Part shown: positions 1-64,000 of the stretch, one piece after another | Layout of the letters: the number at the start of each line of letters is the position of its first letter | Numbering within the stretch: position 1 is the first letter of the stretch | Assembly (NCBI RefSeq): GCF_902801725.1 | Contig: NZ_CADCJB010000011.1 | Coordinates: 1 to 64,000, forward strand | Direction of reading: 5' to 3' | From: an uncultured Methanobrevibacter sp. | GTDB lineage: Archaea; Methanobacteriota; Methanobacteria; Methanobacteriales; Methanobacteriaceae | Length of the DNA: 64,000 nt | Position numbers and translations under genes: made by a program | Notes under the pieces: model-generated | Database searches by the model: none | Seen by the model: only the letters and a program-made list of their open reading frames with translations | Told to the model about the DNA's origin: nothing

Positions 1-3000
1 AAGCATTATCGGGTCTGGTTTCGACCACAACACTGCAAAAGATGAAGGTGGAGCTATTTATATTAATGGTGTAAATACCACTATTTCCAATTCAACATTT
101 GAAGAAAATAATGTGGATGGAGATGGTGGTGGAGCAATCTATGTTAATGGTGATTATGCAGTCATTGAGGGTTCCAACTTCACTAAAAATGAAGCAAATG
201 TTAAAGATGGCGCTAGAGGGGGTGCTATTTATGTTGAAGGTAAAAATACTCTAATTGAAGGTTCTAATTTTGCCAATTCATCTGCCAAATTCCGTGGTGG
301 AGCCATATATATTGATGGTTTAAATGCTAAGGTAAGAGATTCCAACTTCACTGATTCCTCTGTCAGTGGTGGAAAATATGGTAGTAATAACCCTCGTGGT
401 GGAGCCATTTATATTAAGGCAGATGGCGCTGTTGTTGAAGGTTCTATCTTCAATTGTTCTAGTGTGCCAAATAATGTTGGTGAAGGTGGAGCTATTTTCA
501 TTGAAGGTAACGATGCTAAGATTTTAGGTTCAGAGTTTGATTCTTCAAGTGCATATGATGGTGGAGCGATATACCTGCTAAAGGCTCTGCGTTGTAATGT
601 AAGCGATTCTACATTCAGTAATTCTTATGCTTCCTGTAATGGTGGTGCAATGTATTCCACTGGTTCAAACTCCACAGCATATAATTCTAACTTTACAAAT
701 AACTTGGCAGAGTTGAGTGGAGGAGCTATATATTGGTATGGTGGAAGTAGTTCAGCAGATAAATCCAGATATAATACTGTTGATGGTTGTATATTCACGA
801 ATAACATTGCACACGGTAATACTACTGATAAGGAGATTACAAGAGGTGGCGGTGCTATTTATTGGTCTGAACATGGTGAATATGGTAAAATTAAAAATTC
901 AGAATTCTATTATAATTCCGTTCAATCCACTATTGAGAAGAAAGTTGATGGGGGAGCTGTTTTATGGGATAAAAGTTATCATGCTTTGGTTGATAATTGT
1001 AAATTTGTAGGTAATTTCGTCACTACTGATGGTGATGGCGGAGGTACTTTAGCTTCAGCAGTTTGGGCTCAAGGAGGAGCCATGTATTTAAGACCATATC
1101 AGAATTATACTATTAGTAATTGTTTATTTGAGAACTGTTCATCTTCTAAGGAAGCCGGAGCATTGTATATACAATCTCAGGGGGATAAGGGGGATGTTAT
1201 AGTCAGGGACTCCATATTCAGAAACAACTTTGTCAATATTAAAGGTACAGCAAACATCAATGGAGGTGGAGCTGTTCAAGTTAAACAAGCTAACGTAATC
1301 AAATTCGAAAATGTTCAATTTATTAATAATTCCGCTAATAAGGGTGGAGCAGTATCTATTTACACTACTAATGACAAGGATAAAATATTTGATAATTGTA
1401 CTTTTGAAAATAACACCGCAACAGGTTATGGTGGTGCTGTTTTCCACACTGATGGAGGTATTAATAACAAGCTCCATATAATGAACTCTAATTTCACTTA
1501 TAACAAGGCTGAAAGAGGTTCTGCAATTTATTCTGCAAAGTCATTCAAATTAACAAATGTTGAATTGCTGAAAAACACAGCGAATACCGCCTCATTGGAT
1601 TTCAGTTTCAAAAGAACTGCCGGCACTATTGACCTTACCTTGAGAGGATGGGACAATCTATTGAATTCAATGTATATCACTTCAGGAAATAATGTAACTT
1701 GTTCTAATGTTAAATATTGGACTGATAATTCTACTTCTAAATTTACTGGTATGGAGGCAATTACATCCGGTATTCAATCCGGAGTGACAGGTTCTACTCT
1801 TGAAAGGGGTATTAGCCTAACTGTTGAGCTCTTTGATGAGAACAATACAAAACTGAATAAAGGAAATGACATTTTCGCAACGGATGCCAATGGTAAACTT
1901 CACTTGACTCAGGATGACTTTGCAGGAATAGATTCATTTAAAAAGGTTTATGTTGTCGCACGTCTTACAAATGAAGACTACTACACTCAAAAGAAGGTTT
2001 CAACAAGGTTGCCGGTCACTATGGAAGCTACTGCATATAACGTAACCTACCATAGGAATGCAACAGTCAATGTAACAATTGCTACAAACCCTCTATCTGA
2101 AGGTAATGCCAGAGGAATCGTTTCAGTTTATTATAATGATACATTTTTAGGAAACATTACTATTTCAGACAATAAGGGAATAAGTGATGAGATTTCCACT
2201 TTCCTCGGCGACAGATACCTGGAAGTGGGCACACATAATCTCACCTTGAGATACTGGGGTGATCTCTACAATGATGCCCGTAACCTGACAGTTTCAATCA
2301 ATGTAACCAAGGCACAATCCAACATCACAATCATTTATGATGACCTCGGATATGATTTATTTGTAAATGTAACTATCGTCGATGACTTTGATGACGTTTA
2401 TTATAAGGACGCTACTGGATATGTAGTTATTGAAGTTTACAGTAAAGTTTCAGCTACCCCTCTTAAAACAGCCACTGTCACTCTCATTAATGGTACTGCA
2501 CTTGCAAAAATCGAAAACCTGCTTCCTTCAAATTACATAATAAAAGCTCATTATGATGGAGATCATAATTATTATGCTTCAGTAAATTCAACTCCTGCTG
2601 AAGTACGTGAAAAAGCCGATGCAATTGTTGACATTCAGGTAAGTGCATATGATATTATGGTGAATGAAACAGTCTACATTCACATTACTCTCATCACTCC
2701 TGAAGGATATGATGCAACTGGTAATGTAACCCTCTATCTAGACAACGAGAAATATATTTTACCTTTAAATGATTCAAAAGCTTACTTCAACAAAACAGGC
2801 TTGACTGCAGGAAATAAAACCGTAATAGTTTGTTATGATGGTAATGAACAATTAATACCAACAAGTAATGATGCTACATTCTGGGTACATAAATACAATA
2901 CGACAATTTCAGTAAATACTACAAATATTACTCACATTCAACATGAAGTAATCAACATAACTCTTATCAACGAGACTGTTGGAGTCGTATCGGTCTTTGT

Positions 3001-6000
3001 CAATGATGATGAATACTTTGCAAGAATCAGTAACGGCACTGCAATACTTGAGCTTCCGTTATTGCCTGTTGGAGATTATAATGTAACTGTAATATTCTCT
3101 GGTGATGGTAAATATAATAACAATATGACTTATGCCAAATTCAGCGTACTTCCGGCAACTCCTGATATAATTATCGACGTTGAAAACGTGACTTATGGCA
3201 ATTCCACTCAGATTGTCGTAACACTCATCAATTGTGCTGAAGGTACTGTGAGCATTGAAATTGACGGAACTCAGTATGATATACCTAAACCGTTGAATAA
3301 CGGCAGGGTCGAATTTATTGTAAGTGATTTGGCTGCTGGAAACTACAATGTAAAAGCGACATACTCTGGTGATGCCAACCACACTGCCGTAAGCGGCGAG
3401 AAAAAATTCACTGTTTACAAGGCCTACAGAACAGTCACAGTTGATGTTCAAGACATCGTTTACGGTGATGTTGAAGGCATTAAGGTCTATGTGAATGCCG
3501 CAGGCAATGTAACCATTAAGCTAAACGGAAGAATCATTGAAGAAAATAAGGTTTTGGATGCAAATAACTCTACTCAAGTTACAGTTGCTAATCTGGCTGT
3601 AGGCATCTATGATGTAGAAGTAATCTATAATGGCAATGAAAACTATACTAAATCCAAAGCAACTGCAACATTCAAAGTATCTCCAATGGACACCACTTTG
3701 GATATAAAAGTTCATAATGTAGTGGTGTGGAATGATGAATACATCAATGTTACAGTCAGAAATTCAACCGGCGGCGTGGCCACTAACCTGAACGGCACTT
3801 TGACAATCAATATTGACGGCGTCAATCATGCTGTTGAAATTATCAACGGTACAGCCAAATTCAATCTCACTGAAAACAGTGTTGGCCACAGGGTCGTATG
3901 GGTATTCTTCGATGGCAATAAGAACTTTACACAAAGCAAGGAAATGAAAACCTATGAAGTCACACAAAGAATTCCTTCAATGGAGGTTATTTCCCAAAAC
4001 ATTATTGTTGGTCAGGATGGAAACATTACAGTAAAACTCCCTGCAAACGCTACAGGATATGTTGAAGTCATGGTCATTGGTGATGGAACTTACTATAGTC
4101 ATGTAAGTAACGGTCAAGCTGTTGTCTATCCTAAAAATCTAAAAGAAGGAGGCTATTCAGTTGATGTAAGATATCATGGTGATAAATATGATAATTACAA
4201 AGGTGTTTTGGTTGAATCTTACTTCACAGTATCCAAAGCTAATGTCAATGTAACAATCGACGTTAACGACACAGTTTATGGCAACGCTTCCAATATTATC
4301 ATCTACGTTGACGATGGCGTTGAAGGATCAATCACAATCAGAATCAACGATACCTTAATCGGCACATATGGCATAGTTGACGGCAAAGTCAACACCACTG
4401 TCAAATTGGATGCTGGATCTTACACAGTTTATGCCGAATATAACGGCAACTACAAATATTCTGTAAACAAAACAGAATCTAAAGGTTTCACTGTTGATAA
4501 GGCAACTCCTGTAATAACCATCGACACTCCTGAAGTCGTTGATGCAGCTACAAATGCAACAATTATTGTTAGAATTAATCAAACAGTAATGGGTAACATT
4601 ACAATTACTGTAAACGGCACAAAATACAATGCCACTATTGAAAATGGAGTGGCAACATTCACTATTGACCAATTGCTTTCAGGCCAATACGACATCACTG
4701 CTGAATATGGTGGTGACGGCAACTACACTGCAGCTACTCCAGTAACACTTCAAAACGGATTGACAGTAACCAAAGTAAGCTGCTATCAAATCAATGTGAC
4801 TGCAAATGATACTTATGTAGATTTAAATACTACAATAATTGTTAAAGTTCCTGCTGATGCAATTGGCAATGTGTCCATTTACGTTGATGACGTATTTGCT
4901 GGAAACGCTATCATATCACAAGGAATTGCACAATTGAATGTAACCAGACCTTACGGTAACCATACCATAAACGCAACATTCACCGACAGCAAATATGGTC
5001 CAAGATATGCCGTTTGGGATTATTGGGTATTCAAACATGAATCACCTCTTGTAATTAATGTTGATTCAATATTGGTGGGTGATAAGGCTTACGTTAATGT
5101 AACTGCACCTAGCGATAATGTAACTATTGAAATTAATGGTAAATCTTATAATAAAGTTAAATATGAAAATGGCATTGCTTACTTTGAAGTATCTGGTCTG
5201 GAACACGGCAATAAGACTGTCGTAGCTATTTATGGTGGCAGCGAAAAATACGTGCGAAACGCTACAACCGAAAACTTCACTGTTGGCAAACGTGATTCCT
5301 TCATAAAAGTAAATGCAACAAACTCCACTGTCGGAAGCGGAGCATTCATTAATGTCACTGTTCCTTCAGATGCAGCAGGCTATGTAATCGTAACTGTTAA
5401 CAACACTAACTACACAATTAACTTGGTCGGTGGAAAAGGTAATGTAACTATCTATAACCTGAAAAATAACACTTATGATGTTGTTGTGACTTACATTGGT
5501 GATGAAAAATACTTGTTGAGCACCAATTCTTCCAGCTTCAATGTATCCAAAGTTGAATCATCCATCAACATAACAATATCTCACTTTGGAATAATCGGAA
5601 ATGGCAGTGATGCTGACATAACCGTTGAAGTTCCGGCTGATGCAACAGGTAAGGTCGAAATCACAGTTGCAAAACAATTTGAAAGCAAAACTTATACTAT
5701 TTATGTAAATGATGGCAAAGGTGTATTGCATCTTGAAACTCCCGAAATAGGATTCTACAATGTAACTGCAAAATATCTGGGTGATGATAAATACATCGGA
5801 AGTGAAAATAAGTCTAAATTGGATGTTTACATTAATGGAAAAGAATTGTTTGTTGATACAGTCCCAACAACCGTAGCAGAAAAAGAAAGCATTACTGTAT
5901 GGGCTGAAGGCAGTCATTTTGGAGATAATTTAACTATTACTATTCGCGATAATGCCGGCAAGGTCATATTAAAACAAAATGTTACTTTCACTAACTATAG

Positions 6001-9000
6001 TGCTGATTATAATGTAAGTTGGGCTGTATTGCAAATAGGTCCATTGCCTGCCGGAGATTACTCTGTAGATGGATTGTATATTGAAATAGATGGTGTAAAA
6101 GAAATTTTACATTCAGGAAACAGTACATTTAAAGTATCTAAATTACGCTCCACACTGTCAATTAAGGAAATCAGAAACATTACTGTTGGAGAGGATGCAG
6201 TCATTGAATTTATACTTGATCCAAGTGTTACTGATGGTAATGTCTATGTATTTGTCAATGGTATTGAGTATAATCTCACCTCTTCTGATTTAACATTGAC
6301 AATTCCAAACTTGCGTGATGGAGAATATCACGTACGTGCATTCTACGAAGGGGATTATAACTACAGTCAATCAAATGCATCAGCAGTATTTAAAGTATCT
6401 AAAGTAAATCCACAAATCACAGTAAATGCAACTAACATCACTGTTGGTGAAAAAGTATTGATTGAGATAACTGCACCAAAAGATGTCACTCTGCCAGTGC
6501 TTGTTGATGTTGACGGTGTGGGATACTATGTAAATATCACTTCAGGCAAAGGACAATTATATGTCCCATACCTGGCCAGCGGAAATTACACTGTTGTTGT
6601 CAGATACTCAGGTGATGATAAATACAATAAAACTCAAAATGCTACTGAATTTAAAGTCTCCAAAGTATCCTCAACTGTAAATATCTCTGTTGATGATATA
6701 ACTGTAGGAGATAAAGCAATAATTAAAGTGCAAACTCCTAAGGATTTATGCGGAAATGTAACTGTCAGTGTGGATGGTGAAAACCATACTGTATTTGTTT
6801 CAGGAGGAGAAGGAACATTAGTCATCGCTGATTTGGCTGTCGGTCCTCATAATGTTGAAGTAACATTCGACGGATGTAAAAAATATGAACCGTCCAATAA
6901 TACCGCTAAATTCAATGTTAATAAAGTAAAAACAACTGAAGCTGATATTAAAGTCATTGATCAAGGCAATGGTACTGTGCTTGTCGTTGTTCCAAATAAT
7001 GCTACTGGAAATGTAACCCTTAAAGTTGGTGACAAGGAATTCAATGCAACTGTTGTCAATGGAACTGCTGTTGTTGAACTGGACAATGTTGCTCCAGGCA
7101 ATCATGAAGTTGATGTGATTTATTCCGGTGACGGCAATTATAATTCTACATCAACTAAAGCGAATATAACTGCTCCTAAGTATGATTCACCGATTGATAT
7201 TGAAATTGGTGAGATTATTGCTGGTGAAAATGGTACTATTGTTGTTAAATTGCCTGCTGATGCTGCAGGTAATGTTACTGTTAGTGTTGATGGTAAGGTT
7301 TACAATGCTACCGTTGTTGGTGGTGAAGCTATTGTTAATGTTGGTAATTTGACTGCTGGTCCTAAGACTGTTGTTGTTGAGTATTCAGGTGATGGCAATT
7401 ATACTTCAGGTTATGCTGTGGGCAACTTCACTGTTGAGCCTGCCATGATTGACCCTGATATCAGTGTTGTCGATTATGGTAACGGCACTGTTGTGGTTGT
7501 TGTTCCTGGTGATGCTAATGGAAATGTAACCATTACTGTAGATGGCAAGGATTATGTTGCAGAAGTGGTAAACGGCACTGCTGTTGTTGAATTGGATGAT
7601 GTAACTCCTGGAACCCACCATGTTGATGTGGTTTATTCCGGTGATGACAAATACTCCAATATTACTAAAACAACTGATATAACTGCTCCTAAGTATGATT
7701 CCCCTATTGACATTACTGTTGCTGAGATTAAGTCAGGTGAAAATGGTACTATTGTTGTTAAATTGCCTGCTGATGCTGCAGGTAATGTTACTGTTAGTGT
7801 TGATGGTAAGGTTTACAATGCTACTGTTGTAAATGGCGAAGCTATTGTTAATGTTGGTAATTTGACTGCTGGTCCTAAGACTGTTGTTGTTGAGTATTCA
7901 GGTGATGGCAATTATACTTCAGGTTATGCTGTAGGTAACTTCACTGTGGAACAGTCTAAAGTAGCTCCTGATGTCACTGTTGTGGATCAAGGCAACGGCA
8001 CAATTGTTGTCGTTGTTCCTAACGATGCTACTGGAAATGTCACAGTTAAAGTTGGAGACAATATCTATAATGCTGATGTTGTCAACGGTACTGCTACAAT
8101 AACTTTGGACGGTTTAACTCCTGGTGAAAACAACATTGAAGTAATATACAATGGAGATGACACTTACACCAATACAACATTCAGCTCTGTTGTGACCGGA
8201 CCTAAATATGATGCTCCTGTTGAAATCATAACAGTTCCTGGTGGAGCCGGTGAAGACACTGTAATCACAGTAAAAGTTCCTGAAAATGCTACTGGCAATG
8301 CAACAATCGAAATTGATGGTGTAAAATACACTGCAGAAATTAAAAACGGAAATGCAACATTCAGAATCAATAATCTGACTGCCGGCACCAAAACAATGGT
8401 TGTCGGATATGATGGTGATGATAACTATGCTGGAAAATACATAATATCCAATGTCACCATATCCAAAGTCAAATCAACTGTAAGTGCAACAGTCACTGAC
8501 ATTAACGTTGGTGAAAACGTAATCATAACTGTATTTGTTCCAGAAGACGCTACCGGTCAGGTATTAATTGATATTGATGGTGTAGGGTACTATGTAAATG
8601 TAACAAAAGGTACCGGAACCATACAAATACCTCGCATGCCTAATGGAATCTATAATGTAAATCTCACATATGTTGGTGATGATAAATACTTGCCAAGCAA
8701 TAATGTAGCTGTATTTGATGTAAATAAAGTTCCATCATATGTTATTCCAAAAGCAATAAACATCGCAGTTGGAGAAAATGAAATTATAGTATTTGAAGTT
8801 CCGTCTGATGCAACAGGAAATCTTAGTGTTATAATTAATGGCAAAGAGTTCACATTTGACCTTGATGGAATATTGGGTGCACCAATTTATGATGCTGGTA
8901 AATTTTCTGTAGCTGTCAGTGACGGCAAGGGCATACTGGTGATTTCAGGTCTTCCAAGAGGAACCTATGAGGTAATTGTAACATATAATGGTAATTACAA

Positions 9001-10237
9001 ATATCTCAAATCATCAAATACAACAGTTTTCAATGTGTTTGAAAGTAGTTGCGACGTTGATGTTGTTGACCTTGGAAACGGAACAGTCAAAGTATATGTT
9101 TCAGATAATGCAACTGGAAACGTGACAGTTAAAGTTCAAAATCAAACATACGTAGCCGAAATACATGACGGTGTGGCAACCATCAATCTGGATGGCGTAA
9201 GTTCAGGAACACATGATATCGAAGTGATATACTCCGGCGATAACAATCACGTCGGCAAGACAGTCAGCTCAACAGTAAGCATTCCAAAAAGATTGACTCC
9301 AATAAGCGTGTCTGCACATGATATCTATGTTGAAGATACTGAACACATTGTTGTAACTGTTCCTAATGGAGCTACTGGCATAGTAACAATTGAAATCAAT
9401 TCCATTTCATATGATGCCGTAATTAAAAACGGAAAAGCAGTATTTGATATAACAGGATTGACAGCAGGCAAAAAAACCGTTGCAGTAATCTACTGGGGTG
9501 ATGATAATTATGATCAAAACTTCACCACTGGACAATTTGAAGTTAAAAAACACACTTCAACTGCAAAAGCTTCTTCAAAAAATATCAAATTTGGAAAGGA
9601 TGAAACCATAACAATTAATTTCCCTCAAGATGCAACAGGTCGTGTAACTGTCAAAATAAACGGCATAGAATACTCAGGAGAAATTATCAACGGTAAAGTT
9701 AAGATTGTTATTCCTAACCTGCCGCCTGGAAACTACAAGGCCATTGTAACTTATGCCGGAGATGAGAAATACTTGCCGACTTCCACAACAACTTCATTTA
9801 ATGTGGCTAAAGCGCAAACCAAAATGTCTGCAAAGGATGATCATATTGATGTAGGTGATGACGCTACCATTGTTGTTAAGCTTCCAAAAGATGCAACTGG
9901 AAAGGTAACAATAGTGGTTGGCGGTAAAAAATATACAACTAGTGTTGTAAATGGCAAAGCCATATTTTATATTCCTGGATTAGGTAAAGGAGCTCATACT
10001 GCTATAATATTATACTCTGGGGATGGCAAATATGATGCCAGAAAAACAATTGCCACAGTCTTTGTACATGACAATGATGGCCCTGATAAGAATGAGACAC
10101 ATGGTGATGCGGAACATGGCTCAGAGAGGGGAGACGGAATTCGGTTGTCTGATTATCCGACAGGAAATCCGATATTTGTATTGTTGCTGCTGATATTGGC
10201 TGTTGGCACAACTCAAATTAGAAGGTTTAAAAGATAA
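1..10237 (+). CDS. Giant adhesin-like surface protein (5' truncated by window edge)
   Basis: The reading frame is open from base 2, so the true start lies upstream of the window; at least 3,400 residues are present. The first 550 or so residues are repeats of the GGAIYI...NSNFTNN type, the polymorphic-membrane-protein/right-handed beta-helix pattern. From about residue 650 the protein is a long train, roughly 25-30 units of about 90 residues, of Ig-like beta-sandwich repeats with recurring motifs such as ATGNVTV, GxAxVxL and YSGDxxY. It ends in a short hydrophilic linker, one hydrophobic segment (NPIFVLLLLILAVG) and a basic tail, consistent with a membrane anchor facing outward. Such adhesin-like proteins are numerous in gut Methanobrevibacter and are thought to mediate attachment; the ligand is unknown. 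N-x-S/T sequons are abundant. Family call is firm, function is inferred. Confidence 0.93.
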   Translation, partial: SIIGSGFDHNTAKDEGGAIYINGVNTTISNSTFEENNVDGDGGGAIYVNGDYAVIEGSNFTKNEANVKDGARGGAIYVEGKNTLIEGSNFANSSAKFRGGAIYIDGLNAKVRDSNFTDSSVSGGKYGSNNPRGGAIYIKADGAVVEGSIFNCSSVPNNVGEGGAIFIEGNDAKILGSEFDSSSAYDGGAIYLLKALRCNVSDSTFSNSYASCNGGAMYSTGSNSTAYNSNFTNNLAELSGGAIYWYGGSSSADKSRYNTVDGCIFTNNIAHGNTTDKEITRGGGAIYWSEHGEYGKIKNSEFYYNSVQSTIEKKVDGGAVLWDKSYHALVDNCKFVGNFVTTDGDGGGTLASAVWAQGGAMYLRPYQNYTISNCLFENCSSSKEAGALYIQSQGDKGDVIVRDSIFRNNFVNIKGTANINGGGAVQVKQANVIKFENVQFINNSANKGGAVSIYTTNDKDKIFDNCTFENNTATGYGGAVFHTDGGINNKLHIMNSNFTYNKAERGSAIYSAKSFKLTNVELLKNTANTASLDFSFKRTAGTIDLTLRGWDNLLNSMYITSGNNVTCSNVKYWTDNSTSKFTGMEAITSGIQSGVTGSTLERGISLTVELFDENNTKLNKGNDIFATDANGKLHLTQDDFAGIDSFKKVYVVARLTNEDYYTQKKVSTRLPVTMEATAYNVTYHRNATVNVTIATNPLSEGNARGIVSVYYNDTFLGNITISDNKGISDEISTFLGDRYLEVGTHNLTLRYWGDLYNDARNLTVSINVTKAQSNITIIYDDLGYDLFVNVTIVDDFDDVYYKDATGYVVIEVYSKVSATPLKTATVTLINGTALAKIENLLPSNYIIKAHYDGDHNYYASVNSTPAEVREKADAIVDIQVSAYDIMVNETVYIHITLITPEGYDATGNVTLYLDNEKYILPLNDSKAYFNKTGLTAGNKTVIVCYDGNEQLIPTSNDATFWVHKYNTTISVNTTNITHIQHEVINITLINETVGVVSVFVNDDEYFARISNGTAILELPLLPVGDYNVTVIFSGDGKYNNNMTYAKFSVLPATPDIIIDVENVTYGNSTQIVVTLINCAEGTVSIEIDGTQYDIPKPLNNGRVEFIVSDLAAGNYNVKATYSGDANHTAVSGEKKFTVYKAYRTVTVDVQDIVYGDVEGIKVYVNAAGNVTIKLNGRIIEENKVLDANNSTQVTVANLAVGIYDVEVIYNGNENYTKSKATATFKVSPMDTTLDIKVHNVVVWNDEYINVTVRNSTGGVATNLNGTLTINIDGVNHAVEIINGTAKFNLTENSVGHRVVWVFFDGNKNFTQSKEMKTYEVTQRIPSMEVISQNIIVGQDGNITVKLPANATGYVEVMVIGDGTYYSHVSNGQAVVYPKNLKEGGYSVDVRYHGDKYDNYKGVLVESYFTVSKANVNVTIDVNDTVYGNASNIIIYVDDGVEGSITIRINDTLIGTYGIVDGKVNTTVKLDAGSYTVYAEYNGNYKYSVNKTESKGFTVDKATPVITIDTPEVVDAATNATIIVRINQTVMGNITITVNGTKYNATIENGVATFTIDQLLSGQYDITAEYGGDGNYTAATPVTLQNGLTVTKVSCYQINVTANDTYVDLNTTIIVKVPADAIGNVSIYVDDVFAGNAIISQGIAQLNVTRPYGNHTINATFTDSKYGPRYAVWDYWVFKHESPLVINVDSILVGDKAYVNVTAPSDNVTIEINGKSYNKVKYENGIAYFEVSGLEHGNKTVVAIYGGSEKYVRNATTENFTVGKRDSFIKVNATNSTVGSGAFINVTVPSDAAGYVIVTVNNTNYTINLVGGKGNVTIYNLKNNTYDVVVTYIGDEKYLLSTNSSSFNVSKVESSINITISHFGIIGNGSDADITVEVPADATGKVEITVAKQFESKTYTIYVNDGKGVLHLETPEIGFYNVTAKYLGDDKYIGSENKSKLDVYINGKELFVDTVPTTVAEKESITVWAEGSHFGDNLTITIRDNAGKVILKQNVTFTNYSADYNVSWAVLQIGPLPAGDYSVDGLYIEIDGVKEILHSGNSTFKVSKLRSTLSIKEIRNITVGEDAVIEFILDPSVTDGNVYVFVNGIEYNLTSSDLTLTIPNLRDGEYHVRAFYEGDYNYSQSNASAVFKVSKVNPQITVNATNITVGEKVLIEITAPKDVTLPVLVDVDGVGYYVNITSGKGQLYVPYLASGNYTVVVRYSGDDKYNKTQNATEFKVSKVSSTVNISVDDITVGDKAIIKVQTPKDLCGNVTVSVDGENHTVFVSGGEGTLVIADLAVGPHNVEVTFDGCKKYEPSNNTAKFNVNKVKTTEADIKVIDQGNGTVLVVVPNNATGNVTLKVGDKEFNATVVNGTAVVELDNVAPGNHEVDVIYSGDGNYNSTSTKANITAPKYDSPIDIEIGEIIAGENGTIVVKLPADAAGNVTVSVDGKVYNATVVGGEAIVNVGNLTAGPKTVVVEYSGDGNYTSGYAVGNFTVEPAMIDPDISVVDYGNGTVVVVVPGDANGNVTITVDGKDYVAEVVNGTAVVELDDVTPGTHHVDVVYSGDDKYSNITKTTDITAPKYDSPIDITVAEIKSGENGTIVVKLPADAAGNVTVSVDGKVYNATVVNGEAIVNVGNLTAGPKTVVVEYSGDGNYTSGYAVGNFTVEQSKVAPDVTVVDQGNGTIVVVVPNDATGNVTVKVGDNIYNADVVNGTATITLDGLTPGENNIEVIYNGDDTYTNTTFSSVVTGPKYDAPVEIITVPGGAGEDTVITVKVPENATGNATIEIDGVKYTAEIKNGNATFRINNLTAGTKTMVVGYDGDDNYAGKYIISNVTISKVKSTVSATVTDINVGENVIITVFVPEDATGQVLIDIDGVGYYVNVTKGTGTIQIPRMPNGIYNVNLTYVGDDKYLPSNNVAVFDVNKVPSYVIPKAINIAVGENEIIVFEVPSDATGNLSVIINGKEFTFDLDGILGAPIYDAGKFSVAVSDGKGILVISGLPRGTYEVIVTYNGNYKYLKSSNTTVFNVFESSCDVDVVDLGNGTVKVYVSDNATGNVTVKVQNQTYVAEIHDGVATINLDGVSSGTHDIEVIYSGDNNHVGKTVSSTVSIPKRLTPISVSAHDIYVEDTEHIVVTVPNGATGIVTIEINSISYDAVIKNGKAVFDITGLTAGKKTVAVIYWGDDNYDQNFTTGQFEVKKHTSTAKASSKNIKFGKDETITINFPQDATGRVTVKINGIEYSGEIINGKVKIVIPNLPPGNYKAIVTYAGDEKYLPTSTTTSFNVAKAQTKMSAKDDHIDVGDDATIVVKLPKDATGKVTIVVGGKKYTTSVVNGKAIFYIPGLGKGAHTAIILYSGDGKYDARKTIATVFVHDNDGPDKNETHGDAEHGSERGDGIRLSDYPTGNPIFVLLLLILAVGTTQIRRFKR
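7167..7949 (+). repeat. Near-identical tandem repeat inside the adhesin, period 513 bp
   Basis: Two blocks of about 270 bp starting near 7167 and 7680 are almost identical at the DNA level and lie exactly 513 bp (171 codons, two Ig-like units) apart; for example TGCTCCTAAG occurs at 7171 and 7684. Other Ig repeats in the gene are much more diverged, so this pair looks like a recent in-frame duplication. Codon use in this block is also distinctive (repeated GTTGTT and GGTAATGTT runs). Confidence 0.85.
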
Positions 10238-10566
10238 AATCTTCTATTTTTTACTATTTTTATTAGTTCATATATATTACCAGATTATTTTTATATTTTT
10301 TTATCAACACATATTTATTTAATTGAAGATTGGACTTAAATTTCAATATGTTACTTATATAAATAGTAAAATTATTAATGCTTTCTTTTAGTATTTTCAA
10401 TAGAATTTTTGTTGCTTCCGGAGATATGGGATTTTTTGAATTTCGCATGATTATTCAATTCCCAAATTTCCCTTTTCAGTAGGGTGGGTAAAAAGTATAA
10501 CCTATTTTTGACTTGATTTCGGTAAATCTTTTATATAATTTTAAACAAAAATTAATGTTGATAATT

Positions 10567-11274
10567 ATGGTTGAAGGGTTTATGATAAATTGGGTGTATG
10601 TAATTCTCCTGTTTATTTTAGGTTTCATTACATATTACAGAAAATCATTGGATTTATTCGGTTCTGCAGTCATGATTATCATGGGTGTTGTTATTATTTT
10701 TTCAGCAGGTGCCAATTGGCTAGTATTGATTGTTCTGTTTCTTGTCATGTCTCTTCTTGCAACAAAATTCTCTAAAAAGTATAAGATGTCTTTAGGTGAA
10801 TTTGAAGGAAGAAGAACTTCCAAGAATGTTATTTCCAATGGTGTAGTGGCCTGCTTTATGGCGGCATTTGGAGGATATTACTCTCCGTTTGTGGGTGGTT
10901 TCATTGGTGCGATTGCAACAGCAACCGCTGATACATTGGCTTCTGAAATCGGCGTATTGGACCATCATCCTCGTTTGATTACAACATTTCAAAAGGTGGA
11001 TCCCGGCACTAATGGGGCTGTGTCTCCGTTAGGTACTGGAATTGCTATTCTCGGTGCGGCCGTTATTGGTGTTGCAGCATACTTTTTGCTAATTATGCCT
11101 AATCCATTCCATGCAATTTTGGTTGCAATTGTTTCAGGAACTGTGGGATGTTTCTTTGACAGTATTTTAGGTGCTCTTTTTGAAAATAGGGGCTGGATGA
11201 CCAATGAGCATGTCAATCTGTTTGCTACAATTGTAGGAGCTATTGTCGGAATAGGTTTAATGAATCTGTTTTAA
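10567..11274 (+). CDS. DUF92 family integral membrane protein
   Basis: A polytopic membrane protein of about 235 residues matching the DUF92/TIGR00297 family. The N-terminal half has several hydrophobic helices; a conserved stretch around FGGYYSPFVGG...ATADTLASEIG and the DPGTNGAVSPLGT motif are typical of the family. A plant member (VTE6) is a phytyl-phosphate kinase, and archaeal members are suspected to phosphorylate prenyl alcohols or phosphates, but that is inference here. A longer frame begins with TTG at 10513, yet a TATA box (TTTTATATAAT, about 10529-10539) lies inside that extension, so I prefer ATG 10567; ATG 10582 is also possible. It stands alone between the adhesin and apgM. Confidence 0.8.
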   Translation: MVEGFMINWVYVILLFILGFITYYRKSLDLFGSAVMIIMGVVIIFSAGANWLVLIVLFLVMSLLATKFSKKYKMSLGEFEGRRTSKNVISNGVVACFMAAFGGYYSPFVGGFIGAIATATADTLASEIGVLDHHPRLITTFQKVDPGTNGAVSPLGTGIAILGAAVIGVAAYFLLIMPNPFHAILVAIVSGTVGCFFDSILGALFENRGWMTNEHVNLFATIVGAIVGIGLMNLF

Positions 11275-11394
11275 ATTTTCCAAACATTTGTTTTTTCGCA
11301 AATCAATTTCTGTTTTTTCTAGATTAAATTTAAACAAATTATTTTAACTATTAGGGATAAAAATTATATTAGTATATTTTATTAGGTGATATTT

Positions 11395-12633
11395 ATGAAA
11401 GGTCTTATTTTAATTATGGATGGTATGGGTGACCGTCCTATTAAAGAATTAGGAAATAAAACTCCTCTTGAAGCTGCAAACACTCCAAACATGGATAAGA
11501 TGGCTGCTGAAGGAATTACTGGTATTATGGACTCAATAGCTCCCGGAATAATTCCTGGAAGTGACACAGCACACTTGTCAATTTTAGGCTATGACCCTTA
11601 CAAAGTTTATACTGGAAGAGGTCCGTTTGAAGCAAACGGTGTTGGAGTGGATGTCCTTCCCGGAGACATCGCATTCAGATGCAATTTCTCAACCGCCGAT
11701 GAAAACCTGATTGTTACCGACAGGCGTGCTGGAAGAATCAAGGAAGGCACTAAAGACATTGTTGATGTGCTGAATACCATGACTTTGGAAGACTATCCTG
11801 ATGTAAAAATCATTTTCAAGGAATCAACCGGCCACAGGGCAGTTTTGGTATTGAGGGGCGAAGGGCTTTCAGGCAAGGTAAGCGATGCGGACCCTAAAGT
11901 CGAAGGAAACAAGCCTAAAGAAGTAAAGGCTTTGGATGACACACCTGAAGCGGCAAAAACTGCAGATATCATAAACAAACTAGTCGTTAAAACCTATGAA
12001 ATGGTAAAAGACCACCCTGTAAACTTAAAAAGAATCGAAGAAGGTTTGCCTCCAGCAAACATTGTCATTCCTCGTGGAGCAGGAGAAGTGCCTGTTGTCG
12101 ATTCATTGAATGAAAAATATGAAGTCAACTCTGCATGTATTGCAGAAACAGGATTGATTATGGGTATCGGAAGGTTTGCAGGAATGGACATCATTGAAAT
12201 GGAAGACGTAACAGGTGGAATCGACACCAATCTTGACAATATCCGCGATACCATTATCGATCAGGTTAAAAACTCAGACCATGACTTTTTCCTTATAAAC
12301 ATTGACGGCGCTGATGAAGCAGGCCATGACGGCCAGACAAAAGAGAAAAAGGAATTCATAGAAAAGGTCGATGAAGTCGTAATGAGTGAACTGATAAAGC
12401 TTGAAGATGTTTATATTTACCTGACTGCTGACCATTCAACTCCAATATCTGTCAAAAATCATTCAGGAGATCCTGTGCCTGTCGTAATAAGAGGGCCTGA
12501 AGTCAGAACTGATGATGTATGTGAATTCTCAGAACGTGCCTGTGCAAAAGGCGGACTTAACAGAATCCGTGGTGCTGATGTAATGAACATCATGATGGAT
12601 TTAATGAATTATGCCCACAAATTTGGAGCTTAG
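11395..12633 (+). CDS. apgM: Cofactor-independent (archaeal) phosphoglycerate mutase
   Basis: Interconverts 3- and 2-phosphoglycerate in glycolysis/gluconeogenesis. The 412-residue protein starts [15 protein letters not shown], the typical archaeal ApgM start, with the phosphorylation-site serine in [13 protein letters not shown] and a C-terminal alkaline-phosphatase-superfamily metal site ([12 protein letters not shown] and TADHSTP). The annotated frame can extend to GTG 11386, but AGGTGAT at 11384-11390 is then its ribosome-binding site, so ATG 11395 is chosen. The downstream phosphohexomutase gene follows after 9 bp, suggesting one transcript. Confidence 0.93.
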
Positions 12634-12642
12634 GTGTTTTGC

Positions 12643-13980
12643 ATGGCTGCTAAAAAACTTTTTGGAACATCAGGAATCCGAGGATTAATAGGTTCTGAAG
12701 TAACATGTGAACTTGCGTTGAATGTAGGTAAATCCCTGGCATACTACTTGGGCAATGAAGGTACAGTTGTGCTTGGATATGATACAAGAACAACTAATGA
12801 AATGCTAGACCAGGCAATTTGCGCCGGACTTTTGGAAAGCGGTGTTGATGTGGTCAAAATAGGCATGGTTCCAACACCATTGGTTGGATATGCCACAGAA
12901 AAATTGGATGCAGATGCAGGAATCATGCTTACAGCATCACATAATCCTTCCAGATATAATGGGATAAAATTATGGAATAAAAATGGAATGGCATACACAT
13001 CTTCTCAGGAAGCGGAAATTGAAGAAATCTATTCCAATAAAGATTATATTTCAGTCGCCTGGGATAAGGTGGGTGATTTAAGTTTTAATGAAGAAATCAA
13101 AGGTCAATACATTGATGCTTTGGTGGACATGGTTGACATTAAGGAAGGTCTGAAAGTTGTCATTGACTGCGCATCCGGTGCGGGAAGCGAAATATCACCT
13201 TTAGTATTTAGAAAAGCAGGATGCGAAGTAACAACACTCAACTCACAACCTGACGGATTTTTCCCTGGAAGAAACCCTGAACCAAATGCTGAAAACCTTC
13301 AGACATTAATGAAAACTGTTGTAGCTATTGGGGCAGATCTTGGAATAGCTCACGATGGTGATGCGGACAGGATGATTACTGTTGATGAAAACGGAAATAT
13401 TTCACCATTTGATTCACTCTTGGCATTGATATCAAAAGAATTCGACGGGGATGTTGTAACCACTGTTGATGCAGGACTGTGTATGGATGAATCCGTAAAT
13501 GGAAAAGTGTTCAGAACTCCTGTCGGTGATGTGAATGTGGCTGAGGTTATCATTGAGGAAAGTGCTGCATTCGGTGGAGAACCGTCCGGAACATGGTTGC
13601 ACCCAGACTTCTGCATGTGTCCTGATGGAATTTTGTCCGGTTTGAGAATGGCCGAGCTTGTTTCAAATAAAGGAAAATTATCAGAGCTTTTGGCTGAAAT
13701 ACCTTCATATCCAAATATCCGTGAAAAGATAACCTGCTCAAAAGAGGCTAAAATCAAGGTAATGGAAAACATGGAAGAATTGCTTAAGGGCGCTTTTGAT
13801 GACATCAGTGATGTAAATTCAATCGACGGTGTAAGATTGACCTTTGAAGATGACAGTTGGGTGCTTGTAAGGCCATCCGGAACAGAAGACTACATAAGAA
13901 TAACATTGGAGTCCCGCAGTGAAGATCGTGCGGAATCCATCAAAAAGACTTGCGTGGACATCATTAATGAAAATTTGTAG
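12643..13980 (+). CDS. glmM: Phosphohexomutase, phosphoglucosamine mutase type (copy 1)
   Basis: PGM/PMM-family enzyme of 445 residues, probably converting glucosamine-6-P to glucosamine-1-P for UDP-GlcNAc synthesis; phosphomannomutase activity cannot be excluded. It begins MAAKKLFGTSGIRG, has the phosphoserine loop TASHNPSRYNG, the magnesium loop DGDADR, the sugar-binding GGEPSG and the phosphate-binding RPSGTEDYIR. ATG 12643 is preceded by AGGTG; the earlier GTG 12634 abuts the apgM stop and is less likely. A second family member lies at 19454-20818 on the other strand. Confidence 0.9.
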   Translation: MAAKKLFGTSGIRGLIGSEVTCELALNVGKSLAYYLGNEGTVVLGYDTRTTNEMLDQAICAGLLESGVDVVKIGMVPTPLVGYATEKLDADAGIMLTASHNPSRYNGIKLWNKNGMAYTSSQEAEIEEIYSNKDYISVAWDKVGDLSFNEEIKGQYIDALVDMVDIKEGLKVVIDCASGAGSEISPLVFRKAGCEVTTLNSQPDGFFPGRNPEPNAENLQTLMKTVVAIGADLGIAHDGDADRMITVDENGNISPFDSLLALISKEFDGDVVTTVDAGLCMDESVNGKVFRTPVGDVNVAEVIIEESAAFGGEPSGTWLHPDFCMCPDGILSGLRMAELVSNKGKLSELLAEIPSYPNIREKITCSKEAKIKVMENMEELLKGAFDDISDVNSIDGVRLTFEDDSWVLVRPSGTEDYIRITLESRSEDRAESIKKTCVDIINENL

Positions 13981-14023
13981 ATGTTATTTTTAGCGATAAT
14001 TTCAAGTTAATTAATTTTTAGTG

Positions 14024-14053
14024 AGGAGCATGAATTTTCATGTTCCTTTAATA
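14024..14053 (+). terminator. Stem-loop after glmM copy 1
   Basis: AGGAGCATGAA at 14024-14034 pairs with TTCATGTTCCT at 14037-14047 (11 bp, one G-T pair), about 45 bp after the glmM stop. The following T run is short, so termination is plausible rather than certain. Confidence 0.45.
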
Positions 14054-14201
14054 TGCAAAGCTTCGAATACCTGATGTCATTGCAAACTGATAATGGTTGA
14101 TGCAGTTAATTTTTTGGAATATATTTTTCACAGAATTTAATAGTCAAAAATAGAAATGTAAAGGTATTGAAAAAATTAAAAAATAGTTTTGAGAAGAAGA
14201 A

Positions 14202-14369
14202 TTATTCTTCTTCTACGATAAATGCTTCTACTCCAAGAGCAGCACATTCTGGGCAAACCCAATCATCAGGCATGTCTGCAGGAGTTTTTCCAGCAGGAAT
14301 GTTGTATGCAGGGTCACCTTTTTCTGTATCAAATCTGTATTCACAGTGTAAACAAACATATACAGTCAT
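14202..14369 (-). CDS. Rubredoxin
   Basis: A 55-residue minus-strand gene. Cysteines 6, 9, 39 and 42 form the two CxxC knuckles (VCLHC and VCPEC) that bind a single iron; the spacing, the EKGDPAYNIPAGKTP segment and the DDWVCPEC motif are diagnostic of rubredoxin. It is a small cytoplasmic one-electron carrier, in anaerobes often supplying rubrerythrin or flavodiiron proteins during oxygen or peroxide detoxification; its partner is not in this window. A good GGAG ribosome-binding site lies 7 bases upstream of the ATG. Plus-strand frames over the same bases are shadows. Monocistronic, divergent from the GlmU-like gene. Confidence 0.96.
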   Translation of the reverse strand: MTVYVCLHCEYRFDTEKGDPAYNIPAGKTPADMPDDWVCPECAALGVEAFIVEEE

Positions 14370-14534
14370 TTTTACAATCTCCTTTTAAGTTTCACTATTA
14401 TGAATAATAGCTAATTATATTTTGACTCTATTCTAACTCATATTTAAAATTACTTATTTTTTTAGGAAAGTTAATTAATAAGTAAAGAGTTAAACATATA
14501 TCATTATAAGAAAATTTTATAAAGGGGATATAAA

Positions 14535-15815
14535 ATGAAAGCAATAATTTTAAGTGCTGGCGAAGGGTCCAGAATGAGGCCATTAACATTGACTAAGCCT
14601 AAGACCATGTTGCCGGTTGCCGGAAAACCAATTATACAGTATAATATTGAATCACTAAGAAACAATGGGATTACTGATATTCTATTAATTGTACGGTATA
14701 AGGAAGAAATGGTTCGTGACTACTTTGGTGACGGTAGTGATTTCGGCGTTAACATAACTTATAAAACTCAAAAGGATTTCCTGGGAACTGCAAACGCAAT
14801 TTCATATGGTGAAGACTTCATTGAAGACAGTCTGATTGTCTTGAATGGGGATATTATTCTTGATGATGAAATCATACATGAGATTATTAAAAAATACAAT
14901 TATATGAATCCTGACACGTTAATGGTCTTGACTGAAGTGGAAGACCCTTCAGCATTCGGTGTTGTTGAAATAGAAGATGGAAATATTAAAAATATTGTAG
15001 AAAAGCCTAAAAAGGATGAAGCTCCAAGCAATTTGGTAAATACAGGAATTTATATTTTCAATAAGGACATTTTCGACAAGATTAAAAAGACTGAAATCTC
15101 CGAGAGAGGAGAATACGAAATCACAGATTCCCTATCAATGCAGATTGCTGACGGCAAAACAGTAATTGGCCACAAGACCAACAAGGATTGGATTGACGTG
15201 GGCCGTCCATGGGAATTGATTGAAGTTAACGAAGAATTGATAGGTCAACTCAAAACAGAAATTAGGGGTGTTGTCGAAGACGGAGTCCATGTCCATGGTG
15301 AAATATTTCTGGATGAAGGAAGTATTATCCGTTCAGGCGTTTACATTGAAGGAAATGTCTACATCGGTAAAAACTGTGATATAGGTCCTAATTCTTATAT
15401 TCGTGGCAATTCCTACTTTGGAGATAATGTCCATGTGGGAAATGCTGTAGAGATTAAAAATTCAATTGTCATGGAAAATACCAATGTTAGCCATTTGAGT
15501 TATGTGGGGGACTCCGTAATAGGATCCAACTGTAATATAGCTGCAGGAACTAACATTGCAAACCTGCGATTTGACAATCGTTCAGTAAAAACCAAAATCA
15601 AAAATCAGATGATAGACAGTGGAAGACGTAAACTGGGTTCCATCATCGGAGATTCAGTAAAGACTGGAATTAACTCCAGTTTCTCTCCTGGTGTAAAAGT
15701 GGGCCATAACTCCACTATCGGTTCTGGGGTTTTGTTATATGATGATGTACCCTCCGATACACGTGTACTGGTAAAACAAAATCATATCCTACAAGATAAA
15801 AATAAGAAAAAATAA
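14535..15815 (+). CDS. glmU: Bifunctional sugar-1-phosphate nucleotidylyltransferase/acetyltransferase (GlmU-like)
   Basis: A 426-residue fusion. The N-terminal half is a nucleotidyltransferase with the signature SAGEGSRMRPLT (residues 7-18) followed by KPKTMLPV, and a GIYIF...RGEYEITD sugar-binding region. The C-terminal 170 residues are a left-handed parallel beta-helix of hexapeptide repeats (IGKNCDIGPNSYI, FGDNVHVGNAVEI). Archaeal proteins of this build make UDP-GlcNAc from glucosamine-1-P, using acetyl-CoA and UTP. ATG 14535 has AAAGGGG upstream. It leads a run of five closely spaced plus-strand genes and would act directly after the GlmM-type mutases encoded nearby. Glucose-1-P specificity is an alternative. 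Confidence 0.88.
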   Translation: MKAIILSAGEGSRMRPLTLTKPKTMLPVAGKPIIQYNIESLRNNGITDILLIVRYKEEMVRDYFGDGSDFGVNITYKTQKDFLGTANAISYGEDFIEDSLIVLNGDIILDDEIIHEIIKKYNYMNPDTLMVLTEVEDPSAFGVVEIEDGNIKNIVEKPKKDEAPSNLVNTGIYIFNKDIFDKIKKTEISERGEYEITDSLSMQIADGKTVIGHKTNKDWIDVGRPWELIEVNEELIGQLKTEIRGVVEDGVHVHGEIFLDEGSIIRSGVYIEGNVYIGKNCDIGPNSYIRGNSYFGDNVHVGNAVEIKNSIVMENTNVSHLSYVGDSVIGSNCNIAAGTNIANLRFDNRSVKTKIKNQMIDSGRRKLGSIIGDSVKTGINSSFSPGVKVGHNSTIGSGVLLYDDVPSDTRVLVKQNHILQDKNKKK

Positions 15816-15827
15816 ATTGGCGATATT

Positions 15828-16310
15828 ATGGAAAATAAAAAAGACTCTATTGTAATATGCCCTGGCGCACAAGTAATTGGTGATGTTGAATTAGGTGAAG
15901 ATGTATCCATCTGGCATGGAGCCGTTTTAAGAGGAGATACTGACTCAATAACAATTGGAGACAATTCTAATGTCCAAGATAATTGTGTTGTTCATTGTAC
16001 TAAAGGTTTTCCGGTAGAAATTGGAAAAAACGTTTCCGTGGGACACGGTGCTGTTGTTCACGGCTGCAGATTGGATGACAATGTTTTGATTGGAATGAAT
16101 GCCACCGTATTGAACGGCGCACACATTGGAAAAAATTCAATAGTGGGTGCAGGCGCTGTTGTAAGCGAAGGAAAGGAATTTCCTGAAGGCAGTTTGATAT
16201 TGGGCATTCCAGCTAAAGCCATCAAGGAAGTCAGCGAAGAGCAAATTAAACTTATTCAAAATAATGCAGACAATTACGTAAAACTTTCTAAGCAATATAA
16301 GGAAGATTAA
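15828..16310 (+). CDS. Gamma-carbonic-anhydrase-fold hexapeptide protein
   Basis: A 160-residue left-handed beta-helix protein of the gamma-carbonic anhydrase/YrdA family. The pattern WHGAVLRGD, IGDNSNVQDNCVVH, VGHGAVVHGC and IGMNATVLNGAHIG is the family core; the histidines in VVH, VGHG and VVHGC match the metal ligands. Members bind zinc or iron as trimers, but many lack measurable carbonic anhydrase activity, so the reaction is uncertain. The gene begins 12 bases after the GlmU-like gene and is followed 3 bases later by hisC. Confidence 0.88.
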   Translation: MENKKDSIVICPGAQVIGDVELGEDVSIWHGAVLRGDTDSITIGDNSNVQDNCVVHCTKGFPVEIGKNVSVGHGAVVHGCRLDDNVLIGMNATVLNGAHIGKNSIVGAGAVVSEGKEFPEGSLILGIPAKAIKEVSEEQIKLIQNNADNYVKLSKQYKED

Positions 16311-16313
16311 AAT

Positions 16314-17414
16314 ATGAAACCAAGACAAATTGTAGATGAAATGGATTCTTATGTTCCTGGAAGATCACAGGATGAAATCGCACAGGAATTCAACTTAAAT
16401 AAGGATGAAATTATTAAATTGGGTTCTAATGAAAACCCGTGGGGACCATCTCCAAAGGCTATGGAAGCTATTGAAAAGGAAATCAAATCGATTAACAGAT
16501 ATCCCGAATCCCAACTCAAGGAACTCATCTGTGAAATTGCCAAGTATAGTGATGTCGACGAATCCCAGGTCATCATCGGAGGGGATGGGGCTGATGAAAT
16601 AATCGATGTGTTGGCAAAAACATTCATAGATGAAGGAGATGAATTCATAGTTCCTCTTCCATCCTATATGTACTATGAATACCTGCTGCAGCAATATGGC
16701 GCTCATCCGGTTTATGCAAAATGGAATTTGGATAAAAACGAATTGGATGTGCAATCCATTTTCGAATCAATCACCGACAGGACAAAAATGATTTTCCTGT
16801 GCAGTCCCAACAATCCTACAGGGACTCTGATAGATAAGGAAGTCCTGGCAGACATTGCATCAAAAAATCCTGATGTCCTGGTTGTAATCGATGAGGCCTA
16901 CTTCGAATACTCTGAAGTCACAAACAAGGATTTGATTAATGAATACGATAACATTTTCATCATCAGAACAATGTCCAAGGTGTTAGGTCTTGCCGGAATG
17001 AGGATAGGCTATGGTCTGGCATGTGAAGAGATTATAGAATATATGCACAGAATCAAGCCGGTGTTTTCACTTACAAGATTGTCTTTTGTTGCAGCCCTCA
17101 ATACATTCAGGGACAAGAAATACATTGCAGAGTCAATAGAAAAGGGAATCGAGTCAAGACAGTACCTATACGATGAGCTGTCAAAAATTGATTCACTTAA
17201 TGTATTTCCGTCAAAATCCAATTTCATGCTAATGAACATTAAAGGAACTGGATTTACTGCATCCCAATTGGCTTTGGAGCTTATGAAACGTGGAATTATT
17301 GTTAGGGATTGCACTTCCTTCAAGGGATTGGATGAATACTGGATAAGAATCAGCATATGCACCCTTGAGGAAGATGAAAAATTTATAGCTATCATGAAAG
17401 AGGTTTTAAATTAA
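16314..17414 (+). CDS. hisC: Histidinol-phosphate aminotransferase
   Basis: PLP-dependent class I/II aminotransferase of 366 residues, catalysing the imidazole-acetol-phosphate/histidinol-phosphate step of histidine synthesis. Visible motifs: [13 protein letters not shown] near the N terminus, [18 protein letters not shown], the Schiff-base lysine in [16 protein letters not shown], and the phosphate-binding arginine near YWIRISI. AAGGAAGATT precedes the ATG. No other his gene is nearby. Broad-substrate aromatic aminotransferase activity is possible for this family. Confidence 0.9.
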
Positions 17415-18128
17415 ATGTATATCGGTGGAACTGTAATATCCTCAGTGGAATTTCATGGAAACATGTCTTTGGTTATTTTCATGTCCAAATGTCCGCTGGC
17501 ATGCAGATATTGTCACAATGTAGAATTGTTGGAGGATAATACTGAATGGTCCTTGGATAAGGTAAAATCTGAAATAGATTCATCTGCAGATTTTTTGGAT
17601 GCTGTTGTAATTTCTGGCGGTGAGCCGCTGGTTCAAACAGATGCTGTAATCGAAATTCTTAAGCATGTTCGAAAAATCGGTCTTAAAACCAAATTGGACA
17701 CTAGCGGAATCTATCCGGAAAAGATACAGGAACTTCTGGATCTTGGACTTTTGGATTATGTTTCACTTGATGTAAAAACAACATTCTCGAAATACAAGAA
17801 AATCACAGGCGCAAATGTCGGCTTTAAAGTTAAGAAATCCATGGAATTAATCAACTGTGATGAAAATGTCCATCTGGAACTGAGAACAACCTATGTTCCG
17901 ACATTGCACACCAAAAAGGATATCTTCAATCTTGTGGATGAAATTGAAGGTGACGTTTATACCATTCAGCAGTTCAGAAATAAAAATGTCCTTGACCCTG
18001 CACTGGAGGAGGTCGAGGTTCCAAATCCTCATGATTTGCGAAAACTGGCAGAGGAAATCAAAGACAATTTCGACGGTAAGGTCAAGGTAAAAAGCGCGGA
18101 ATTCGGAGAGCAGATTATTAAAAATTAA
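17415..18128 (+). CDS. Radical SAM protein, anaerobic ribonucleotide reductase activase-like
   Basis: A 237-residue radical SAM enzyme. Cys26, Cys30 and Cys33 in CPLACRYC form the CX3CX2C motif binding the 4Fe-4S cluster that cleaves S-adenosylmethionine; ISGGEPLVQ is the SAM-binding GGE motif. Similar archaeal proteins are annotated as anaerobic NTP reductase activating proteins (NrdG-like), which install a glycyl radical. The reductase NrdD is not in the window, so the partner is inferred. The ATG directly follows the hisC stop, indicating translational coupling. Confidence 0.82.
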   Translation: MYIGGTVISSVEFHGNMSLVIFMSKCPLACRYCHNVELLEDNTEWSLDKVKSEIDSSADFLDAVVISGGEPLVQTDAVIEILKHVRKIGLKTKLDTSGIYPEKIQELLDLGLLDYVSLDVKTTFSKYKKITGANVGFKVKKSMELINCDENVHLELRTTYVPTLHTKKDIFNLVDEIEGDVYTIQQFRNKNVLDPALEEVEVPNPHDLRKLAEEIKDNFDGKVKVKSAEFGEQIIKN

Positions 18129-18142
18129 ATGGAAGTGTCAAA

Positions 18143-19279
18143 TTGCCAATCTTATCCTTTTCAAGTAATGATATTGATGTTATTACAGGTAAGAAAACCA
18201 GGACTATACGCAAAACCTGGAAGACTCCTCTTAAAAAAGGCGACAGATTATATTGCTATTGGAATTTGGTTTCCAAAGAAAAGATGAAGATCTTTGAAGC
18301 TATTGTTACTGATGTGGAGAACATTCCGTTCAGTGAAATTGAAGGCAATGAGGAACTGGCCATACAGGAAGGATTCAAGGATGCTAACGATATGCTTCGG
18401 GAATTCAAAAAGATGTACGGCGGAAGAATTGACAAGTCCGAAGAGTTCCAAATAATCTATTTTGAAAAGCTTAATGTCGATGACTGGAAAGGTGACAAGA
18501 TAGATGAAAAGGCCATGATAATGAAAAGAGCCGATATTCTTTTTGACAGCGGTAAGTTTGACAAATCCACAATGTGCTATGACGCCGCATTGAGACTGGA
18601 TCCAAATGATGTTTATTTACTTAACAAGCAGGGAGATAACTTGTCCAGATTGGGCAGGTTCATTGACGCAATTGAATGCTATGACAAGGCATTGAAGATA
18701 GAGCCTGACAATGAGTATATCCTAAACAACAAGGCGATCGCCCTTTTAAATTCCGGCAATATTAATGAAGCATACAAGGCAAGTACAATCGCTTATAATT
18801 TTGCTCCTAGCAGTCCGATTGTTCTTTATTGGAGAGGATTTATTCTGGAGATGCTGGGCAGGTATGACCAGGCGTTGAGGGTTTACGATAAGCTTATTGT
18901 CATTGACAGTGAAAATCCTGAAGTGTGGAATTCCAGAGGCAACCTGCTGACTGATATGGGCAGGCTTGAAGAAGCTATTGAATCTTTCAACAAAGCTGTT
19001 GAAGTTTGTCTGGATGATTCTGAAATGGATGCTTCAGCCATCAATAGAATGGGCAATGCATTCATTGATTTGGGAAAATATGATGAAGCATTGGAATGCT
19101 TTAACAAAGCCATTGACCTTGAAAAGTACAACATTGACTTTTTGCTCAATAAAGGTGTGGTGCTGATGGAATTGGGCAAATTTGAAGAGGCTATAGAGAG
19201 CTTCAATATGGTATTGCTTAGAAATCCCGATAATGAGGATGCATTCTTCCTGAAGGAAGAGTGTTTGGAATACTTGTAA
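18143..19279 (+). CDS. ASCH domain-TPR repeat fusion protein
   Basis: A 378-residue protein. Residues 1 to about 110 look like an ASCH domain (PILSFSSNDIDVITGKKTRTIRKTWKTP, then GDRLYCYWN and EELAIQEGF), a PUA-like RNA-binding fold. From about residue 125 to the end are seven or so TPR units (for example DAIECYDKALKIEPDNEYILNNKA), a scaffold for protein-protein contacts. No enzyme motif is seen. The start appears to be TTG 18143 with GGAAGTG about 8 bases upstream; no in-frame ATG or GTG lies between the previous stop and this codon. It is the last gene of the glmU run; role unknown, possibly an RNA- or translation-linked adaptor. Confidence 0.8.
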   Translation: MPILSFSSNDIDVITGKKTRTIRKTWKTPLKKGDRLYCYWNLVSKEKMKIFEAIVTDVENIPFSEIEGNEELAIQEGFKDANDMLREFKKMYGGRIDKSEEFQIIYFEKLNVDDWKGDKIDEKAMIMKRADILFDSGKFDKSTMCYDAALRLDPNDVYLLNKQGDNLSRLGRFIDAIECYDKALKIEPDNEYILNNKAIALLNSGNINEAYKASTIAYNFAPSSPIVLYWRGFILEMLGRYDQALRVYDKLIVIDSENPEVWNSRGNLLTDMGRLEEAIESFNKAVEVCLDDSEMDASAINRMGNAFIDLGKYDEALECFNKAIDLEKYNIDFLLNKGVVLMELGKFEEAIESFNMVLLRNPDNEDAFFLKEECLEYL

Positions 19280-19453
19280 CTGTTTTTCTTTGAAGATATA
19301 GATTGCCCTCATCAGAATCATTAATTTTTTTTATCAGTTATTTTATTTTTGATGTAAGTGATTTTAAAATTAGGTTAATATATGCGATATGTTTTTTAAT
19401 CAATCGAAAATTTAATTTAATTAAAAGAAAAGTTGGTGATGGGTGGAGTTAAA

Positions 19454-20818
19454 CTATTTTTTGTATTTTTTAATTAAGCTCATTCCCCACTCGGTCATTT
19501 CATCAGCTTTTTCCTGTGAGTCGGATTCCGCAAAGCATCTGAAAATTGGTTCTGTACCGGATGGCCTGATGATTACCCAGCCATCCTCTTTAAGGATTTT
19601 AACACCGTCTGTCAAGTCAAGCTCGAAATCAGTTGTAGTTTTAATCTCTTCAGCGATGCTGTTCATGACGTCCTGCTTCTGGTCATCACTACATTCGATT
19701 TTCATTTTGCTTGAATAATAAACAGGAAGCTCTGAAACCAGTTCTGATAATGTCTTTTTCTCTTTAGCTATTGTTTCTAGAATTTTTGCAACAGTCATTA
19801 CTGCATCTCTTCCGTAAACGAAGTCCGGAAAGATTAACCCGCCGTTTTCTTCGCCACCGAAAAGACCATCTTCATCTTTAAGCTTACGAGCTACAAGCAA
19901 ATCTCCAACGGCAGTTGCAATTACTTCGCCGTTGTATTCTTCAGCGATATCATAAATTGCCTGTGAAGTTGCAACGGTTGTGACGATGATTCCTCCGTTG
20001 TTTTCCTTAAGCATTTGTTTTTCAACAAGAGTGAATGTCTTGTCTCCTAAAACGAAGTTTCCGTTCTCGTCAATGCAAATGGTTCTGTCAGCATCTCCGT
20101 CGTGTGCAAGACCTATATCAGCATCAAGCTCTTTGACGACCTTTATTAGTTCCTGCAAGTTTTCTTCAATAGGTTCAGGGTCACGGCCAGGGAAAAATCC
20201 GTCAGCCTGACAGTTTAGGGTTGTCACATCGCATCCGAGCTTTCTAATCAGGTAGGGTGCGGTATATGATCCTGCTCCGGAACCGCAGTCTACTACAACT
20301 TTCAAATTCGCTTCCCGGATTGCATCAGCATCGACTTTGGAGATTGCTTCATCAATGTATTCGTCAATTATCTTGTCATTTTTATATATTTGACCAATCT
20401 CGGACCAATGAGCTCTTTTAGGTTCACTGTCGAAGTATAACTTTTCAATTGCAAGGTCCATTTCATCAGGAATTCCAATACCGAATTCATCTAAAAATTT
20501 AAGGCCATTATATTTTGGAGGGTTATGTGAAGCGGTAATCATCACTCCTCCGTCATAATATTTGCGAACGGCATATTGAACACCCGGTGTTGGCAATATT
20601 CCTAAATCCACAACGTCACATCCGGATGATAAAAGTCCAGCTTTAACAGCTTCCATTAACATTGGGCTGGAGGTTCTTGTATCTCCACCGACAGCCACAG
20701 TACCTTGAATCTGAGTTCCATAACAAGCAGCAAGTCTTGATGCGAACTCCGGAGTTAAAACATCATTTGCAGTTCTTCTAACTCCAAATGTTCCAAATAA
20801 TCGTTTTTTATCAGACAT
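19454..20818 (-). CDS. Phosphohexomutase, phosphoglucosamine/phosphomannomutase type (copy 2)
   Basis: A 454-residue PGM/PMM-family enzyme, paralogous to the one at 12643-13980. It starts MSDKKRLFGTFGVRR and carries the phosphoserine loop TASHNPPKYNG, DGDADRT metal loop, GGEENGG sugar-binding loop and RPSGTEPIFR phosphate loop. The substrate loop differs (GGEENGG against GGEPSG in copy 1), which suggests the two enzymes divide the labour between, for example, glucosamine-P and mannose- or glucose-P. Two such paralogues are usual in Methanobacteriales. Transcribed with, or just downstream of, the OB-fold gene 66 bp upstream. Confidence 0.88.
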   Translation of the reverse strand: MSDKKRLFGTFGVRRTANDVLTPEFASRLAACYGTQIQGTVAVGGDTRTSSPMLMEAVKAGLLSSGCDVVDLGILPTPGVQYAVRKYYDGGVMITASHNPPKYNGLKFLDEFGIGIPDEMDLAIEKLYFDSEPKRAHWSEIGQIYKNDKIIDEYIDEAISKVDADAIREANLKVVVDCGSGAGSYTAPYLIRKLGCDVTTLNCQADGFFPGRDPEPIEENLQELIKVVKELDADIGLAHDGDADRTICIDENGNFVLGDKTFTLVEKQMLKENNGGIIVTTVATSQAIYDIAEEYNGEVIATAVGDLLVARKLKDEDGLFGGEENGGLIFPDFVYGRDAVMTVAKILETIAKEKKTLSELVSELPVYYSSKMKIECSDDQKQDVMNSIAEEIKTTTDFELDLTDGVKILKEDGWVIIRPSGTEPIFRCFAESDSQEKADEMTEWGMSLIKKYKK

Positions 20819-20884
20819 TTTATTAAATCCTTAAAAGTTTATTTTATAATATTTTTGGATTTTGATTAATAAATATCTATTCAT

Positions 20885-21283
20885 TTAACTGGCAATTTTT
20901 AGACTGTCTCCCGAAGATAAAATTAGTTCCAGCTGTGAATTGTATTCGGTAATTTTTCCGACAACTTCAACTTTTTTATCTTTAAAGTCATTGATGTCAA
21001 AATTATTAGACTGGATCTCTGCGGCCTGACTTTCAAAGATGATTAATGGCATTTGACCGGTGCCATCATTGATAGTTAAAAAATAACTGCTTTTGGAGCT
21101 TGATTGGGATATGTCCTGAACAACACAACTGATTTTCACTTCCTCGTCAATCATTCCACGATTGATGTCTTTTATTTCAACTTCCTTAACTTCAATTGTT
21201 GGAGTAAATATTATCAGACCGATAATTCCTATAAGAGAAGTTATTAAAGCTATTCTTAATAATTTGTCATCTGTAATTTCCAT
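20885..21283 (-). CDS. Membrane-anchored OB-fold protein
   Basis: A 132-residue protein. Residues about 10-28 (IALITSLIGIIGLIIFTP) form one membrane helix; residues 45-130 look like an OB-fold nucleic-acid-binding domain (EVKISCVVQDISQSSSKSSYFLTINDGTGQMPLIIF, then KKVEVVGKITEYNSQLELIL). The domain is predicted to face outside or the envelope, where a similar fold serves in some archaeal surface proteins; ligand unknown. It precedes copy 2 of the mutase. Confidence 0.7.
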   Translation of the reverse strand: MEITDDKLLRIALITSLIGIIGLIIFTPTIEVKEVEIKDINRGMIDEEVKISCVVQDISQSSSKSSYFLTINDGTGQMPLIIFESQAAEIQSNNFDINDFKDKKVEVVGKITEYNSQLELILSSGDSLKIAS

Positions 21284-21567
21284 AAGATTCTATTATTTTT
21301 CAAAGTAAAAATAGTCGATAGGATTTCAATCTTTAAAATTTATCTGAAATGCAGTATTTTTTGAAAACTCCCTTATATTATCAACGCTTTTTGGTGAAGG
21401 TTTGGATGCATTGGTATTCCTTTTCATAGGATTTTTTTTGCAACAATGCCTTTGGAAGCACTGCTTTTGATGATAGTGGCACAAGCATTGTTCAAAACAA
21501 TTTGCAAAATTATAATTTATCCAATTACGAGAACACTTATTTTTAAAGTTAGAAAATTGCCTGAAAT

Positions 21568-23226
21568 TTAGTTTCCAGTATTGTACATGGAAATTAACCT
21601 TTCAACGGTATCTGCGTCCATAGGACTTTTATCTTTTCTTATATTTTTAACAACTGGGAATCTTAAGGAGTAGCCGGTTTCATATTCAGGTGATTCCACG
21701 ATTTCAGAAAATGCTATTTCAAGCACTATCTTCGGTTCAACTGTAATTTCACGGCCTTTGGTTGAAATTTCAAGTTCCTTCATTTTACCGGTTAAATATT
21801 CCAGTGTCGCATCATCCAGACCTGTTGCAGCATAGGCCACGGTCTTGAAATCGTCGTTCTCGTCTCTTAAAGCTACTAAGTATGATCCGACGAAATCGCC
21901 CCGTTTTCCGATTCCGTAGGTTCCTCCTACAATGACCATGTCAAGGGTTTCAGGTTCTGCCTTGTATTTGAGCATTTTTTTGCCTCTTAAACCTGGAATA
22001 TATGGTGCTGATGCATCCTTAATCATGATTCCTTCATGGCCTTCATTAATTGATGTTTCAAACAGTTTCTGGACCTCGCCGATATTGTCGGAAGTTCCAA
22101 CTTTCATTGTACTCAAGTTCATTTCGTCAACAGTGGTGTCTACAATGTTTTCCAAGGTTTTTCTTCTAATTTTTAGGGGTTCGTCAATCATTGGAACTTT
22201 GTAATACATCACATCAAAGAGGAATACTTTTAATGGAACGTTTTCCATAGCTTCCTCAACATTGTGCTTTCTTCTTACTCTATGCAGGATATTCTGGAAA
22301 GGCAGAGGTTTTCCATCTCTTGTAGCTATTACTTCTCCCTCTACAATATAGTCTTCATGAGGCAGGTGTTCATCGAACAGTTCGACAATTTCCGGAAGTG
22401 CATGTGTAATGTTTTCAAGTCTCCGTGTAAATATGTTGATTTCATCAGATTTCCTGTGAACCTGAAGTCGGATACCGTCATATTTTGTATCACATATTGC
22501 CTCGCCCATTTCAGGAATGATTTCATCAAGAGGAGGGGCAAGCTGTGCAAGCATTGGTTTAACAGGTGTTCCAGGTGTTAAATTAAGTTTTTTAAGACCT
22601 GCTTCACCTTCCTCTTTAGCAGTCCTTGCAACAACGGAAAAGTCATTGGTAAGCATTTGGGCTCTTTCGACAATAGCCTTGTCAATGTCAAATGCCTGGG
22701 CTATTGCATCGCGAACAACACCATCACCCACACCGATTCTAAGCTCTTCAGTGATTGTACGGGTTAAATATTTCGCTTCTGTTGCGCTTGCCTGTGATAA
22801 TAGCTCAAGGATGATTGCAATCTTACGGTTTGTTGAGCGTGACCCGCTGATTTGAGATAGTTTTCGAAGGCTGTTGAAGACAAAATCAATGGTCAGGGGC
22901 TGTGAGAAAAAGGTCATTTGGGATTTTTTTGCATATAACTTGATGCATGCAAGACCGATGTCACCTTCGTCACGAACTGCATCTTCAACTGCAGCTTGTG
23001 TGGTTCCAACAGCTTCAGCTACTGCCCTTTCAACCAGTTTTCCACCTATTCCTATTTCTTCTGAGCTCCATGCAGGAAATACGACTCCCAAAATAAGCAA
23101 TCCTACCTTTTCAATAGTGTCTGAATCTAATTTTTTTAGGTATTCGGATATTATTTCCGTTTTTTCAAGCCTTTTTGTAGTCGCTTCTAAAGCTGAGTAA
23201 ACGTCTACCAGTTCCTGATATTTCAT
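21568..23226 (-). CDS. lig: ATP-dependent DNA ligase
   Basis: Seals nicks using ATP during replication and repair. The 552-residue protein has the N-terminal DNA-binding region, the adenylated lysine in CDTKYDGIR (KxDG motif), FTRRLENIT, VEGEVIA, GHEGIMIKD and MLKYKAEPETLD, and the C-terminal OB domain, the full archaeal/eukaryal ligase I layout. ATG 23226 is chosen (MKYQELVDVYSALE) because AAAGGAGA lies just upstream; a longer frame reaches 23280 but runs into thiC. The start codon overlaps the thiC stop (TAATG), so lig is translationally coupled to thiC. Confidence 0.94.
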   Translation of the reverse strand: MKYQELVDVYSALEATTKRLEKTEIISEYLKKLDSDTIEKVGLLILGVVFPAWSSEEIGIGGKLVERAVAEAVGTTQAAVEDAVRDEGDIGLACIKLYAKKSQMTFFSQPLTIDFVFNSLRKLSQISGSRSTNRKIAIILELLSQASATEAKYLTRTITEELRIGVGDGVVRDAIAQAFDIDKAIVERAQMLTNDFSVVARTAKEEGEAGLKKLNLTPGTPVKPMLAQLAPPLDEIIPEMGEAICDTKYDGIRLQVHRKSDEINIFTRRLENITHALPEIVELFDEHLPHEDYIVEGEVIATRDGKPLPFQNILHRVRRKHNVEEAMENVPLKVFLFDVMYYKVPMIDEPLKIRRKTLENIVDTTVDEMNLSTMKVGTSDNIGEVQKLFETSINEGHEGIMIKDASAPYIPGLRGKKMLKYKAEPETLDMVIVGGTYGIGKRGDFVGSYLVALRDENDDFKTVAYAATGLDDATLEYLTGKMKELEISTKGREITVEPKIVLEIAFSEIVESPEYETGYSLRFPVVKNIRKDKSPMDADTVERLISMYNTGN

Positions 23227-24500
23227 TAGAAGTCTCCTTTGGCTATTTTTACAGCACAATATTCTCCGCACATTGCACACATTTCATTATCGTCAAGTTC
23301 GCATTTGTCCCTGTACTTTCTAGGCTTGGACTTGTCAAGGGCGAGGTCGAACTGGGCTTCCCAGTCGAATTCTCTTCTGGCCTTTGCCATTGCACGCTCA
23401 TGAGTCCATGCAGAATCCAGTCCTTTTGCAACATCTGCCGCTTCAGCAGCAATTTTGGATGCAATGACTCCTTCCTTCACGTCTTCCAGACTAGGCAGGG
23501 ATAAATGTTCTGCAGGAGTCACGTAACATAGGAAATTAGCCCCTGCTGTTGCTGCAATAGCTCCTCCAATTGCTCCTGTAATATGGTCATAACCTGGTGC
23601 GATATCTGTTACCAAAGGACCTAAAACGTAAAATGGTGCTCCGTGGCATATTGTTTTTTGAATCTCCATATTTGCCTTGATTTGGTTGAGGGGCATGTGC
23701 CCTGGTCCTTCAACCATTACCTGGACATTGGCGTCCTGTGCTCTTTTAACCAAAGTGCCTAAATTTACAAGTTCTTGAATTTGAGGGATATCGCTTGCGT
23801 CTGCAAGACAGCCAGGCCTTAAGCCATCGCCTAATGATAAGGTAATGTCGTATTCATAGGATAACTCTAAAAGGTAATCGTAATTTTCATACAATGGGTT
23901 TTCCTGGTCGTTATGGTTAATCCAGGATGCCATGAATGTTCCTCCACGGCTCACAATTCCCATCATTCTGTTGGCGTCCTTCAGCTTTTGAACAAGATCT
24001 TTTGTAATGCCGCAGTGGAGGGTCATAAAGTCAACGCCTTCCTTGGCCTGGTTTTCAATTGCTTTGAAGATATCGTCAGGGTCCATATCGATTATTTCCC
24101 TGTTTTTGCCAAGTGTCACTACGCCTGCTTCATAAATCGGAACAGTTCCAATGCAGATGTCTACTGCATCCATGATTTTTTTTCTGAAAAGTTTCAAATC
24201 AGAACCGGTTGACAGGTCCATCAATGCGTCAGCACCGTATTCCTGTGCCAGTTTTGCCTTATTGATTTCAAGTTCAATGTCGTCAATTTTGGATGATGAT
24301 CCGATGTTTGCATTGATTTTTGTTTTAAGGCCTTCTCCAATACCGCAAGGTTTTGACTTTCCGTATATGTTTTTAGGAATTACCACTAATCCCTTATCTA
24401 TTAATCTGGCTAGTTTATTTACATCAATATTCTCTTTTTGCGCAACGAACTCCATTTCTGGAGTGATGCTACCTTTTTGAGCTTCACTTTTTTGAGTCAA
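23226..24500 (-). CDS. thiC: Phosphomethylpyrimidine synthase
   Basis: Radical SAM rearrangement of aminoimidazole ribotide to hydroxymethylpyrimidine phosphate for thiamine. At 424 residues it is the short form lacking the bacterial N-terminal extension. Visible are GSSSKIDD, DLSTGSD, FMTLHCGI, SLGDGLRPGC, VEGPGHMPL, YDHITGAIGG and the C-terminal cluster motif CAMCGEYCAVK. The start appears to be TTG 24500 with GAGGGA upstream; the nearby ATG is out of frame. No TPP riboswitch signature is visible in the short 5' region. It is upstream of and overlaps lig, an unrelated partner. Confidence 0.93.
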   Translation of the reverse strand: MTQKSEAQKGSITPEMEFVAQKENIDVNKLARLIDKGLVVIPKNIYGKSKPCGIGEGLKTKINANIGSSSKIDDIELEINKAKLAQEYGADALMDLSTGSDLKLFRKKIMDAVDICIGTVPIYEAGVVTLGKNREIIDMDPDDIFKAIENQAKEGVDFMTLHCGITKDLVQKLKDANRMMGIVSRGGTFMASWINHNDQENPLYENYDYLLELSYEYDITLSLGDGLRPGCLADASDIPQIQELVNLGTLVKRAQDANVQVMVEGPGHMPLNQIKANMEIQKTICHGAPFYVLGPLVTDIAPGYDHITGAIGGAIAATAGANFLCYVTPAEHLSLPSLEDVKEGVIASKIAAEAADVAKGLDSAWTHERAMAKARREFDWEAQFDLALDKSKPRKYRDKCELDDNEMCAMCGEYCAVKIAKGDF

Positions 24501-24609
24501 ATTTATCCCTCATGTTGACTAATCATTAATAATATTGTTCGTTCAAGTATATAGAATTAATTTTTTATAATTTGATGTTTAATAATATTAATTAAATATG
24601 GTGGTTAAT

Positions 24610-25464
24610 ATGCTTGAAGACAAACATGTTATCGAAACATTGGGAAAAGTTCGTGTTGTAATTGAAAATGGTGAAATTACAGAAGTCGGCGAATCCGAAA
24701 TGAAATACTGTCCAATGTTTCATGCAATGCACAAGGTAGACGAACTGAATGAGGAATTCATCCGTAAAAACATTAATTTCAGAATCGAAGATTTTGGAAT
24801 GTGCACTCCCGACAGGGTAATTGAAATGGATGATGCAGTAACTGTAGGGATATCTGAAATACTAAAAACCAACATGGAGAAAGGAAGCATAGACTGTGTA
24901 GTCGGAGCATGTGACGGTGCGGGAACACTGCTGATGACCAGTCCTCGCGTTGTGCAGGGAGTGGGCGGAAGAGTGTCAGGTCTTGTAAGCACAACTCCGA
25001 TTCCTGATGTCATAAGGAGACTGGAAGAAAAAGGCAGTACAGTTCTCGACCCTGAAACTGCAGAGTTAAATCAGCTTGAAGGTTTAAAATTGGCTGTTGA
25101 AAAGGGATTTAAAAATATCGCAATCACAATACTGCCGTGTCCGATGGTTGAGGAAATCAGAAGTTATCCTGTGGGTGATGACGTTAATGTTTACATATTT
25201 GTGGCCCATACAACAGGCATCGCTGCGGATGAAGTTGAAATGCTTTTTGAAAATTCAGACATTGTAACTGCATGCGCATCCAAGGCCATTTCAGATTATG
25301 CGGATGAACATAAGCCATACTATTATGGTGTTAAGGTTCCGATTTTCTGCGCAAGTGAAAAAGGGCGTGAACTGTTGGATGCAAGACTTGAGCATATCAA
25401 CAAGCCATTGACTACTAACGAGTATCCGAGAAATAAGGATGACGCTCCACACAAATTGCTTTAA
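24610..25464 (+). CDS. Methanogenesis marker protein 8 (DUF2099)
   Basis: A 284-residue protein matching the DUF2099/methanogenesis marker 8 family, found in methanogens and of unknown reaction. Features: conserved cysteines in MKYCPMFHAM, FGMCTPDRV, VVGACDGAG and ILPCPMVEE, suggesting metal or cofactor binding, and a glycine-rich GVGGRVSGLVSTTPIPDV. Two starts are possible, ATG 24598 and ATG 24610; I prefer the latter because GGTGG sits just upstream of it. The next gene starts 9 bases after the stop, so the two are probably co-transcribed. Divergent from thiC. Confidence 0.83.
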   Translation: MLEDKHVIETLGKVRVVIENGEITEVGESEMKYCPMFHAMHKVDELNEEFIRKNINFRIEDFGMCTPDRVIEMDDAVTVGISEILKTNMEKGSIDCVVGACDGAGTLLMTSPRVVQGVGGRVSGLVSTTPIPDVIRRLEEKGSTVLDPETAELNQLEGLKLAVEKGFKNIAITILPCPMVEEIRSYPVGDDVNVYIFVAHTTGIAADEVEMLFENSDIVTACASKAISDYADEHKPYYYGVKVPIFCASEKGRELLDARLEHINKPLTTNEYPRNKDDAPHKLL

Positions 25465-25473
25465 GTGTTAGAT

Positions 25474-26133
25474 ATGAAGGTTATATATTTTGATACGGAA
25501 ACAAGTGGACTGAATTGCAGAAATTGCAAAATTATTGAGCTTGCAATGCTGACAGTTGTTGACGGGGAAATTGTTGAGGAATATGATGAATTCATCAATA
25601 TCGGCCAGGCGCTTTCACCTAAAATCATCAGTCTGACAGGAATTACAAACGAGATGCTGGCAGAAGAAGGGCGAAGCGAAGAAACCGTTGCAATCGATTT
25701 GAAGAAAAAATTAACTGAAGACACAATAATGATTGCTCATAATGCCCAATTTGACCTGTCGTTTATTTATTTCCTCCTAAAAAGGCATTATCCAGATGAA
25801 GCAGAAGACATTGTTGGAAATATACAGTGGCTGGATACATTGACTGTTTTAAAAGACAGAATGGATTATCCTCACAAGCTTGTTGATGCAGTTGAGCATT
25901 ATGGTGTTGAAAAAGTTAATTTCCACAGGGCAATTGATGATACAAAAGCGCTGTATAGTGTCACTCAGGAATTAAAATTGGAACGTGATGACCTTGAGGA
26001 ATACATTAATATCTTTGGATACAATCCTAAATATGGTGTTGGCAAGTTCAGATTTCCGTTCATTACCTATAAACCACAGTACTATCACAATCGAGGAAAA
26101 TTACCTCCGAATGAAATTTTGCCAAAAAAATAG
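25474..26133 (+). CDS. DEDDh 3'-5' exonuclease (DnaQ/epsilon-like)
   Basis: A 219-residue exonuclease domain protein. Exo I is YFDTETSGL, Exo II HNAQFDLSF, Exo III with catalytic His and Asp in NFHRAIDDTKAL, so all DEDDh residues are present. About 55 extra C-terminal residues (FGYNPKYGVGKFRFPFITYKPQYY) are not part of the core fold. It probably trims nucleic acid 3' ends in repair, or degrades RNA; not a replicative proofreader, as archaeal polymerases carry their own. GTG 25465 could extend it by three codons, ATG 25474 is preferred. Confidence 0.86.
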   Translation: MKVIYFDTETSGLNCRNCKIIELAMLTVVDGEIVEEYDEFINIGQALSPKIISLTGITNEMLAEEGRSEETVAIDLKKKLTEDTIMIAHNAQFDLSFIYFLLKRHYPDEAEDIVGNIQWLDTLTVLKDRMDYPHKLVDAVEHYGVEKVNFHRAIDDTKALYSVTQELKLERDDLEEYINIFGYNPKYGVGKFRFPFITYKPQYYHNRGKLPPNEILPKK

Positions 26134-26174
26134 TCAATCTGTTTTTAAAATAATAATGGTGGTTTGGAGGTTGT

Positions 26175-26198
26175 GTGGGAAGGGTCTGTTCTTCCCAC
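26175..26198. terminator. Perfect 8-bp stem-loop between convergent genes
   Basis: GTGGGAAG at 26175-26182 pairs perfectly with CTTCCCAC at 26191-26198 over an 8-base loop, 42 bp after the exonuclease stop. No T tract follows on the plus strand, so it may stabilise the 3' end or act as a terminator. Confidence 0.45.
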
Positions 26199-26239
26199 TA
26201 AATATGGTTAGAAAGTTCTTTAAAAATTAAGGGAGGAAA

Positions 26240-26265
26240 AAGGAAGAAATTGGGGTGTTTCTTCC

Positions 26266-26267
<2 letters not shown>
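26240..26267 (-). terminator. Stem-loop at the end of the Cdc48 gene
   Basis: A 10-bp perfect stem, AAGGAAGAAA (26240-26249) with TTTCTTCCTT (26258-26267), loop of 8. On the minus strand it begins inside the Cdc48 stop codon and is followed by TTTTCC. Probable terminator of the Cdc48 transcript. Confidence 0.5.
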
Positions 26268-28476
<2,209 letters not shown>

Positions 28477-28509
28477 CTATTATATAAATGATTGTAATGG
28501 TCAAAATCT

Positions 28510-28531
28510 TTTTGTTACTTTTTGTAACTTT
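28510..28531 (-). promoter_or_regulatory. Operator-like palindrome in the Cdc48 leader (Phr-like)
   Basis: GTTAC at 28514-28518 and GTAAC at 28524-28528 form a 5-5-5 inverted repeat (GTTACTTTTTGTAAC). On the minus strand it reads TTAC-N5-GTAA-N2-AAAA, as in the published Pyrococcus Phr heat-shock repressor site (TTTA-N2-TTAC-N5-GTAA-N2-AAAA as I recall it); the outer left TTTA matches at only two of four bases. Phr controls an AAA ATPase gene of this kind in Pyrococcus. It lies about 20 bp downstream of the predicted transcription start. Confidence 0.5.
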
Positions 28532-28564
28532 ATTGTATTTTGACAAATATAAGATTGTATGTTT

Positions 28565-28584
28565 TACTATATAAAGGTTTCGGT
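28565..28584 (-). promoter_or_regulatory. BRE/TATA promoter of the Cdc48 gene
   Basis: Read on the minus strand, CCGAAACCTTTATATAGT is a textbook archaeal BRE plus TATA box. It predicts transcription start near 28545 and a 5' leader of about 90 bases. The rest of 28456-28774 (319 bp without a gene) is very AT-rich and shows no open frame or RNA gene. Confidence 0.65.
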
Positions 28585-28774
28585 CAAAAATTTAAAAATT
28601 TTTCTTCGTATTTTATTTTATTTATTTAAATAACTGATTATATTAATTATTTTTACAAATATATTTCTTAAAATTTTAATTTTTAAAAAATAGCGATTAG
28701 TGATGGTTTATATTTGAAATAAAATTTTAATTACTTTTTGATATTTTAATATTTGTTCGTATATGATAAAACAA

Positions 28775-30076
28775 TTATCTTATGGTTCCGCCAAAGCCTG
28801 TGAACAATTTTTTCACATTCTCAATGTCATCTTTTGATAATGCTGTAACCTCGAATGTCAAGCTTATTGAGCCATCATCAATTTGGGGTCCATTGTATGT
28901 GTCAATTAGCTTAACGTTAATTATATTGTCAATATTCATCACAGCTTTTTCTATTGTTTCAACATTAACGTTTTTTGAAAATACGCAGCTGATTGACTGG
29001 ACGGTCTTATCACAGTTGTCAAGTTTCCACTGGTAAAGCTCATTTGGAAGCAATATCCTGATGTTTGCAAGGCGCAGATTTTTAGTTTTGCTTCCATTTA
29101 TTAAGGTTGCTGTTTTGCTGTCCACACCTTCAAGAATTCCTACATGAATTTTTTTAGAGTAGATGTGCTGCAGACCTACTTCCTTGCCGATTAACCTGGT
29201 CAACATTATGTATTCGTAATTCAGAGCGCCAATTGCTTTGTCACTTCTACCTAATGCATCTTTAATGTCACCCATATGTTTTGTTGCATTGTTGGTAATC
29301 TCAATGAATCTTTCACTGTCCTTTTCATTGATTACATCTCTTAGCTCAATCACCGCATCTGCAAATGTATTTCTAATTTTCGGCCCGTTACTGTTCATGG
29401 ACTGGATGTTGTATGTTAAATATGGGTTTTGTGAAACAATACGGGCAATCAAATCAATCATTAAATTGTAAATCGGACTTTCATAATCTTCGGTTTCAGC
29501 CAGGTCCACTTTCAGTTTTTCAATTGCGGAAGCTGTTGAAATGAAAGAGAAATGGGTTAAAACCTGCACAATGCTCATCATGAAGTCATGTTTTTCGGCA
29601 GTGGTTTCAATAATTTTCATATTTTTGCTTTTAAGATAATCATAAACCTTATCATACCATTCACCCTTTTTATCTGCAGTCAAAACAATTATCTGATTGT
29701 CTAGCCTTGTAGTTCTTGGACCGAAAACAGGGTGTGTCGGAATATATTCTATCTCATCGGGTAAAACTTCCCTCATGGTGTTTGAAGGCTCCTCTTTAAT
29801 TGAAGTAACATCCACCATTAGTGATCCTGATTTCATATAAGGCGCCACTTCGCGAATTACATCTGATGTGTGTTGGATAGGCACTGAGATGATTAGGATA
29901 TCACTGATATTGGCCAGTCCTGCATTGGATTCAATATAATTTACTCCTGCTTCACTGGCAATTCGATTTCCTTTCTCATGGTCTCTACCAGTAATGTATA
30001 CTTCAAATTCGTCCTTAAAATAATATACTAAAGTTTTTCCTAAACCGTCAGTTCCACCAATAATTCCAACATTCAT
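28775..30076 (-). CDS. tyrA: Prephenate dehydrogenase with C-terminal ACT-like domain
   Basis: Oxidises prephenate to 4-hydroxyphenylpyruvate in tyrosine synthesis. The 433-residue protein begins with a Rossmann fold (VGIIGGTDGLGK), has the catalytic-site region PTHPVFGPRT and HDFMMSIVQVLTHF helix typical of TyrA, then a helical dimerisation domain (about 170-290). The last 150 residues, including KNLRLANIRILLP and FEVTALSKDDIENVKKLF, resemble regulatory ACT-type domains and may sense tyrosine. No chorismate-mutase domain is present. Monocistronic. Confidence 0.88.
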   Translation of the reverse strand: MNVGIIGGTDGLGKTLVYYFKDEFEVYITGRDHEKGNRIASEAGVNYIESNAGLANISDILIISVPIQHTSDVIREVAPYMKSGSLMVDVTSIKEEPSNTMREVLPDEIEYIPTHPVFGPRTTRLDNQIIVLTADKKGEWYDKVYDYLKSKNMKIIETTAEKHDFMMSIVQVLTHFSFISTASAIEKLKVDLAETEDYESPIYNLMIDLIARIVSQNPYLTYNIQSMNSNGPKIRNTFADAVIELRDVINEKDSERFIEITNNATKHMGDIKDALGRSDKAIGALNYEYIMLTRLIGKEVGLQHIYSKKIHVGILEGVDSKTATLINGSKTKNLRLANIRILLPNELYQWKLDNCDKTVQSISCVFSKNVNVETIEKAVMNIDNIINVKLIDTYNGPQIDDGSISLTFEVTALSKDDIENVKKLFTGFGGTIR

Positions 30077-30234
30077 AAAAATTATTTTGTTTTAAGTATT
30101 AATAATAGTATTGTAAAAGACATTCCTATTTTAAAAAGTTGAATGGGATATGTTTGATAGTGACAAGTTTCTTTGCGCATTTTTGAATTTGGGTTAATTT
30201 CATTAACAAGTAACAATATAATATCTTTGAAAGC

Positions 30235-31296
30235 ATGAAAATTATAAATCAGGATACTAAAGAGGGAATTATTGAAGTAGTTCCGGAAACATTGGACGAT
30301 TTATGGCATTTATCACATATCATAGAAGTCGGAGACAATGCTTCCTCAAAAACAACACGCCGCATACAGGACAATACAGGCGATAAGTTAAGAAGTGACC
30401 GGGGAGTTAAAAAAACTTTTTATCTGGGATTGGATATTGAGAATATTAACTTTCATTTATTTACAGGAAAATTGAGACTAACTGGAGTTATTACTAAAGG
30501 ACCTGAAGACCTGATACCTCTCGGTTCTCACCATACTCTTGAAGTCAAGCTCAATACTCCCATAACCATTAAAAAAGACAGATGGCCAAAATGGGCAATT
30601 AAAAGACTCAATCAGGCAATCGATGCTTCTAAAAAACTATCTGCAATAATTGTTGTACTTGAAGACGATACTGCTACATTGGGATTGATGAGGCAATTCG
30701 GCATAGAGTATTACGGACCTATCAAGGGGCATGTTTCAGGCAAAAGGATACTTGACAAGAACAGGCAAAAGAATATCACTCAATTTTATGAAAAGGTAAT
30801 AGAATCAATTGTAAAGTTCGATTCAATACAGAATATAGTGTTGGCCGGACCGGGATTTGTTAAAAATGATTTTTTCGATTATCTTAAAGAGAAGCATAAG
30901 GAGTTGGCTCAAATTTCAATTATCGAAAGCACCGGTGCCGGAGGAAGGGTCGGAATAAGTGAAGTTTTAAAGAAGGGCACTGTTGAAAAGCTAACTTCCG
31001 AAAATAGGGTTGCTTTGGAAATGTCTGCTATAAATAATCTGCTTTCTGAAATTGGCAGGAATTCCTCAAAAGTGGCATATGGGCCAAAAGAAACCAAGAA
31101 CGCTATAAATCTTGGTGCGGTCAGTGAACTTTTGGTACTTGACACCAAAGTGGCTGATGACAATATGGGCGATTTGATGGACATGGTAGAAAACATGAAA
31201 GGAGAGGTCATGGTCATAAGCAGCGAACACGATGGCGGCAAGCAACTGGAAAGTTTAGGTGGAATGGCAGCTATTTTAAGGTATGAAATCAGTTAA
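30235..31296 (+). CDS. pelA: mRNA surveillance protein pelota
   Basis: Archaeal Pelota/Dom34 (353 residues), which enters the A site of stalled ribosomes with aEF1A and ABCE1 to split them. The N-terminal Sm-like domain starts MKIINQDTKEGIIEVVPETLDDLWHLSHII; the central domain carries LEDDTATLG and GPGFVKNDF; the C-terminal eRF1-like domain includes LLVLDTKV and GGMAAILRY. No Shine-Dalgarno motif is visible and a TATA-like AATATAATA lies about 20 bases upstream, suggesting a leaderless or near-leaderless transcript. Confidence 0.94.
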   Translation: MKIINQDTKEGIIEVVPETLDDLWHLSHIIEVGDNASSKTTRRIQDNTGDKLRSDRGVKKTFYLGLDIENINFHLFTGKLRLTGVITKGPEDLIPLGSHHTLEVKLNTPITIKKDRWPKWAIKRLNQAIDASKKLSAIIVVLEDDTATLGLMRQFGIEYYGPIKGHVSGKRILDKNRQKNITQFYEKVIESIVKFDSIQNIVLAGPGFVKNDFFDYLKEKHKELAQISIIESTGAGGRVGISEVLKKGTVEKLTSENRVALEMSAINNLLSEIGRNSSKVAYGPKETKNAINLGAVSELLVLDTKVADDNMGDLMDMVENMKGEVMVISSEHDGGKQLESLGGMAAILRYEIS

Positions 31297-31387
31297 TTGA
31301 TGTTAAAAAATACTGATATATTAAATTTATATAGAATAAAATATTATAACTTATAATGTATAAGACAGTTTTATATTTGTGATATCT

Positions 31388-32353
31388 ATGATGTATACGT
31401 CAGTAATTTTTGCATTGATATTCGTTTTCGTTTTATCTGCGGTTGGAACTGCAGTACTGAATATCATTTTCAATTTTTTAGGAAAGCAGGGTTATTTGGG
31501 AAATTTATATCCTAATGTTCGTGGTGGAATACCTAGAGGCATAGGTTTAGTCCCCTTTGTTATTTTATCATTTTATATGCTGCCTAAATTTAACAATCTT
31601 GTTTTAATCATTGGAATTTTTGCTTTTATTGACGATATTCTGGGAAGAAAAAAATGCGTTCCATTGGGCATTGAATGGGGTCAGCTTTCAAGAGGAGTGG
31701 GCATAATACTTGTCATGATTGTAGGAATTATGGAAGGATTAGGTGTTTCTGCAATTCTCATAGCTCTTTTAGTTCAACCACTCAATATTTCAGACATGCA
31801 GCCTGGATCCACTTGTATAGTAACAATTATAATGTCTATTTTAACCATGCTTATTATGATATTAATCAATTCACCTCCTTACGAAGAATTGTTGGCTATC
31901 TACACACCATTATTGATATTGGTGGTATGTTTAGGATACTGTCCTTTGGACTTTTCAGGAAAAATCATGCTTGGAGAAGTCGGAAACCATACATTCGGTA
32001 TTGCATTGGGTGCAGCATTCTATATTGTCGGCGGTTTCTGGTGGCTATTGCTTTTATTCATATTAACAACTGCATTGATTGCCTTTGTAAGGCGCAATAC
32101 CCTGAAAGTATTCTTCAGACAAAGGTTAGGATTGATAAACCCTACATTTGGTGATTATTTCATGGATGTATTAACCGGAGGGGGATTGGGAGATCTCGTT
32201 AGAAAATTTGTTTTAAAGGAAAATCAGTATCCGGTTACAAATCCTATATTGATTTTATTAGGATTTAGAAGACTGTTATTTAATCCGCATGCAAGACGCC
32301 ATCCTCATTATCCTCAAGAGGATATCAAACCAAGAATAATGTTAAGGAGATAA
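31388..32353 (+). CDS. MraY-like membrane glycosyl-phosphotransferase (probable pseudomurein synthesis)
   Basis: A 321-residue protein with about eight or nine hydrophobic helices. The motif FAFIDDILGRKK matches the DDxxGRK active-site loop of the MraY/WecA (GT4) superfamily, and GEVGNHTFGIALG and NPTFGDYFMDVLTGGGLGD occupy later cytoplasmic-loop positions. Such enzymes transfer phospho-amino-sugar from UDP to undecaprenyl-type phosphate. With a MurG-like gene 2 bases downstream, it probably makes lipid I and II of pseudomurein, the cell wall of Methanobacteriales; the exact substrate is inferred. GTG 31379 is likely part of the ribosome-binding site (TTTGTGAT), so ATG 31388 is used. Confidence 0.75.
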   Translation: MMYTSVIFALIFVFVLSAVGTAVLNIIFNFLGKQGYLGNLYPNVRGGIPRGIGLVPFVILSFYMLPKFNNLVLIIGIFAFIDDILGRKKCVPLGIEWGQLSRGVGIILVMIVGIMEGLGVSAILIALLVQPLNISDMQPGSTCIVTIIMSILTMLIMILINSPPYEELLAIYTPLLILVVCLGYCPLDFSGKIMLGEVGNHTFGIALGAAFYIVGGFWWLLLLFILTTALIAFVRRNTLKVFFRQRLGLINPTFGDYFMDVLTGGGLGDLVRKFVLKENQYPVTNPILILLGFRRLLFNPHARRHPHYPQEDIKPRIMLRR

Positions 32354-32355
32354 GT

Positions 32356-33405
32356 ATGAAAGCATTATTTATTGTTACGGGTAGAGGATTGGGCGGTGAT
32401 GCAATGGTCGCTCTCAATACAATGAATGCTCTTGAAAGAAAAGGAGTCACTTGTGAAATTGCATTGGATGAGTCTGCTCACGGAACTCTATTTGAAAAAA
32501 ACGGATATGAATGGCATAGAATTTCTGTTCCTCATGCAGGGGGGCATTCTGCAACCAAACTCTCTGCAGCAAAGGGTGCTGTCCAATTGTTTGTTGCCAC
32601 CATAAAGGCAAGAAATCTTATTAAAAAATTAAAGGTCGATTTTGTCGTTGGAGTTTTGGGCGGGGGAGCTATTGTGGCCTCACTTGGTGGCAAATTTGCT
32701 CGCAAACCAACTTTTTCCTTAATTTCAACACCTCTTGATTCAGCAGTTTGTCCGAAATTCAATCAATGTTACATTTTACCTGAATTGGATAAGTTCAGAT
32801 GGGATGAATTGCCTAAAAATATGGACAAGGCTTTCTATCCTCTCTCTAAAGCGGTAGATGAAGGGGATGCCAAGGTTGCTTATTCAAAACTTAAGGAATT
32901 CCCGAATTTTGACGAAAACAAAAAAACAATTTTATTTTCTTCAGGTTCATCTATTTTCAAAGGCACTATCAAAGCCATTAACTTGACTGCAGACTATACT
33001 GATGAGTATAACCTTGTTTTGGTTGGTTTGCCAATGTATGATGAATACATGGATCTCATTGATGAAGAAAGAATTATTTACGTGGGATATATCACATGGA
33101 TTAATGATTTGTTCAGATTTGCCGATTTGACAGTTTTAACCGATGACGGTGTCTCCCTTGAGGAAGCTTTGGTTGCAAGGACTCCTATAATTGCGTTAAC
33201 CAAAGTTAAATGGGGAAGATATCAGAATATGGCCGGTGTGTTTAAAGGTGCAATTATCGAATCTGAAGTGGATGATGTTTGTAAAAGCATAGAGGAAGCA
33301 TTTGAAAATATGGATACCTTGAAAGAAAATGCTGTTATGTACGGTAAACTCTGTTCCGAAGCTGCCGATGATTTGGCAGATAGAATTCTAAAAAAAGTGA
33401 AATAG
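32356..33405 (+). CDS. MurG-like glycosyltransferase (GT28, probable pseudomurein synthesis)
   Basis: A 349-residue GT-B glycosyltransferase. Its N terminus, FIVTGRGLGGDAMVALNTMNAL, matches the acceptor-side GGxGGH-type loop of MurG in diverged form; the C-terminal donor site TDDGVSLEEALVARTPIIAL corresponds to MurG SxAGxxTxxE...PxIxxP. AAGGAGATAAGT precedes the ATG. Only 2 bases separate it from the MraY-like gene, so both steps of a lipid-linked disaccharide cycle are coupled. The sugar donor is expected to be UDP-GlcNAc or GalNAc for pseudomurein, but this is not shown by sequence alone. Confidence 0.77.
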   Translation: MKALFIVTGRGLGGDAMVALNTMNALERKGVTCEIALDESAHGTLFEKNGYEWHRISVPHAGGHSATKLSAAKGAVQLFVATIKARNLIKKLKVDFVVGVLGGGAIVASLGGKFARKPTFSLISTPLDSAVCPKFNQCYILPELDKFRWDELPKNMDKAFYPLSKAVDEGDAKVAYSKLKEFPNFDENKKTILFSSGSSIFKGTIKAINLTADYTDEYNLVLVGLPMYDEYMDLIDEERIIYVGYITWINDLFRFADLTVLTDDGVSLEEALVARTPIIALTKVKWGRYQNMAGVFKGAIIESEVDDVCKSIEEAFENMDTLKENAVMYGKLCSEAADDLADRILKKVK

Positions 33406-33410
33406 TGGTT

Positions 33411-34712
33411 TTACAACCACATATATTTTATTAGTTTGTATGTTGTGTCTGTTGAAGGATGGACTTCTAAAAATTCTTCATAATCATCTAAATCATAGTC
33501 TTCCCTCATCAGATAAGAGAGATATGCCACATCACTGGTAGATGATGGGGATATTGAATTAATTTTATTGATTTTGTTGTTCTTTTTATCGAACTCTATT
33601 TCTGCATAGCCTGTCTGTTCTGTTAGTATGTTCCAAAATGAGTGAGGTCCCGGAATTCCTGGGAATTTGACTATGGCTTTATCTTCATCGCTACATTCAT
33701 TTTTTTCATTTTCAACAAAACTCACTTCAGTGTTCAAACTTATTGTTTGCGGAATACAACTGTAGCTTACTTTATTCGGATAGTTTGCCATATTTCTTGC
33801 AGCTACGCGCCCCTCCATTCTAGCTACTGGAGTTAGTTGATATCCTCCAATAACATCACCTGCAGCATATACATTATCAACATTTGTTTGCATCATTTCA
33901 TTAACTTTTATTGTTTTGTCAGGATTCAATTCAACAAATCCTTCAGCTATTTCACTGTTAGGGGTTCTTCCTGTTGCGAAAAATGGAACTCCTTCTAACT
34001 CTTCATCGTTTTCTGTCAATACCTTGTTTTTGAAAGCTTCTTTGATGTTGGTGTTTTCAATAACATTTACATCGGGAATAATTCTTTTAAGGATGTATTC
34101 CTTTGTGGTTTCATTGATTTCCTTTAGGAATTTGCTTCTTGCAATAACATTAACTTCACTTCCGAGTGTTGAATAGATGTTTGCAATTTCACAGGCAATT
34201 ATTCCTCCTCCGATGATGTTTAATTTTTCAGGGACTTCGTTTAATTTTAAGATGTCCTTGTTGGTTAATCCGAATTCACTGCCTCTGATATTTGGGATAA
34301 ACGGACGTGCCCCTGTGGCAATTAGGAGGTTGTCATATTCAAGACTTTCATTGTTTACTTTTACGGTGTCTCCTTCGATACTGGCTTCGCCATAAACAAT
34401 GGTATTTCCAAAACTTTCGTTTTCCAGTTCATTCAAATGCCTAAGAATTTTTTGTGTTTCGACAATCTTTTCTACAATTTTTTCGTATGAAACTTCGATT
34501 TGGCTTTTGAGAAATCCGTGCTTGTTGAATCTGTTATTAGCATCAATGAATTTGGTAACATCAGTCAGTGCACAGATAACCATACATCCCTCATTTAGAC
34601 AAGTTCCAGCTATATGATTTTTTTCAATTAAAGTAACTTCTTCACCAAGTTTTCCGAGTTCTACAGAAGCCAACCTTCCTGCAGGGCCTGAACCGATAAC
34701 GATATTCTTCAT
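33411..34712 (-). CDS. Dihydrolipoamide dehydrogenase-like flavin disulfide oxidoreductase
   Basis: A 433-residue class I pyridine nucleotide-disulfide oxidoreductase: FAD-binding GSGPAGRLAS at the N terminus, redox-active GTCLNEGC (two cysteines five apart), NAD(P)-binding IIGGGIIACEIA, second FAD motif VYAAGDVIGG. It differs from true dihydrolipoamide dehydrogenase: the usual IPSK after the second cysteine is replaced by MVICAL, and the C-terminal HPT-SE catalytic base motif is reduced to HPSTDTT. Methanogens lack the classical 2-oxoacid dehydrogenase complexes, so it more likely reduces another disulfide or quinone-like substrate. Convergent with the MurG-like gene, 5 bp apart. Confidence 0.82.
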   Translation of the reverse strand: MKNIVIGSGPAGRLASVELGKLGEEVTLIEKNHIAGTCLNEGCMVICALTDVTKFIDANNRFNKHGFLKSQIEVSYEKIVEKIVETQKILRHLNELENESFGNTIVYGEASIEGDTVKVNNESLEYDNLLIATGARPFIPNIRGSEFGLTNKDILKLNEVPEKLNIIGGGIIACEIANIYSTLGSEVNVIARSKFLKEINETTKEYILKRIIPDVNVIENTNIKEAFKNKVLTENDEELEGVPFFATGRTPNSEIAEGFVELNPDKTIKVNEMMQTNVDNVYAAGDVIGGYQLTPVARMEGRVAARNMANYPNKVSYSCIPQTISLNTEVSFVENEKNECSDEDKAIVKFPGIPGPHSFWNILTEQTGYAEIEFDKKNNKINKINSISPSSTSDVAYLSYLMREDYDLDDYEEFLEVHPSTDTTYKLIKYMWL

Positions 34713-34791
34713 TTAATCACCTGTTTAGATAGTTTTATATAATACTAACTTTTAATACTATTAATATATTAAAATTTTGGAGATGGAAATT

Positions 34792-35070
34792 ATGTGTATT
34801 GCAGCACCTGCTCATGTTGTTGAAATAAATAGGGAAGAAAATTGGTTGTATGCCGACTTTGGCGGAGCAAGACAACAAGCAAAATTAGACCTTTTACCTG
34901 ATGTGGAAGTTGGAGACTATGTTTTAATCCACGCAGGGTTTGCAATTGAAAAATTATCTGAAGAAGCTGCTAAAGAATCTTTAGAAGCTTGGGAAGAACT
35001 TTTAGATATTCTTGAAAAAGAAGATGAAGAGATGGAAAAAGCAAGAATGGCTGATTTAGAAAATCAGTAA
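34792..35070 (+). CDS. hypC: Hydrogenase maturation chaperone HypC
   Basis: A 92-residue HypC/HybG chaperone for [NiFe]-hydrogenase assembly; it carries the Fe(CN)2CO group with HypD and delivers it to the large subunit. The protein begins MCIAAPAHVVEI, with the essential Cys2, and DFGGARQQAKLDLL followed by GDYVLIHAGFAI is diagnostic. A frame extending to TTG 34777 would bury Cys2; GGAG upstream of ATG 34792 fixes the start. Ends with an acidic helix. Stands alone; overlaps the convergent ACT gene by 7 bp. Confidence 0.95.
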   Translation: MCIAAPAHVVEINREENWLYADFGGARQQAKLDLLPDVEVGDYVLIHAGFAIEKLSEEAAKESLEAWEELLDILEKEDEEMEKARMADLENQ

Positions 35071-35576
35071 ATTGATACTCTTGTTATTCCTTTTATTTTT
35101 AAAAATTCGTTTATTAAATCACCGCTTACCGGCTTTTCAGTTATGATGATTAGGGATGGGTTTTCCTGAAGTTCGGTATCTTCGGCATATGCCTGTCTTA
35201 TACTGATTCCTTTTTTTGATATCAAGTTTGCTGTAGTGCCCAGTATGCCTTCGCTTTCAGATCCTACCTCTATTTCTATAACGCCCAATTCCAAATTTTT
35301 AGCAATATTTTTTAAGAGGGTTCCTGCAGGGATGATGTTTCTAAAAAGATTATACAATTCTTTATCATCTTTTATAACATCTATTGTGGATTTTATTACT
35401 CTTCTGTCGACATTGGCTGCTGTAGCCAATGCTTTATCACTTATTTTTAGATTGCCGCAATAAATTTTGCCGTCTTCATTTAAAGACAGTCCAAGTTCAA
35501 TCATTTTTTCAGCAACTCGGATTCTTGCAGGGTACTTTTTGAATTTCTCGTTGATTTTTTCCCACATATTAATCAT
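35064..35576 (-). CDS. HTH and ACT domain regulator of amino-acid metabolism
   Basis: A 170-residue protein. The N-terminal half contains a likely winged-helix or HTH region (LKISDKALATAANVDRRVIKSTIDVIKDD); the C-terminal half from about residue 95 is an ACT domain (IEIEVGSESEGILGTTANLISKKGISIRQAYAEDTELQENPSLIIITE). Archaeal proteins of this design are annotated as regulators of amino-acid metabolism; the ligand is unknown. ATG 35576 with AGGAT upstream; ATG 35567 is an alternative. Next to tRNA-Ile and HypC, which gives no functional hint. Confidence 0.78.
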   Translation of the reverse strand: MINMWEKINEKFKKYPARIRVAEKMIELGLSLNEDGKIYCGNLKISDKALATAANVDRRVIKSTIDVIKDDKELYNLFRNIIPAGTLLKNIAKNLELGVIEIEVGSESEGILGTTANLISKKGISIRQAYAEDTELQENPSLIIITEKPVSGDLINEFLKIKGITRVSIY

Positions 35577-35727
35577 TAATCCTACTTTTTGTACATCTAT
35601 GTTCTGTTAAATATAATATATAAAATTAATCATCAAAATGCCGATTTTTTCTCGAATTAAAAAAAGTCGATTAAATGTTTAAAAAGTTGTCAGGTAAACG
35701 AAATTGTCATAAAAATTAGTTAGAAGT

Positions 35728-35801
35728 AGGCTAGATGGGATTCGAACCCATGACCTCCCGGTTATCAGCCGAGCGCGCTAACCAAGCTGTGCCACTAGCC
35801 T
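35728..35801 (-). tRNA. tRNA-Ile (GAT anticodon)
   Basis: On the minus strand the 74-nt gene starts AGGCTAG and ends CTAGCCT, a perfect 7-bp acceptor stem. The anticodon loop CTGATAA gives anticodon GAT; the T arm has TTCGAAT. No intron and no encoded CCA. An 18-bp perfect palindrome lies 15 bases upstream. Confidence 0.97.
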
Positions 35802-35815
35802 ATAAAAATTGTATC

Positions 35816-35833
35816 TTGACAGTTAACTGTCAA
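35816..35833 (-). promoter_or_regulatory. 18-bp perfect palindrome upstream of tRNA-Ile
   Basis: TTGACAGTTAACTGTCAA is fully self-complementary. It sits where transcription of the tRNA-Ile precursor should begin, downstream of a TATA-like ATTAATATAAGTATTAA on the minus strand. It could be an operator, a precursor hairpin, or a terminator for the upstream Fe-S gene; a weak ATTTTTAT follows. Confidence 0.45.
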
Positions 35834-35916
35834 CATTAATACTTATATTAATAGCTATATATAATCTTTTCGGTTTTTTTAAGATTATATATAGAATTAA
35901 AATAAGATTAAAAAAA

Positions 35917-36201
35917 TTATCTGTTAATCATTTCGTTAATGGAGTCAGCCATAGCATGTCCTTCAACGATGATTTTAACATTTTCAATACCCTCAACGTT
36001 TTCAGCTCTGATTTTTGCATCAGCAGCAATACGGGTGATACTCATACATCCAGGGTTGGTAGGTTTAAGTATAATTTCGGCTTGATCGCCATCTACTGTA
36101 ATATCTTGTACAATACCCATTTCTACAATACTGATTCCCATGTGAGGGTCATTAATTACAGAAACAGCATTTCTTATATCATTCACTAAATCTTCTGACA
36201 T
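35917..36201 (-). CDS. MIP18/DUF59-family iron-sulfur cluster assembly factor
   Basis: A 94-residue single-domain protein of the DUF59/MIP18/SufT-like family, which helps load Fe-S clusters onto target proteins. DPHMGISIVEMGIVQDI is the signature segment and the conserved reactive cysteine is in TNPGCMSI. A good AGGAG lies 7 bases before the ATG. Monocistronic, upstream of tRNA-Ile on the same strand. Confidence 0.9.
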   Translation of the reverse strand: MSEDLVNDIRNAVSVINDPHMGISIVEMGIVQDITVDGDQAEIILKPTNPGCMSITRIAADAKIRAENVEGIENVKIIVEGHAMADSINEMINR

Positions 36202-36290
36202 ATGTAGTCTCCTAATTTTTTGTTGTATTTATAATTATTATTAATGATATTTATATATCTTTTGTTTACAATTCTTGAATAAATTAAAGG

Positions 36291-37199
36291 TTACTTTACT
36301 CTATGCTTGATTTTTACACCAATTCCATTGCTACATTCTTCCATTTCATGGCCGGTCATTACTGCTTTTCCCACGCCAACAACAGTGTCCTCTTTAACAA
36401 CGACTACCTCATCATTTGGAATAATATTATGGTCAGCCTTTTGAATTCCCGGTGCAAATACTGTATTGGTTTCCAGGTTGAAATCAATATTCACGACATT
36501 AATTCCCAAGTCCTTAAGGATTTCTCCTCCTGGCAAATTAAGTCTGTATAATCCGTGATCCTTGTTGAGCAAAGCCAGCTGTTTTCCTGAAGATAATATT
36601 CTTTTGTGATACATTCCTTTGGTTTTAACATTATCTGGAATGAAATCACAGGCATCTTCACCGAACTGATACATTGCAATTGAACGCAATTCATGCAATG
36701 TTTTTTCTCTTCTGTTGACTCTTTGATGTTTTTTAAGTTCCATTCTGAGATTGTAAAGGGAATCAGGGGAAGTTGGTCTTTCATCAACACAAACATTAAT
36801 AAAATCATCTACATACTGTTCGCAGGATTTCAAATAACCTCCTGAGAGGTTTGCAATTACAGTTTTTCCTTCACAATACTTCCGGATTAATTTTCCGCTT
36901 TCATCAATTTCATCTTGTGACCATGAACCGGTCGTACTCACATCATATGACTGGATTGGAAAAGTGTTTTCAAGTTCCCTTGGACATATTCCGAAGGGGG
37001 ATGTGACAATAAGCTCCTGAAAGGATCTTGTAATTTTTCTGAATTTCTGATGTGATTTTGAATTTGAATAAGGTTTTTTCATACTGCACGGCAATAAAAC
37101 AACAGTATCTCCAAGAGGTTTCATCATTTCCATTCTCTGCCTCCATCTTACTGCCTCCGGACGGTATAGGGATTCTTCACTTGAACATATTACTTTCAT
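36291..37199 (-). CDS. ArcS-like DUF5591 and PUA domain protein (probable archaeosine synthesis)
   Basis: About 302 residues. The N-terminal part has LLPCSMKKPYSNSKSHQKF, the PCSxxKPYSxSxSH motif of archaeosine synthase ArcS, which converts preQ0 at position 15 of tRNA toward archaeosine. The C-terminal 80 residues are a PUA RNA-binding domain (VNIDFNLETNTVFAPGIQKAD, NDEVVVVKEDTVVGVGKAVMTG). Classical ArcS is nearly twice as long, with an N-terminal TGT-like half that is absent here, so this is a short form. ATG 37199 fits the GAGGA spacing; ATG 37205 overlaps the upstream HD gene by ATGA. In an operon with HD and TFE genes. Confidence 0.78.
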   Translation of the reverse strand: MKVICSSEESLYRPEAVRWRQRMEMMKPLGDTVVLLPCSMKKPYSNSKSHQKFRKITRSFQELIVTSPFGICPRELENTFPIQSYDVSTTGSWSQDEIDESGKLIRKYCEGKTVIANLSGGYLKSCEQYVDDFINVCVDERPTSPDSLYNLRMELKKHQRVNRREKTLHELRSIAMYQFGEDACDFIPDNVKTKGMYHKRILSSGKQLALLNKDHGLYRLNLPGGEILKDLGINVVNIDFNLETNTVFAPGIQKADHNIIPNDEVVVVKEDTVVGVGKAVMTGHEMEECSNGIGVKIKHRVK

Positions 37200-37201
37200 A
37201 T

Positions 37202-37693
37202 TCATTCCTCAAAATGTTTTATCAGTTCTTCATCTAGTTTCAGCAATCTTTCAATGTTGTCGTCGCTGTCTTTTATTCTTCTTTTCCATTTTTTAATAAC
37301 AAAATCAATATCCACTTCCTCGCTGCCGCTGATTAGATTGTCTGCATGTGCAACAATTTTTTCTTCAAGGGTTTGGGGAACGTAGGATTTAACGGGAAGG
37401 CCCAGGTTTTTTGCTTCACTTTCGGTAATCCCGGCACCGATATGCCTTTCGATAATGTTCAAAACGTCTTCGTCATAACCGTATTTTCGGGCGATTTCAA
37501 CACCTTCAATTGCATGGGTTATCCCATGTGTTCTGGATCTTCCAATGTCATGTAATAAAGCACCTTTTCTAATTAGGTCTTTATCTGCATTGTCAAAATG
37601 AGAAGCTATTTCCATAGCTTTTTTATAAACGGCCTTTGAATGTTCAATAACATTTTCAGGAGTTTCTTCCTGTACAAGTAATTCAATTTCCAT
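37202..37693 (-). CDS. HD-domain protein (TIGR00295-like)
   Basis: A 163-residue HD phosphohydrolase-fold protein. The HD metal site is LLHDIGRSRTHGITHAIEG, preceded by an upstream His in VIEHSKAVYKKA and followed by HADNL. Family members of this size in archaea are annotated TIGR00295; substrate (nucleotide or cyclic nucleotide) is unknown. It lies between tfe (8 bp upstream) and the ArcS-like gene (4-bp overlap), so all three are probably one transcript. TTG 37699 would add two residues; ATG 37693 is preferred. Confidence 0.82.
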   Translation of the reverse strand: MEIELLVQEETPENVIEHSKAVYKKAMEIASHFDNADKDLIRKGALLHDIGRSRTHGITHAIEGVEIARKYGYDEDVLNIIERHIGAGITESEAKNLGLPVKSYVPQTLEEKIVAHADNLISGSEEVDIDFVIKKWKRRIKDSDDNIERLLKLDEELIKHFEE

Positions 37694-37701
37694 TTCCAAT
37701 C

Positions 37702-38223
37702 CTATTTTTTTACTTTTTCATTGAAGGAATTAAAATTACTTTCAACCATTTTAATGTCTTCTTTGATTTGTTTGATGTTGGCTTCGTTGTCTTGGAATTC
37801 CAATTCGTCACCGCATGCAGGACATAAGAATTCATAGTCTGAAGCTGCATCAAAATCAAGTCTGACATGTCCTTGAGGACATATGAAAAACATGTTGTTT
37901 TCTTCACGTTCCAATTCATCGTTAAGCATTTTTAAATACTTTTCTGAATCTTTTATAATACGTGAAATAACTTCGTCAGTTTCAAATTTCCATGAATATG
38001 TGAACCATTGAGTTTCAGGGTCTTTACTTCTTTTGTAGCTAGCTAATCCCATATCATAAAGTCTGTAAAGAATTTTTCTAACTATATTTAATTTGATTCC
38101 AGTTTTTTTAGCTATTTCTTCATCGGTTTCAATTCCGTCGATTAATGCTTCAACAATTGGTAAATTGCTTTCATCTTCGACAACATTGGTTAATAAGGTC
38201 TTTACTAATGGATCGTCTATCAT
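37702..38223 (-). CDS. tfe: Transcription factor E (TFIIE-alpha homologue)
   Basis: A 173-residue archaeal TFE that stabilises the open promoter complex with RNA polymerase. The N-terminal winged helix (residues 1-90) includes DGIETDEEIAKKTGIKLNIVRKILYRLYDMGLASYKR; the C-terminal zinc ribbon starts FFICPQGHVRLDF and ends CPACGDEL. The first knuckle has CPQGH rather than the usual CxxC, so one zinc ligand may be His or lost. Leads a tfe-HD-ArcS operon. Confidence 0.93.
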   Translation of the reverse strand: MIDDPLVKTLLTNVVEDESNLPIVEALIDGIETDEEIAKKTGIKLNIVRKILYRLYDMGLASYKRSKDPETQWFTYSWKFETDEVISRIIKDSEKYLKMLNDELEREENNMFFICPQGHVRLDFDAASDYEFLCPACGDELEFQDNEANIKQIKEDIKMVESNFNSFNEKVKK

Positions 38224-38369
38224 TTAATTGCCCCTAAATCTCATTATCACATTTTATTTAAAATGAAAATAGTAAAATAAACAAAAAATTATGATAACTT
38301 ATTAAATTAATGTTAGTTATATCTTTTTTATTATAAAAATATAACTAATTTAAGATTAATTTTTCGACT

Positions 38370-39569
38370 TCAATAGTCTTTTAAAATGTCTAATAAGTTA
38401 TCGGTAATGTAGTCAACTTCCTCGTCTGTCAGCTTGGAATATATTGGCAAGCTTATTTCATTTTCAAACAGACCATATGCATTAGGATAGTCTTTTATGT
38501 CAAATCCTAAATTTTTATATGCGGTTAACAATGGAAGCGGTTTATAATGGACATTTGTACTTATTCCTCTCTCTTCCATCTTGATTATGATTTCGTTTCT
38601 ATCCTCCATGGATATGCCTTCGATTCTTGTAAGGTATAGGTGTCCTGAGGATTTGCTTGTTTCCGTATTGTGCTGAGGAATTATGACTTTCGAATCTTTG
38701 AATGCCTCATCATATTTTGCGATGATTTCATGTCTTCTGGCCAGCATTGAGTCATATCTTTCCAACTGTCCAAGACCTATTCCTGCCTGAACGTCAGTCA
38801 TGTTGCATTTGTATGCCGGAAGAAGGATATCATATTCCCAGGATCCCTTTTGTGTTTTTTCAAGGGCGTCCTTGGTTTGTCCGTGAAGTGAAAGAATTTG
38901 GTATTCCTTGTATATTTTTTCATTATCCAATCCGTCATGGTCTTTCCAGGTAACTGCACCTCCTTCCGCAGTTGTCAGATTTTTAACTGCATGGAATGAG
39001 AAGCATGTAAAGTCAGCCAAACTTCCAGCTTTTTTCCCGTCTTTTATTGCTCCGAAACCATGTGCACAATCTGCAAGAACTATGATTCTGTTGAATTTTC
39101 CCTGAATTTCATTATCTGCTTCGAACAATTCTTTCTTATCTTCGATTATTTTGAATATTCTGTCATAATCACATAGGATTCCTGCAATATCCACTGGAAT
39201 TATTACTTTGGTTTTTTCGGTGATTGCATCAGCCATCATGGAATAGTCCATTTCTTCCCTGTCTTTTTGGCTGTCCACCATTACAGGTGTTGCTCCGACA
39301 TGGCAAATGACGCTGCATGTTGCAGTGTATGTATATGCAGGTACGATAACCTCATCACCCTCTTTGATGCCTAATAGTCTCAATGTCATTTCGAGGGCAG
39401 TGGTTGCAGCACTTAGACAAACGGTTTTGTCGGTGTTGCAGTATTCGCTTATTCTTCTTTCAAGTTCTTTTGTTTTCGGACCGGTTGTAATCCAACCGGA
39501 TTTTAAAGCTGCAATAACTTCTTCAATCTCTTTGTCACTAATGTCTGGTGGTGAAAATGGTATATTCAT
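38370..39569 (-). CDS. DegT/DnrJ/EryC1/StrS sugar aminotransferase
   Basis: A 399-residue PLP-dependent aminotransferase acting on nucleotide-linked keto-sugars for surface polysaccharides. Motifs: GWITTGPKTKELE, AATTALEMTL, VPAYTYTAT, the DCAHGFGA aspartate and the PLP lysine in FSFHAVKNLTTAEGG. It overlaps the CapD-like dehydratase gene by ATGA; a 4-keto sugar made by that enzyme would be its natural substrate, giving an amino-sugar such as 2,4-diamino-trideoxyhexose. The end product is inferred. Confidence 0.9.
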   Translation of the reverse strand: MNIPFSPPDISDKEIEEVIAALKSGWITTGPKTKELERRISEYCNTDKTVCLSAATTALEMTLRLLGIKEGDEVIVPAYTYTATCSVICHVGATPVMVDSQKDREEMDYSMMADAITEKTKVIIPVDIAGILCDYDRIFKIIEDKKELFEADNEIQGKFNRIIVLADCAHGFGAIKDGKKAGSLADFTCFSFHAVKNLTTAEGGAVTWKDHDGLDNEKIYKEYQILSLHGQTKDALEKTQKGSWEYDILLPAYKCNMTDVQAGIGLGQLERYDSMLARRHEIIAKYDEAFKDSKVIIPQHNTETSKSSGHLYLTRIEGISMEDRNEIIIKMEERGISTNVHYKPLPLLTAYKNLGFDIKDYPNAYGLFENEISLPIYSKLTDEEVDYITDNLLDILKDY

Positions 39570-41461
39570 ATTTTATCTCCATTAATTTCTTCAGGACTTT
39601 TATAAGTAGGAACGCATTCTTTTAAAGTGTCTTTAATTTGGTCTTTGTCAGTAATGTCTTCATCAATCAATATTCTGAGTGAATCCAGTTTTTGCTCGAT
39701 GTCGCCCATTGTAAAATTCATAGGCTCTGTGATGAATATCTTTTCATGGTTGGTCTTTTCAAGATTTTCCTCATCCATAAGCAATTCTTCGTAAATCTTT
39801 TCTCCAGGTCTTAAACCTGTAATTTCAATATCTATATCCACTCCCAATTTCAGTCCGGACAGTTCAATAAGGCTTTTAGCCAAATCATATATTTTGACAG
39901 GCTCACCCATATTCAATACAAAGATTTCTCCACCTTTTGCATAGGTTATGGATTGCAAAACTAAAGCCACAGCTTCAGGTATTGTCATAAAGAATCTTGT
40001 AATGTCTTTATGGGTTACTGTTACAGGACCTCCTTCAGCGATCTGTTTTTTAAATAATGGTACAACAGATCCGTTACTTCCTAAAACATTACCGAAACGG
40101 ACAGCAACATATTCTGTTTCACTTTCCTTATCCTTTGCCTGGATAATCATTTCACATAGTCTTTTGGTAGCGCCCATTACGTTTGTCGGATTGACAGCCT
40201 TGTCGGTGGAAATCAGAATAAATCGTTTTGTTTTGTATTTGTCGCATGCATTGACCAGATTGTAAGTTCCGAACACGTTATTCTTGACAGCCTCTGAGGG
40301 GTTATTTTCCATTAGGGGAACATGCTTGTGGGCGGCTGCATGGAAAACAACATCTGGTGAAAATTCCTCAAACAAATCAAATATCCTCTGTTCATCCCTG
40401 ATGTTTGCAATAATCGCTTTTATATCATTATTAGGATATTTTGCTTTCAATTCTAATTCAATATTGTATAGGCTATTTTCATATATGTCTAGCATCAGTA
40501 GCTGTTTTGGGTCATGGAGCATTATCTGTCTGCAGAGCTCTTCTCCTATTGATCCGCCCCCACCGGTTACCAGGACTGTTTTTTCATGAATAAGACTTTT
40601 GATATTGTTGTTGTCTAATTCTACAGGGTCTCTTCCCAGCAAGTCTTCAATTTCAACATCTCTTAGGCTGTTGAATAGATTTTCCTCGGTAATCACTTCC
40701 CTCAAACTTGGGAGCACTTTTATTTCAGCACCGGTCTTGCTGCAGATTTCAAGAATTTCTTTTTTGTCATGGTTGCCTATGTTTACGATTGTGAAAAAAA
40801 TGGTGTCGATATTGTATTTGTGGCAAATTTTTTCAATATCATTTCTATTGCCTATAATTCTCACTCCCGCAACTGAGTATCCTCTGCGCTGTTTATTGTC
40901 ATCAATAATTCCTATAATTTCATATCTTCCTTTTAAAGTAGTATTTAAAGTTTTAATGATGTCGTTAGCGGAATATCCTCCTCCGATAATCAGCAGTTTC
41001 TTCTGGTTTTCAGGAGTGTAGTTCAATCCCTTATTTGCCATATCTGACAGCAGAACGTATTTAATGCCTATGCGCATTACAAATATTATGATACCAATTA
41101 TCAAACCAACGGCCAGATTGAATTTGATTGAAGGGTTTTTCATGTTAAATACGACTTCTTCGATTAGGGACACTATAATTATTGAAATAACTGAAAGGAT
41201 TACATATATTAGATAGTCTTGATTATTTTCATATCGGACAATGTTGGAATATCTTTTTGTAACTCTAAATACAATTTGAAATACGATAATTGCCAGTATT
41301 ATACTTATTATAAGTTCATTTCTTGTTACTGCACTTGTAGGATTCATTAAAAACGAATCTGTAATCAGCACGGATGCAAAGTAATATCCTAAAATGATTG
41401 CAATGCAATCAGCCAGCGGCAGTAAGATATTTCTGTATTTTCCTAACCTATCAATTTCCAT
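39566..41461 (-). CDS. CapD/FlaA1-family UDP-sugar dehydratase with N-terminal membrane domain
   Basis: A 631-residue protein: about four membrane helices (residues 10-140), a first Rossmann-like domain (LLIIGGGYSANDIIKTL, 155-270), then a short-chain dehydrogenase-type catalytic domain (VTGGGGSIGEELCRQI, STDKAVNPTNVMGATKR, RFGNVLGSNGS, GLRPGEKIYEELL). Such membrane-bound 4,6-dehydratases (PglF/WbpM type) start the pathway to diamino sugars from UDP-GlcNAc. It is coupled to the aminotransferase by a 4-base overlap. ATG 41461 chosen; TTG 41470 would add three residues. Confidence 0.9.
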   Translation of the reverse strand: MEIDRLGKYRNILLPLADCIAIILGYYFASVLITDSFLMNPTSAVTRNELIISIILAIIVFQIVFRVTKRYSNIVRYENNQDYLIYVILSVISIIIVSLIEEVVFNMKNPSIKFNLAVGLIIGIIIFVMRIGIKYVLLSDMANKGLNYTPENQKKLLIIGGGYSANDIIKTLNTTLKGRYEIIGIIDDNKQRRGYSVAGVRIIGNRNDIEKICHKYNIDTIFFTIVNIGNHDKKEILEICSKTGAEIKVLPSLREVITEENLFNSLRDVEIEDLLGRDPVELDNNNIKSLIHEKTVLVTGGGGSIGEELCRQIMLHDPKQLLMLDIYENSLYNIELELKAKYPNNDIKAIIANIRDEQRIFDLFEEFSPDVVFHAAAHKHVPLMENNPSEAVKNNVFGTYNLVNACDKYKTKRFILISTDKAVNPTNVMGATKRLCEMIIQAKDKESETEYVAVRFGNVLGSNGSVVPLFKKQIAEGGPVTVTHKDITRFFMTIPEAVALVLQSITYAKGGEIFVLNMGEPVKIYDLAKSLIELSGLKLGVDIDIEITGLRPGEKIYEELLMDEENLEKTNHEKIFITEPMNFTMGDIEQKLDSLRILIDEDITDKDQIKDTLKECVPTYKSPEEINGDKI

Positions 41462-41590
41462 CAAGACCAATCCTTCAATTAATGCTTTTTAAATAATAAC
41501 AATTATTAGTTTAAGCATTTCTATTTATGTAAAATGTTTAATATAAAATTAGTTATTTTGCATTTGTATTGCGGGTGAGGGGTCTTTTGA

Positions 41591-42451
41591 TTATTTTTTT
41601 CTGATGATCACTGCAGGCGTATGGGTTATGGAATCAAGAGTTTCAACGGTAACTTCGCTCATTTCAGTACCTAAAACTGATTTTACGCTATGTATTGTTT
41701 TCATTTCGGTTGAAAGTGATTTTTGATAATCCTCAGCAATATTTGCAAATTTCAGGCCATCTTCAACGCTGATTTTTTCACTGCAGCCCAACGGTGTTGA
41801 TCCCATGTTTTCGGATAATTGTCCCTTGAAATAACCGAAAAATCCTCTGTCCGCTTCAATTCCATCTATGGCTATTGGAAGGCCTGTAAAATATTTTCCG
41901 TTTTTCATATATGTCGCATCGGTATCGATTATCAGCACGCATACTTCCTTTCCAATTTCCTTTTTAATTTTTTTTGCAACTTTTTCGGGATTTTCCGGAA
42001 GCAATGAAACGCAGGTTCCAGGGGCATTGCTTAAGTCTATTCCAGCTTCTGAAGCAGGTTTTAACGCATGTTTCAATCCATATAACTGAAGTACAACTTC
42101 CTTATGTGCTTTTGTTTCTTCGGGCAATCTTCTAAGATTTTTTATAGTTCTCTTTTTGATTCCTAAGAGAGGTCCTAAAGCGTATCCCCAAAGATATTTG
42201 CTCCATACTGTTGTTAGGAATTTTGCTGTTAGCGATGGTGTGTATTCGGATTCATCAACCAGTCTGTTTTGGGAAACTGAAATTGGAGTTTCAGCAATTA
42301 CCAAATAATCTCCATCTTTCATTAGCTCCTTTGCGGGATTGATTATACAACTTAAATCTTCATTTGGCTTAATATATCCTGTTTCAATTGGAATTACAAT
42401 ATAATCTCCATTGATAACATGTTTTATATTTTGCAGTTCATCACTCATCAT
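41591..42451 (-). CDS. CofE-like F420-0:glutamate ligase family protein
   Basis: A 286-residue protein with the F420 ligase (CofE) fold. DYLVIAETPISVSQNRLVDESEYTPS matches the start of CofE, and the nucleotide/metal region appears as VCVLIIDTDATY...IAIDGIEADRGFFGYFKGQL. True CofE is about 250 residues and has a more conserved TDTFGRPWR segment, which is not seen here, so this may be a paralogue acting on a related gamma-glutamyl substrate rather than on coenzyme F420 itself. Divergent from the next gene. Confidence 0.68.
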   Translation of the reverse strand: MMSDELQNIKHVINGDYIVIPIETGYIKPNEDLSCIINPAKELMKDGDYLVIAETPISVSQNRLVDESEYTPSLTAKFLTTVWSKYLWGYALGPLLGIKKRTIKNLRRLPEETKAHKEVVLQLYGLKHALKPASEAGIDLSNAPGTCVSLLPENPEKVAKKIKKEIGKEVCVLIIDTDATYMKNGKYFTGLPIAIDGIEADRGFFGYFKGQLSENMGSTPLGCSEKISVEDGLKFANIAEDYQKSLSTEMKTIHSVKSVLGTEMSEVTVETLDSITHTPAVIIRKK

Positions 42452-42532
42452 AAAAATCTTTTAAAACTAGTTGTTCAATATAGTAATATAGTAAGTTACT
42501 TTTATTAAATATAATTTTGGAGAGTGTGTTAT

Positions 42533-43105
42533 ATGGCAAGAAAATTCATAACATATTTTGATAAAGAAGGTGAAGATTACACTGACGAACTCATTTCAGC
42601 TGTAAAAGATAAATTGGAATTGTGCGAAAACATTAAAACTATTGTTATCGCTTCTGCATCAGGTAAATCAGCATTGAAACTTGCTAAAGCAGTTGGCGAT
42701 AGGGTTAAAATAGTTAATGTTACACATCATTACGGCTTTAGCGGACCTAACGAATCCGACATATCAGAAGACATGATTAAAAAATTGGAGAATGTTGGAA
42801 TAGTAACCTACTTCGGATGTCATGCGTTCAGCGGTGCTGCAAGAGGAGTTACCAATAAATATGGCGGATACTCTCCATTGGATGTTGTTGCAGATACTTT
42901 CAGAATGTTTTCACATGGAATAAAGGTTTCTGCAGAAATTTCAATAATGGCTGCCGATGCTGGTTTGATTCCTGTCGGTGAAGAAATCATTGCTATTGGA
43001 GGAAGGGGTCACGGTGTTGACAGTGCAGTTATATTGACTCCGGCCAATGCTAAAAACTTATTTGATTTAAAATTCCATGAAATTATTGCAATGCCTAGAG
43101 ATTAA
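42533..43105 (+). CDS. Pyruvate kinase alpha/beta (C-terminal)-domain protein
   Basis: A 190-residue protein resembling the isolated C-terminal (alpha/beta) domain of pyruvate kinase. Visible: IVIASASGKSALKLAKAVGDRVKIVNVTHHYGF and AADAGLIPVGEEIIAIGGRGHGVDSAVILTPA. No catalytic barrel is present, so it cannot be a pyruvate kinase; a sensing or phosphate-binding role is likely. ATG 42533 has TTGGAGAGTG upstream; the earlier in-frame codon at 42524 overlaps this site. Confidence 0.8.
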   Translation: MARKFITYFDKEGEDYTDELISAVKDKLELCENIKTIVIASASGKSALKLAKAVGDRVKIVNVTHHYGFSGPNESDISEDMIKKLENVGIVTYFGCHAFSGAARGVTNKYGGYSPLDVVADTFRMFSHGIKVSAEISIMAADAGLIPVGEEIIAIGGRGHGVDSAVILTPANAKNLFDLKFHEIIAMPRD

Positions 43106-43232
43106 ATTTTAAATATAATGAAAATAAAATATATTTTTTCACATTATTTTTAAAAGTAGTTGCATTTAAATATTAGTAACAATAGAAATATTTAACAATT
43201 AATTTTAATAGCAGAGTATGTGGGGTTAATTT

Positions 43233-44369
43233 GTGAAATTTATAGATGATGCAATCAAAGAATCCGAACAAAGAATGGAAGAGAAAACACCGGAAAAAAT
43301 TTCTTCAGACATTGATGAAGAGCTTATTAATATAATGGATGGTGTTAAAACTAAAATTTTCGTTGTTGGTGCCGGTGGAGCAGGTAACAACACTATTTCA
43401 AGATTAAATGAAATGGGTATCGAAGGAGCAACAACAATTGCAGTAAATACTGATGCTCAAGATTTATTTTACTGTCAATCTAGTAAAAAAATATTATTAG
43501 GTAGAAAAACTTCAAAAGGATTAGGTGCAGGTGGAGAACCATCTGTCGGTGAAGAATGCGCCGAAGAAAGTGAAGATGAAATCAGAGAGGAATTGGAAGG
43601 TGCAGACATGGTATTTGTCACCTGCGGTCTCGGTGGAGGAACAGGTACAGGTTCAGCTCCAATTATCTCAAAATTATCTAAAAAATTAGGTGCATTAACT
43701 GTTGCTGTTGCAACATTACCATTTTCTGCTGAAGGAATTAAAAGAAGAGAAAATGCGGAGCAAGGTTTAGAAAAACTCCAAGAATCTGCAGACACTGTTA
43801 TTATTATTCCTAATGATAAATTATTAGATGTTGCACCAAACTTACCTTTAAACAAAGCTTTCATGGTTTCTGACGAAATTTTAGGAAGAGCAGTTAAAGG
43901 AATTACAGAATTAATTACTAAAAGAGGTCTTGTAAGTTTAGACTTTGCAGATATTAGAAGTATCATGACAGGATCTGGAATGGCTATGATTGGTATGGGT
44001 GAATCTGATTCTGGAGACAGAGCTTTAGAATCTGTACATGAAGCATTAAGCAGCCCATTATTAGATATTGATATTTCCAATGCTACTGGCGCATTAGTAA
44101 ACATATCTGGTAGTTCTGACTTAACATTACATGAAGCTGAAAAAATTGTCCAAGTTGTTGCTGATAAATTGGATCCTGAAGCTAACATTATTTGGGGTAC
44201 TCAAATTGACGAAAGTCTTCAAAATACTGTTAGGACCACTGTGGTTGTTTCAGGCATTAGTACTGATTATGATTCTGATAATGAACCAGATATTGAATAT
44301 GCTAATGATAATCAAGAATCCAGTTCAGCTAATGATCAATTAGACGATTTCATTGATGGAATTTTCTAA
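43233..44369 (+). CDS. ftsZ: Cell division GTPase FtsZ
   Basis: Tubulin-like GTPase that forms the division ring. The 378-residue protein has [15 protein letters not shown], the tubulin signature [14 protein letters not shown]-like TDAQDLF, the T7-like IIPNDKLL and SMNADFAD-equivalent [19 protein letters not shown]. It starts with GTG 43233 after TGTGGGGTTAATTT. The N-terminal 35 residues and the acidic C-terminal tail (DDFIDGIF) are extensions, the last probably an anchor-protein contact. First gene of the conserved ftsZ-secE-spt5-ribosomal-protein block. Confidence 0.95.
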
Positions 44370-44502
44370 TTCTATCTTATTATTTTTTTTCAATAATGCA
44401 AACATTTATTAATGTTTAAAATAAAAATTATTTTATTACTATTATTTTATTATAATTCATTTAACTATGGTTTCATAGTTTTATTAATTTTGGGTATTTA
44501 AA

Positions 44503-44682
44503 ATGAATGTACAAGAACGTTTTGATAAATTTGTTAAAGACAGTAAAAGAGTATTAAAAGTATCAAGAAAACCAGATTGGCCAGAATACAAAGAATTGGC
44601 TAAAGTTACATCAATAGGTGTAATTATTATTGGTGTAATTGGTTTTGTTATAGTTTTACTCGGTTCATTAATTGGTTTATAG
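44503..44682 (+). CDS. secE: Protein translocase subunit SecE (Sec61-gamma)
   Basis: A 59-residue gene not long enough for routine ORF lists. Sequence pattern: amphipathic N-terminal half with KPDWPEYKELAKVT (the conserved RKPxxxEY/F segment of SecE) and one membrane helix (about residues 38-57). It clamps SecY in the membrane translocon. Its place between ftsZ and spt5 is the conserved archaeal order, which supports the call. Confidence 0.93.
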   Translation: MNVQERFDKFVKDSKRVLKVSRKPDWPEYKELAKVTSIGVIIIGVIGFVIVLLGSLIGL

Positions 44683-44814
44683 AACTTTAAATCATTTCTT
44701 AATCCAAATTTAAATTATAATAGAATTTTGTAATAATCTTATCTTTTTGATTTTAGATTTTTATCATTGAGTTAAATCTATAATCATCTATATGATATTA
44801 TTAGAACCTAGGGA

Positions 44815-44949
44815 AGATGGGGGATAGCTTAGTCAATTTTCACATTTTTGTGAATTACCTAAGAATCTGCAATTTATTGCAGGCTTCAAATAACTTTTAA
44901 CTTAATGTATGATTTTATTAACTAGTAAATTGAAATAGGTGAATTTTGC
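44815..44949 (+). promoter_or_regulatory. Structured 5' leader of the spt5-ribosomal protein operon
   Basis: Downstream of a TATA-like TCTATATGATATT (about 44787-44799). The leader holds CTTAG (44828-44832)/CTAAG (44859-44863) enclosing TTCAC (44839-44843)/GTGAA (44850-44854), and a second hairpin CTGCAA (44867-44872)/TTGCAG (44877-44882). It is followed by GGTGA before spt5. Possible autoregulatory or anti-termination element; alternatively just a folded leader. Confidence 0.45.
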
Positions 44950-45420
44950 ATGGAAGATACTAATAGTTCCATATATGCTCTTAAGACCTCTGCAGGTCAA
45001 GAAAGGAATGTTGCTAGACTTTTAGCTCGTAAAGCTAGAACTATTGATGGTATAGGCATTTCTTCAATTCTTGTTCCGGAATCTTTAAAAGGGTATATTT
45101 TAGTTGAATCTTCAACAAAAATAGATCTTAGGAACCCTGACTTAAAAGTACAGCATTTAAGAGGGGTTGTAGAAGGTAATGTTGGTATTACTTTCGAAGA
45201 AGTAAAAAGATTCTTAAAGCCAGAGCCAATTATTTCCTCTATTCAGAAAGGAAGTATTGTTGAGCTTATTTCTGGACCGTTTAAAGGTGAAAGAGCGAAA
45301 GTGGTTCGTATTGATGAATCACGTGAAGAAGTCGTTCTAGAGTTGATAGAAGCAGCAGTACCTATTCCGGTTACTGTTAAAGCTGATCAAATTAGAATAA
45401 TTCAAAAGGAGGCTGACTGA
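44950..45420 (+). CDS. spt5: Transcription elongation factor Spt5 (NusG homologue)
   Basis: A 156-residue archaeal Spt5. The NGN domain occupies residues 8-95 ([34 protein letters not shown]) and the KOW domain 100-150 ([33 protein letters not shown]). It closes the RNA polymerase clamp with Spt4 and couples transcription to ribosomes. It is located as usual between secE and L11; its TGA stop overlaps the L11 ATG (TGATG). Confidence 0.95.
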
Positions 45421-45789
45421 TGGCTAAAGATACAGTCGAAGTTCTTATCGAAGAAAGTGCCTGTAAAAGTTATCATTGATAGAGATACTAAAGATTTCGA
45501 AATCGAAATTGGTACTCCACCAACAACTGCGCTTATCATGGAAGAATTAGGCATCGAAAAAGCTTCTCATGAACCAGGTTTAGATATCGTTAATGATTTA
45601 CCGATTGAAACCGCTTTAAAAATCGCAAGAATGAAATTCGATTCATTACTCGCAAACGATTACAAAGCAGGTGTCAAAGAGGTTATGGGAACCTGTGTAA
45701 GTATGGGATTATCTGTTGATGGTAAAGACCCAAGAGAAGCACAAAAAGCAGTAGATGCTGGAGAATATGATGATATCTTAGTAGAATAG
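45420..45789 (+). pseudogene. rpl11: Ribosomal protein L11, broken by an internal deletion
   Basis: ATG 45420 opens [11 protein letters not shown], the normal archaeal L11 start, but the frame stops after 19 codons. In another frame the gene resumes at about 45455 with [18 protein letters not shown] and runs correctly to DDILVE. Compared with the usual length of about 160 residues, roughly 38 residues (the GKATPGPPLGPAIGP...MMQVVEEI region) are absent, a loss of about 113 bp that shifts the frame. The junction reads ATCGAAG/AAAGTGCC. Functional L11 is expected, so assembly or sequencing error is the most likely cause; see findings. A 110-residue product from GTG 45457 would lack the N-terminal domain. 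Confidence 0.9.
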
Positions 45790-45940
45790 ATATCGTTTTT
45801 AAAATTTAATTTAAGTTAATTACACAGTGTATATGATGTTATAATTATGTTATAATTGATATACTGTTTTTAATTCATGCAATCGTTTAAGAATTTTTTT
45901 CTTAGTAATCGATACTCATGAAACCAAAAAAAGAAATCCA

Positions 45941-45963
45941 ATGAACAATATGTTCATGGGGGA
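45941..45963 (+). promoter_or_regulatory. Stem-loop just upstream of the L1 ribosome-binding site
   Basis: ATGAACA (45941-45947) and TGTTCAT (45951-45957) form a 7-bp stem over loop ATA, directly followed by the L1 ribosome-binding sequence GGGGGAT. L1 autoregulates translation in some methanogens by binding its own message; this hairpin is a candidate but lacks a proven L1 site match. Confidence 0.35.
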
Positions 45964-45968
45964 TAAAT

Positions 45969-46607
45969 ATGACACAAGATGTAGTAAACGCGGTGAAGGA
46001 GGCTAAAGAACAATCAAAGCCGAGAAACTTCACTGAGTCCGTAGATATTATTATTAATATCCGTGACTTAGATGTCAAAAAGCCAGAAAATAGGTTTAAT
46101 GAGGAAGTTACTCTTCCTAAAGGCCGTGGCAAAGATGTTAAAATCGGAGTCATTGCTGATGGGGAACTCATTGTTCAAGCTAAAAATGCTGGTCTTGACG
46201 TTGTCGTTAACAAACCTGATTTAGAAGAGTTAGGAAAAGACAGAAAAGCTGCTAAAAAAATGGCAAACTCTGTTGATTTCTTTGTAGCTCAAGCTGATAT
46301 GATGCCACTCGTTGGTAGATTCTTAGGTCCAGTTCTTGGTCCTCGTGGAAAAATGCCAAAACCAGTGCCAGCTAGTATCAAACTTGATCCTCTTTTAGAC
46401 AGATTACAAAGTACTGTTAAAGTTGGTGTAAAACAACAAGCAAGTATTCAAATTGTTGTTGGAAGCCAAGACATGTCAGACGAAGATATAGCTGAAAATG
46501 TGGAAACTGTTCTTACAGTCTTAGACCGCAATTTAGAAAAAGGAAGAAGTCAAATCAAGTCCATGTTTATAAAAACAACTATGGGACCAGTAGTGAGGGT
46601 GATCTAA
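45969..46607 (+). CDS. rpl1: 50S ribosomal protein L1
   Basis: A 212-residue L1, typical archaeal length. Two-domain L1 fold: [18 protein letters not shown]-type segment (here [16 protein letters not shown]), then [18 protein letters not shown], the diagnostic L1 motif. Binds 23S rRNA at the L1 stalk and frequently controls its own operon. The stop overlaps the L10 ATG (TAATG), giving coupled translation. Confidence 0.96.
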
Positions 46608-47617
46608 TGGCTCATGTTGCTGAATGGAAAAAGGAAGAAGTTAAAGAGCTTTCTGGGATTATTGGCGAATACGATGTAATTGGTATTGTCGATTTATTAA
46701 ACATTCCTGCAAAACAGCTCCAAGAAATGAGAAAATCTCTCAAAGGCAAAGCTGTTATCAGAATGTCCAAAAAGAATCTCATTGATTTAGCTCTTGAAGA
46801 TTGTAATGCTGATAAAAACAATATTGTTGATTTATCTGGACATATGGAAGGTCAAATTGCACTTATTGCAACCGAAATGAACCCTTTCAAATTATACAAA
46901 ATATTAGAAGACAGCAAAACTTCAGCTCCTGCAAAACCAGGAACTATTGCTCCTGATGATATTGTTGTACCTGAAGGGGACACCGGATTTGAACCAGGTC
47001 CATTCTTAGGTGAATTACAACAAGTTGGAATTCCTGCAAAAATCGATAAAGGTAAAATCTGCGTACAAAAAGAAACTGTTGTTGTTGCAGCAGGTGAAGA
47101 AGTATCTAAACAAGTAGCGGCTACCTTATCCAGGATGGATATTAATCCAATGGAAGTGGGAATTGATTTAAAAGCAGTATACGAAGAAGGATCAGTCTAT
47201 ACTTCAGACGTACTCGCAATCGACGAAGAACAAACATTAGCAGATGTACAAAAAGCATTTTCAGGTGCATTCAACTTGTCTGTTAATGCAGCTATACCTA
47301 CTACAAAAACTATTTCCGCAATATTATCTCTCGCACATACCAGAGCTGTCAGCGTTGGTGTAGAAGGAGCTATATTGACTTCCAAAACTTCAGAACCAAT
47401 TCTTGGTCTTGTAAATGCTAGAATGTTAGCTATTGCTTCTGCAATTGCTGATAAAGAAGGCGCAATTGACGATGAATTAGCAGATAAACTTTCCAATGTT
47501 GCTGTAGCAGCCGCTCCAGTAGTGGAAGAGGAAGTTGTTGAAGAAGAGGAAGAAGAGGAAGAAGAAGAAAGTAGTGAAGAAGAAGCAGCAGCTGGGTTAG
47601 GAGCTCTCTTCGGTTAA
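46607..47617 (+). CDS. rpl10: 50S ribosomal protein L10 (P0 stalk protein)
   Basis: A 336-residue archaeal P0/L10. N-terminal rRNA-binding domain ([23 protein letters not shown]), insertion domain with [21 protein letters not shown], helical spine binding L12 dimers, and an acidic tail of glutamates ending [10 protein letters not shown]. The tail matches the end of L12, as in archaeal/eukaryal stalk proteins, and recruits elongation factors. GGTGATCTAATG: good ribosome-binding site just before the ATG. Intact, unlike its neighbours L11 and L12. Confidence 0.96.
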
Positions 47618-47678
47618 ATTAATTAATTAAAATTTTTATTATTAATAAACTAACACTTAAAAAACTAATGGTGATAAC

Positions 47679-47838
47679 ATGGAATATATATATGCGGCAA
47701 TGATTTTGCACAGTGCAGAAAAAGATATTAACGAAGAAAATGTTAAAAGTATTATTGAAGGAAGAGGAAGAAGAAGAGGAAGAAGAAGAAGCTTCTGAAG
47801 AAGAAGCAGCAGCTGGATTAGGTGCTCTCTTCGGATAG
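47679..47838 (+). pseudogene. rpl12: Ribosomal protein L12 (P1), broken by an internal deletion
   Basis: ATG 47679 with GGTGAT just upstream opens MEYIYAAMILHSAEKDINEE, the standard L12 N-terminal dimerisation segment. After SIIEG the frame continues as arginine-rich RGRRRGRRR and stops, while another frame carries the expected acidic tail ending [15 protein letters not shown]. About 50 residues (the rest of the N-terminal domain and the alanine-rich hinge) are missing and the frame is shifted. L12 is essential, so this is probably an assembly artefact; see findings. Confidence 0.9.
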
Positions 47839-47868
47839 ATTTTTTAATCTATCACCTTTCTTTTTTTT
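47834..47868 (+). terminator. Intrinsic terminator of the ribosomal protein operon
   Basis: GATAGATT (47834-47841) pairs with AATCTATC (47846-47853) over a TTTT loop and is followed by ACCTTTC and eight or more Ts. The stem overlaps the L12 stop codon. Confidence 0.7.
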
Positions 47869-48252
47869 ATATTGCTTGTTTTTAAATTAATTTCATAGAC
47901 GACCTATTTTTTTCTTGTTTAAACGATTACTTTTTTTTAATGATTTATAATTCAATAAAAATTTCTAATAAACTCTTTTTTTCCTCGCCAGGCGAAAAAT
48001 CATAATAAAATAGGATTTCATGTTCATATCAACAAAAAAAATAACTGTTCAAAGTAATATTATTTTTTTCGTAAAGATTCAAACAAAATAGATTTATCTG
48101 AACTAATTTTCACCAAGTTTAAATATTATTCAACACTATATAAAGATTAGAGTTTAATTTATATCATTTTCATTTATGTAATTCATCTTTGACTTATGTA
48201 ATAGTGGTACTCTTGCTTATCATTGATAAAACTCAAAATGGGAGAAATTAAT
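47869..48252 (+). promoter_or_regulatory. Promoter region of the secreted hydrolase gene with direct repeats
   Basis: This gene-free stretch is very AT-rich. It holds a TATA box CACTATATAAAGAT (about 48133-48146), predicting transcription start near 48165, and two direct repeats TTATGTAAT at 48174-48182 and 48194-48202, exactly 20 bp apart, just downstream of that start. GGGAG lies 8 bases before the ATG. A short GC-rich palindrome TCGCCAGGCGA lies near 47987. No RNA gene or coding frame is seen. Confidence 0.5.
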
Positions 48253-50814
48253 ATGAAATACTCGGTTTTAATATTGGCTTTAATTTTCAGTTTTGTATTA
48301 ATCTTACCTGCATCAGCAACAGACATTAATGATGCCGTTGTTAATGTTAGTGATGTGACTGTTGATGAAGTCATTTCAGAAAACGAAAAAATTGATGTTG
48401 AATTAATTGCAAACGAGACTTATGGATTTTATGGAAATAATAATAATGAACTGGAAGTTCATGCGGCAGACAGTTATGGAAAAAATGTGGATAATGGAAC
48501 AGTTCTTTTTATTGATGTATTCGGCAAAAATTATACTGCAAACGTGAAAGACGGTCTTGCAAAAACTAAGGTTTTCGTTGGCCAAACAGGCCAGTTCAAT
48601 ATAACATGCAACTATCTTGGAACCAACGAGTACAATAATGCCACTACAACCCTTCTGTTAACAGTTCCAGTTATAAATACAACCTGCAAAAACATTGTTG
48701 CATCTAAATATGGTGATACTGTATATTTCACAGGAAATATGTTGGCAGATTACAGACCATATAAGGGCCACGGTGATTTCAGTGATTTTGAAGAGGTAAC
48801 TGAAGGAATTGTGACTGCATATGTTGATGGCGAAAGATTGGGAACATGCGATGTGGATGTTAACGGTAACTATGTATACATATGGAATACAACAAGAAAT
48901 CTCATCGGCCAGACAATTAACTTCACAGGAGAGTTTTCAAACAGTAAAAAACATTATAATTCATCAAAATTCTCAAAATCATTTACTTTTGCACCGCCAA
49001 GCAATACAACAATATTATATAATATGACTCTTTTGGAAAACAACGGCAAATTGATTAGTGGAATTGTTACAGATGAAAATGGAAACAATGTCATTGGTGG
49101 AACAATCACCATCAATAACAAGTATCAGGCTATTGTTGATTCAAATGGTGAATTTAAATTTTATATTACTGATAAAACACCTCAAAAGGCTCAATATCAA
49201 ATTGGTGTTTTTGATTGGGGATCCAAAGCGGATATTCGTGCTAACATCCCTTTAATGAATGCAATAGAACACACAGAACTAACTGATAAACTTATTGATT
49301 TATGTACTCAGGGAACTCCTTACATCAAATTTGGAAACGGAAACGGAAAAACAGTCGTTGTCAATGTAGGAACTCATGGGGGTGAACTTCCATCACAAGT
49401 TGCTGGATTTAAATTGATTAATCTGTTAGCCAACTATGGTGGTGAGATAAATGGAACAATATATGTCATTCCTACACTGTTCCCCGAATCAACTGCCAAC
49501 AATACAAGAATATACAACGGCACTAATTTAAATACTGTAGCGGATGTTAATGGAACTCTTTCTAATCATGTTGTTTCATTAGCTGTGTCATTAAATGCTT
49601 CAGGTCTTGGAGATTTCCACAATACAAGACATAGTGATAGTGATGTGGGTATTACATGTGCAATGTGTTCTCATAATCCCACACCGGAAAGCTATTCGAT
49701 TGCTAAATTCATTGTGGATGAAACCGGTTATGCTATTTTTGATTATGCGCAGGCAGGTGTGCCTTATGCAGGGGCAATTGAGGACTATGCCAACCTTTTG
49801 GGAATACCTTCAGTCACATGCGAATCACTATCAAATCATAGGGCTGTCGAATATGGTGCCCCGGAAATGTCATTTAATGAAATGCGTGCATTTTTAAGAT
49901 ATTTCGCATTTGATGTTGATAAAATGGTTAAAATTAAACCAGAAGATTCATCTGACTTATCTTTAGAATTTACAAGTCCTTACAATTATAATCCGTCCTC
50001 AGAAAACATATCCTATGAAACTAAAATCATCAATAATAAAGATATTACAGTTGATTACGGTGCGGGCCAATATTTCTCAGTTAAAGTCGTGACTAGCGAT
50101 GGCAAAGAGGTAGGTGCAGGTGCTGTTGTTGCATTCACTATTAATGGCAAAACCACATCAGTGAAAACAGATGATAATGGAGTAGCTAAAATCAAAATCA
50201 CTGAGGTTCCTAATGTCTACCCAATAATCACATCTCACAACAATAAAAACTACACCAACAAGGTCACTGTAAAGTTAAATTTCAAAACATGTAAAATTGT
50301 CAATAATAAAAATATTAAAGTTGATTATGCTGGCGGATCTTACTTCCGTGTAAAAGTCGTTTCAGCTGATGGAAAAGTGGTTGCTAGCGGTGCTCCGGTT
50401 AAATTCAGGATTAACGGTAAAACAACATTAGTTAAAACAGACAAAAAAGGAATAGCAAAAATAAAAATAATTAATGTTCCTAAATACACAATGGCCACCA
50501 GTTTCAATGGCAAAACTTACAAAAACACTGTAACTGTAAAACAGGTGTTGACTGCTTCAAAAGTCACTGTTAAAAAGACAGCTAAGAAATTTACCTTAAA
50601 AGCAAAACTCAAAATCAACGGTAAACTCGTTAAAGGGAAAAGGATAATATTTAAGTTCTACGGCAAAACCTACAGAGTCAACACTAATTCCAAAGGTATT
50701 GCGCAGAAAACCTTTAATAAGAATGTTATCAATAAACTCAAAAAATCCAAAAAATACCCCGTTAATGTGAGTTACATTAAAAACACAATCAAAACAACAG
50801 TTAGTGTAAGGTAG
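48253..50814 (+). CDS. Secreted zinc hydrolase (AstE/AspA-M14-like) with Ig-like repeats
   Basis: An 853-residue exported protein. Signal peptide MKYSVLILALIFSFVLILPASA with a likely cleavage after ASA. Residues 25-330 are beta-rich Ig-like or carboxypeptidase-regulatory-type units. Residues about 360-570 form a metallopeptidase-like domain: KTVVVNVGTHGGELPSQ (His375 and Glu378 as HxxE), GDFHNTRH (His456) and VTCESLSNH (Glu524), the zinc ligands and catalytic Glu of the succinylglutamate desuccinylase/M14 fold. The last 280 residues are three Ig-like repeats and a strongly basic end (KGKRIIFKFYGKTYRV), which may bind the cell wall. Possible pseudomurein or surface-peptide amidase/peptidase; substrate unproved. 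It sits inside an otherwise conserved L12-alaS junction. Confidence 0.78.
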   Translation: MKYSVLILALIFSFVLILPASATDINDAVVNVSDVTVDEVISENEKIDVELIANETYGFYGNNNNELEVHAADSYGKNVDNGTVLFIDVFGKNYTANVKDGLAKTKVFVGQTGQFNITCNYLGTNEYNNATTTLLLTVPVINTTCKNIVASKYGDTVYFTGNMLADYRPYKGHGDFSDFEEVTEGIVTAYVDGERLGTCDVDVNGNYVYIWNTTRNLIGQTINFTGEFSNSKKHYNSSKFSKSFTFAPPSNTTILYNMTLLENNGKLISGIVTDENGNNVIGGTITINNKYQAIVDSNGEFKFYITDKTPQKAQYQIGVFDWGSKADIRANIPLMNAIEHTELTDKLIDLCTQGTPYIKFGNGNGKTVVVNVGTHGGELPSQVAGFKLINLLANYGGEINGTIYVIPTLFPESTANNTRIYNGTNLNTVADVNGTLSNHVVSLAVSLNASGLGDFHNTRHSDSDVGITCAMCSHNPTPESYSIAKFIVDETGYAIFDYAQAGVPYAGAIEDYANLLGIPSVTCESLSNHRAVEYGAPEMSFNEMRAFLRYFAFDVDKMVKIKPEDSSDLSLEFTSPYNYNPSSENISYETKIINNKDITVDYGAGQYFSVKVVTSDGKEVGAGAVVAFTINGKTTSVKTDDNGVAKIKITEVPNVYPIITSHNNKNYTNKVTVKLNFKTCKIVNNKNIKVDYAGGSYFRVKVVSADGKVVASGAPVKFRINGKTTLVKTDKKGIAKIKIINVPKYTMATSFNGKTYKNTVTVKQVLTASKVTVKKTAKKFTLKAKLKINGKLVKGKRIIFKFYGKTYRVNTNSKGIAQKTFNKNVINKLKKSKKYPVNVSYIKNTIKTTVSVR

Positions 50815-50845
50815 ATGATTTAATTCATCTACATTCTTTTTTTTA
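50811..50845 (+). terminator. Intrinsic terminator after the secreted hydrolase
   Basis: GTAGATGA (50811-50818) pairs with TCATCTAC (50825-50832), 8 bp, followed by ATTC and eight Ts. The stem contains the stop codon TAG. Confidence 0.7.
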
Positions 50846-51003
50846 ATGTTTTATGAGAAATTTTCATACGTGTGCTTTTGGTTCTTTAAAAACTATTTTT
50901 CAAATTATGAATGAGTGATGAAAATATTAATGATATTTCTCAATTAATTATTTATTAAACAAAAAACATATTTTATACTAATAAATGATTAGAACTGATT
51001 TAC

Positions 51004-53700
51004 ATGGTAGAAATTTTTAATGAACTAGGTTATAAAAAGCAAACTTGTAAAACTTGCGGACAGGAGTTCTACTCTCAGGTGGATAGGGACACCTGTGGGG
51101 ATGCTCCCTGTGATGAGTATGAGTTTATTGCAAATCCTGCTACCGATAAGCCATACAATTTATATGAAATCCAAAAAGTTTTTAGAGAATTTTTAGAAAG
51201 TGAAGGACACACACATGTCCACAGATATCCTGTATTGGCCAAAAGATGGAGGGATGATGTATTTTTAGTTGGAGCATCCATTTTCTGTTTCCAGCCATGG
51301 ATTACATCAGGCCTTGTTAAGCCGCCTGCCAATCCTATTGAAATGGCTCAGCCTTCAATCAGACTAAACGATGTGGATAATGTTGGAAGAACAGGTCGTC
51401 ACATGACCTGCTTTACAATGGGAACACACACTGTAATCAACAAGGAAGATGATTTCATCTATTGGGAAGACCGTACAATTGAATTGTGTCATAAATTCTT
51501 TGAACATATTGGAATTAACACAGAAGAGATTACATTTATCAAATCCTGGTGGAGTGGTGGAGGTAATGAAGGTCCATGTTATGAGGTCTGCTGCAGAGGA
51601 GTGGAACTTGCAACCTTGGTATTCATCCAATATGAAACCCTTGAAAACGGGGACAAGAAGGAAATTCCAATCAAGGTTGTGGATACAGGTTATGGTCTGG
51701 AACGTATCGCATGGATTTCACAGGGAACACCAACCGCCTATGATGCATGCTTTGCACCTGTCGTTGACAAACTGAAAGAATTGACTGGCGTTCAAATCAA
51801 TGAGGACATCCAGGGAAGAAATGCCCAAATTGCAGGAATGATGGATATCGAAGATATTGGGGACTTGAAAGAACTCAGACAACAGGTAGCCGATAGTTTA
51901 AACCTATCCTTGGAGGATTATTTAAAAGCAGCCGAACCGATGGAAGCGATTTACATTATTGCAGACCACACAAGATGTTTGGCATTCATGCTTGCTGACG
52001 GCATCATTCCGTCCAATGTTAAAGAGGGGTACTTGGCAAGACTGGTTTTAAGAAGAACAATCAGGTTCATGAAAGAATTGAACATGAAAGAATCATTGGC
52101 GGATGTAATGGCAATACAGCTGGACTTCTTATCCAAATTTTATCCTGAAATTCGCGATTCAGAACAACATATCATGAATATCATTACCCTTGAAGAAGAA
52201 AGATATGCTTCAACTGTCAAAAAAGGAAAAAGCATAGTTAAAAGGTCAATCAAAAGACTTAAAAAAGAAGGCAAATCAGAAATGCCTCTTGAAATGTTAA
52301 TAGATTTGTATGATGCTCATGGAATTCCTCCTGAAACAGTTGTTGAAATGGCTGGCGACAGCTTTACCGTAAATGTTCCTGATAATTTCTTCACTCAGGT
52401 TGCAGGAGCTCATGAAAAGGATACATCCAATAAAAAATCATCATTTAAAGTAGACTTCCCTGAAACTGATTTATTGTTCTATAAAGATTTCTACCAAAAA
52501 GAGTTCGAGGCGGAAGTTTTAGGTTTTGTTGAAAAAGATGGGGACAAATGTTTAATCTTCGATAAAACTGTGTTCTATCCTGAAGGAGGAGGTCAACCTT
52601 CTGATATTGGTGAAGTTTCCATTGGTGGAAATGTATTTAAAATGAATCATGCTGAAAAAATTGACAATGTTGTATTGCATCATGTGGATGGAGACATCAC
52701 AGATGATGTTGTCGGTAAAAAAGTTGACGGCAAACTTGATTGGGATAGGAGAATAACACTTGCGCGCCACCACACAGGAACTCACCTTGTAATTGCGGCC
52801 GCAAGAAAAGTTCTTGGCCAACACATTTGGCAGGCCGGATCTCAAAATGGCCTGACCCGTGCACGTATAGACCTTTCACACTACAAACGTATCACACAGG
52901 ATGAATTGAATGAAATTGAAAAATTAGCCAATGAATATGTAATGGATAACATAGATTTGGATATTCAGTTCCACACAAGGGATGAAGCACAGGAATTGTA
53001 CGGATTTGTGCTTTACCAAGGAGGTATTGTTCCTGGAAAGATGATTCGTGTAGTAAAAATCCCTGGAGTAGATGTACAGGCATGTGCAGGTACGCATGTT
53101 TTAAGAACTGGTGTGGTGGGTCCGATTAAGATTAACAAAACTGAAAGGGTTCAGGACGGTGTTGAAAGAATTGATTTCTCCGCAGGTCTTGCGGCAATCG
53201 ATTCAATGCAGCATGATAACCAACTGCTGCGTGAAAGCTCCGGAATATTTAAAGTTGACAATGACCAGCTTCCAAAAACATGTGAAAGATTCTTTACAGA
53301 GTGGAAAGCACAGAAAAATGAAATCGATAAACTCAAATCACAAATCGCTAATCTTAAAGTTAATTCCTTGGCTGATGATTATGAGGATATCAATGGATTG
53401 AAAGTTGTGTCAGAGTTGATGGAAGCGGACTTTAAGGAGCTTCAAAAGATTGCTACAGACTTTACTGATGATGAAAAGGCGGATGTTGTCATTTTAGGTA
53501 ACAGTAACGGAAACATTGTCGGAGCCGCTTCACAAAATGCAATTGACAGAGGAATCAAAATCAATGAAATCATCAAAACTGCGGCAGGAGTGCTTGGTGG
53601 GGGCGGCGGAGGTCGTTTAACTTTAGCACAGGGTGCAGGTAAAAACACTGATAAGATGGATGAAGCTATCAAAACTGCTGTTGAGTTAATTAAAGGATAA
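51004..53700 (+). CDS. alaS: Alanyl-tRNA synthetase
   Basis: An 898-residue archaeal AlaRS. N-terminal extension with a zinc-binding-type CKTCGQEF...CGDAPC; class II catalytic core including FQPWITSG and MAQPSIRLNDVDNVGRTGRH; editing domain with RHHTGTHL and CAGTHV metal-ligand motifs; C-terminal C-Ala domain ending GGGGGGRLTLAQGAG. It charges tRNA-Ala and clears mischarged serine or glycine. No Shine-Dalgarno sequence is visible and ACATATTTTATACTA lies about 30 bases upstream, so the transcript is probably near-leaderless. Confidence 0.96.
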   Translation: MVEIFNELGYKKQTCKTCGQEFYSQVDRDTCGDAPCDEYEFIANPATDKPYNLYEIQKVFREFLESEGHTHVHRYPVLAKRWRDDVFLVGASIFCFQPWITSGLVKPPANPIEMAQPSIRLNDVDNVGRTGRHMTCFTMGTHTVINKEDDFIYWEDRTIELCHKFFEHIGINTEEITFIKSWWSGGGNEGPCYEVCCRGVELATLVFIQYETLENGDKKEIPIKVVDTGYGLERIAWISQGTPTAYDACFAPVVDKLKELTGVQINEDIQGRNAQIAGMMDIEDIGDLKELRQQVADSLNLSLEDYLKAAEPMEAIYIIADHTRCLAFMLADGIIPSNVKEGYLARLVLRRTIRFMKELNMKESLADVMAIQLDFLSKFYPEIRDSEQHIMNIITLEEERYASTVKKGKSIVKRSIKRLKKEGKSEMPLEMLIDLYDAHGIPPETVVEMAGDSFTVNVPDNFFTQVAGAHEKDTSNKKSSFKVDFPETDLLFYKDFYQKEFEAEVLGFVEKDGDKCLIFDKTVFYPEGGGQPSDIGEVSIGGNVFKMNHAEKIDNVVLHHVDGDITDDVVGKKVDGKLDWDRRITLARHHTGTHLVIAAARKVLGQHIWQAGSQNGLTRARIDLSHYKRITQDELNEIEKLANEYVMDNIDLDIQFHTRDEAQELYGFVLYQGGIVPGKMIRVVKIPGVDVQACAGTHVLRTGVVGPIKINKTERVQDGVERIDFSAGLAAIDSMQHDNQLLRESSGIFKVDNDQLPKTCERFFTEWKAQKNEIDKLKSQIANLKVNSLADDYEDINGLKVVSELMEADFKELQKIATDFTDDEKADVVILGNSNGNIVGAASQNAIDRGIKINEIIKTAAGVLGGGGGGRLTLAQGAGKNTDKMDEAIKTAVELIKG

Positions 53701-53722
53701 TTTTATCCTTTTTTCTTTTTTT
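53692..53722 (+). terminator. Intrinsic terminator after alaS
   Basis: AAAGGATAA (53692-53700) is complementary to TTATCCTTT (53703-53711), followed by a run of Ts. The stem includes the alaS stop codon. Confidence 0.65.
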
Positions 53723-53837
53723 ACAAAACTTTATAAATATAAAACTTAAAAATTATACTTGCTGTTATATTTAAAAACTAGTATAGAAGGGATTACTATT
53801 TTTTTCAGCGTGTACTAAAATTTAGAGAGTTGTTTAA

Positions 53838-54992
53838 ATGAATTATGATTTAATTATTGCCAGGTATGGTGAAATTGGACTTAAAAGTCCTAAAATAAGG
53901 TCACGTTTTGAAAGAAAGCTAGTTAAAAATATTAAAGCTACTTTTGAATGCGATGTTGAAAGAAATCAAGGAAGAATTTATATTCACCCAAAAGACTTTG
54001 AAAATGGTGTGGAAAAGTTAAACAGAGTATTTGGTGTTGTATCTTACTCTCCTGCAACTTCAACACATACAAATTACGAAGATATTGATAAGACTTTGAC
54101 AGAGTATGTTGAAGATTTAATTGCTGAAGGTTTAATCGATGAAAATACCAAGTTCGCCATTAAATGCCGCCGTGTGGGAAATCATGATTTCACTTCACAG
54201 GAAATGGCTGCCCACTGTGGTGGTGTTGTAAGAAATGTTGTTTTGGCTCCTGTTGACTTGACCAATCCTGATTTGACAATCTTTGTTGAAGTGAGGGAAG
54301 ATGATACTTATATTTTCCATGAAAAAATCAAAGGGCCGGGCGGACTTCCGTTAGGAACTCAGGGAAAAGTTGTCGTATTGCTGTCCAGTGGAATAGACTC
54401 ACCGGTCGCAGCATATCTGATGATGAAAAGAGGGTGTGAAGTTGTGGCCTTGCACTGTAATAATGATCCGTTTTCAGGCCCAAAAGTTACTGAAAACTTT
54501 AATTTGTTGGTTGACCAGTTAAATATTTATGCTAAAGGAACTCCTATTAAAAGGAGGGTTATTGATTATGGTGAATATTTGACTGTTGCTAAAGAGAAAG
54601 CCCCTGAAAAAATGACCTGTGTTTTATGCAAGTCTGGAATGTATAGAATAGCTGAAAAATTGGCCCTCAAATTGGGTGCTGATGCAATTGTTGATGGAAG
54701 CAGTGTCGGTCAGGTTGCTTCTCAGACATTATCAAATATTTTAGCAACCAGATATGGTGTGGATATGCCGATTTTATCACCATTGATTGGTTTGGATAAA
54801 GAGGAAATTACAGAAATTGCCAAAAATATTGGAACCTTTGAAATATCTAAAATCGATGATGGAGGATGTAGTGCTGTTCCAAGATATCCTGAAACTCGTG
54901 CTGATTTGGAAAGAGTTAAAAAAGCATGTGAAGATATGAATCAGGATGTCGAAATCGAAAAGGCTTTTGATAATATTAGAAGACTCGATTGA
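53838..54992 (+). CDS. thiI: tRNA 4-thiouridine synthase ThiI
   Basis: A 384-residue protein: N-terminal ferredoxin-like region and THUMP domain (residues 1-165, with IARYGEIGLKSPKIRSRFE), then PP-loop ATPase (VLLSSGIDSPVAAYLM, about 180). It lacks the rhodanese domain of E. coli ThiI; the CVLCKSGM cysteine pair is the conserved CxxC of archaeal ThiI, probably holding an Fe-S cluster that supplies sulfur to U8 of tRNA. A further cysteine lies in GGCSAVPRYP. Located downstream of alaS with its own promoter-like region. Confidence 0.92.
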   Translation: MNYDLIIARYGEIGLKSPKIRSRFERKLVKNIKATFECDVERNQGRIYIHPKDFENGVEKLNRVFGVVSYSPATSTHTNYEDIDKTLTEYVEDLIAEGLIDENTKFAIKCRRVGNHDFTSQEMAAHCGGVVRNVVLAPVDLTNPDLTIFVEVREDDTYIFHEKIKGPGGLPLGTQGKVVVLLSSGIDSPVAAYLMMKRGCEVVALHCNNDPFSGPKVTENFNLLVDQLNIYAKGTPIKRRVIDYGEYLTVAKEKAPEKMTCVLCKSGMYRIAEKLALKLGADAIVDGSSVGQVASQTLSNILATRYGVDMPILSPLIGLDKEEITEIAKNIGTFEISKIDDGGCSAVPRYPETRADLERVKKACEDMNQDVEIEKAFDNIRRLD

Positions 54993-55248
54993 GTTTTCAC
55001 ATTTTCTTTTTTTTAGTCGGTTTATTTTGTTAAGGCTTTGTTGGTGAAATATAGTCTTACATTTTCTGTTTTCAGTTATTTCTTCTATTTTTGGTTGTGC
55101 TATTCTTTGTGCATTGCTTTCCACTATTTTCATGTTTCCACGCACAGGGTTTGATATTGTTTTGTTTGTCGATTAGTTTTATGCGATTTGTTCGTATTTT
55201 TAGGTTTCTTTTATATAAAATAAGTGTTTGCAGTGGTAAAAATCATAT
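54993..55248. other. AT-rich spacer with possible decayed reading frame
   Basis: No intact gene. On the minus strand, 55030-55170 keeps an open frame of about 50 codons reading NPVRGNMKIVESNAQ followed by RIAQPKIEEITENRK, whose composition looks protein-like, but it runs into the antisense of thiI with no homologue I recognise. It may be a gene remnant. Confidence 0.3.
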
Positions 55249-55445
55249 ATAAGAAATATTATTACATTTTGTGAATGAAATGCAAAATTGTATGCAAAAT
55301 TCAAAATGTATCATGATTAATTGCCTGAGATCATTTGGAGCTAGTGGAAATGTCAAGTTGTTATCATGGGTGTCATTACTTAAACCCTAGTGAAAGTTGA
55401 AAATATGGGAAGGTTGGTTTAACAATCAAGGGGTCGAATAAGATT
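55249..55445 (+). ncRNA. Candidate transcribed element of unknown type (ncRNA or small ORF)
   Basis: A clear TATA box (AATCATATATAAG, about 55247-55259) precedes a stretch of about 130 bases (55315-55445) that is less AT-rich than the surrounding DNA. Near its end TTGGTT-TAAC-AATCAA can fold into a 6-bp hairpin, followed by GGGGTCG. An open frame of 36-39 codons (GTG 55272 or ATG 55281 to TAG) also exists at the predicted start point and would be leaderless. No known RNA family is recognised. The region 55445-55524 contains the TATA box (ATATTTATACTA) of the next tRNA. Confidence 0.3.
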
Positions 55446-55524
55446 ACATATTTATACTAAAAAAGGTATTATAATAATATAGTTAAAATCCATTACTTGG
55501 ATTACTTTTTCAGATATTTCTTTT

Positions 55525-55607
55525 AGACGTGTATCCGAGTGGTCAAAGGAGTAAGATTCAGGGTCTTATGCATTAGTTGCTTCGTGGGTTCGAGTCCCAC
55601 CACGTCT
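55525..55607 (+). tRNA. tRNA-Leu (CAG anticodon)
   Basis: An 83-nt class II tRNA. Acceptor stem AGACGTG/CACGTCT is perfect; anticodon stem TAAGA/TCTTA closes loop TTCAGGG, giving CAG; a long variable arm (TGCATTAGTTGCTTC region) and a T arm GTGGG-TTCGAGT-CCCAC identify it as leucine. No CCA encoded. TATA box at about 55449-55460. Confidence 0.95.
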
Positions 55608-56017
55608 ATTTCTTGTTTTTTAACTTTTTAAGAGTAAATAGTGTCTTAAATATTGTTTTACTTAAGTTCATTTTTGGCAACGTATATTTCAAAAAAAGAT
55701 TCAATTCAAACATAATCAATGTTTTCGCAAAGTTTAAAAAATCTAAAGGAAAAAATGAAAAATGCTTAAAGTCAAATAATTTCTGACAACTCTTGAATAT
55801 TATTTAAAAATGGAAAAGAAAATCTTGTTTATGGAATTTTTTTTGAATAACTTAATTGATTTGTTTTTCATTGAACCTCTTCGGATTGTATAAGTCGGTG
55901 AATTCTTGCACAATAAAGTTAAAAATAACTCTGTTAACATAATAATATAAATACTATACATCATAAAAATAATAAATGTCTAGTAAATAATTAATTTACT
56001 AATTTGAGGTATTTAAA
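55608..56017 (+). promoter_or_regulatory. Promoter region of fbp with perfect inverted repeat
   Basis: AT-rich and gene-free. TATA box AATATAAATACTATA (about 55943-55957) predicts start near 55975. Immediately downstream TAGTAAAT (55981-55988) and ATTTACTA (55994-56001) form a perfect 8-5-8 inverted repeat, then TTTGAGGT is the ribosome-binding site before ATG 56018. The repeat is well placed for an operator or a leader hairpin. Nothing else recognised in the first 300 bases. Confidence 0.55.
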
Positions 56018-57115
56018 ATGAAAACTACTGTTAGTGTAATTAAAGCTGATATTGGAAGTGTGTCCGGACACTGTGTCGCACACCCTGAATTAATGGATAT
56101 TTGTGATGAAGTTTTAAATGAAGCTTTAGAAGCAGGTATCTTAAAAGATTACTATATATCCCGTTGTGGAGACGATATAGACTTAATCATGACCCACGAC
56201 AAAGGTGTAGAAAACGAAGAAGTACACAAAACCGCATACGATGCATTCATGAAAGCTACTGAAAGAGCACGTGAATTAAAATTATACGGTGCAGGTCAAG
56301 ACTTATTATCCGATACATTCTCTGGAAACATCAAAGGTATGGGTCCGGGTGTAGCAGAAATGGAATTCGAAGAAAGGCCATCTGACCCTGTGTTAATATT
56401 CTGCTGTGACAAAACCGAACCTGGTGCATTCAACTTACCAGTATTCAGAATCTTTGCAGACCCATTCAACACTGCTGGTCTTGTAATCGACCCATCCTTA
56501 CACGATGGATTCAAATTTGAAGTATTCGATGTAATCGAACACAGAAAAGTTATCTTAAACTGTCCTGAAGAAATGTACGACTTGCTTGCATTAATCGGTT
56601 CCACCGGAAGATACGTAATCAAAAGAGTATGGAAGAAAAACGGTGAAATCGCAGCTGCAATAAGTACCGAAAGATTAAACTTAATGGCTGGTGAATACGT
56701 CGGTAAAGACGACCCAGTATGTATGGTAAGAGCACAATCTGGTTTCCCTGCAAACGGTGAATGTGTAGATCCATTTGCATTCCCACACATGGTAAGTGGA
56801 TGGATGAGAGGATCCCACAACGGTCCTATGATGCCTGTTTCAGAAGCAGAAGCAAACCCAATCAGATTCGACGGACCACCTAGAGTAGTAGGATTAGGTT
56901 TCCAAGTAGCTAACGGTGAATTAATCGGACCAGTCGACTTATTCGATGACCCTGCATTTGACCCTACCCGTGAAGAAGCTGCTAAAATCGCAACTTACAT
57001 CAGAAGACACGGTCCATTCGAACCTCACAGATTACCTGCTGAAGAAATGGAATACACCTCACTTCCTGGTGTAATGGAAAAATTAGAATCCAGATTTGAA
57101 GACATGGATGAATAA
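56018..57115 (+). CDS. fbp: Fructose-1,6-bisphosphate aldolase/phosphatase
   Basis: A 365-residue class V FBPase, the archaeal bifunctional enzyme that both condenses triose phosphates and dephosphorylates FBP, making gluconeogenesis one-directional. It starts TTVSVIKADIGSVSGHCVAHPEL with the family's metal-binding Asp and His, and carries DDIDLIMTHDKG, DTFSGNIKGMGPG, CCDKTEPGAFNLP and DGPPRVVGLGFQ. Codon use is strongly biased toward a highly expressed pattern (many TTA, ATC, CCA). Single gene with its own promoter and terminator. Confidence 0.95.
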   Translation: MKTTVSVIKADIGSVSGHCVAHPELMDICDEVLNEALEAGILKDYYISRCGDDIDLIMTHDKGVENEEVHKTAYDAFMKATERARELKLYGAGQDLLSDTFSGNIKGMGPGVAEMEFEERPSDPVLIFCCDKTEPGAFNLPVFRIFADPFNTAGLVIDPSLHDGFKFEVFDVIEHRKVILNCPEEMYDLLALIGSTGRYVIKRVWKKNGEIAAAISTERLNLMAGEYVGKDDPVCMVRAQSGFPANGECVDPFAFPHMVSGWMRGSHNGPMMPVSEAEANPIRFDGPPRVVGLGFQVANGELIGPVDLFDDPAFDPTREEAAKIATYIRRHGPFEPHRLPAEEMEYTSLPGVMEKLESRFEDMDE

Positions 57116-57120
57116 ATTTA

Positions 57121-57150
57121 AAGAGATTTTATTCTCTTCTTTTTTTTTAC
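57121..57150 (+). terminator. Intrinsic terminator after fbp
   Basis: AAGAGA (57121-57126) pairs with TCTCTT (57133-57138), 6 bp, followed by C and nine Ts. Confidence 0.6.
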
Positions 57151-57542
57151 TTTTTTTTGACATTCTGCTACTTTTTAAATTCTTCTAGAAATTCTAGAAA
57201 TGGATTTTTCATTTTGCCTAATTAAGGAATAATTGGCTTTTGATGGTTCTTATCCTGTTTTAAAATTACTAATTCTTAAAAAAATTATAATATAAATAAA
57301 AATTGAAAAAATTTGTTCAAAATATAGTAATTTTTTTAAATAATAAAATAATTAAAAAATTTTGCAATTTAATTTCACATAATTCATTTAGGTAGCAATA
57401 CTTATATATGTATTTAATTTAATTTAATAATGTGTAACATATTATGTGGTAAGTTTGTTCATTATATGTTTTTTGAACAAAAATGAGAAAATTTCTAATA
57501 ATATGCGAATTTTAATTTATAATTAAATTTGGAGGTAATATT
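57151..57542 (+). promoter_or_regulatory. Promoter and leader of the small secreted repeat protein
   Basis: Very AT-rich, no gene. TATA box AATACTTATATATGTAT (about 57397-57413) predicts a leader of about 100 bases. In it TTTGTTCA (57454-57461) and TGAACAAA (57474-57481) form a perfect 8-bp stem with a 12-base loop. GGAGGT at 57531-57536 is a strong ribosome-binding site, but no ATG, GTG or TTG follows it at normal spacing; ATT at 57543 is the in-frame codon there. Confidence 0.55.
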
Positions 57543-58634
57543 ATTTTTAATAATAATAAAATATTGTTATTCATATCAATAATTTTTGTTTCTTTAATTG
57601 CTGTAAGTGCAGTAAGTGCTGCTGATAATGTAAATGATACCGTTGCAGTTTCTGACGAAGCAAATATTGTTGCTGTAGAAAATGATAAAATTGTAAGTAT
57701 AGATGATAATGATAAAATTGCAAGTGCGGTTGTTGAAGAATCAGAAGTCATTGCTGCAGATGATGCAGATGAAATAGTAAGTACTGACGATTCTGAAAAA
57801 GAAACTGTTGTATCAAGCGGTTCTTCATTCGGAAACGGTTCCAGCATTGATTTCTCAAAATTGTTTAATGGAACAAGTATAACTTTCGGTAATGGAACAA
57901 GTTTCAATATGTCAAGTTTATTTAATGGGACTACCATAAGTTTCGGTAATGGAACAAGCTTCAATACCTCAAGCTTATTTGGTGCTAATATTACTTTCGG
58001 TAATTCAAGTTTCAATATCTCAAGTTTAATAGGTGGAAATGGAACCTCTTTTGATTTCTCTAAGATTATGGATCTGATGGGTGGTACTCCTAAAGAGTCT
58101 ATTAACGCTACTGATATAAGTAAAGTTTACACTACAAATACTAAATACAAAGTTACTGTCATGAAAGGTAATGAAACTTTAACTACTGGAACTGTTGTGT
58201 TCACTGTTGATAATAAGGAATATACTGGCCATATCGGAAGTGATGGTGTTGCTTCTGTTGTTTTAAAAAATTTAAAACCTGGAAATCATTTTATCATATC
58301 AGAATATGGTGATGTTTTAGTGAAAAATATTATTTCAGTTAAAAAAGCAAATCCTAAATTATATGCTAAAAATAAATCTTTCAAGGTTAAAGCAAAATAT
58401 AAAAAATATGCTGTAGCTTTAAAAACCAATGAGAAAAAAGTTCTTAAAAACACTAAAGTTATTATTAAAGTTAATGGTAAAACCTATTCTGCAAAAACTA
58501 ACGCTAAAGGAATAGCAGTCTTCAAATTAACCAAATTAACTAAAGTGGGCAAATTTTCAGCTACTGTTAAATCTGCAGCTACTGCCTGTTACAAGTCAGT
58601 ATCTAAAAAAGTTACAATTGTTGTTAAAAAATAA
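57543..58634 (+). CDS. Small secreted repeat protein with Ig-like C terminus, apparent ATT start
   Basis: About 363 residues. Reading from ATT 57543 (6 bases after GGAGGT) gives IFNNNKILLFISIIFVSLI then AVSAVSAAD, a complete signal peptide; the first standard start, TTG 57564, is 28 bases from the ribosome-binding site and drops its basic residue. The mature protein has an acidic segment, then three imperfect 18-19-residue repeats (SITFGNGTSFNMSSLFNGT type, DNA period 57 then 54 bp, 57885-58030), an Ig-like domain and a lysine-rich beta domain similar to the end of the 48253-50814 protein. Probably a wall-associated surface protein; function unknown. Confidence 0.72.
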   Translation: MFNNNKILLFISIIFVSLIAVSAVSAADNVNDTVAVSDEANIVAVENDKIVSIDDNDKIASAVVEESEVIAADDADEIVSTDDSEKETVVSSGSSFGNGSSIDFSKLFNGTSITFGNGTSFNMSSLFNGTTISFGNGTSFNTSSLFGANITFGNSSFNISSLIGGNGTSFDFSKIMDLMGGTPKESINATDISKVYTTNTKYKVTVMKGNETLTTGTVVFTVDNKEYTGHIGSDGVASVVLKNLKPGNHFIISEYGDVLVKNIISVKKANPKLYAKNKSFKVKAKYKKYAVALKTNEKKVLKNTKVIIKVNGKTYSAKTNAKGIAVFKLTKLTKVGKFSATVKSAATACYKSVSKKVTIVVKK

Positions 58635-58654
58635 ATTTTTTTCAGTTGTATTAA

Positions 58655-58691
58655 GTTTTGAGTTTAATACTCAAAACCATCTATTTTTTTT
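58655..58691 (+). terminator. Intrinsic terminator after the small secreted protein
   Basis: GTTTTGAGT (58655-58663) and ACTCAAAAC (58669-58677) form a perfect 9-bp stem with a 5-base loop, followed by CATCTA and eight Ts. It separates two convergent genes. Confidence 0.7.
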
Positions 58692-58694
58692 TAA

Positions 58695-58934
58695 TCATAC
58701 TTTGTGAGCGGTAATTATTGTAAAGCTGCTTGAATTGATGGTGATTGTACAGTCATCAGCATCGACATAATAATTTTTGCCTTCTTTTCTAACGGTGGAA
58801 TTGTCCTGTTTAAGTTTGGAAATGCAATATTCGACAGGTTCCTCATTGATTTTCAAATTTTTTTGTATTCTGCTAATTCCCATTTCAGTCGTATGGATTT
58901 TTTCAATATTTTCCAAAAGTGTTTTCTTGTGCAT
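58695..58934 (-). CDS. DUF3781 family protein
   Basis: A 79-residue protein matching the small DUF3781 family: KTLLENIEKIHTTEMGISRIQKNL at the N terminus and [15 protein letters not shown] at the C terminus are the typical ends. Function unknown. The family is scattered among anaerobic bacteria and a few methanogens, which suggests lateral transfer (inference). It is divergent from the ABC exporter genes, with 73 bp between start codons. Confidence 0.8.
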   Translation of the reverse strand: MHKKTLLENIEKIHTTEMGISRIQKNLKINEEPVEYCISKLKQDNSTVRKEGKNYYVDADDCTITINSSSFTIITAHKV

Positions 58935-59007
58935 TTCAATACCTCATTTTTGCATCTTGGTAAATAGTATAATTAGTTATTTATATATTACAACCTAATT
59001 AATTATT

Positions 59008-60139
59008 ATGTCATTTTTAAAATTCATTCTTAAAAATCCTAAAATTCATTCTTAAAAATCCGTTCAGGAGAAAGAACAGTGCAATACTGGCCATTGTGGG
59101 CATTGCAATAGGTATTATTGTCATTGTTGCTCTTGGTGGAATTACTGAAGGTTTGGTAAATACCTTTGAAGATACTATTCATGCGGGAGGTGCTGATTTT
59201 ACAGTTTCCGGTAAGGAAACGGGGGATTCCGCTTACGGAACCAATACAATCGATGCGAATTGGACAGAAAAAATAGCTAATGTCAGTGGCGTTGATGAAG
59301 CATTTCCAATCTATGTTGTGCTGACATCGGTCGGAGATGATTATATGAATACTCTGATTGGTATTGATCCGAACGGTACTGCTCTTGCAGACATTTCAAT
59401 GAAAGAAGGCAGAATTTTTGAAGATAATTCTTCTGAAGCCATTTTGGGTGAAATCTATGCTGAAGACAATAACTATTCTGTGGGTGATACTATTGACATC
59501 GACAGGGAAGAATTTGAAGTCGTTGGAATCTATGAAACCGGTGACCAGAATATGGCCGGTGGAGTGTTTACATCAATTTCCAAGGTCGGAGATCTGATGG
59601 ATGATGAGGATTCAATTTCAAACATTTATGTCAAGGTAAATAAGGGGGAGGATCCTCAAACTGTTGCTGATAGGATAGATAAGCAATATGGAGATAACAT
59701 TACAACTGTCACTTCAGTAATGGAGATGACTCAGATGGCCGACATGCTGAACATGCTTCAGGCATCAACCTGGGCGATTTCACTTCTGGCCATTGTAGTT
59801 GGGGGCCTTGGCATTATCAATACGATGTTGATGTCAGTTTTTGAAAGAACCCGTGAAATAGGTGTTTTGAAAGCTGTCGGATGGTCCAATAGAAAGATTC
59901 TGACCATGATTGTCGGGGAGTCATTGGTAATCACTATTGTCTCAGCCATTATCGGTTCGCTGATTGGTTTTGCAGCATGTACTCTTTTAGGTCCTCAAAT
60001 GGGTATTGAACCGTTATTCACTCCTAAAATATTCATCCAGGCATTTGCAATAGCTATTGTTGTTGGAATAATTGGCGGAATATATCCTGCTTTAAAAGCG
60101 GTCAGGCTTCCTCCAACAGAGGCATTGAGGTATGAGTGA
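59008..60139 (+). pseudogene. MacB/FtsX-type ABC exporter permease, frame broken by a 22-bp duplication
   Basis: The permease body (residues equivalent to 30-375) is intact: first helix IVGIAIGIIVIVALGGI, an extracellular MacB-type domain, then three helices with ISLLAIVVGGLGIINTMLMSVFERTREIGVLKAVG, the FtsX signature. The N terminus is broken. ATG 59008 opens MSFLKFILKNP but stops at 59031 because AAAATTCATTCTTAAAAATCC is present twice (59019 and 59041, period 22). Removing one copy restores MSFLKFILKNPFRRKNSAIL joined to the helix. Coding potential as it stands begins only at GTG 59096. Partner ATPase follows after 9 bp. Confidence 0.88.
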
Positions 60140-60148
60140 GGTGAAAAA

Positions 60149-60847
60149 ATGAATGTTGTTGATATGAAAAAAGTATATAAAAGCTATGAGGATGGCAAAA
60201 TCAAGGCATTAAATGGGATTGACCTCACAATAACTGAAGGGGAATTCGTATCTATCATTGGTCCGTCAGGTTCGGGAAAGTCAACATTGCTGAATATGTT
60301 AGGAGCATTGGACATTCCGGATTCCGGCAGCATCACTGTTGCAGGCAGGGATTTATCCTCCAATAAAAAGTTAAATGAATTTCGGGCAAAGGAGATTGGA
60401 TTCATTTTCCAACTTCATAATTTGATTCCAAATATCTCAGTTGCGGAAAATATTGAAATTCCGATGTATACTCAAAAAATGTCCTCCAAGGAAATGAGAA
60501 GCAGGGCATTGAAACTGTTGGATGATGTCGGTCTTGGGGACAAGGCGGACATCAAGCCCAATAAGTTGTCCGGCGGTGAACGTCAAAGGGTGGCAATCGC
60601 CCGAGCACTTGCAAATGATCCATCAATAATATTGGCAGATGAACCCACAGGATCACTAGATTCAAAGACAAGTAATAAAATCCTTAAGCAATTAATTGAT
60701 TTGCATGATACTAAGAATGTAACATTGATAATTGTAACTCATGATATGGATGTGGCCAAACTTGCAGACCGAGTTATCGAAGTTTTGGATGGTGAGATAA
60801 TATCTGCCGGTGATGACTCATTAATTAACAGTAAAATTGATGTTTAG
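60149..60847 (+). CDS. ABC exporter ATP-binding protein (LolD/MacB type)
   Basis: A 232-residue ATPase. Walker A GPSGSGKST, Q-loop FIFQLHNLIPN, signature LSGGERQRVAIARAL, Walker B IILADEPTGSLD and switch His in VTHDMD, the LolD/MacB subgroup. It powers the FtsX-type permease encoded just upstream; substrate unknown (lipoprotein-like, peptide or drug export in relatives). GAGGTG precedes the ATG. If the permease is truly broken this ATPase would lack its partner. Confidence 0.93.
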   Translation: MNVVDMKKVYKSYEDGKIKALNGIDLTITEGEFVSIIGPSGSGKSTLLNMLGALDIPDSGSITVAGRDLSSNKKLNEFRAKEIGFIFQLHNLIPNISVAENIEIPMYTQKMSSKEMRSRALKLLDDVGLGDKADIKPNKLSGGERQRVAIARALANDPSIILADEPTGSLDSKTSNKILKQLIDLHDTKNVTLIIVTHDMDVAKLADRVIEVLDGEIISAGDDSLINSKIDV

Positions 60848-61231
60848 GTTGATATCTATTCATCATTTATCTTTTTTTAAGTTATTTTTTCTTTAATTTG
60901 TATTTATCTTTAATACGATACTGTATTTTTGGTTTTGTGGAGGTTATTCTCTAATTTAATGGTTTAAATGAACAAATTAAATATTTGAAATTTGTTTTTT
61001 TTTTATAATTCTATCTTGAAAAAATTCATTCGTGATAAAATGTAACTATAATAACATATTTTCAATATGTTATTTTTTTAGAAATTGTTCTTGCATTGTA
61101 ATATTGTTTTATTTTATTAATATTGTTTTTACTCAATAATATTGCTTTTATTTCTAACAAAAACCTTATTAAACTCTTTATTTAAAATATTATTGAATTT
61201 TATTTTTTTAAATAAAAAATGAGGTTTTATT
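60848..61231 (+). promoter_or_regulatory. AT-rich promoter region of rhuM with three 19-bp direct repeats
   Basis: No gene. Three direct repeats TAATATTGTTTT, TAATATTGTTTT and TAATATTGCTTT begin at 61099, 61118 and 61137, exactly 19 bp apart. They end about 75 bp before the rhuM start, upstream of a likely TATA (CTTTATTTAAAATATT). The regular phasing (near two helical turns) suggests a cooperative operator. ATGAGGTTTTATTATG supplies GAGG before ATG 61232. Confidence 0.55.
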
Positions 61232-62248
61232 ATGCAAGAAGAATATAAATTTCAGAAAACTTTGTTGTATGTGGGTGATGAAGGAGAAGTTTCATTGGAT
61301 GTGATTGTTGACCAAGAGGGGGAAACATTTTGGGCAACTCAAAAAACAATGGCTGAATTGTTCAATGTAAAAAAGAATACAATAAATTACCATCTTAAAA
61401 ATATTTTTGATGATGGTGAGTTAAACCACAATTCAGTTGTTCAAAAAATTCGAACAACTGCTTCTGATGGGAAATCATATAAGAATAATTTCTATAATCT
61501 TGATGTTATTATATCTGTAGGTTACAGAGTAAACTCTAAAAATGCAACAAGATTCAGAATATGGGCTACACAGCAATTAAAAGAACTAATCATTAAAGGA
61601 TTTGTTTTAGATGATGAACTGTTGAAAAATGGTTCAAGATTTGGCATTGACTATTTCAACCAGCTGCTTGAAAGGGTAAGGGACATTAGGTCATCTGAAA
61701 GAAGATTCAATCAAAAAATCACAGACATCTATGCTACGAGCTTTGATTACAAAAAAGATGCTCAGGTAACTCGTGACTTCTTTGCAACGGTTCAAAACAA
61801 ATTGATATATGCAGTTAGCGGTCACACTGCAGCTGAAATAATTGCAGATAGAAGTGATAGCGAAAAAATCAACATGGGATTGACAAATTGGAGCAATCCA
61901 AATGGCAAAATCATTTTGAGTGATGTTGTTATATCTAAAAATTATCTGAACGAAAGAGAATTAAAACGCTTGAATTCTTTGGTTGACGGATTTTTAACTC
62001 TTGCAGAGTCCAGAGCATTAAATGAGATTCCAATGGCTATGAAAGATTGGAAAAAAGTATTGGATGGCTATATTGATTTAAATCTTTTGCCTATTTTGGA
62101 AGGTAAAGGTAAAATTTCATCAAATGATGCTCAAAAAATTGCAAAGGAAGAATACGACAAATTCAAAGTGATTCAAGATAGAAATTATCAATCAGATTTT
62201 GATAAGTTAATAATAGATATAAAAAGAATTGAAGGTTTTGATGTTTAG
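61232..62248 (+). CDS. RhuM family protein
   Basis: A 338-residue protein of the virulence RhuM family. N-terminal HTH-like segment (WATQKTMAELFNVKKNTINYHLKNIF), then VVQKIRTTASDGKSYKNNFYNLDVIISVGYRVNSKNATRFRIWATQQLKE, the RhuM/KilA-like core, and a C-terminal region with VSGHTAAEIIADRSDSEK. RhuM genes occur in bacteria and archaea, often beside mobile elements or restriction systems; biochemical function is unknown. Its neighbours here are housekeeping genes, so it looks like an isolated acquired gene (inference). Converges with DUF357, overlapping by 4 bp. Confidence 0.86.
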   Translation: MQEEYKFQKTLLYVGDEGEVSLDVIVDQEGETFWATQKTMAELFNVKKNTINYHLKNIFDDGELNHNSVVQKIRTTASDGKSYKNNFYNLDVIISVGYRVNSKNATRFRIWATQQLKELIIKGFVLDDELLKNGSRFGIDYFNQLLERVRDIRSSERRFNQKITDIYATSFDYKKDAQVTRDFFATVQNKLIYAVSGHTAAEIIADRSDSEKINMGLTNWSNPNGKIILSDVVISKNYLNERELKRLNSLVDGFLTLAESRALNEIPMAMKDWKKVLDGYIDLNLLPILEGKGKISSNDAQKIAKEEYDKFKVIQDRNYQSDFDKLIIDIKRIEGFDV

Positions 62249-62487
62249 ATGATTCCATGAATCATCCTTAAAGCATCCAGTAATCCGTGGCTGTATTCGA
62301 TGCAACCGAATGCAGTCCTCATGTCTCCTTTTTCAAGATAATATTTTGAATCGTTCCAGTAGTCAATGGCTCTGTCATAGACTTCTTTTTCTTTTCCTTC
62401 AAAGGTAATGTCTGCTACCTGATTCAAGTTTCTCTCTAATTTTGCAATATCCTTTGCTATCTTTTCGGGACTTTCCAGTTCAGTCAT
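62245..62487 (-). CDS. DUF357 domain protein
   Basis: An 80-residue helical protein of the archaeal DUF357 family: EKIAKDIAKLERNLNQV, DRAIDYWNDSKYYLEKGDMRTAFGCIEYSHGLLDALR. Function unknown; the family is predicted helical and is often next to lipid or membrane genes. It overlaps the upstream inositol-phospholipid synthase by 8 bp and is co-transcribed with it. Confidence 0.87.
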   Translation of the reverse strand: MTELESPEKIAKDIAKLERNLNQVADITFEGKEKEVYDRAIDYWNDSKYYLEKGDMRTAFGCIEYSHGLLDALRMIHGII

Positions 62488-63049
62488 TCAATTGCCTCCA
62501 AACATGCACGATTCTTTGTCCGACGGTGAAGTAGGATAATATTACAAGTATGTAAATGGTGTAGGTAAAGTAAATGTCTCCTGCAAAAAATCCGATTAAT
62601 GACCCAATCATTAAAATGATCATACGGACTGCCCTTTCTGCAATTCCAATATTGCATTCAACTCCCTGTGATTCTGCTCTTGCCCTAACATAGCTTACAC
62701 AAATCGCTGAATGGATTGCCAAAACGCCAACAAACCAGTCACAGTATCCTCCAAATATTATTCCAATGTATATGATTGCATCTGCGAACCTGTCCATTGT
62801 AGAGTCCAGAAATGCACCAAATTTGGATGACCTGTTATGGTATCGTGCAACAGCTCCATCAATAACATCCAAAAGTCCTGAAAGTAATATGGCTACTGTT
62901 CCTAGGATTAATATATGATGTGCATATCCATAAGCTGCAACAACTGCAACAAATGGAGATATTACTGTTACAATATTTGGGTTTATGTTTAAGTTTCTAG
63001 CAATGGGGTTCAATATTTTTGTTAAAAAGGGTCTTAGACTTTGAAGCAT
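62480..63049 (-). CDS. Archaetidylinositol phosphate synthase (CDP-alcohol phosphatidyltransferase)
   Basis: A 189-residue membrane enzyme joining CDP-archaeol and inositol-1-phosphate. The CDP-alcohol motif is DVIDGAVARYHNRSSKFGAFLDSTMDRFAD (DGxxAR...GxxxDxxxD), with about six hydrophobic helices. Length and NPNIVTVISPFVAVVAAYGY match the archaeal AIP synthase subgroup; other head groups are possible. Divergent from sua5 across a TATA-rich 47-bp gap. Confidence 0.85.
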   Translation of the reverse strand: MLQSLRPFLTKILNPIARNLNINPNIVTVISPFVAVVAAYGYAHHILILGTVAILLSGLLDVIDGAVARYHNRSSKFGAFLDSTMDRFADAIIYIGIIFGGYCDWFVGVLAIHSAICVSYVRARAESQGVECNIGIAERAVRMIILMIGSLIGFFAGDIYFTYTIYILVILSYFTVGQRIVHVWRQLND

Positions 63050-63096
63050 AATTTATATATAAATATTTCATCTAATATAATTGTTAGGTAATTAAA

Positions 63097-63678
63097 ATGA
63101 AGGTATTAAAAACCAGTATTGATGCGGCGGATGAAAAGATTATTGATGAAGCTATTCAGGTTTTATCAGATGGTGGTGTGATATTATATCCAACCGATAC
63201 GGTTTATGGGTTGGGGGCCAATATTTTCAATAATGATGCTGTTAGAAGAGTTTTTGAAATTAAGCAAAGAAGTTTTTTAAAGCCGCTTTCTGTATTGGTT
63301 AGTGATGTCAGGGCCATGGATCTTGTTGCAATAATTCCAAATAGGCAAAAAGAAATCATCAGGGAGTATCTTCCAGGACCGTATACATTTATTTTAAAAA
63401 AAGAAAATATTGTTCCAAGAGTGATAACAAGCGGCTCTTCATATGTTGGCGTAAGGGTTCCGGACAATGAAATTTCTCGAAGGCTGGCCAGCCTGTTTCC
63501 AATAACAACTACAAGTGCAAATATTTCCGATGATGAGATTTTATCAAATCCTCGAGAAATCCTGGAGCAGCTGGGATGTGATGTTGATTTGGTCATTGAC
63601 GTCGGTGATTTAAAATCAAATCACGCATCAGCTATTGTTGATTTGTCCCAGCCCAATCCAAAAATTGTCAGAAGGTAG
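63097..63678 (+). CDS. L-threonylcarbamoyladenylate synthase (Sua5/YrdC)
   Basis: Makes threonylcarbamoyl-AMP for t6A37 of ANN-reading tRNAs. The 193-residue protein is the YrdC domain alone: VILYPTDTVYGLGANIFN, KPLSVLVSD, PGPYTFILKK, VGVRVPDN and TTSANIS, the substrate-binding set. The Sua5 C-terminal domain found in longer members is absent. TATA (TTTATATATAAAT, 63052-63064) lies about 35 bases upstream. Confidence 0.93.
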   Translation: MKVLKTSIDAADEKIIDEAIQVLSDGGVILYPTDTVYGLGANIFNNDAVRRVFEIKQRSFLKPLSVLVSDVRAMDLVAIIPNRQKEIIREYLPGPYTFILKKENIVPRVITSGSSYVGVRVPDNEISRRLASLFPITTTSANISDDEILSNPREILEQLGCDVDLVIDVGDLKSNHASAIVDLSQPNPKIVRR

Positions 63679-63839
63679 AAATATTAATCCGTCCGGTATT
63701 CAACAATTAAAAAGCTATCATCCTCACAATAAGTGGGAATTAATATTATAATTTTCTGTTTATTCGTAATTCAGTTCGATTTAATCTATTTCAATCGTTG
63801 ATTCAAAGATTAATATATCATGAAAATCAATATTGTATC

Positions 63840-64000
63840 ATGAAAGTATTGGCTAATTTTGAAGATAATCACAAAGTCCTATCCGATTCGGCACTGGATG
63901 ACCTTTTGGGCGGAGGTTTTGAAAAAGGTACAATAACTCAGATATTTGGTCCGCCAAGTTCGGGTAAAAGCAATATAACATTGTCACTGGCAGTCAATGT
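63840..64000 (+). CDS. radB: RadB recombinase paralogue (3' truncated by window edge)
   Basis: Only 53 codons are in the window: a start KVLANFEDNHKVLSDSALDD followed by LLGGGFEKGTITQIFGPPSSGKSNI, with Walker A GPPSSGKS. The opening GGGFEKGTITQIFGPP is the archaeal RadB pattern, a RadA-like protein lacking the N-terminal HhH domain. The upstream ATG at about 63820 is out of frame with an early stop, so ATG 63840 is used. Confidence 0.85.
   Translation, partial: MKVLANFEDNHKVLSDSALDDLLGGGFEKGTITQIFGPPSSGKSNITLSLAVN

Follow-up and report, generated by a model that had tools for sequence, protein, structure and literature searches.

An apparent double deletion in the L11-L12 operon of a gut-type Methanobrevibacter draft genome is very probably an artefact of contig joining

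Local assembly errors in genomes obtained from metagenomes have been described by Chen et al. (2020, "Accurate and complete genomes from metagenomes", PMC7111523), and they include Ns inserted despite overlapping flanks. The locus considered here very probably carries two errors of assembly within one operon, in the gene of L12 (the archaeal P1 stalk protein) and in the gene of L11.

The analysed stretch of DNA (the window) comprises 64,000 nucleotides, bases 1-64000 of contig C11 (84,526 bp). The source draft consists of 83 contigs with a total length of 2.16 Mb; it is 94% complete with 0.3% contamination. The nearest named relatives of the window are Methanobrevibacter, nearly all of them metagenome assemblies from animal guts. 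Because the relatives are such assemblies and the draft is fragmented, we regard it as a gut-type Methanobrevibacter that is almost certainly metagenome-assembled itself. The genes of the operon follow in the order L11, L1, L10, L12:

45420..45789, + strand: L11 gene as assembled, 113 bp missing, frameshifted (alignment with relatives; PF00298 in the downstream part)
45453..45454, no strand: L11 junction, read as a contig join; contig C26 of the relative G015 ends on the same base (comparison with relatives)
45969..46607, + strand: L1 gene, intact (relatives 91-98% identical)
46607..47617, + strand: intact L10 (P0) gene, whose acidic tail resembles that of L12 (open reading frame and domain evidence)
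47679..47838, + strand: L12 (P1) gene as assembled, 146 bp missing, frameshifted (alignment with relatives, coordinates)
47760..47761, no strand: L12 junction, read as a contig join (alignments and break points in relatives)

The L12 gene runs from ATG at 47679 to TAG at 47836-47838. Its length of 160 nt is not a multiple of three. Codons 1-30 are kept, and then the sequence jumps at 47760/47761 into the acidic tail in the wrong frame; accordingly, residues 1-30 and about 75-101 of the L12 of an intact relative align in two different frames that meet at this position. In comparison with orthologues of 101 aa, 146 bp are absent. The initial annotation, which had a correct start and end with roughly 150 bp lost between them and a shifted frame, thus described the gene well. 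A functional archaeal L12 would be a full-length PF00428 protein in one open frame; what we found is two fragments in different frames with no PF00428 match. A literature search for L12 pseudogenes of Methanobrevibacter gave nothing relevant.

The L11 gene upstream has a length of 370 nt, and alignment with relatives places the absence of 113 bp at 45453/45454. The claim of two frame-breaking internal deletions in one operon, with L1 and L10 intact between them, is therefore correct as a description of the assembled sequence (113 bp in L11, 146 bp in L12). One could suppose that both genes are natural variants rescued by translational frameshifting or by a split gene product, as the preservation of both the start and the tail of L12 might hint. 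However, all intact relatives have the segments that L11 and L12 lack here, frameshifting cannot supply codons that are absent, and no known mechanism suits both genes, which makes this supposition vanishingly improbable.

Two sequence-driven origins of the deletions were considered and rejected. Microhomology is one of them: judged against the relatives, the overlap does not exceed about 1 nt at either junction. The other is a common breakpoint motif, since both left flanks had been noted as ending in Ile-Glu-Gly. Ile-Glu is indeed common to both (ATCGAAG and ATTGAAG), but Gly is not: in L12 it is created by the junction, where the relatives read Ile-Glu-Ala-Ala-Gly, and in the L11 of the window the flank reads Ile-Glu-Glu. 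ATYGAAG abuts both junctions and is present on the + strand of the operon at those two places only. It occurs 51 times on both strands of the window and was chosen after the fact, and the right flanks of the junctions have little in common beyond GAA; the coincidence of the motif with both breakpoints is probably accidental.

The same locus is frequently interrupted in other assemblies of the genus. The genus set includes 67 genomes, 59 of them with an L12 match (G047, matched via L10 only, was left out). Of the 59, 15 (this draft included) have an interrupted L12, mostly owing to a contig end inside the gene. The interrupted genomes are G000 (this draft), G006, G007, G014, G016, G019, G022, G049, G050, G051, G065, G069, G071, G072 and G075; for G049 and G071, which are counted as interrupted, a contig end is a putative cause. 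Control stretches of the same length (101 aa) in two genes located near the operon were incomplete in 0 of 61 genomes for alaS and in 1 of 62 for ftsZ. The difference between 15/59 and 1/123 is highly significant (Fisher's exact test, p = 1.4e-7; 4.1e-7 without this genome).

The positions of these interruptions coincide with the break in the window. Within L12, the ends or starts of relatives' contigs fall on codons 31, 32 and 35 (close to the left side of the junction) and on codons 72-82 (close to its right side). Genome G016 (also record L111, RUG13476; 1124-1407) has its own frame-breaking loss in L12 at about codon 29-32, just after Ile-Ile-Glu-Ala-Ala. In locus L037, a gap of 10 Ns (6911-6920) interrupts L12; between this gap and the return of the tail lies a short stretch that looks unrelated. 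Twelve loci of named genomes, some of which are the same genomes as in the interrupted genus set, end at a contig end within the L10 tail or L12 (L038, L041, L042, L045, L049, L051, L052, L053, L055, L056, L057 and L061).

The L11 junction can be matched to the base. Contig C26 of the relative G015 ends with ...GTTCTTATCGAAG, which is the exact base where the L11 of the window jumps. Contig C70 of the same genome, the continuation of C26, repeats the last 52 nt of C26 and proceeds through an intact L11. An overlap such as that of C26 and C70 is the trace left by branching in a de Bruijn graph. In most relatives an identical stretch of 54 nt leads up to the L11 junction. Exact matches that end at this junction reach 75-108 nt in four species, and those flanking the L12 junction are 73 and 87 nt long in G005; within the 84 kb, these rank with the longest exact matches between species. 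The deletion itself makes a match end at a junction, so only the match length is informative here.

Other genes of the draft are broken in ways that resemble faulty joins. The comparison covered 366 genes, with 1.58 Mb taken from the source genome and 0.8 Mb from G010, a single-contig relative. The gene of ATP synthase subunit K (atpK; L149 = G000:C4, 3446-3902) has lost about 26 bp near 3560 and is frameshifted; the atpK of a relative has two ATP-synt_C repeats. The gene of the A-type ATP synthase B subunit (atpB; L147 = G000:C2, 705-763) is broken by an exact tandem duplication of 29 bp. A scan for tandem duplications revealed two further cases with a size that is not a multiple of three, both of 22 bp. 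One is an exact duplication at the start of the gene of the DNA primase large subunit (L152 = G000:C7, 17161-17205), where the frame is broken in comparison with G010. The other lies in the window:

59018..59061, + strand: exact tandem duplication of 22 bp, which shifts the frame of a MacB-like ABC permease gene at its start (duplication absent from three relatives)

This duplication probably marks another join within C11, at which the overlap was retained. All three duplications (atpB, primase, permease) look like contig ends joined without removal of the overlap. The stretches that were read also contain four runs of Ns (in C10, C15, C27 and C32); repeated sequence flanks two of these runs.

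Decay of the whole genome was rejected as a cause, because the 366 genes compared with G010 yielded only a handful of breaks, which for the most part affect very conserved genes or coincide with likely joins. Positions 21345-21565 of the window hold a remnant of a gene of roughly 209 aa; G006 and G003 have this gene intact, and G005 and G009 lack it. The remnant has several losses and looks like ordinary decay, and we did not count it as a join.

Mixtures of strains are presumably usual in gut metagenomes, so the deletions might be real in a minority strain of the sample whose path the assembler took. Two deletions in one operon together with duplications and loss in other essential genes are, however, unexpected for a living strain, and the L11 junction is the contig end of another assembly to the base. 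We consider an origin in a minority strain extremely unlikely.

The initial annotation proposed a search of the rest of the genome for further copies of L11 and L12, and the search revealed none in the 94%-complete draft. The Pfam model of L12 has no match in the source genome at this completeness, while it matches in four archaeal control genomes. The L12 protein of a relative, used as the query, matched nothing in the 94%-complete genome beyond the two fragments and the tail of L10; L11 as the query gave only the locus in the window and no second copy in the same 94%. The single-contig genomes of the genus (G010, G013, G043 and G044) have one intact L12 each, in this operon. A real pseudogene would come with an intact replacement copy, and none was seen, a result that is not absolute for a genome that is 94% complete. 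That incompleteness leaves room for intact L11 and L12 in the part of the genome missing from the draft, with both genes in the window truly broken. Against such unassembled copies stand the absence of a second copy in the draft, the single L12 in the operon of single-contig genomes, and the coincidence of the break points with the ends of other assemblies. Moreover, unrelated essential genes are broken in a join-like manner in the same draft, and several spare copies would be needed at once. Truly broken genes with unassembled replacements are thus very unlikely.

As a separate observation, the L11-L12 operon is found twice in the draft of M. millerae SIG13, with equal scores and on different contigs (L058 and L059, i.e., G008:C9 and G008:C2); the bin may combine two strains or contain one contig in duplicate.

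The order of contigs in the draft may also bear a trace of joining. Numbering by falling size holds for 23 of the first 41 contigs (mean 10 and maximum 16 in 2000 shuffles). Seventeen of the 18 out-of-order contigs are too long for their slots; C11 is among them, and all four runs of Ns lie in such contigs. The over-long contigs look as if they were built by extending a shorter seed, and the order suggests that C11 was assembled from shorter pieces. When cut at the Ns, C10 gives a piece of 50,383 bp and C15 a piece of 43,175 bp, both of which fit their slots; C27 and C32 give no fitting piece, and further joins would be needed there. For C11, a cut at the L11 junction leaves a piece of 45,453 bp, within the limits of the slot of C11 (43,851-53,203), but two random cuts do as well 28% of the time, so this fit taken alone is weak evidence.

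Since no spare copy was found, the locus breaks in the assemblies of relatives, the draft has other faulty joins, and the order of contigs points the same way, we are highly confident that the broken L12 and L11 are assembly artefacts at contig joins and not a property of the living cell. L12 is intact in close relatives, single-contig genomes included, and broken here; the junctions lie where other assemblies break (15/59 against 1/123, and the exact base at the end of C26 of G015); the same assembly shows N-runs, three tandem overlaps and the loss in atpK. The absence of Ns at either junction counts against this reading. The initial annotation regarded a double break as very unlikely in a living cell and called for a second copy of L11 and L12 should the break be real; this view is supported by the lack of a second copy, by the one intact L12 of single-contig genomes and by several independent lines of evidence for assembly joins. 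In the organism itself, L11 and L12 are most likely normal and of full length. We give very little credence to a living Methanobrevibacter that has truncated L11 and L12 in its stalk operon and relies on replacement copies or on a stalk function from elsewhere in the genome.

The artefact most likely arose as follows. Several gut species of Methanobrevibacter with long identical stretches in the L11-L1-L10-L12 operon may coexist in a sample, and the GAA/GAG-rich tail common to L10 and L12 would add to the ambiguity at the locus. The short-read graph would branch at these points and contigs would end there; contig ends are seen in the relatives, and a similar graph is supposed for this sample. 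A scaffolding or joining step, whose exact nature we infer, would then set neighbouring contigs end to end, with the 113 and 146 bp neither filled nor marked by Ns.

The value of the case is solely cautionary. About one in four Methanobrevibacter genomes with an L12 match has an interruption in the L10-L12 region, and N-free joins that break genes can mimic double deletions of essential genes. Surveys of gene loss and pseudogenes based on such drafts can be misleading, most of all for the most conserved genes.

In comparison with the archaeal L12 / P1 stalk protein (PF00428), the start, the N-terminal part and the acidic tail of the gene in the window match the Methanobrevibacter orthologues, whereas the gene as assembled is without its middle and has a broken frame, and the Pfam model finds nothing in the genome. 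With the errors reported for metagenomes (PMC7111523) the locus and its draft share unsupported joins, duplicated flanks, gene breaks that resemble biology, and fragmentation due to the coexistence of close relatives. Unlike those errors, the two joins described here lost 113 and 146 bp without a run of Ns, and both lie in one operon and thereby resemble paired deletions.

Follow-up and report, generated by a model that had tools for sequence, protein, structure and literature searches.

A predicted zinc hydrolase of the M14/AspA fold, held between Ig-like domains in Methanobrevibacter, as a candidate pseudomurein peptide hydrolase

What would an exported protein with zinc-hydrolase motifs cut, and does it mean anything that its gene lies between the genes for ribosomal protein L12 and alanyl-tRNA synthetase (alaS)? 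Both questions are posed by a locus of an uncultured Methanobrevibacter sp. in the window, by which we mean the whole stretch of 64,000 nucleotides analysed (contig NZ_CADCJB010000011.1, positions 1 to 64,000). An earlier note, written from the sequence alone, had proposed a surface-displayed deacylase or peptidase that might trim pseudomurein peptides or host-derived N-acyl amino acids. We followed up this proposal by gene order, fold prediction, family phylogeny and the neighborhoods of relatives.

An exported protein at a ribosomal locus

The features of the locus are collected in Table 1. The 853-aa product has a signal-peptide-like N-terminus, MKYSVLILALIFSFVLILPASA; together with the Big domains and the C-terminal repeats, this agrees with the earlier picture of a probably exported, surface-displayed protein whose enzyme domain is flanked by Ig-like segments. 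The motifs on which that picture drew are present in the reading frame, HGGE at residues 375–378, DFHNTRH at 454–460 and TCE at 522–524. In a full-length model built from seven sequences (pLDDT 58) the flanks were all-beta; the DSSP assignment for the N-terminal Ig part comes from this low-confidence model, with pLDDT of ~65–90 in that part. Pfam placed the Big domains and the CarboxypepD_reg-like domain ahead of residue ~303. The PF13620 match that is below cutoff here was above cutoff in the orthologue of genome G076 (E 8.6e-12). The TATA-like box upstream is probably the hydrolase gene's own promoter, and membership of the gene in the ribosomal operon is not obvious.

Table 1. Features of the hydrolase gene, its product and its flanks (positions in the window)
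Feature	Position	Strand	Basis
L12 stop and T-rich terminator-like stretch, conserved, intact	47838..47880	+	aligned with two relatives
Archaeal TATA-like box, CTATATAAAG	48136..48145	+	sequence, by eye
Complete CDS, 853 aa	ATG 48253..TAG 50814	+	ORF translation
Signal peptide, residues 1-22	48253..48318	+	by eye: positive start, hydrophobic core, ASA end
N-terminal Ig-like domains, residues ~50-255	48400..49017	+	Pfam Big_1/Big_3_5; DSSP all-beta in model
CarboxypepD_reg-like beta domain, residues ~256-329	49018..49239	+	PF13620 E 7.7e-6, sub-cutoff
Zinc hydrolase catalytic domain, residues 330-562	49240..49938	+	model, Foldseek, profile vs PDB
HGGE, predicted zinc ligands His375 and Glu378	49375..49386	+	aligned with HGDE/HGNE of AspA-like structures
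Arg419, counterpart of AspA-like conserved (transition-state) Arg	49507..49509	+	aligned with TR of 3cdx/2qj8
Asn427-Thr428 at site of NR pair	49531..49536	+	aligned with NR of 3cdx, 2qj8, 3na6, 6twm
His456, predicted third zinc ligand	49618..49620	+	113/113 rows
Glu524, predicted general base, at the site of carboxypeptidase Glu270	49822..49824	+	108/113 Glu
C-terminal Ig-like repeats, basic	50020..50811	+	tail common to many ORFs of own genome
alaS upstream/promoter region, conserved, intact	50935..51003	+	aligned with three relatives

The C-terminal third varies among orthologues. The 853-aa protein and those of G138 and G116 have Ig repeats there, and that of G076 has a beta-helix and a C1 peptidase; other orthologues end in a sortase-like tail composed of LPATG (as in L079) or LPAAG, a hydrophobic stretch and KRRL or RRRL. 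The tail of the 853-aa protein found 59 matches in its own genome, the best besides itself at 73% identity, and nearly all lay within large open frames of surface-type ORFs.

Placement between L12 and alaS held up when gene order was compared: relatives have L10 and alaS close together, with L12 just before alaS (adjacency being read in close relatives with an intact L12), so that the gene is an insertion here. In the genome represented by L047, whose alaS fragment is 99% identical, the L12–alaS gap contains no gene at all. Orthologues sit at other, unrelated places wherever contigs show their surroundings, and the insertion site would therefore have no functional meaning; we rejected a functional role for the site on this ground and because both flanking control regions are intact. 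Judged by gene order, the position is a lineage-specific insertion without functional ties to translation. The gap receives other genes as well: in G052 the end of another ORF apparently lies between L12 and alaS (L048:1300-1420). Just upstream of the G082 orthologue is a transposase-like ORF (L035:4617-6149), consistent with gene mobility.

Compared with relatives, the rpl12 gene itself (47679–47840) has an internal deletion and a frameshift in this assembly: the N-terminal ~27 aa are in frame, and the remainder, as far as the normal C-terminus, is out of frame. A search of the genome found no intact copy. The damage probably reflects the collapse of repetitive GAA/GCA codons during assembly.

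Fold and active site of the catalytic domain

The Pfam match of the 853-aa protein to AstE_AspA_cat is weak (E 0.008), with a PF24827 score of 16.2–18.9 bits against a curated cutoff of 25; paralogues in the same genome score 40.5 and 47.2 bits. We take the weak match to be real because all 35 aligned relatives match PF24827 (best 5e-13) and 17 of them also match Peptidase_M14 (PF00246), weakly. A family profile found AspA/AstE-like structures in the PDB, namely 3cdx (E 4e-10) and DoeB 6twm (7e-4). AlphaFold2 modeled the catalytic domain (residues ~331–565) from 53 sequences with pLDDT 93 and pTM 0.91, and Foldseek matched this model to carboxypeptidase A4, REP34, DoeB and AspA-like enzymes with probability 1.00, TMq of about 0.51–0.68 and E-values of ~1e-8 to 1e-7 (including 4e-8). 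The AstE/AspA/M14-like assignment is thus upheld by the fold match and by the relatives' Pfam matches, and comparison with M14 and AspA enzymes gives a predicted zinc-hydrolase fold with conserved ligand residues.

Conservation was counted over 113 aligned rows, which include one false pick (L173:3984-4811). His375 is invariant, and position 378 is Glu in 109 rows; position 419 is Arg in 108 and Lys in four; Asn427 is Asn in 112. Zinc binding by His375, Glu378 and His456 can be inferred from this pattern. The equivalence of Glu524 to the carboxypeptidase base follows from motif order and fold, profile alignments stopping short of it. The substrate carboxylate is bound by Asn144-Arg145 in carboxypeptidase A and by Asn70-Arg71 in aspartoacylase. 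Thr428 stands at the Arg of this pair, so that the set of residues for hydrolysis is complete and the usual carboxylate reader is absent. The earlier remark that the catalytic residues look complete is thus right for the zinc ligands and the chemistry (His375, Glu378, His456, Arg419 and Glu524) and wrong for the carboxylate-binding Arg.

Could the enzyme domain be a decayed part of an inert adhesin? Ig-repeat architecture is typical of adhesin-like proteins (PMC11532034), and one substrate residue has been lost. Against this, the zinc ligands, Arg419 and Glu524 are conserved, and the subclade with an altered zinc Glu is a different branch (L173, L175–L177). Among unsaturated orthologue pairs dN/dS was 0.12–0.14 for the catalytic domain vs. 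0.27–0.30 for the N-terminal Ig part; the catalytic domain is under strong purifying selection and is more constrained than the Ig parts. The relatives do not look like ordinary inert adhesins, and only if they had would the earlier note have been undone on this point; we consider decay very improbable.

On that different branch, a separate secreted subclade, HGxQ replaces HGxE (L173:1712-2530, L175:1480-2370, L176:1818-2633 and L177:1743-2771). Leu occupies the general-base position in as many rows as this subclade has. Its members are probably pseudoenzymes or have altered chemistry.

Two clades and the wall links of secreted relatives

Of 152 genomes from the phylum, 145 contain the catalytic domain, and all 20 sampled genera are represented. 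A contig scan with one narrow peptide pattern kept 80 loci, all Methanobacteriales-type or unclassified archaeal by title. Viral contigs searched for the family yielded no relative and no viral lysin, and on this basis viral origin or a lysin role was rejected.

A maximum-likelihood tree of 112 domains separated a cytosolic clade of 54 from a secreted clade of 58, each on a 100/100 branch, with the 853-aa protein in the latter; for the secreted clade, export was called with a crude hydrophobicity criterion, and contig ends cut off several of its ORFs. The carboxylate-binding Arg is present in 54/54 of the cytosolic clade and absent in 52/58 of the secreted clade. The six secreted rows that keep it are a tandem-partner subfamily (L043, L104, L113, L125, L148) and L178. 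Three family members occur in the genome studied here: besides the 853-aa protein there are a cytosolic form (L002/L042) and a secreted one of the Arg type (L003/L043).

The cytosolic AspA-like enzyme (251 aa, L042:7948-8700) is conserved across Methanobacteria, and its neighbors are an apparent argG and membrane genes that appear to resemble an Ehb hydrogenase cluster. Tandem secreted hydrolases were noted at L104, L113, L125 and L148, and also at L028 and L031; in these pairs the upstream enzyme retains the carboxylate-binding Arg and its downstream partner does not. This suggests two complementary specificities.

Orthologues of the 853-aa protein, at 70–84% identity, were found in 9 of 67 same-genus genomes, its own included. 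Some pseudomurein organisms have no secreted member: G120 has the cytosolic form only, and several genomes of g3 have none. From this absence and the patchy orthologues it follows that the secreted hydrolase is not essential wall machinery.

Wall links are found among the secreted relatives. Members from family f2 have three pseudomurein-binding repeats (PMBRs) C-terminal to the enzyme domain (E 1.9e-21), and in L039 a PMBR is placed between the Ig repeats and the enzyme domain. In g19 (Methanothermobacter-type), the secreted gene is convergent with an adjoining gene for a PMBR protein (E 4.7e-18) in 4/4 genomes examined, with a transglutaminase ~6–7 kb away. In G008 the hydrolase gene adjoins a transglutaminase gene, the two proteins having a 145-aa N-terminal part in common (64% identity), and a PMBR-transglutaminase protein comes after the pair. 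Pseudomurein is proposed to be cross-linked by transglutaminases (PMC11915815, PMC2812497). These PMBR and transglutaminase links are features of relatives: the 853-aa protein has no Pfam match to PF09373, the pseudomurein-binding repeat, and no transglutaminase was seen next to its own gene. The closest orthologue, that of G076, joins the enzyme to a C1 peptidase of the papain family, and two similar C1-type proteins are encoded alongside, one confirmed by Pfam and the other read by eye. A role in pseudomurein turnover has been proposed for the C1 domains of such proteins (PMC2812497).

The earlier suggestion that pseudomurein peptides are trimmed thus finds indirect backing, in PMBR fusions, in PMBR-protein and transglutaminase neighbors, in the common N-terminus and in the papain fusion. 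Nothing points to host-derived N-acyl amino acids or to a deacylase, and the substrate-carboxylate Arg of AspA, AstE and carboxypeptidases is replaced. A surface deacylase of the AspA/AstE/DoeB type would be in keeping with the nearest solved relatives by sequence, which are AspA/AstE-like enzymes and DoeB; it is at odds with Thr428 in place of the Arg for the substrate carboxylate, with the loss of this Arg in most of the secreted clade, with scores far below cutoff for whole-family equivalog models, and with the wall genes that neighbor secreted relatives. We regard it as very unlikely.

The same evidence bears on two further readings. The protein could be a trimmer of carboxypeptidase type that takes the last residue off the pseudomurein stem peptide, a step said to go with cross-linking by transglutaminase. 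Pseudomurein cross-linking is said to require loss of a terminal residue (PMC2812497), the fold is that of carboxypeptidases, and the G008 hydrolase stands in tandem with a transglutaminase that has the same N-terminal part; yet the carboxylate Arg is lost in most secreted members, and no such neighbor was seen for the gene of the 853-aa protein. Such end-trimming is, in our judgment, unlikely. The lost Arg disfavors both a simple N-acyl-amino-acid deacylase and a simple carboxypeptidase.

Alternatively, a surface peptidase working alongside papain-type enzymes could digest extracellular proteins or peptides, whether from food, host or bacteria, and so supply the cell with amino acids or peptides, pseudomurein being only its anchor. 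The G076 fusion, which joins the enzyme to the C1 papain and a lectin-like domain, would fit such a role, as would the C1-type neighbors, the patchy accessory spread and the gut-type genus. However, secreted relatives that branch deeply and belong to thermophilic genera outside the gut have PMBRs or PMBR/transglutaminase neighbors, the carboxypeptidase Arg is absent, and the C1 domains may themselves be wall-directed, following the turnover proposal above. Digestion for food seems rather unlikely to us.

Proposed function and comparison with known systems

We favor, at a probability of about 0.55, a zinc hydrolase with the M14/AspA fold that is anchored in the wall and cuts pseudomurein peptides. 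This reading draws on the export signal, the fold, the conserved site, membership in the secreted clade, the wall links of relatives and purifying selection. The N-terminal Ig stack would project the enzyme domain, and the C-terminal repeats would hold the protein in the wall. His375, Glu378 and His456 would hold a zinc ion, in a mechanism deduced from the fold; Glu524 would activate the zinc-bound water, Arg419 would steady the carbonyl, and an amide bond (peptide or isopeptide) would be cut. The most likely substrate would be the peptide moiety of pseudomurein, either in the wall of the cell itself or in that of a neighbor. With Thr428 in place of the Arg that reads a carboxylate, cleavage of an internal bond, of an isopeptide bond or of a substrate recognized in some other way is likelier than cleavage at a simple end with a free carboxylate. 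The readings considered here overlap, so that their weights need not sum to one, and end-trimming is a variant weighed on its own.

For the secreted clade as a whole we offer a broader proposal, tentatively and at somewhat less than even odds: that its members are dedicated, cell-encoded pseudomurein peptide hydrolases of Methanobacteria, unrelated to Pei, which share their origin with the conserved cytosolic AspA-like enzyme, lost the carboxylate Arg and do the cutting in partnership with the transglutaminases proposed to cross-link the wall.

So far, few cellular enzymes that cut pseudomurein have been identified. The well-known lytic ones are cysteine endoisopeptidases of phage origin, and in PMC2812497 and PMC11915815 those that cut the wall during growth and cross-linking are uncharacterized. 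A search of the available papers for a pseudomurein enzyme of AspA-like or M14 type found no description, and the secreted, wall-linked zinc hydrolases would appear to be a previously undescribed family. The family spans Methanobacteria, with a 264-aa secreted member (L179:9761-10555) in G149, apparently Methanothermobacter thermautotrophicus delta-H, a genetically tractable species, so the question of wall cutting would become directly testable. Such enzymes could also become new tools for opening methanogen cells or for acting on rumen methanogens.

Among known systems, PF24827 AstE/AspA enzymes, including the N-acetyl-diaminobutyrate deacetylase DoeB (6twm) and the AspA-like 3cdx/3na6/2qj8, are alike in fold, in the HxxE...H ligands and in the positions of Arg419 and Asn427. 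By comparison, the domain of the 853-aa protein is shorter (~230 aa), its C-terminal part has no sequence match, NR has become NT, and its single-sequence score is below the Pfam cutoff; the protein is also exported and fused to Ig repeats. M14 carboxypeptidases (CPA4 4bd9, REP34 4oko) are similar by Foldseek (probability 1.00, TMq 0.62–0.68) at ~14% identity, but the 853-aa protein has no equivalent of the Arg145 that reads a peptide's C-terminus.

An exported, pseudomurein-specific Zn peptidase, OG0000169, was listed by Lupo et al. 2025 (PMC11915815). Its candidate in G149 is a short exported protein (L209:6019-6720) with HxxE...H-like motifs, beside a PMBR gene and a Mur ligase cluster, and had no Pfam match. 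It is probably OG0000169, an equation made from its position near a MobA-like gene. OG0000169 was rejected as a member of the same family; the G149 cluster B Zn peptidase scored 1.7 bits against the family profile.

The 853-aa protein resembles the adhesin-like proteins of Methanobrevibacter (PMC2812497; PMC11532034) in its Ig-like (Big) repeats and in having a shared module at the C-terminus; it differs in its enzyme domain, which is unnamed in the main text of either paper. The tail that recurs in its genome resembles the M1-C wall tail of M. ruminantium (PMC2812497). The plan of PeiW and PeiP (C71), a catalytic domain with pseudomurein-binding repeats, is found in some secreted relatives too. 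The 853-aa protein has no match at E 1 to their Pfam domain, PF12386; PeiW and PeiP are phage-derived cysteine peptidases with a Cys-His-Asp triad (PMC2989375), whereas the 853-aa protein has an unrelated zinc fold.
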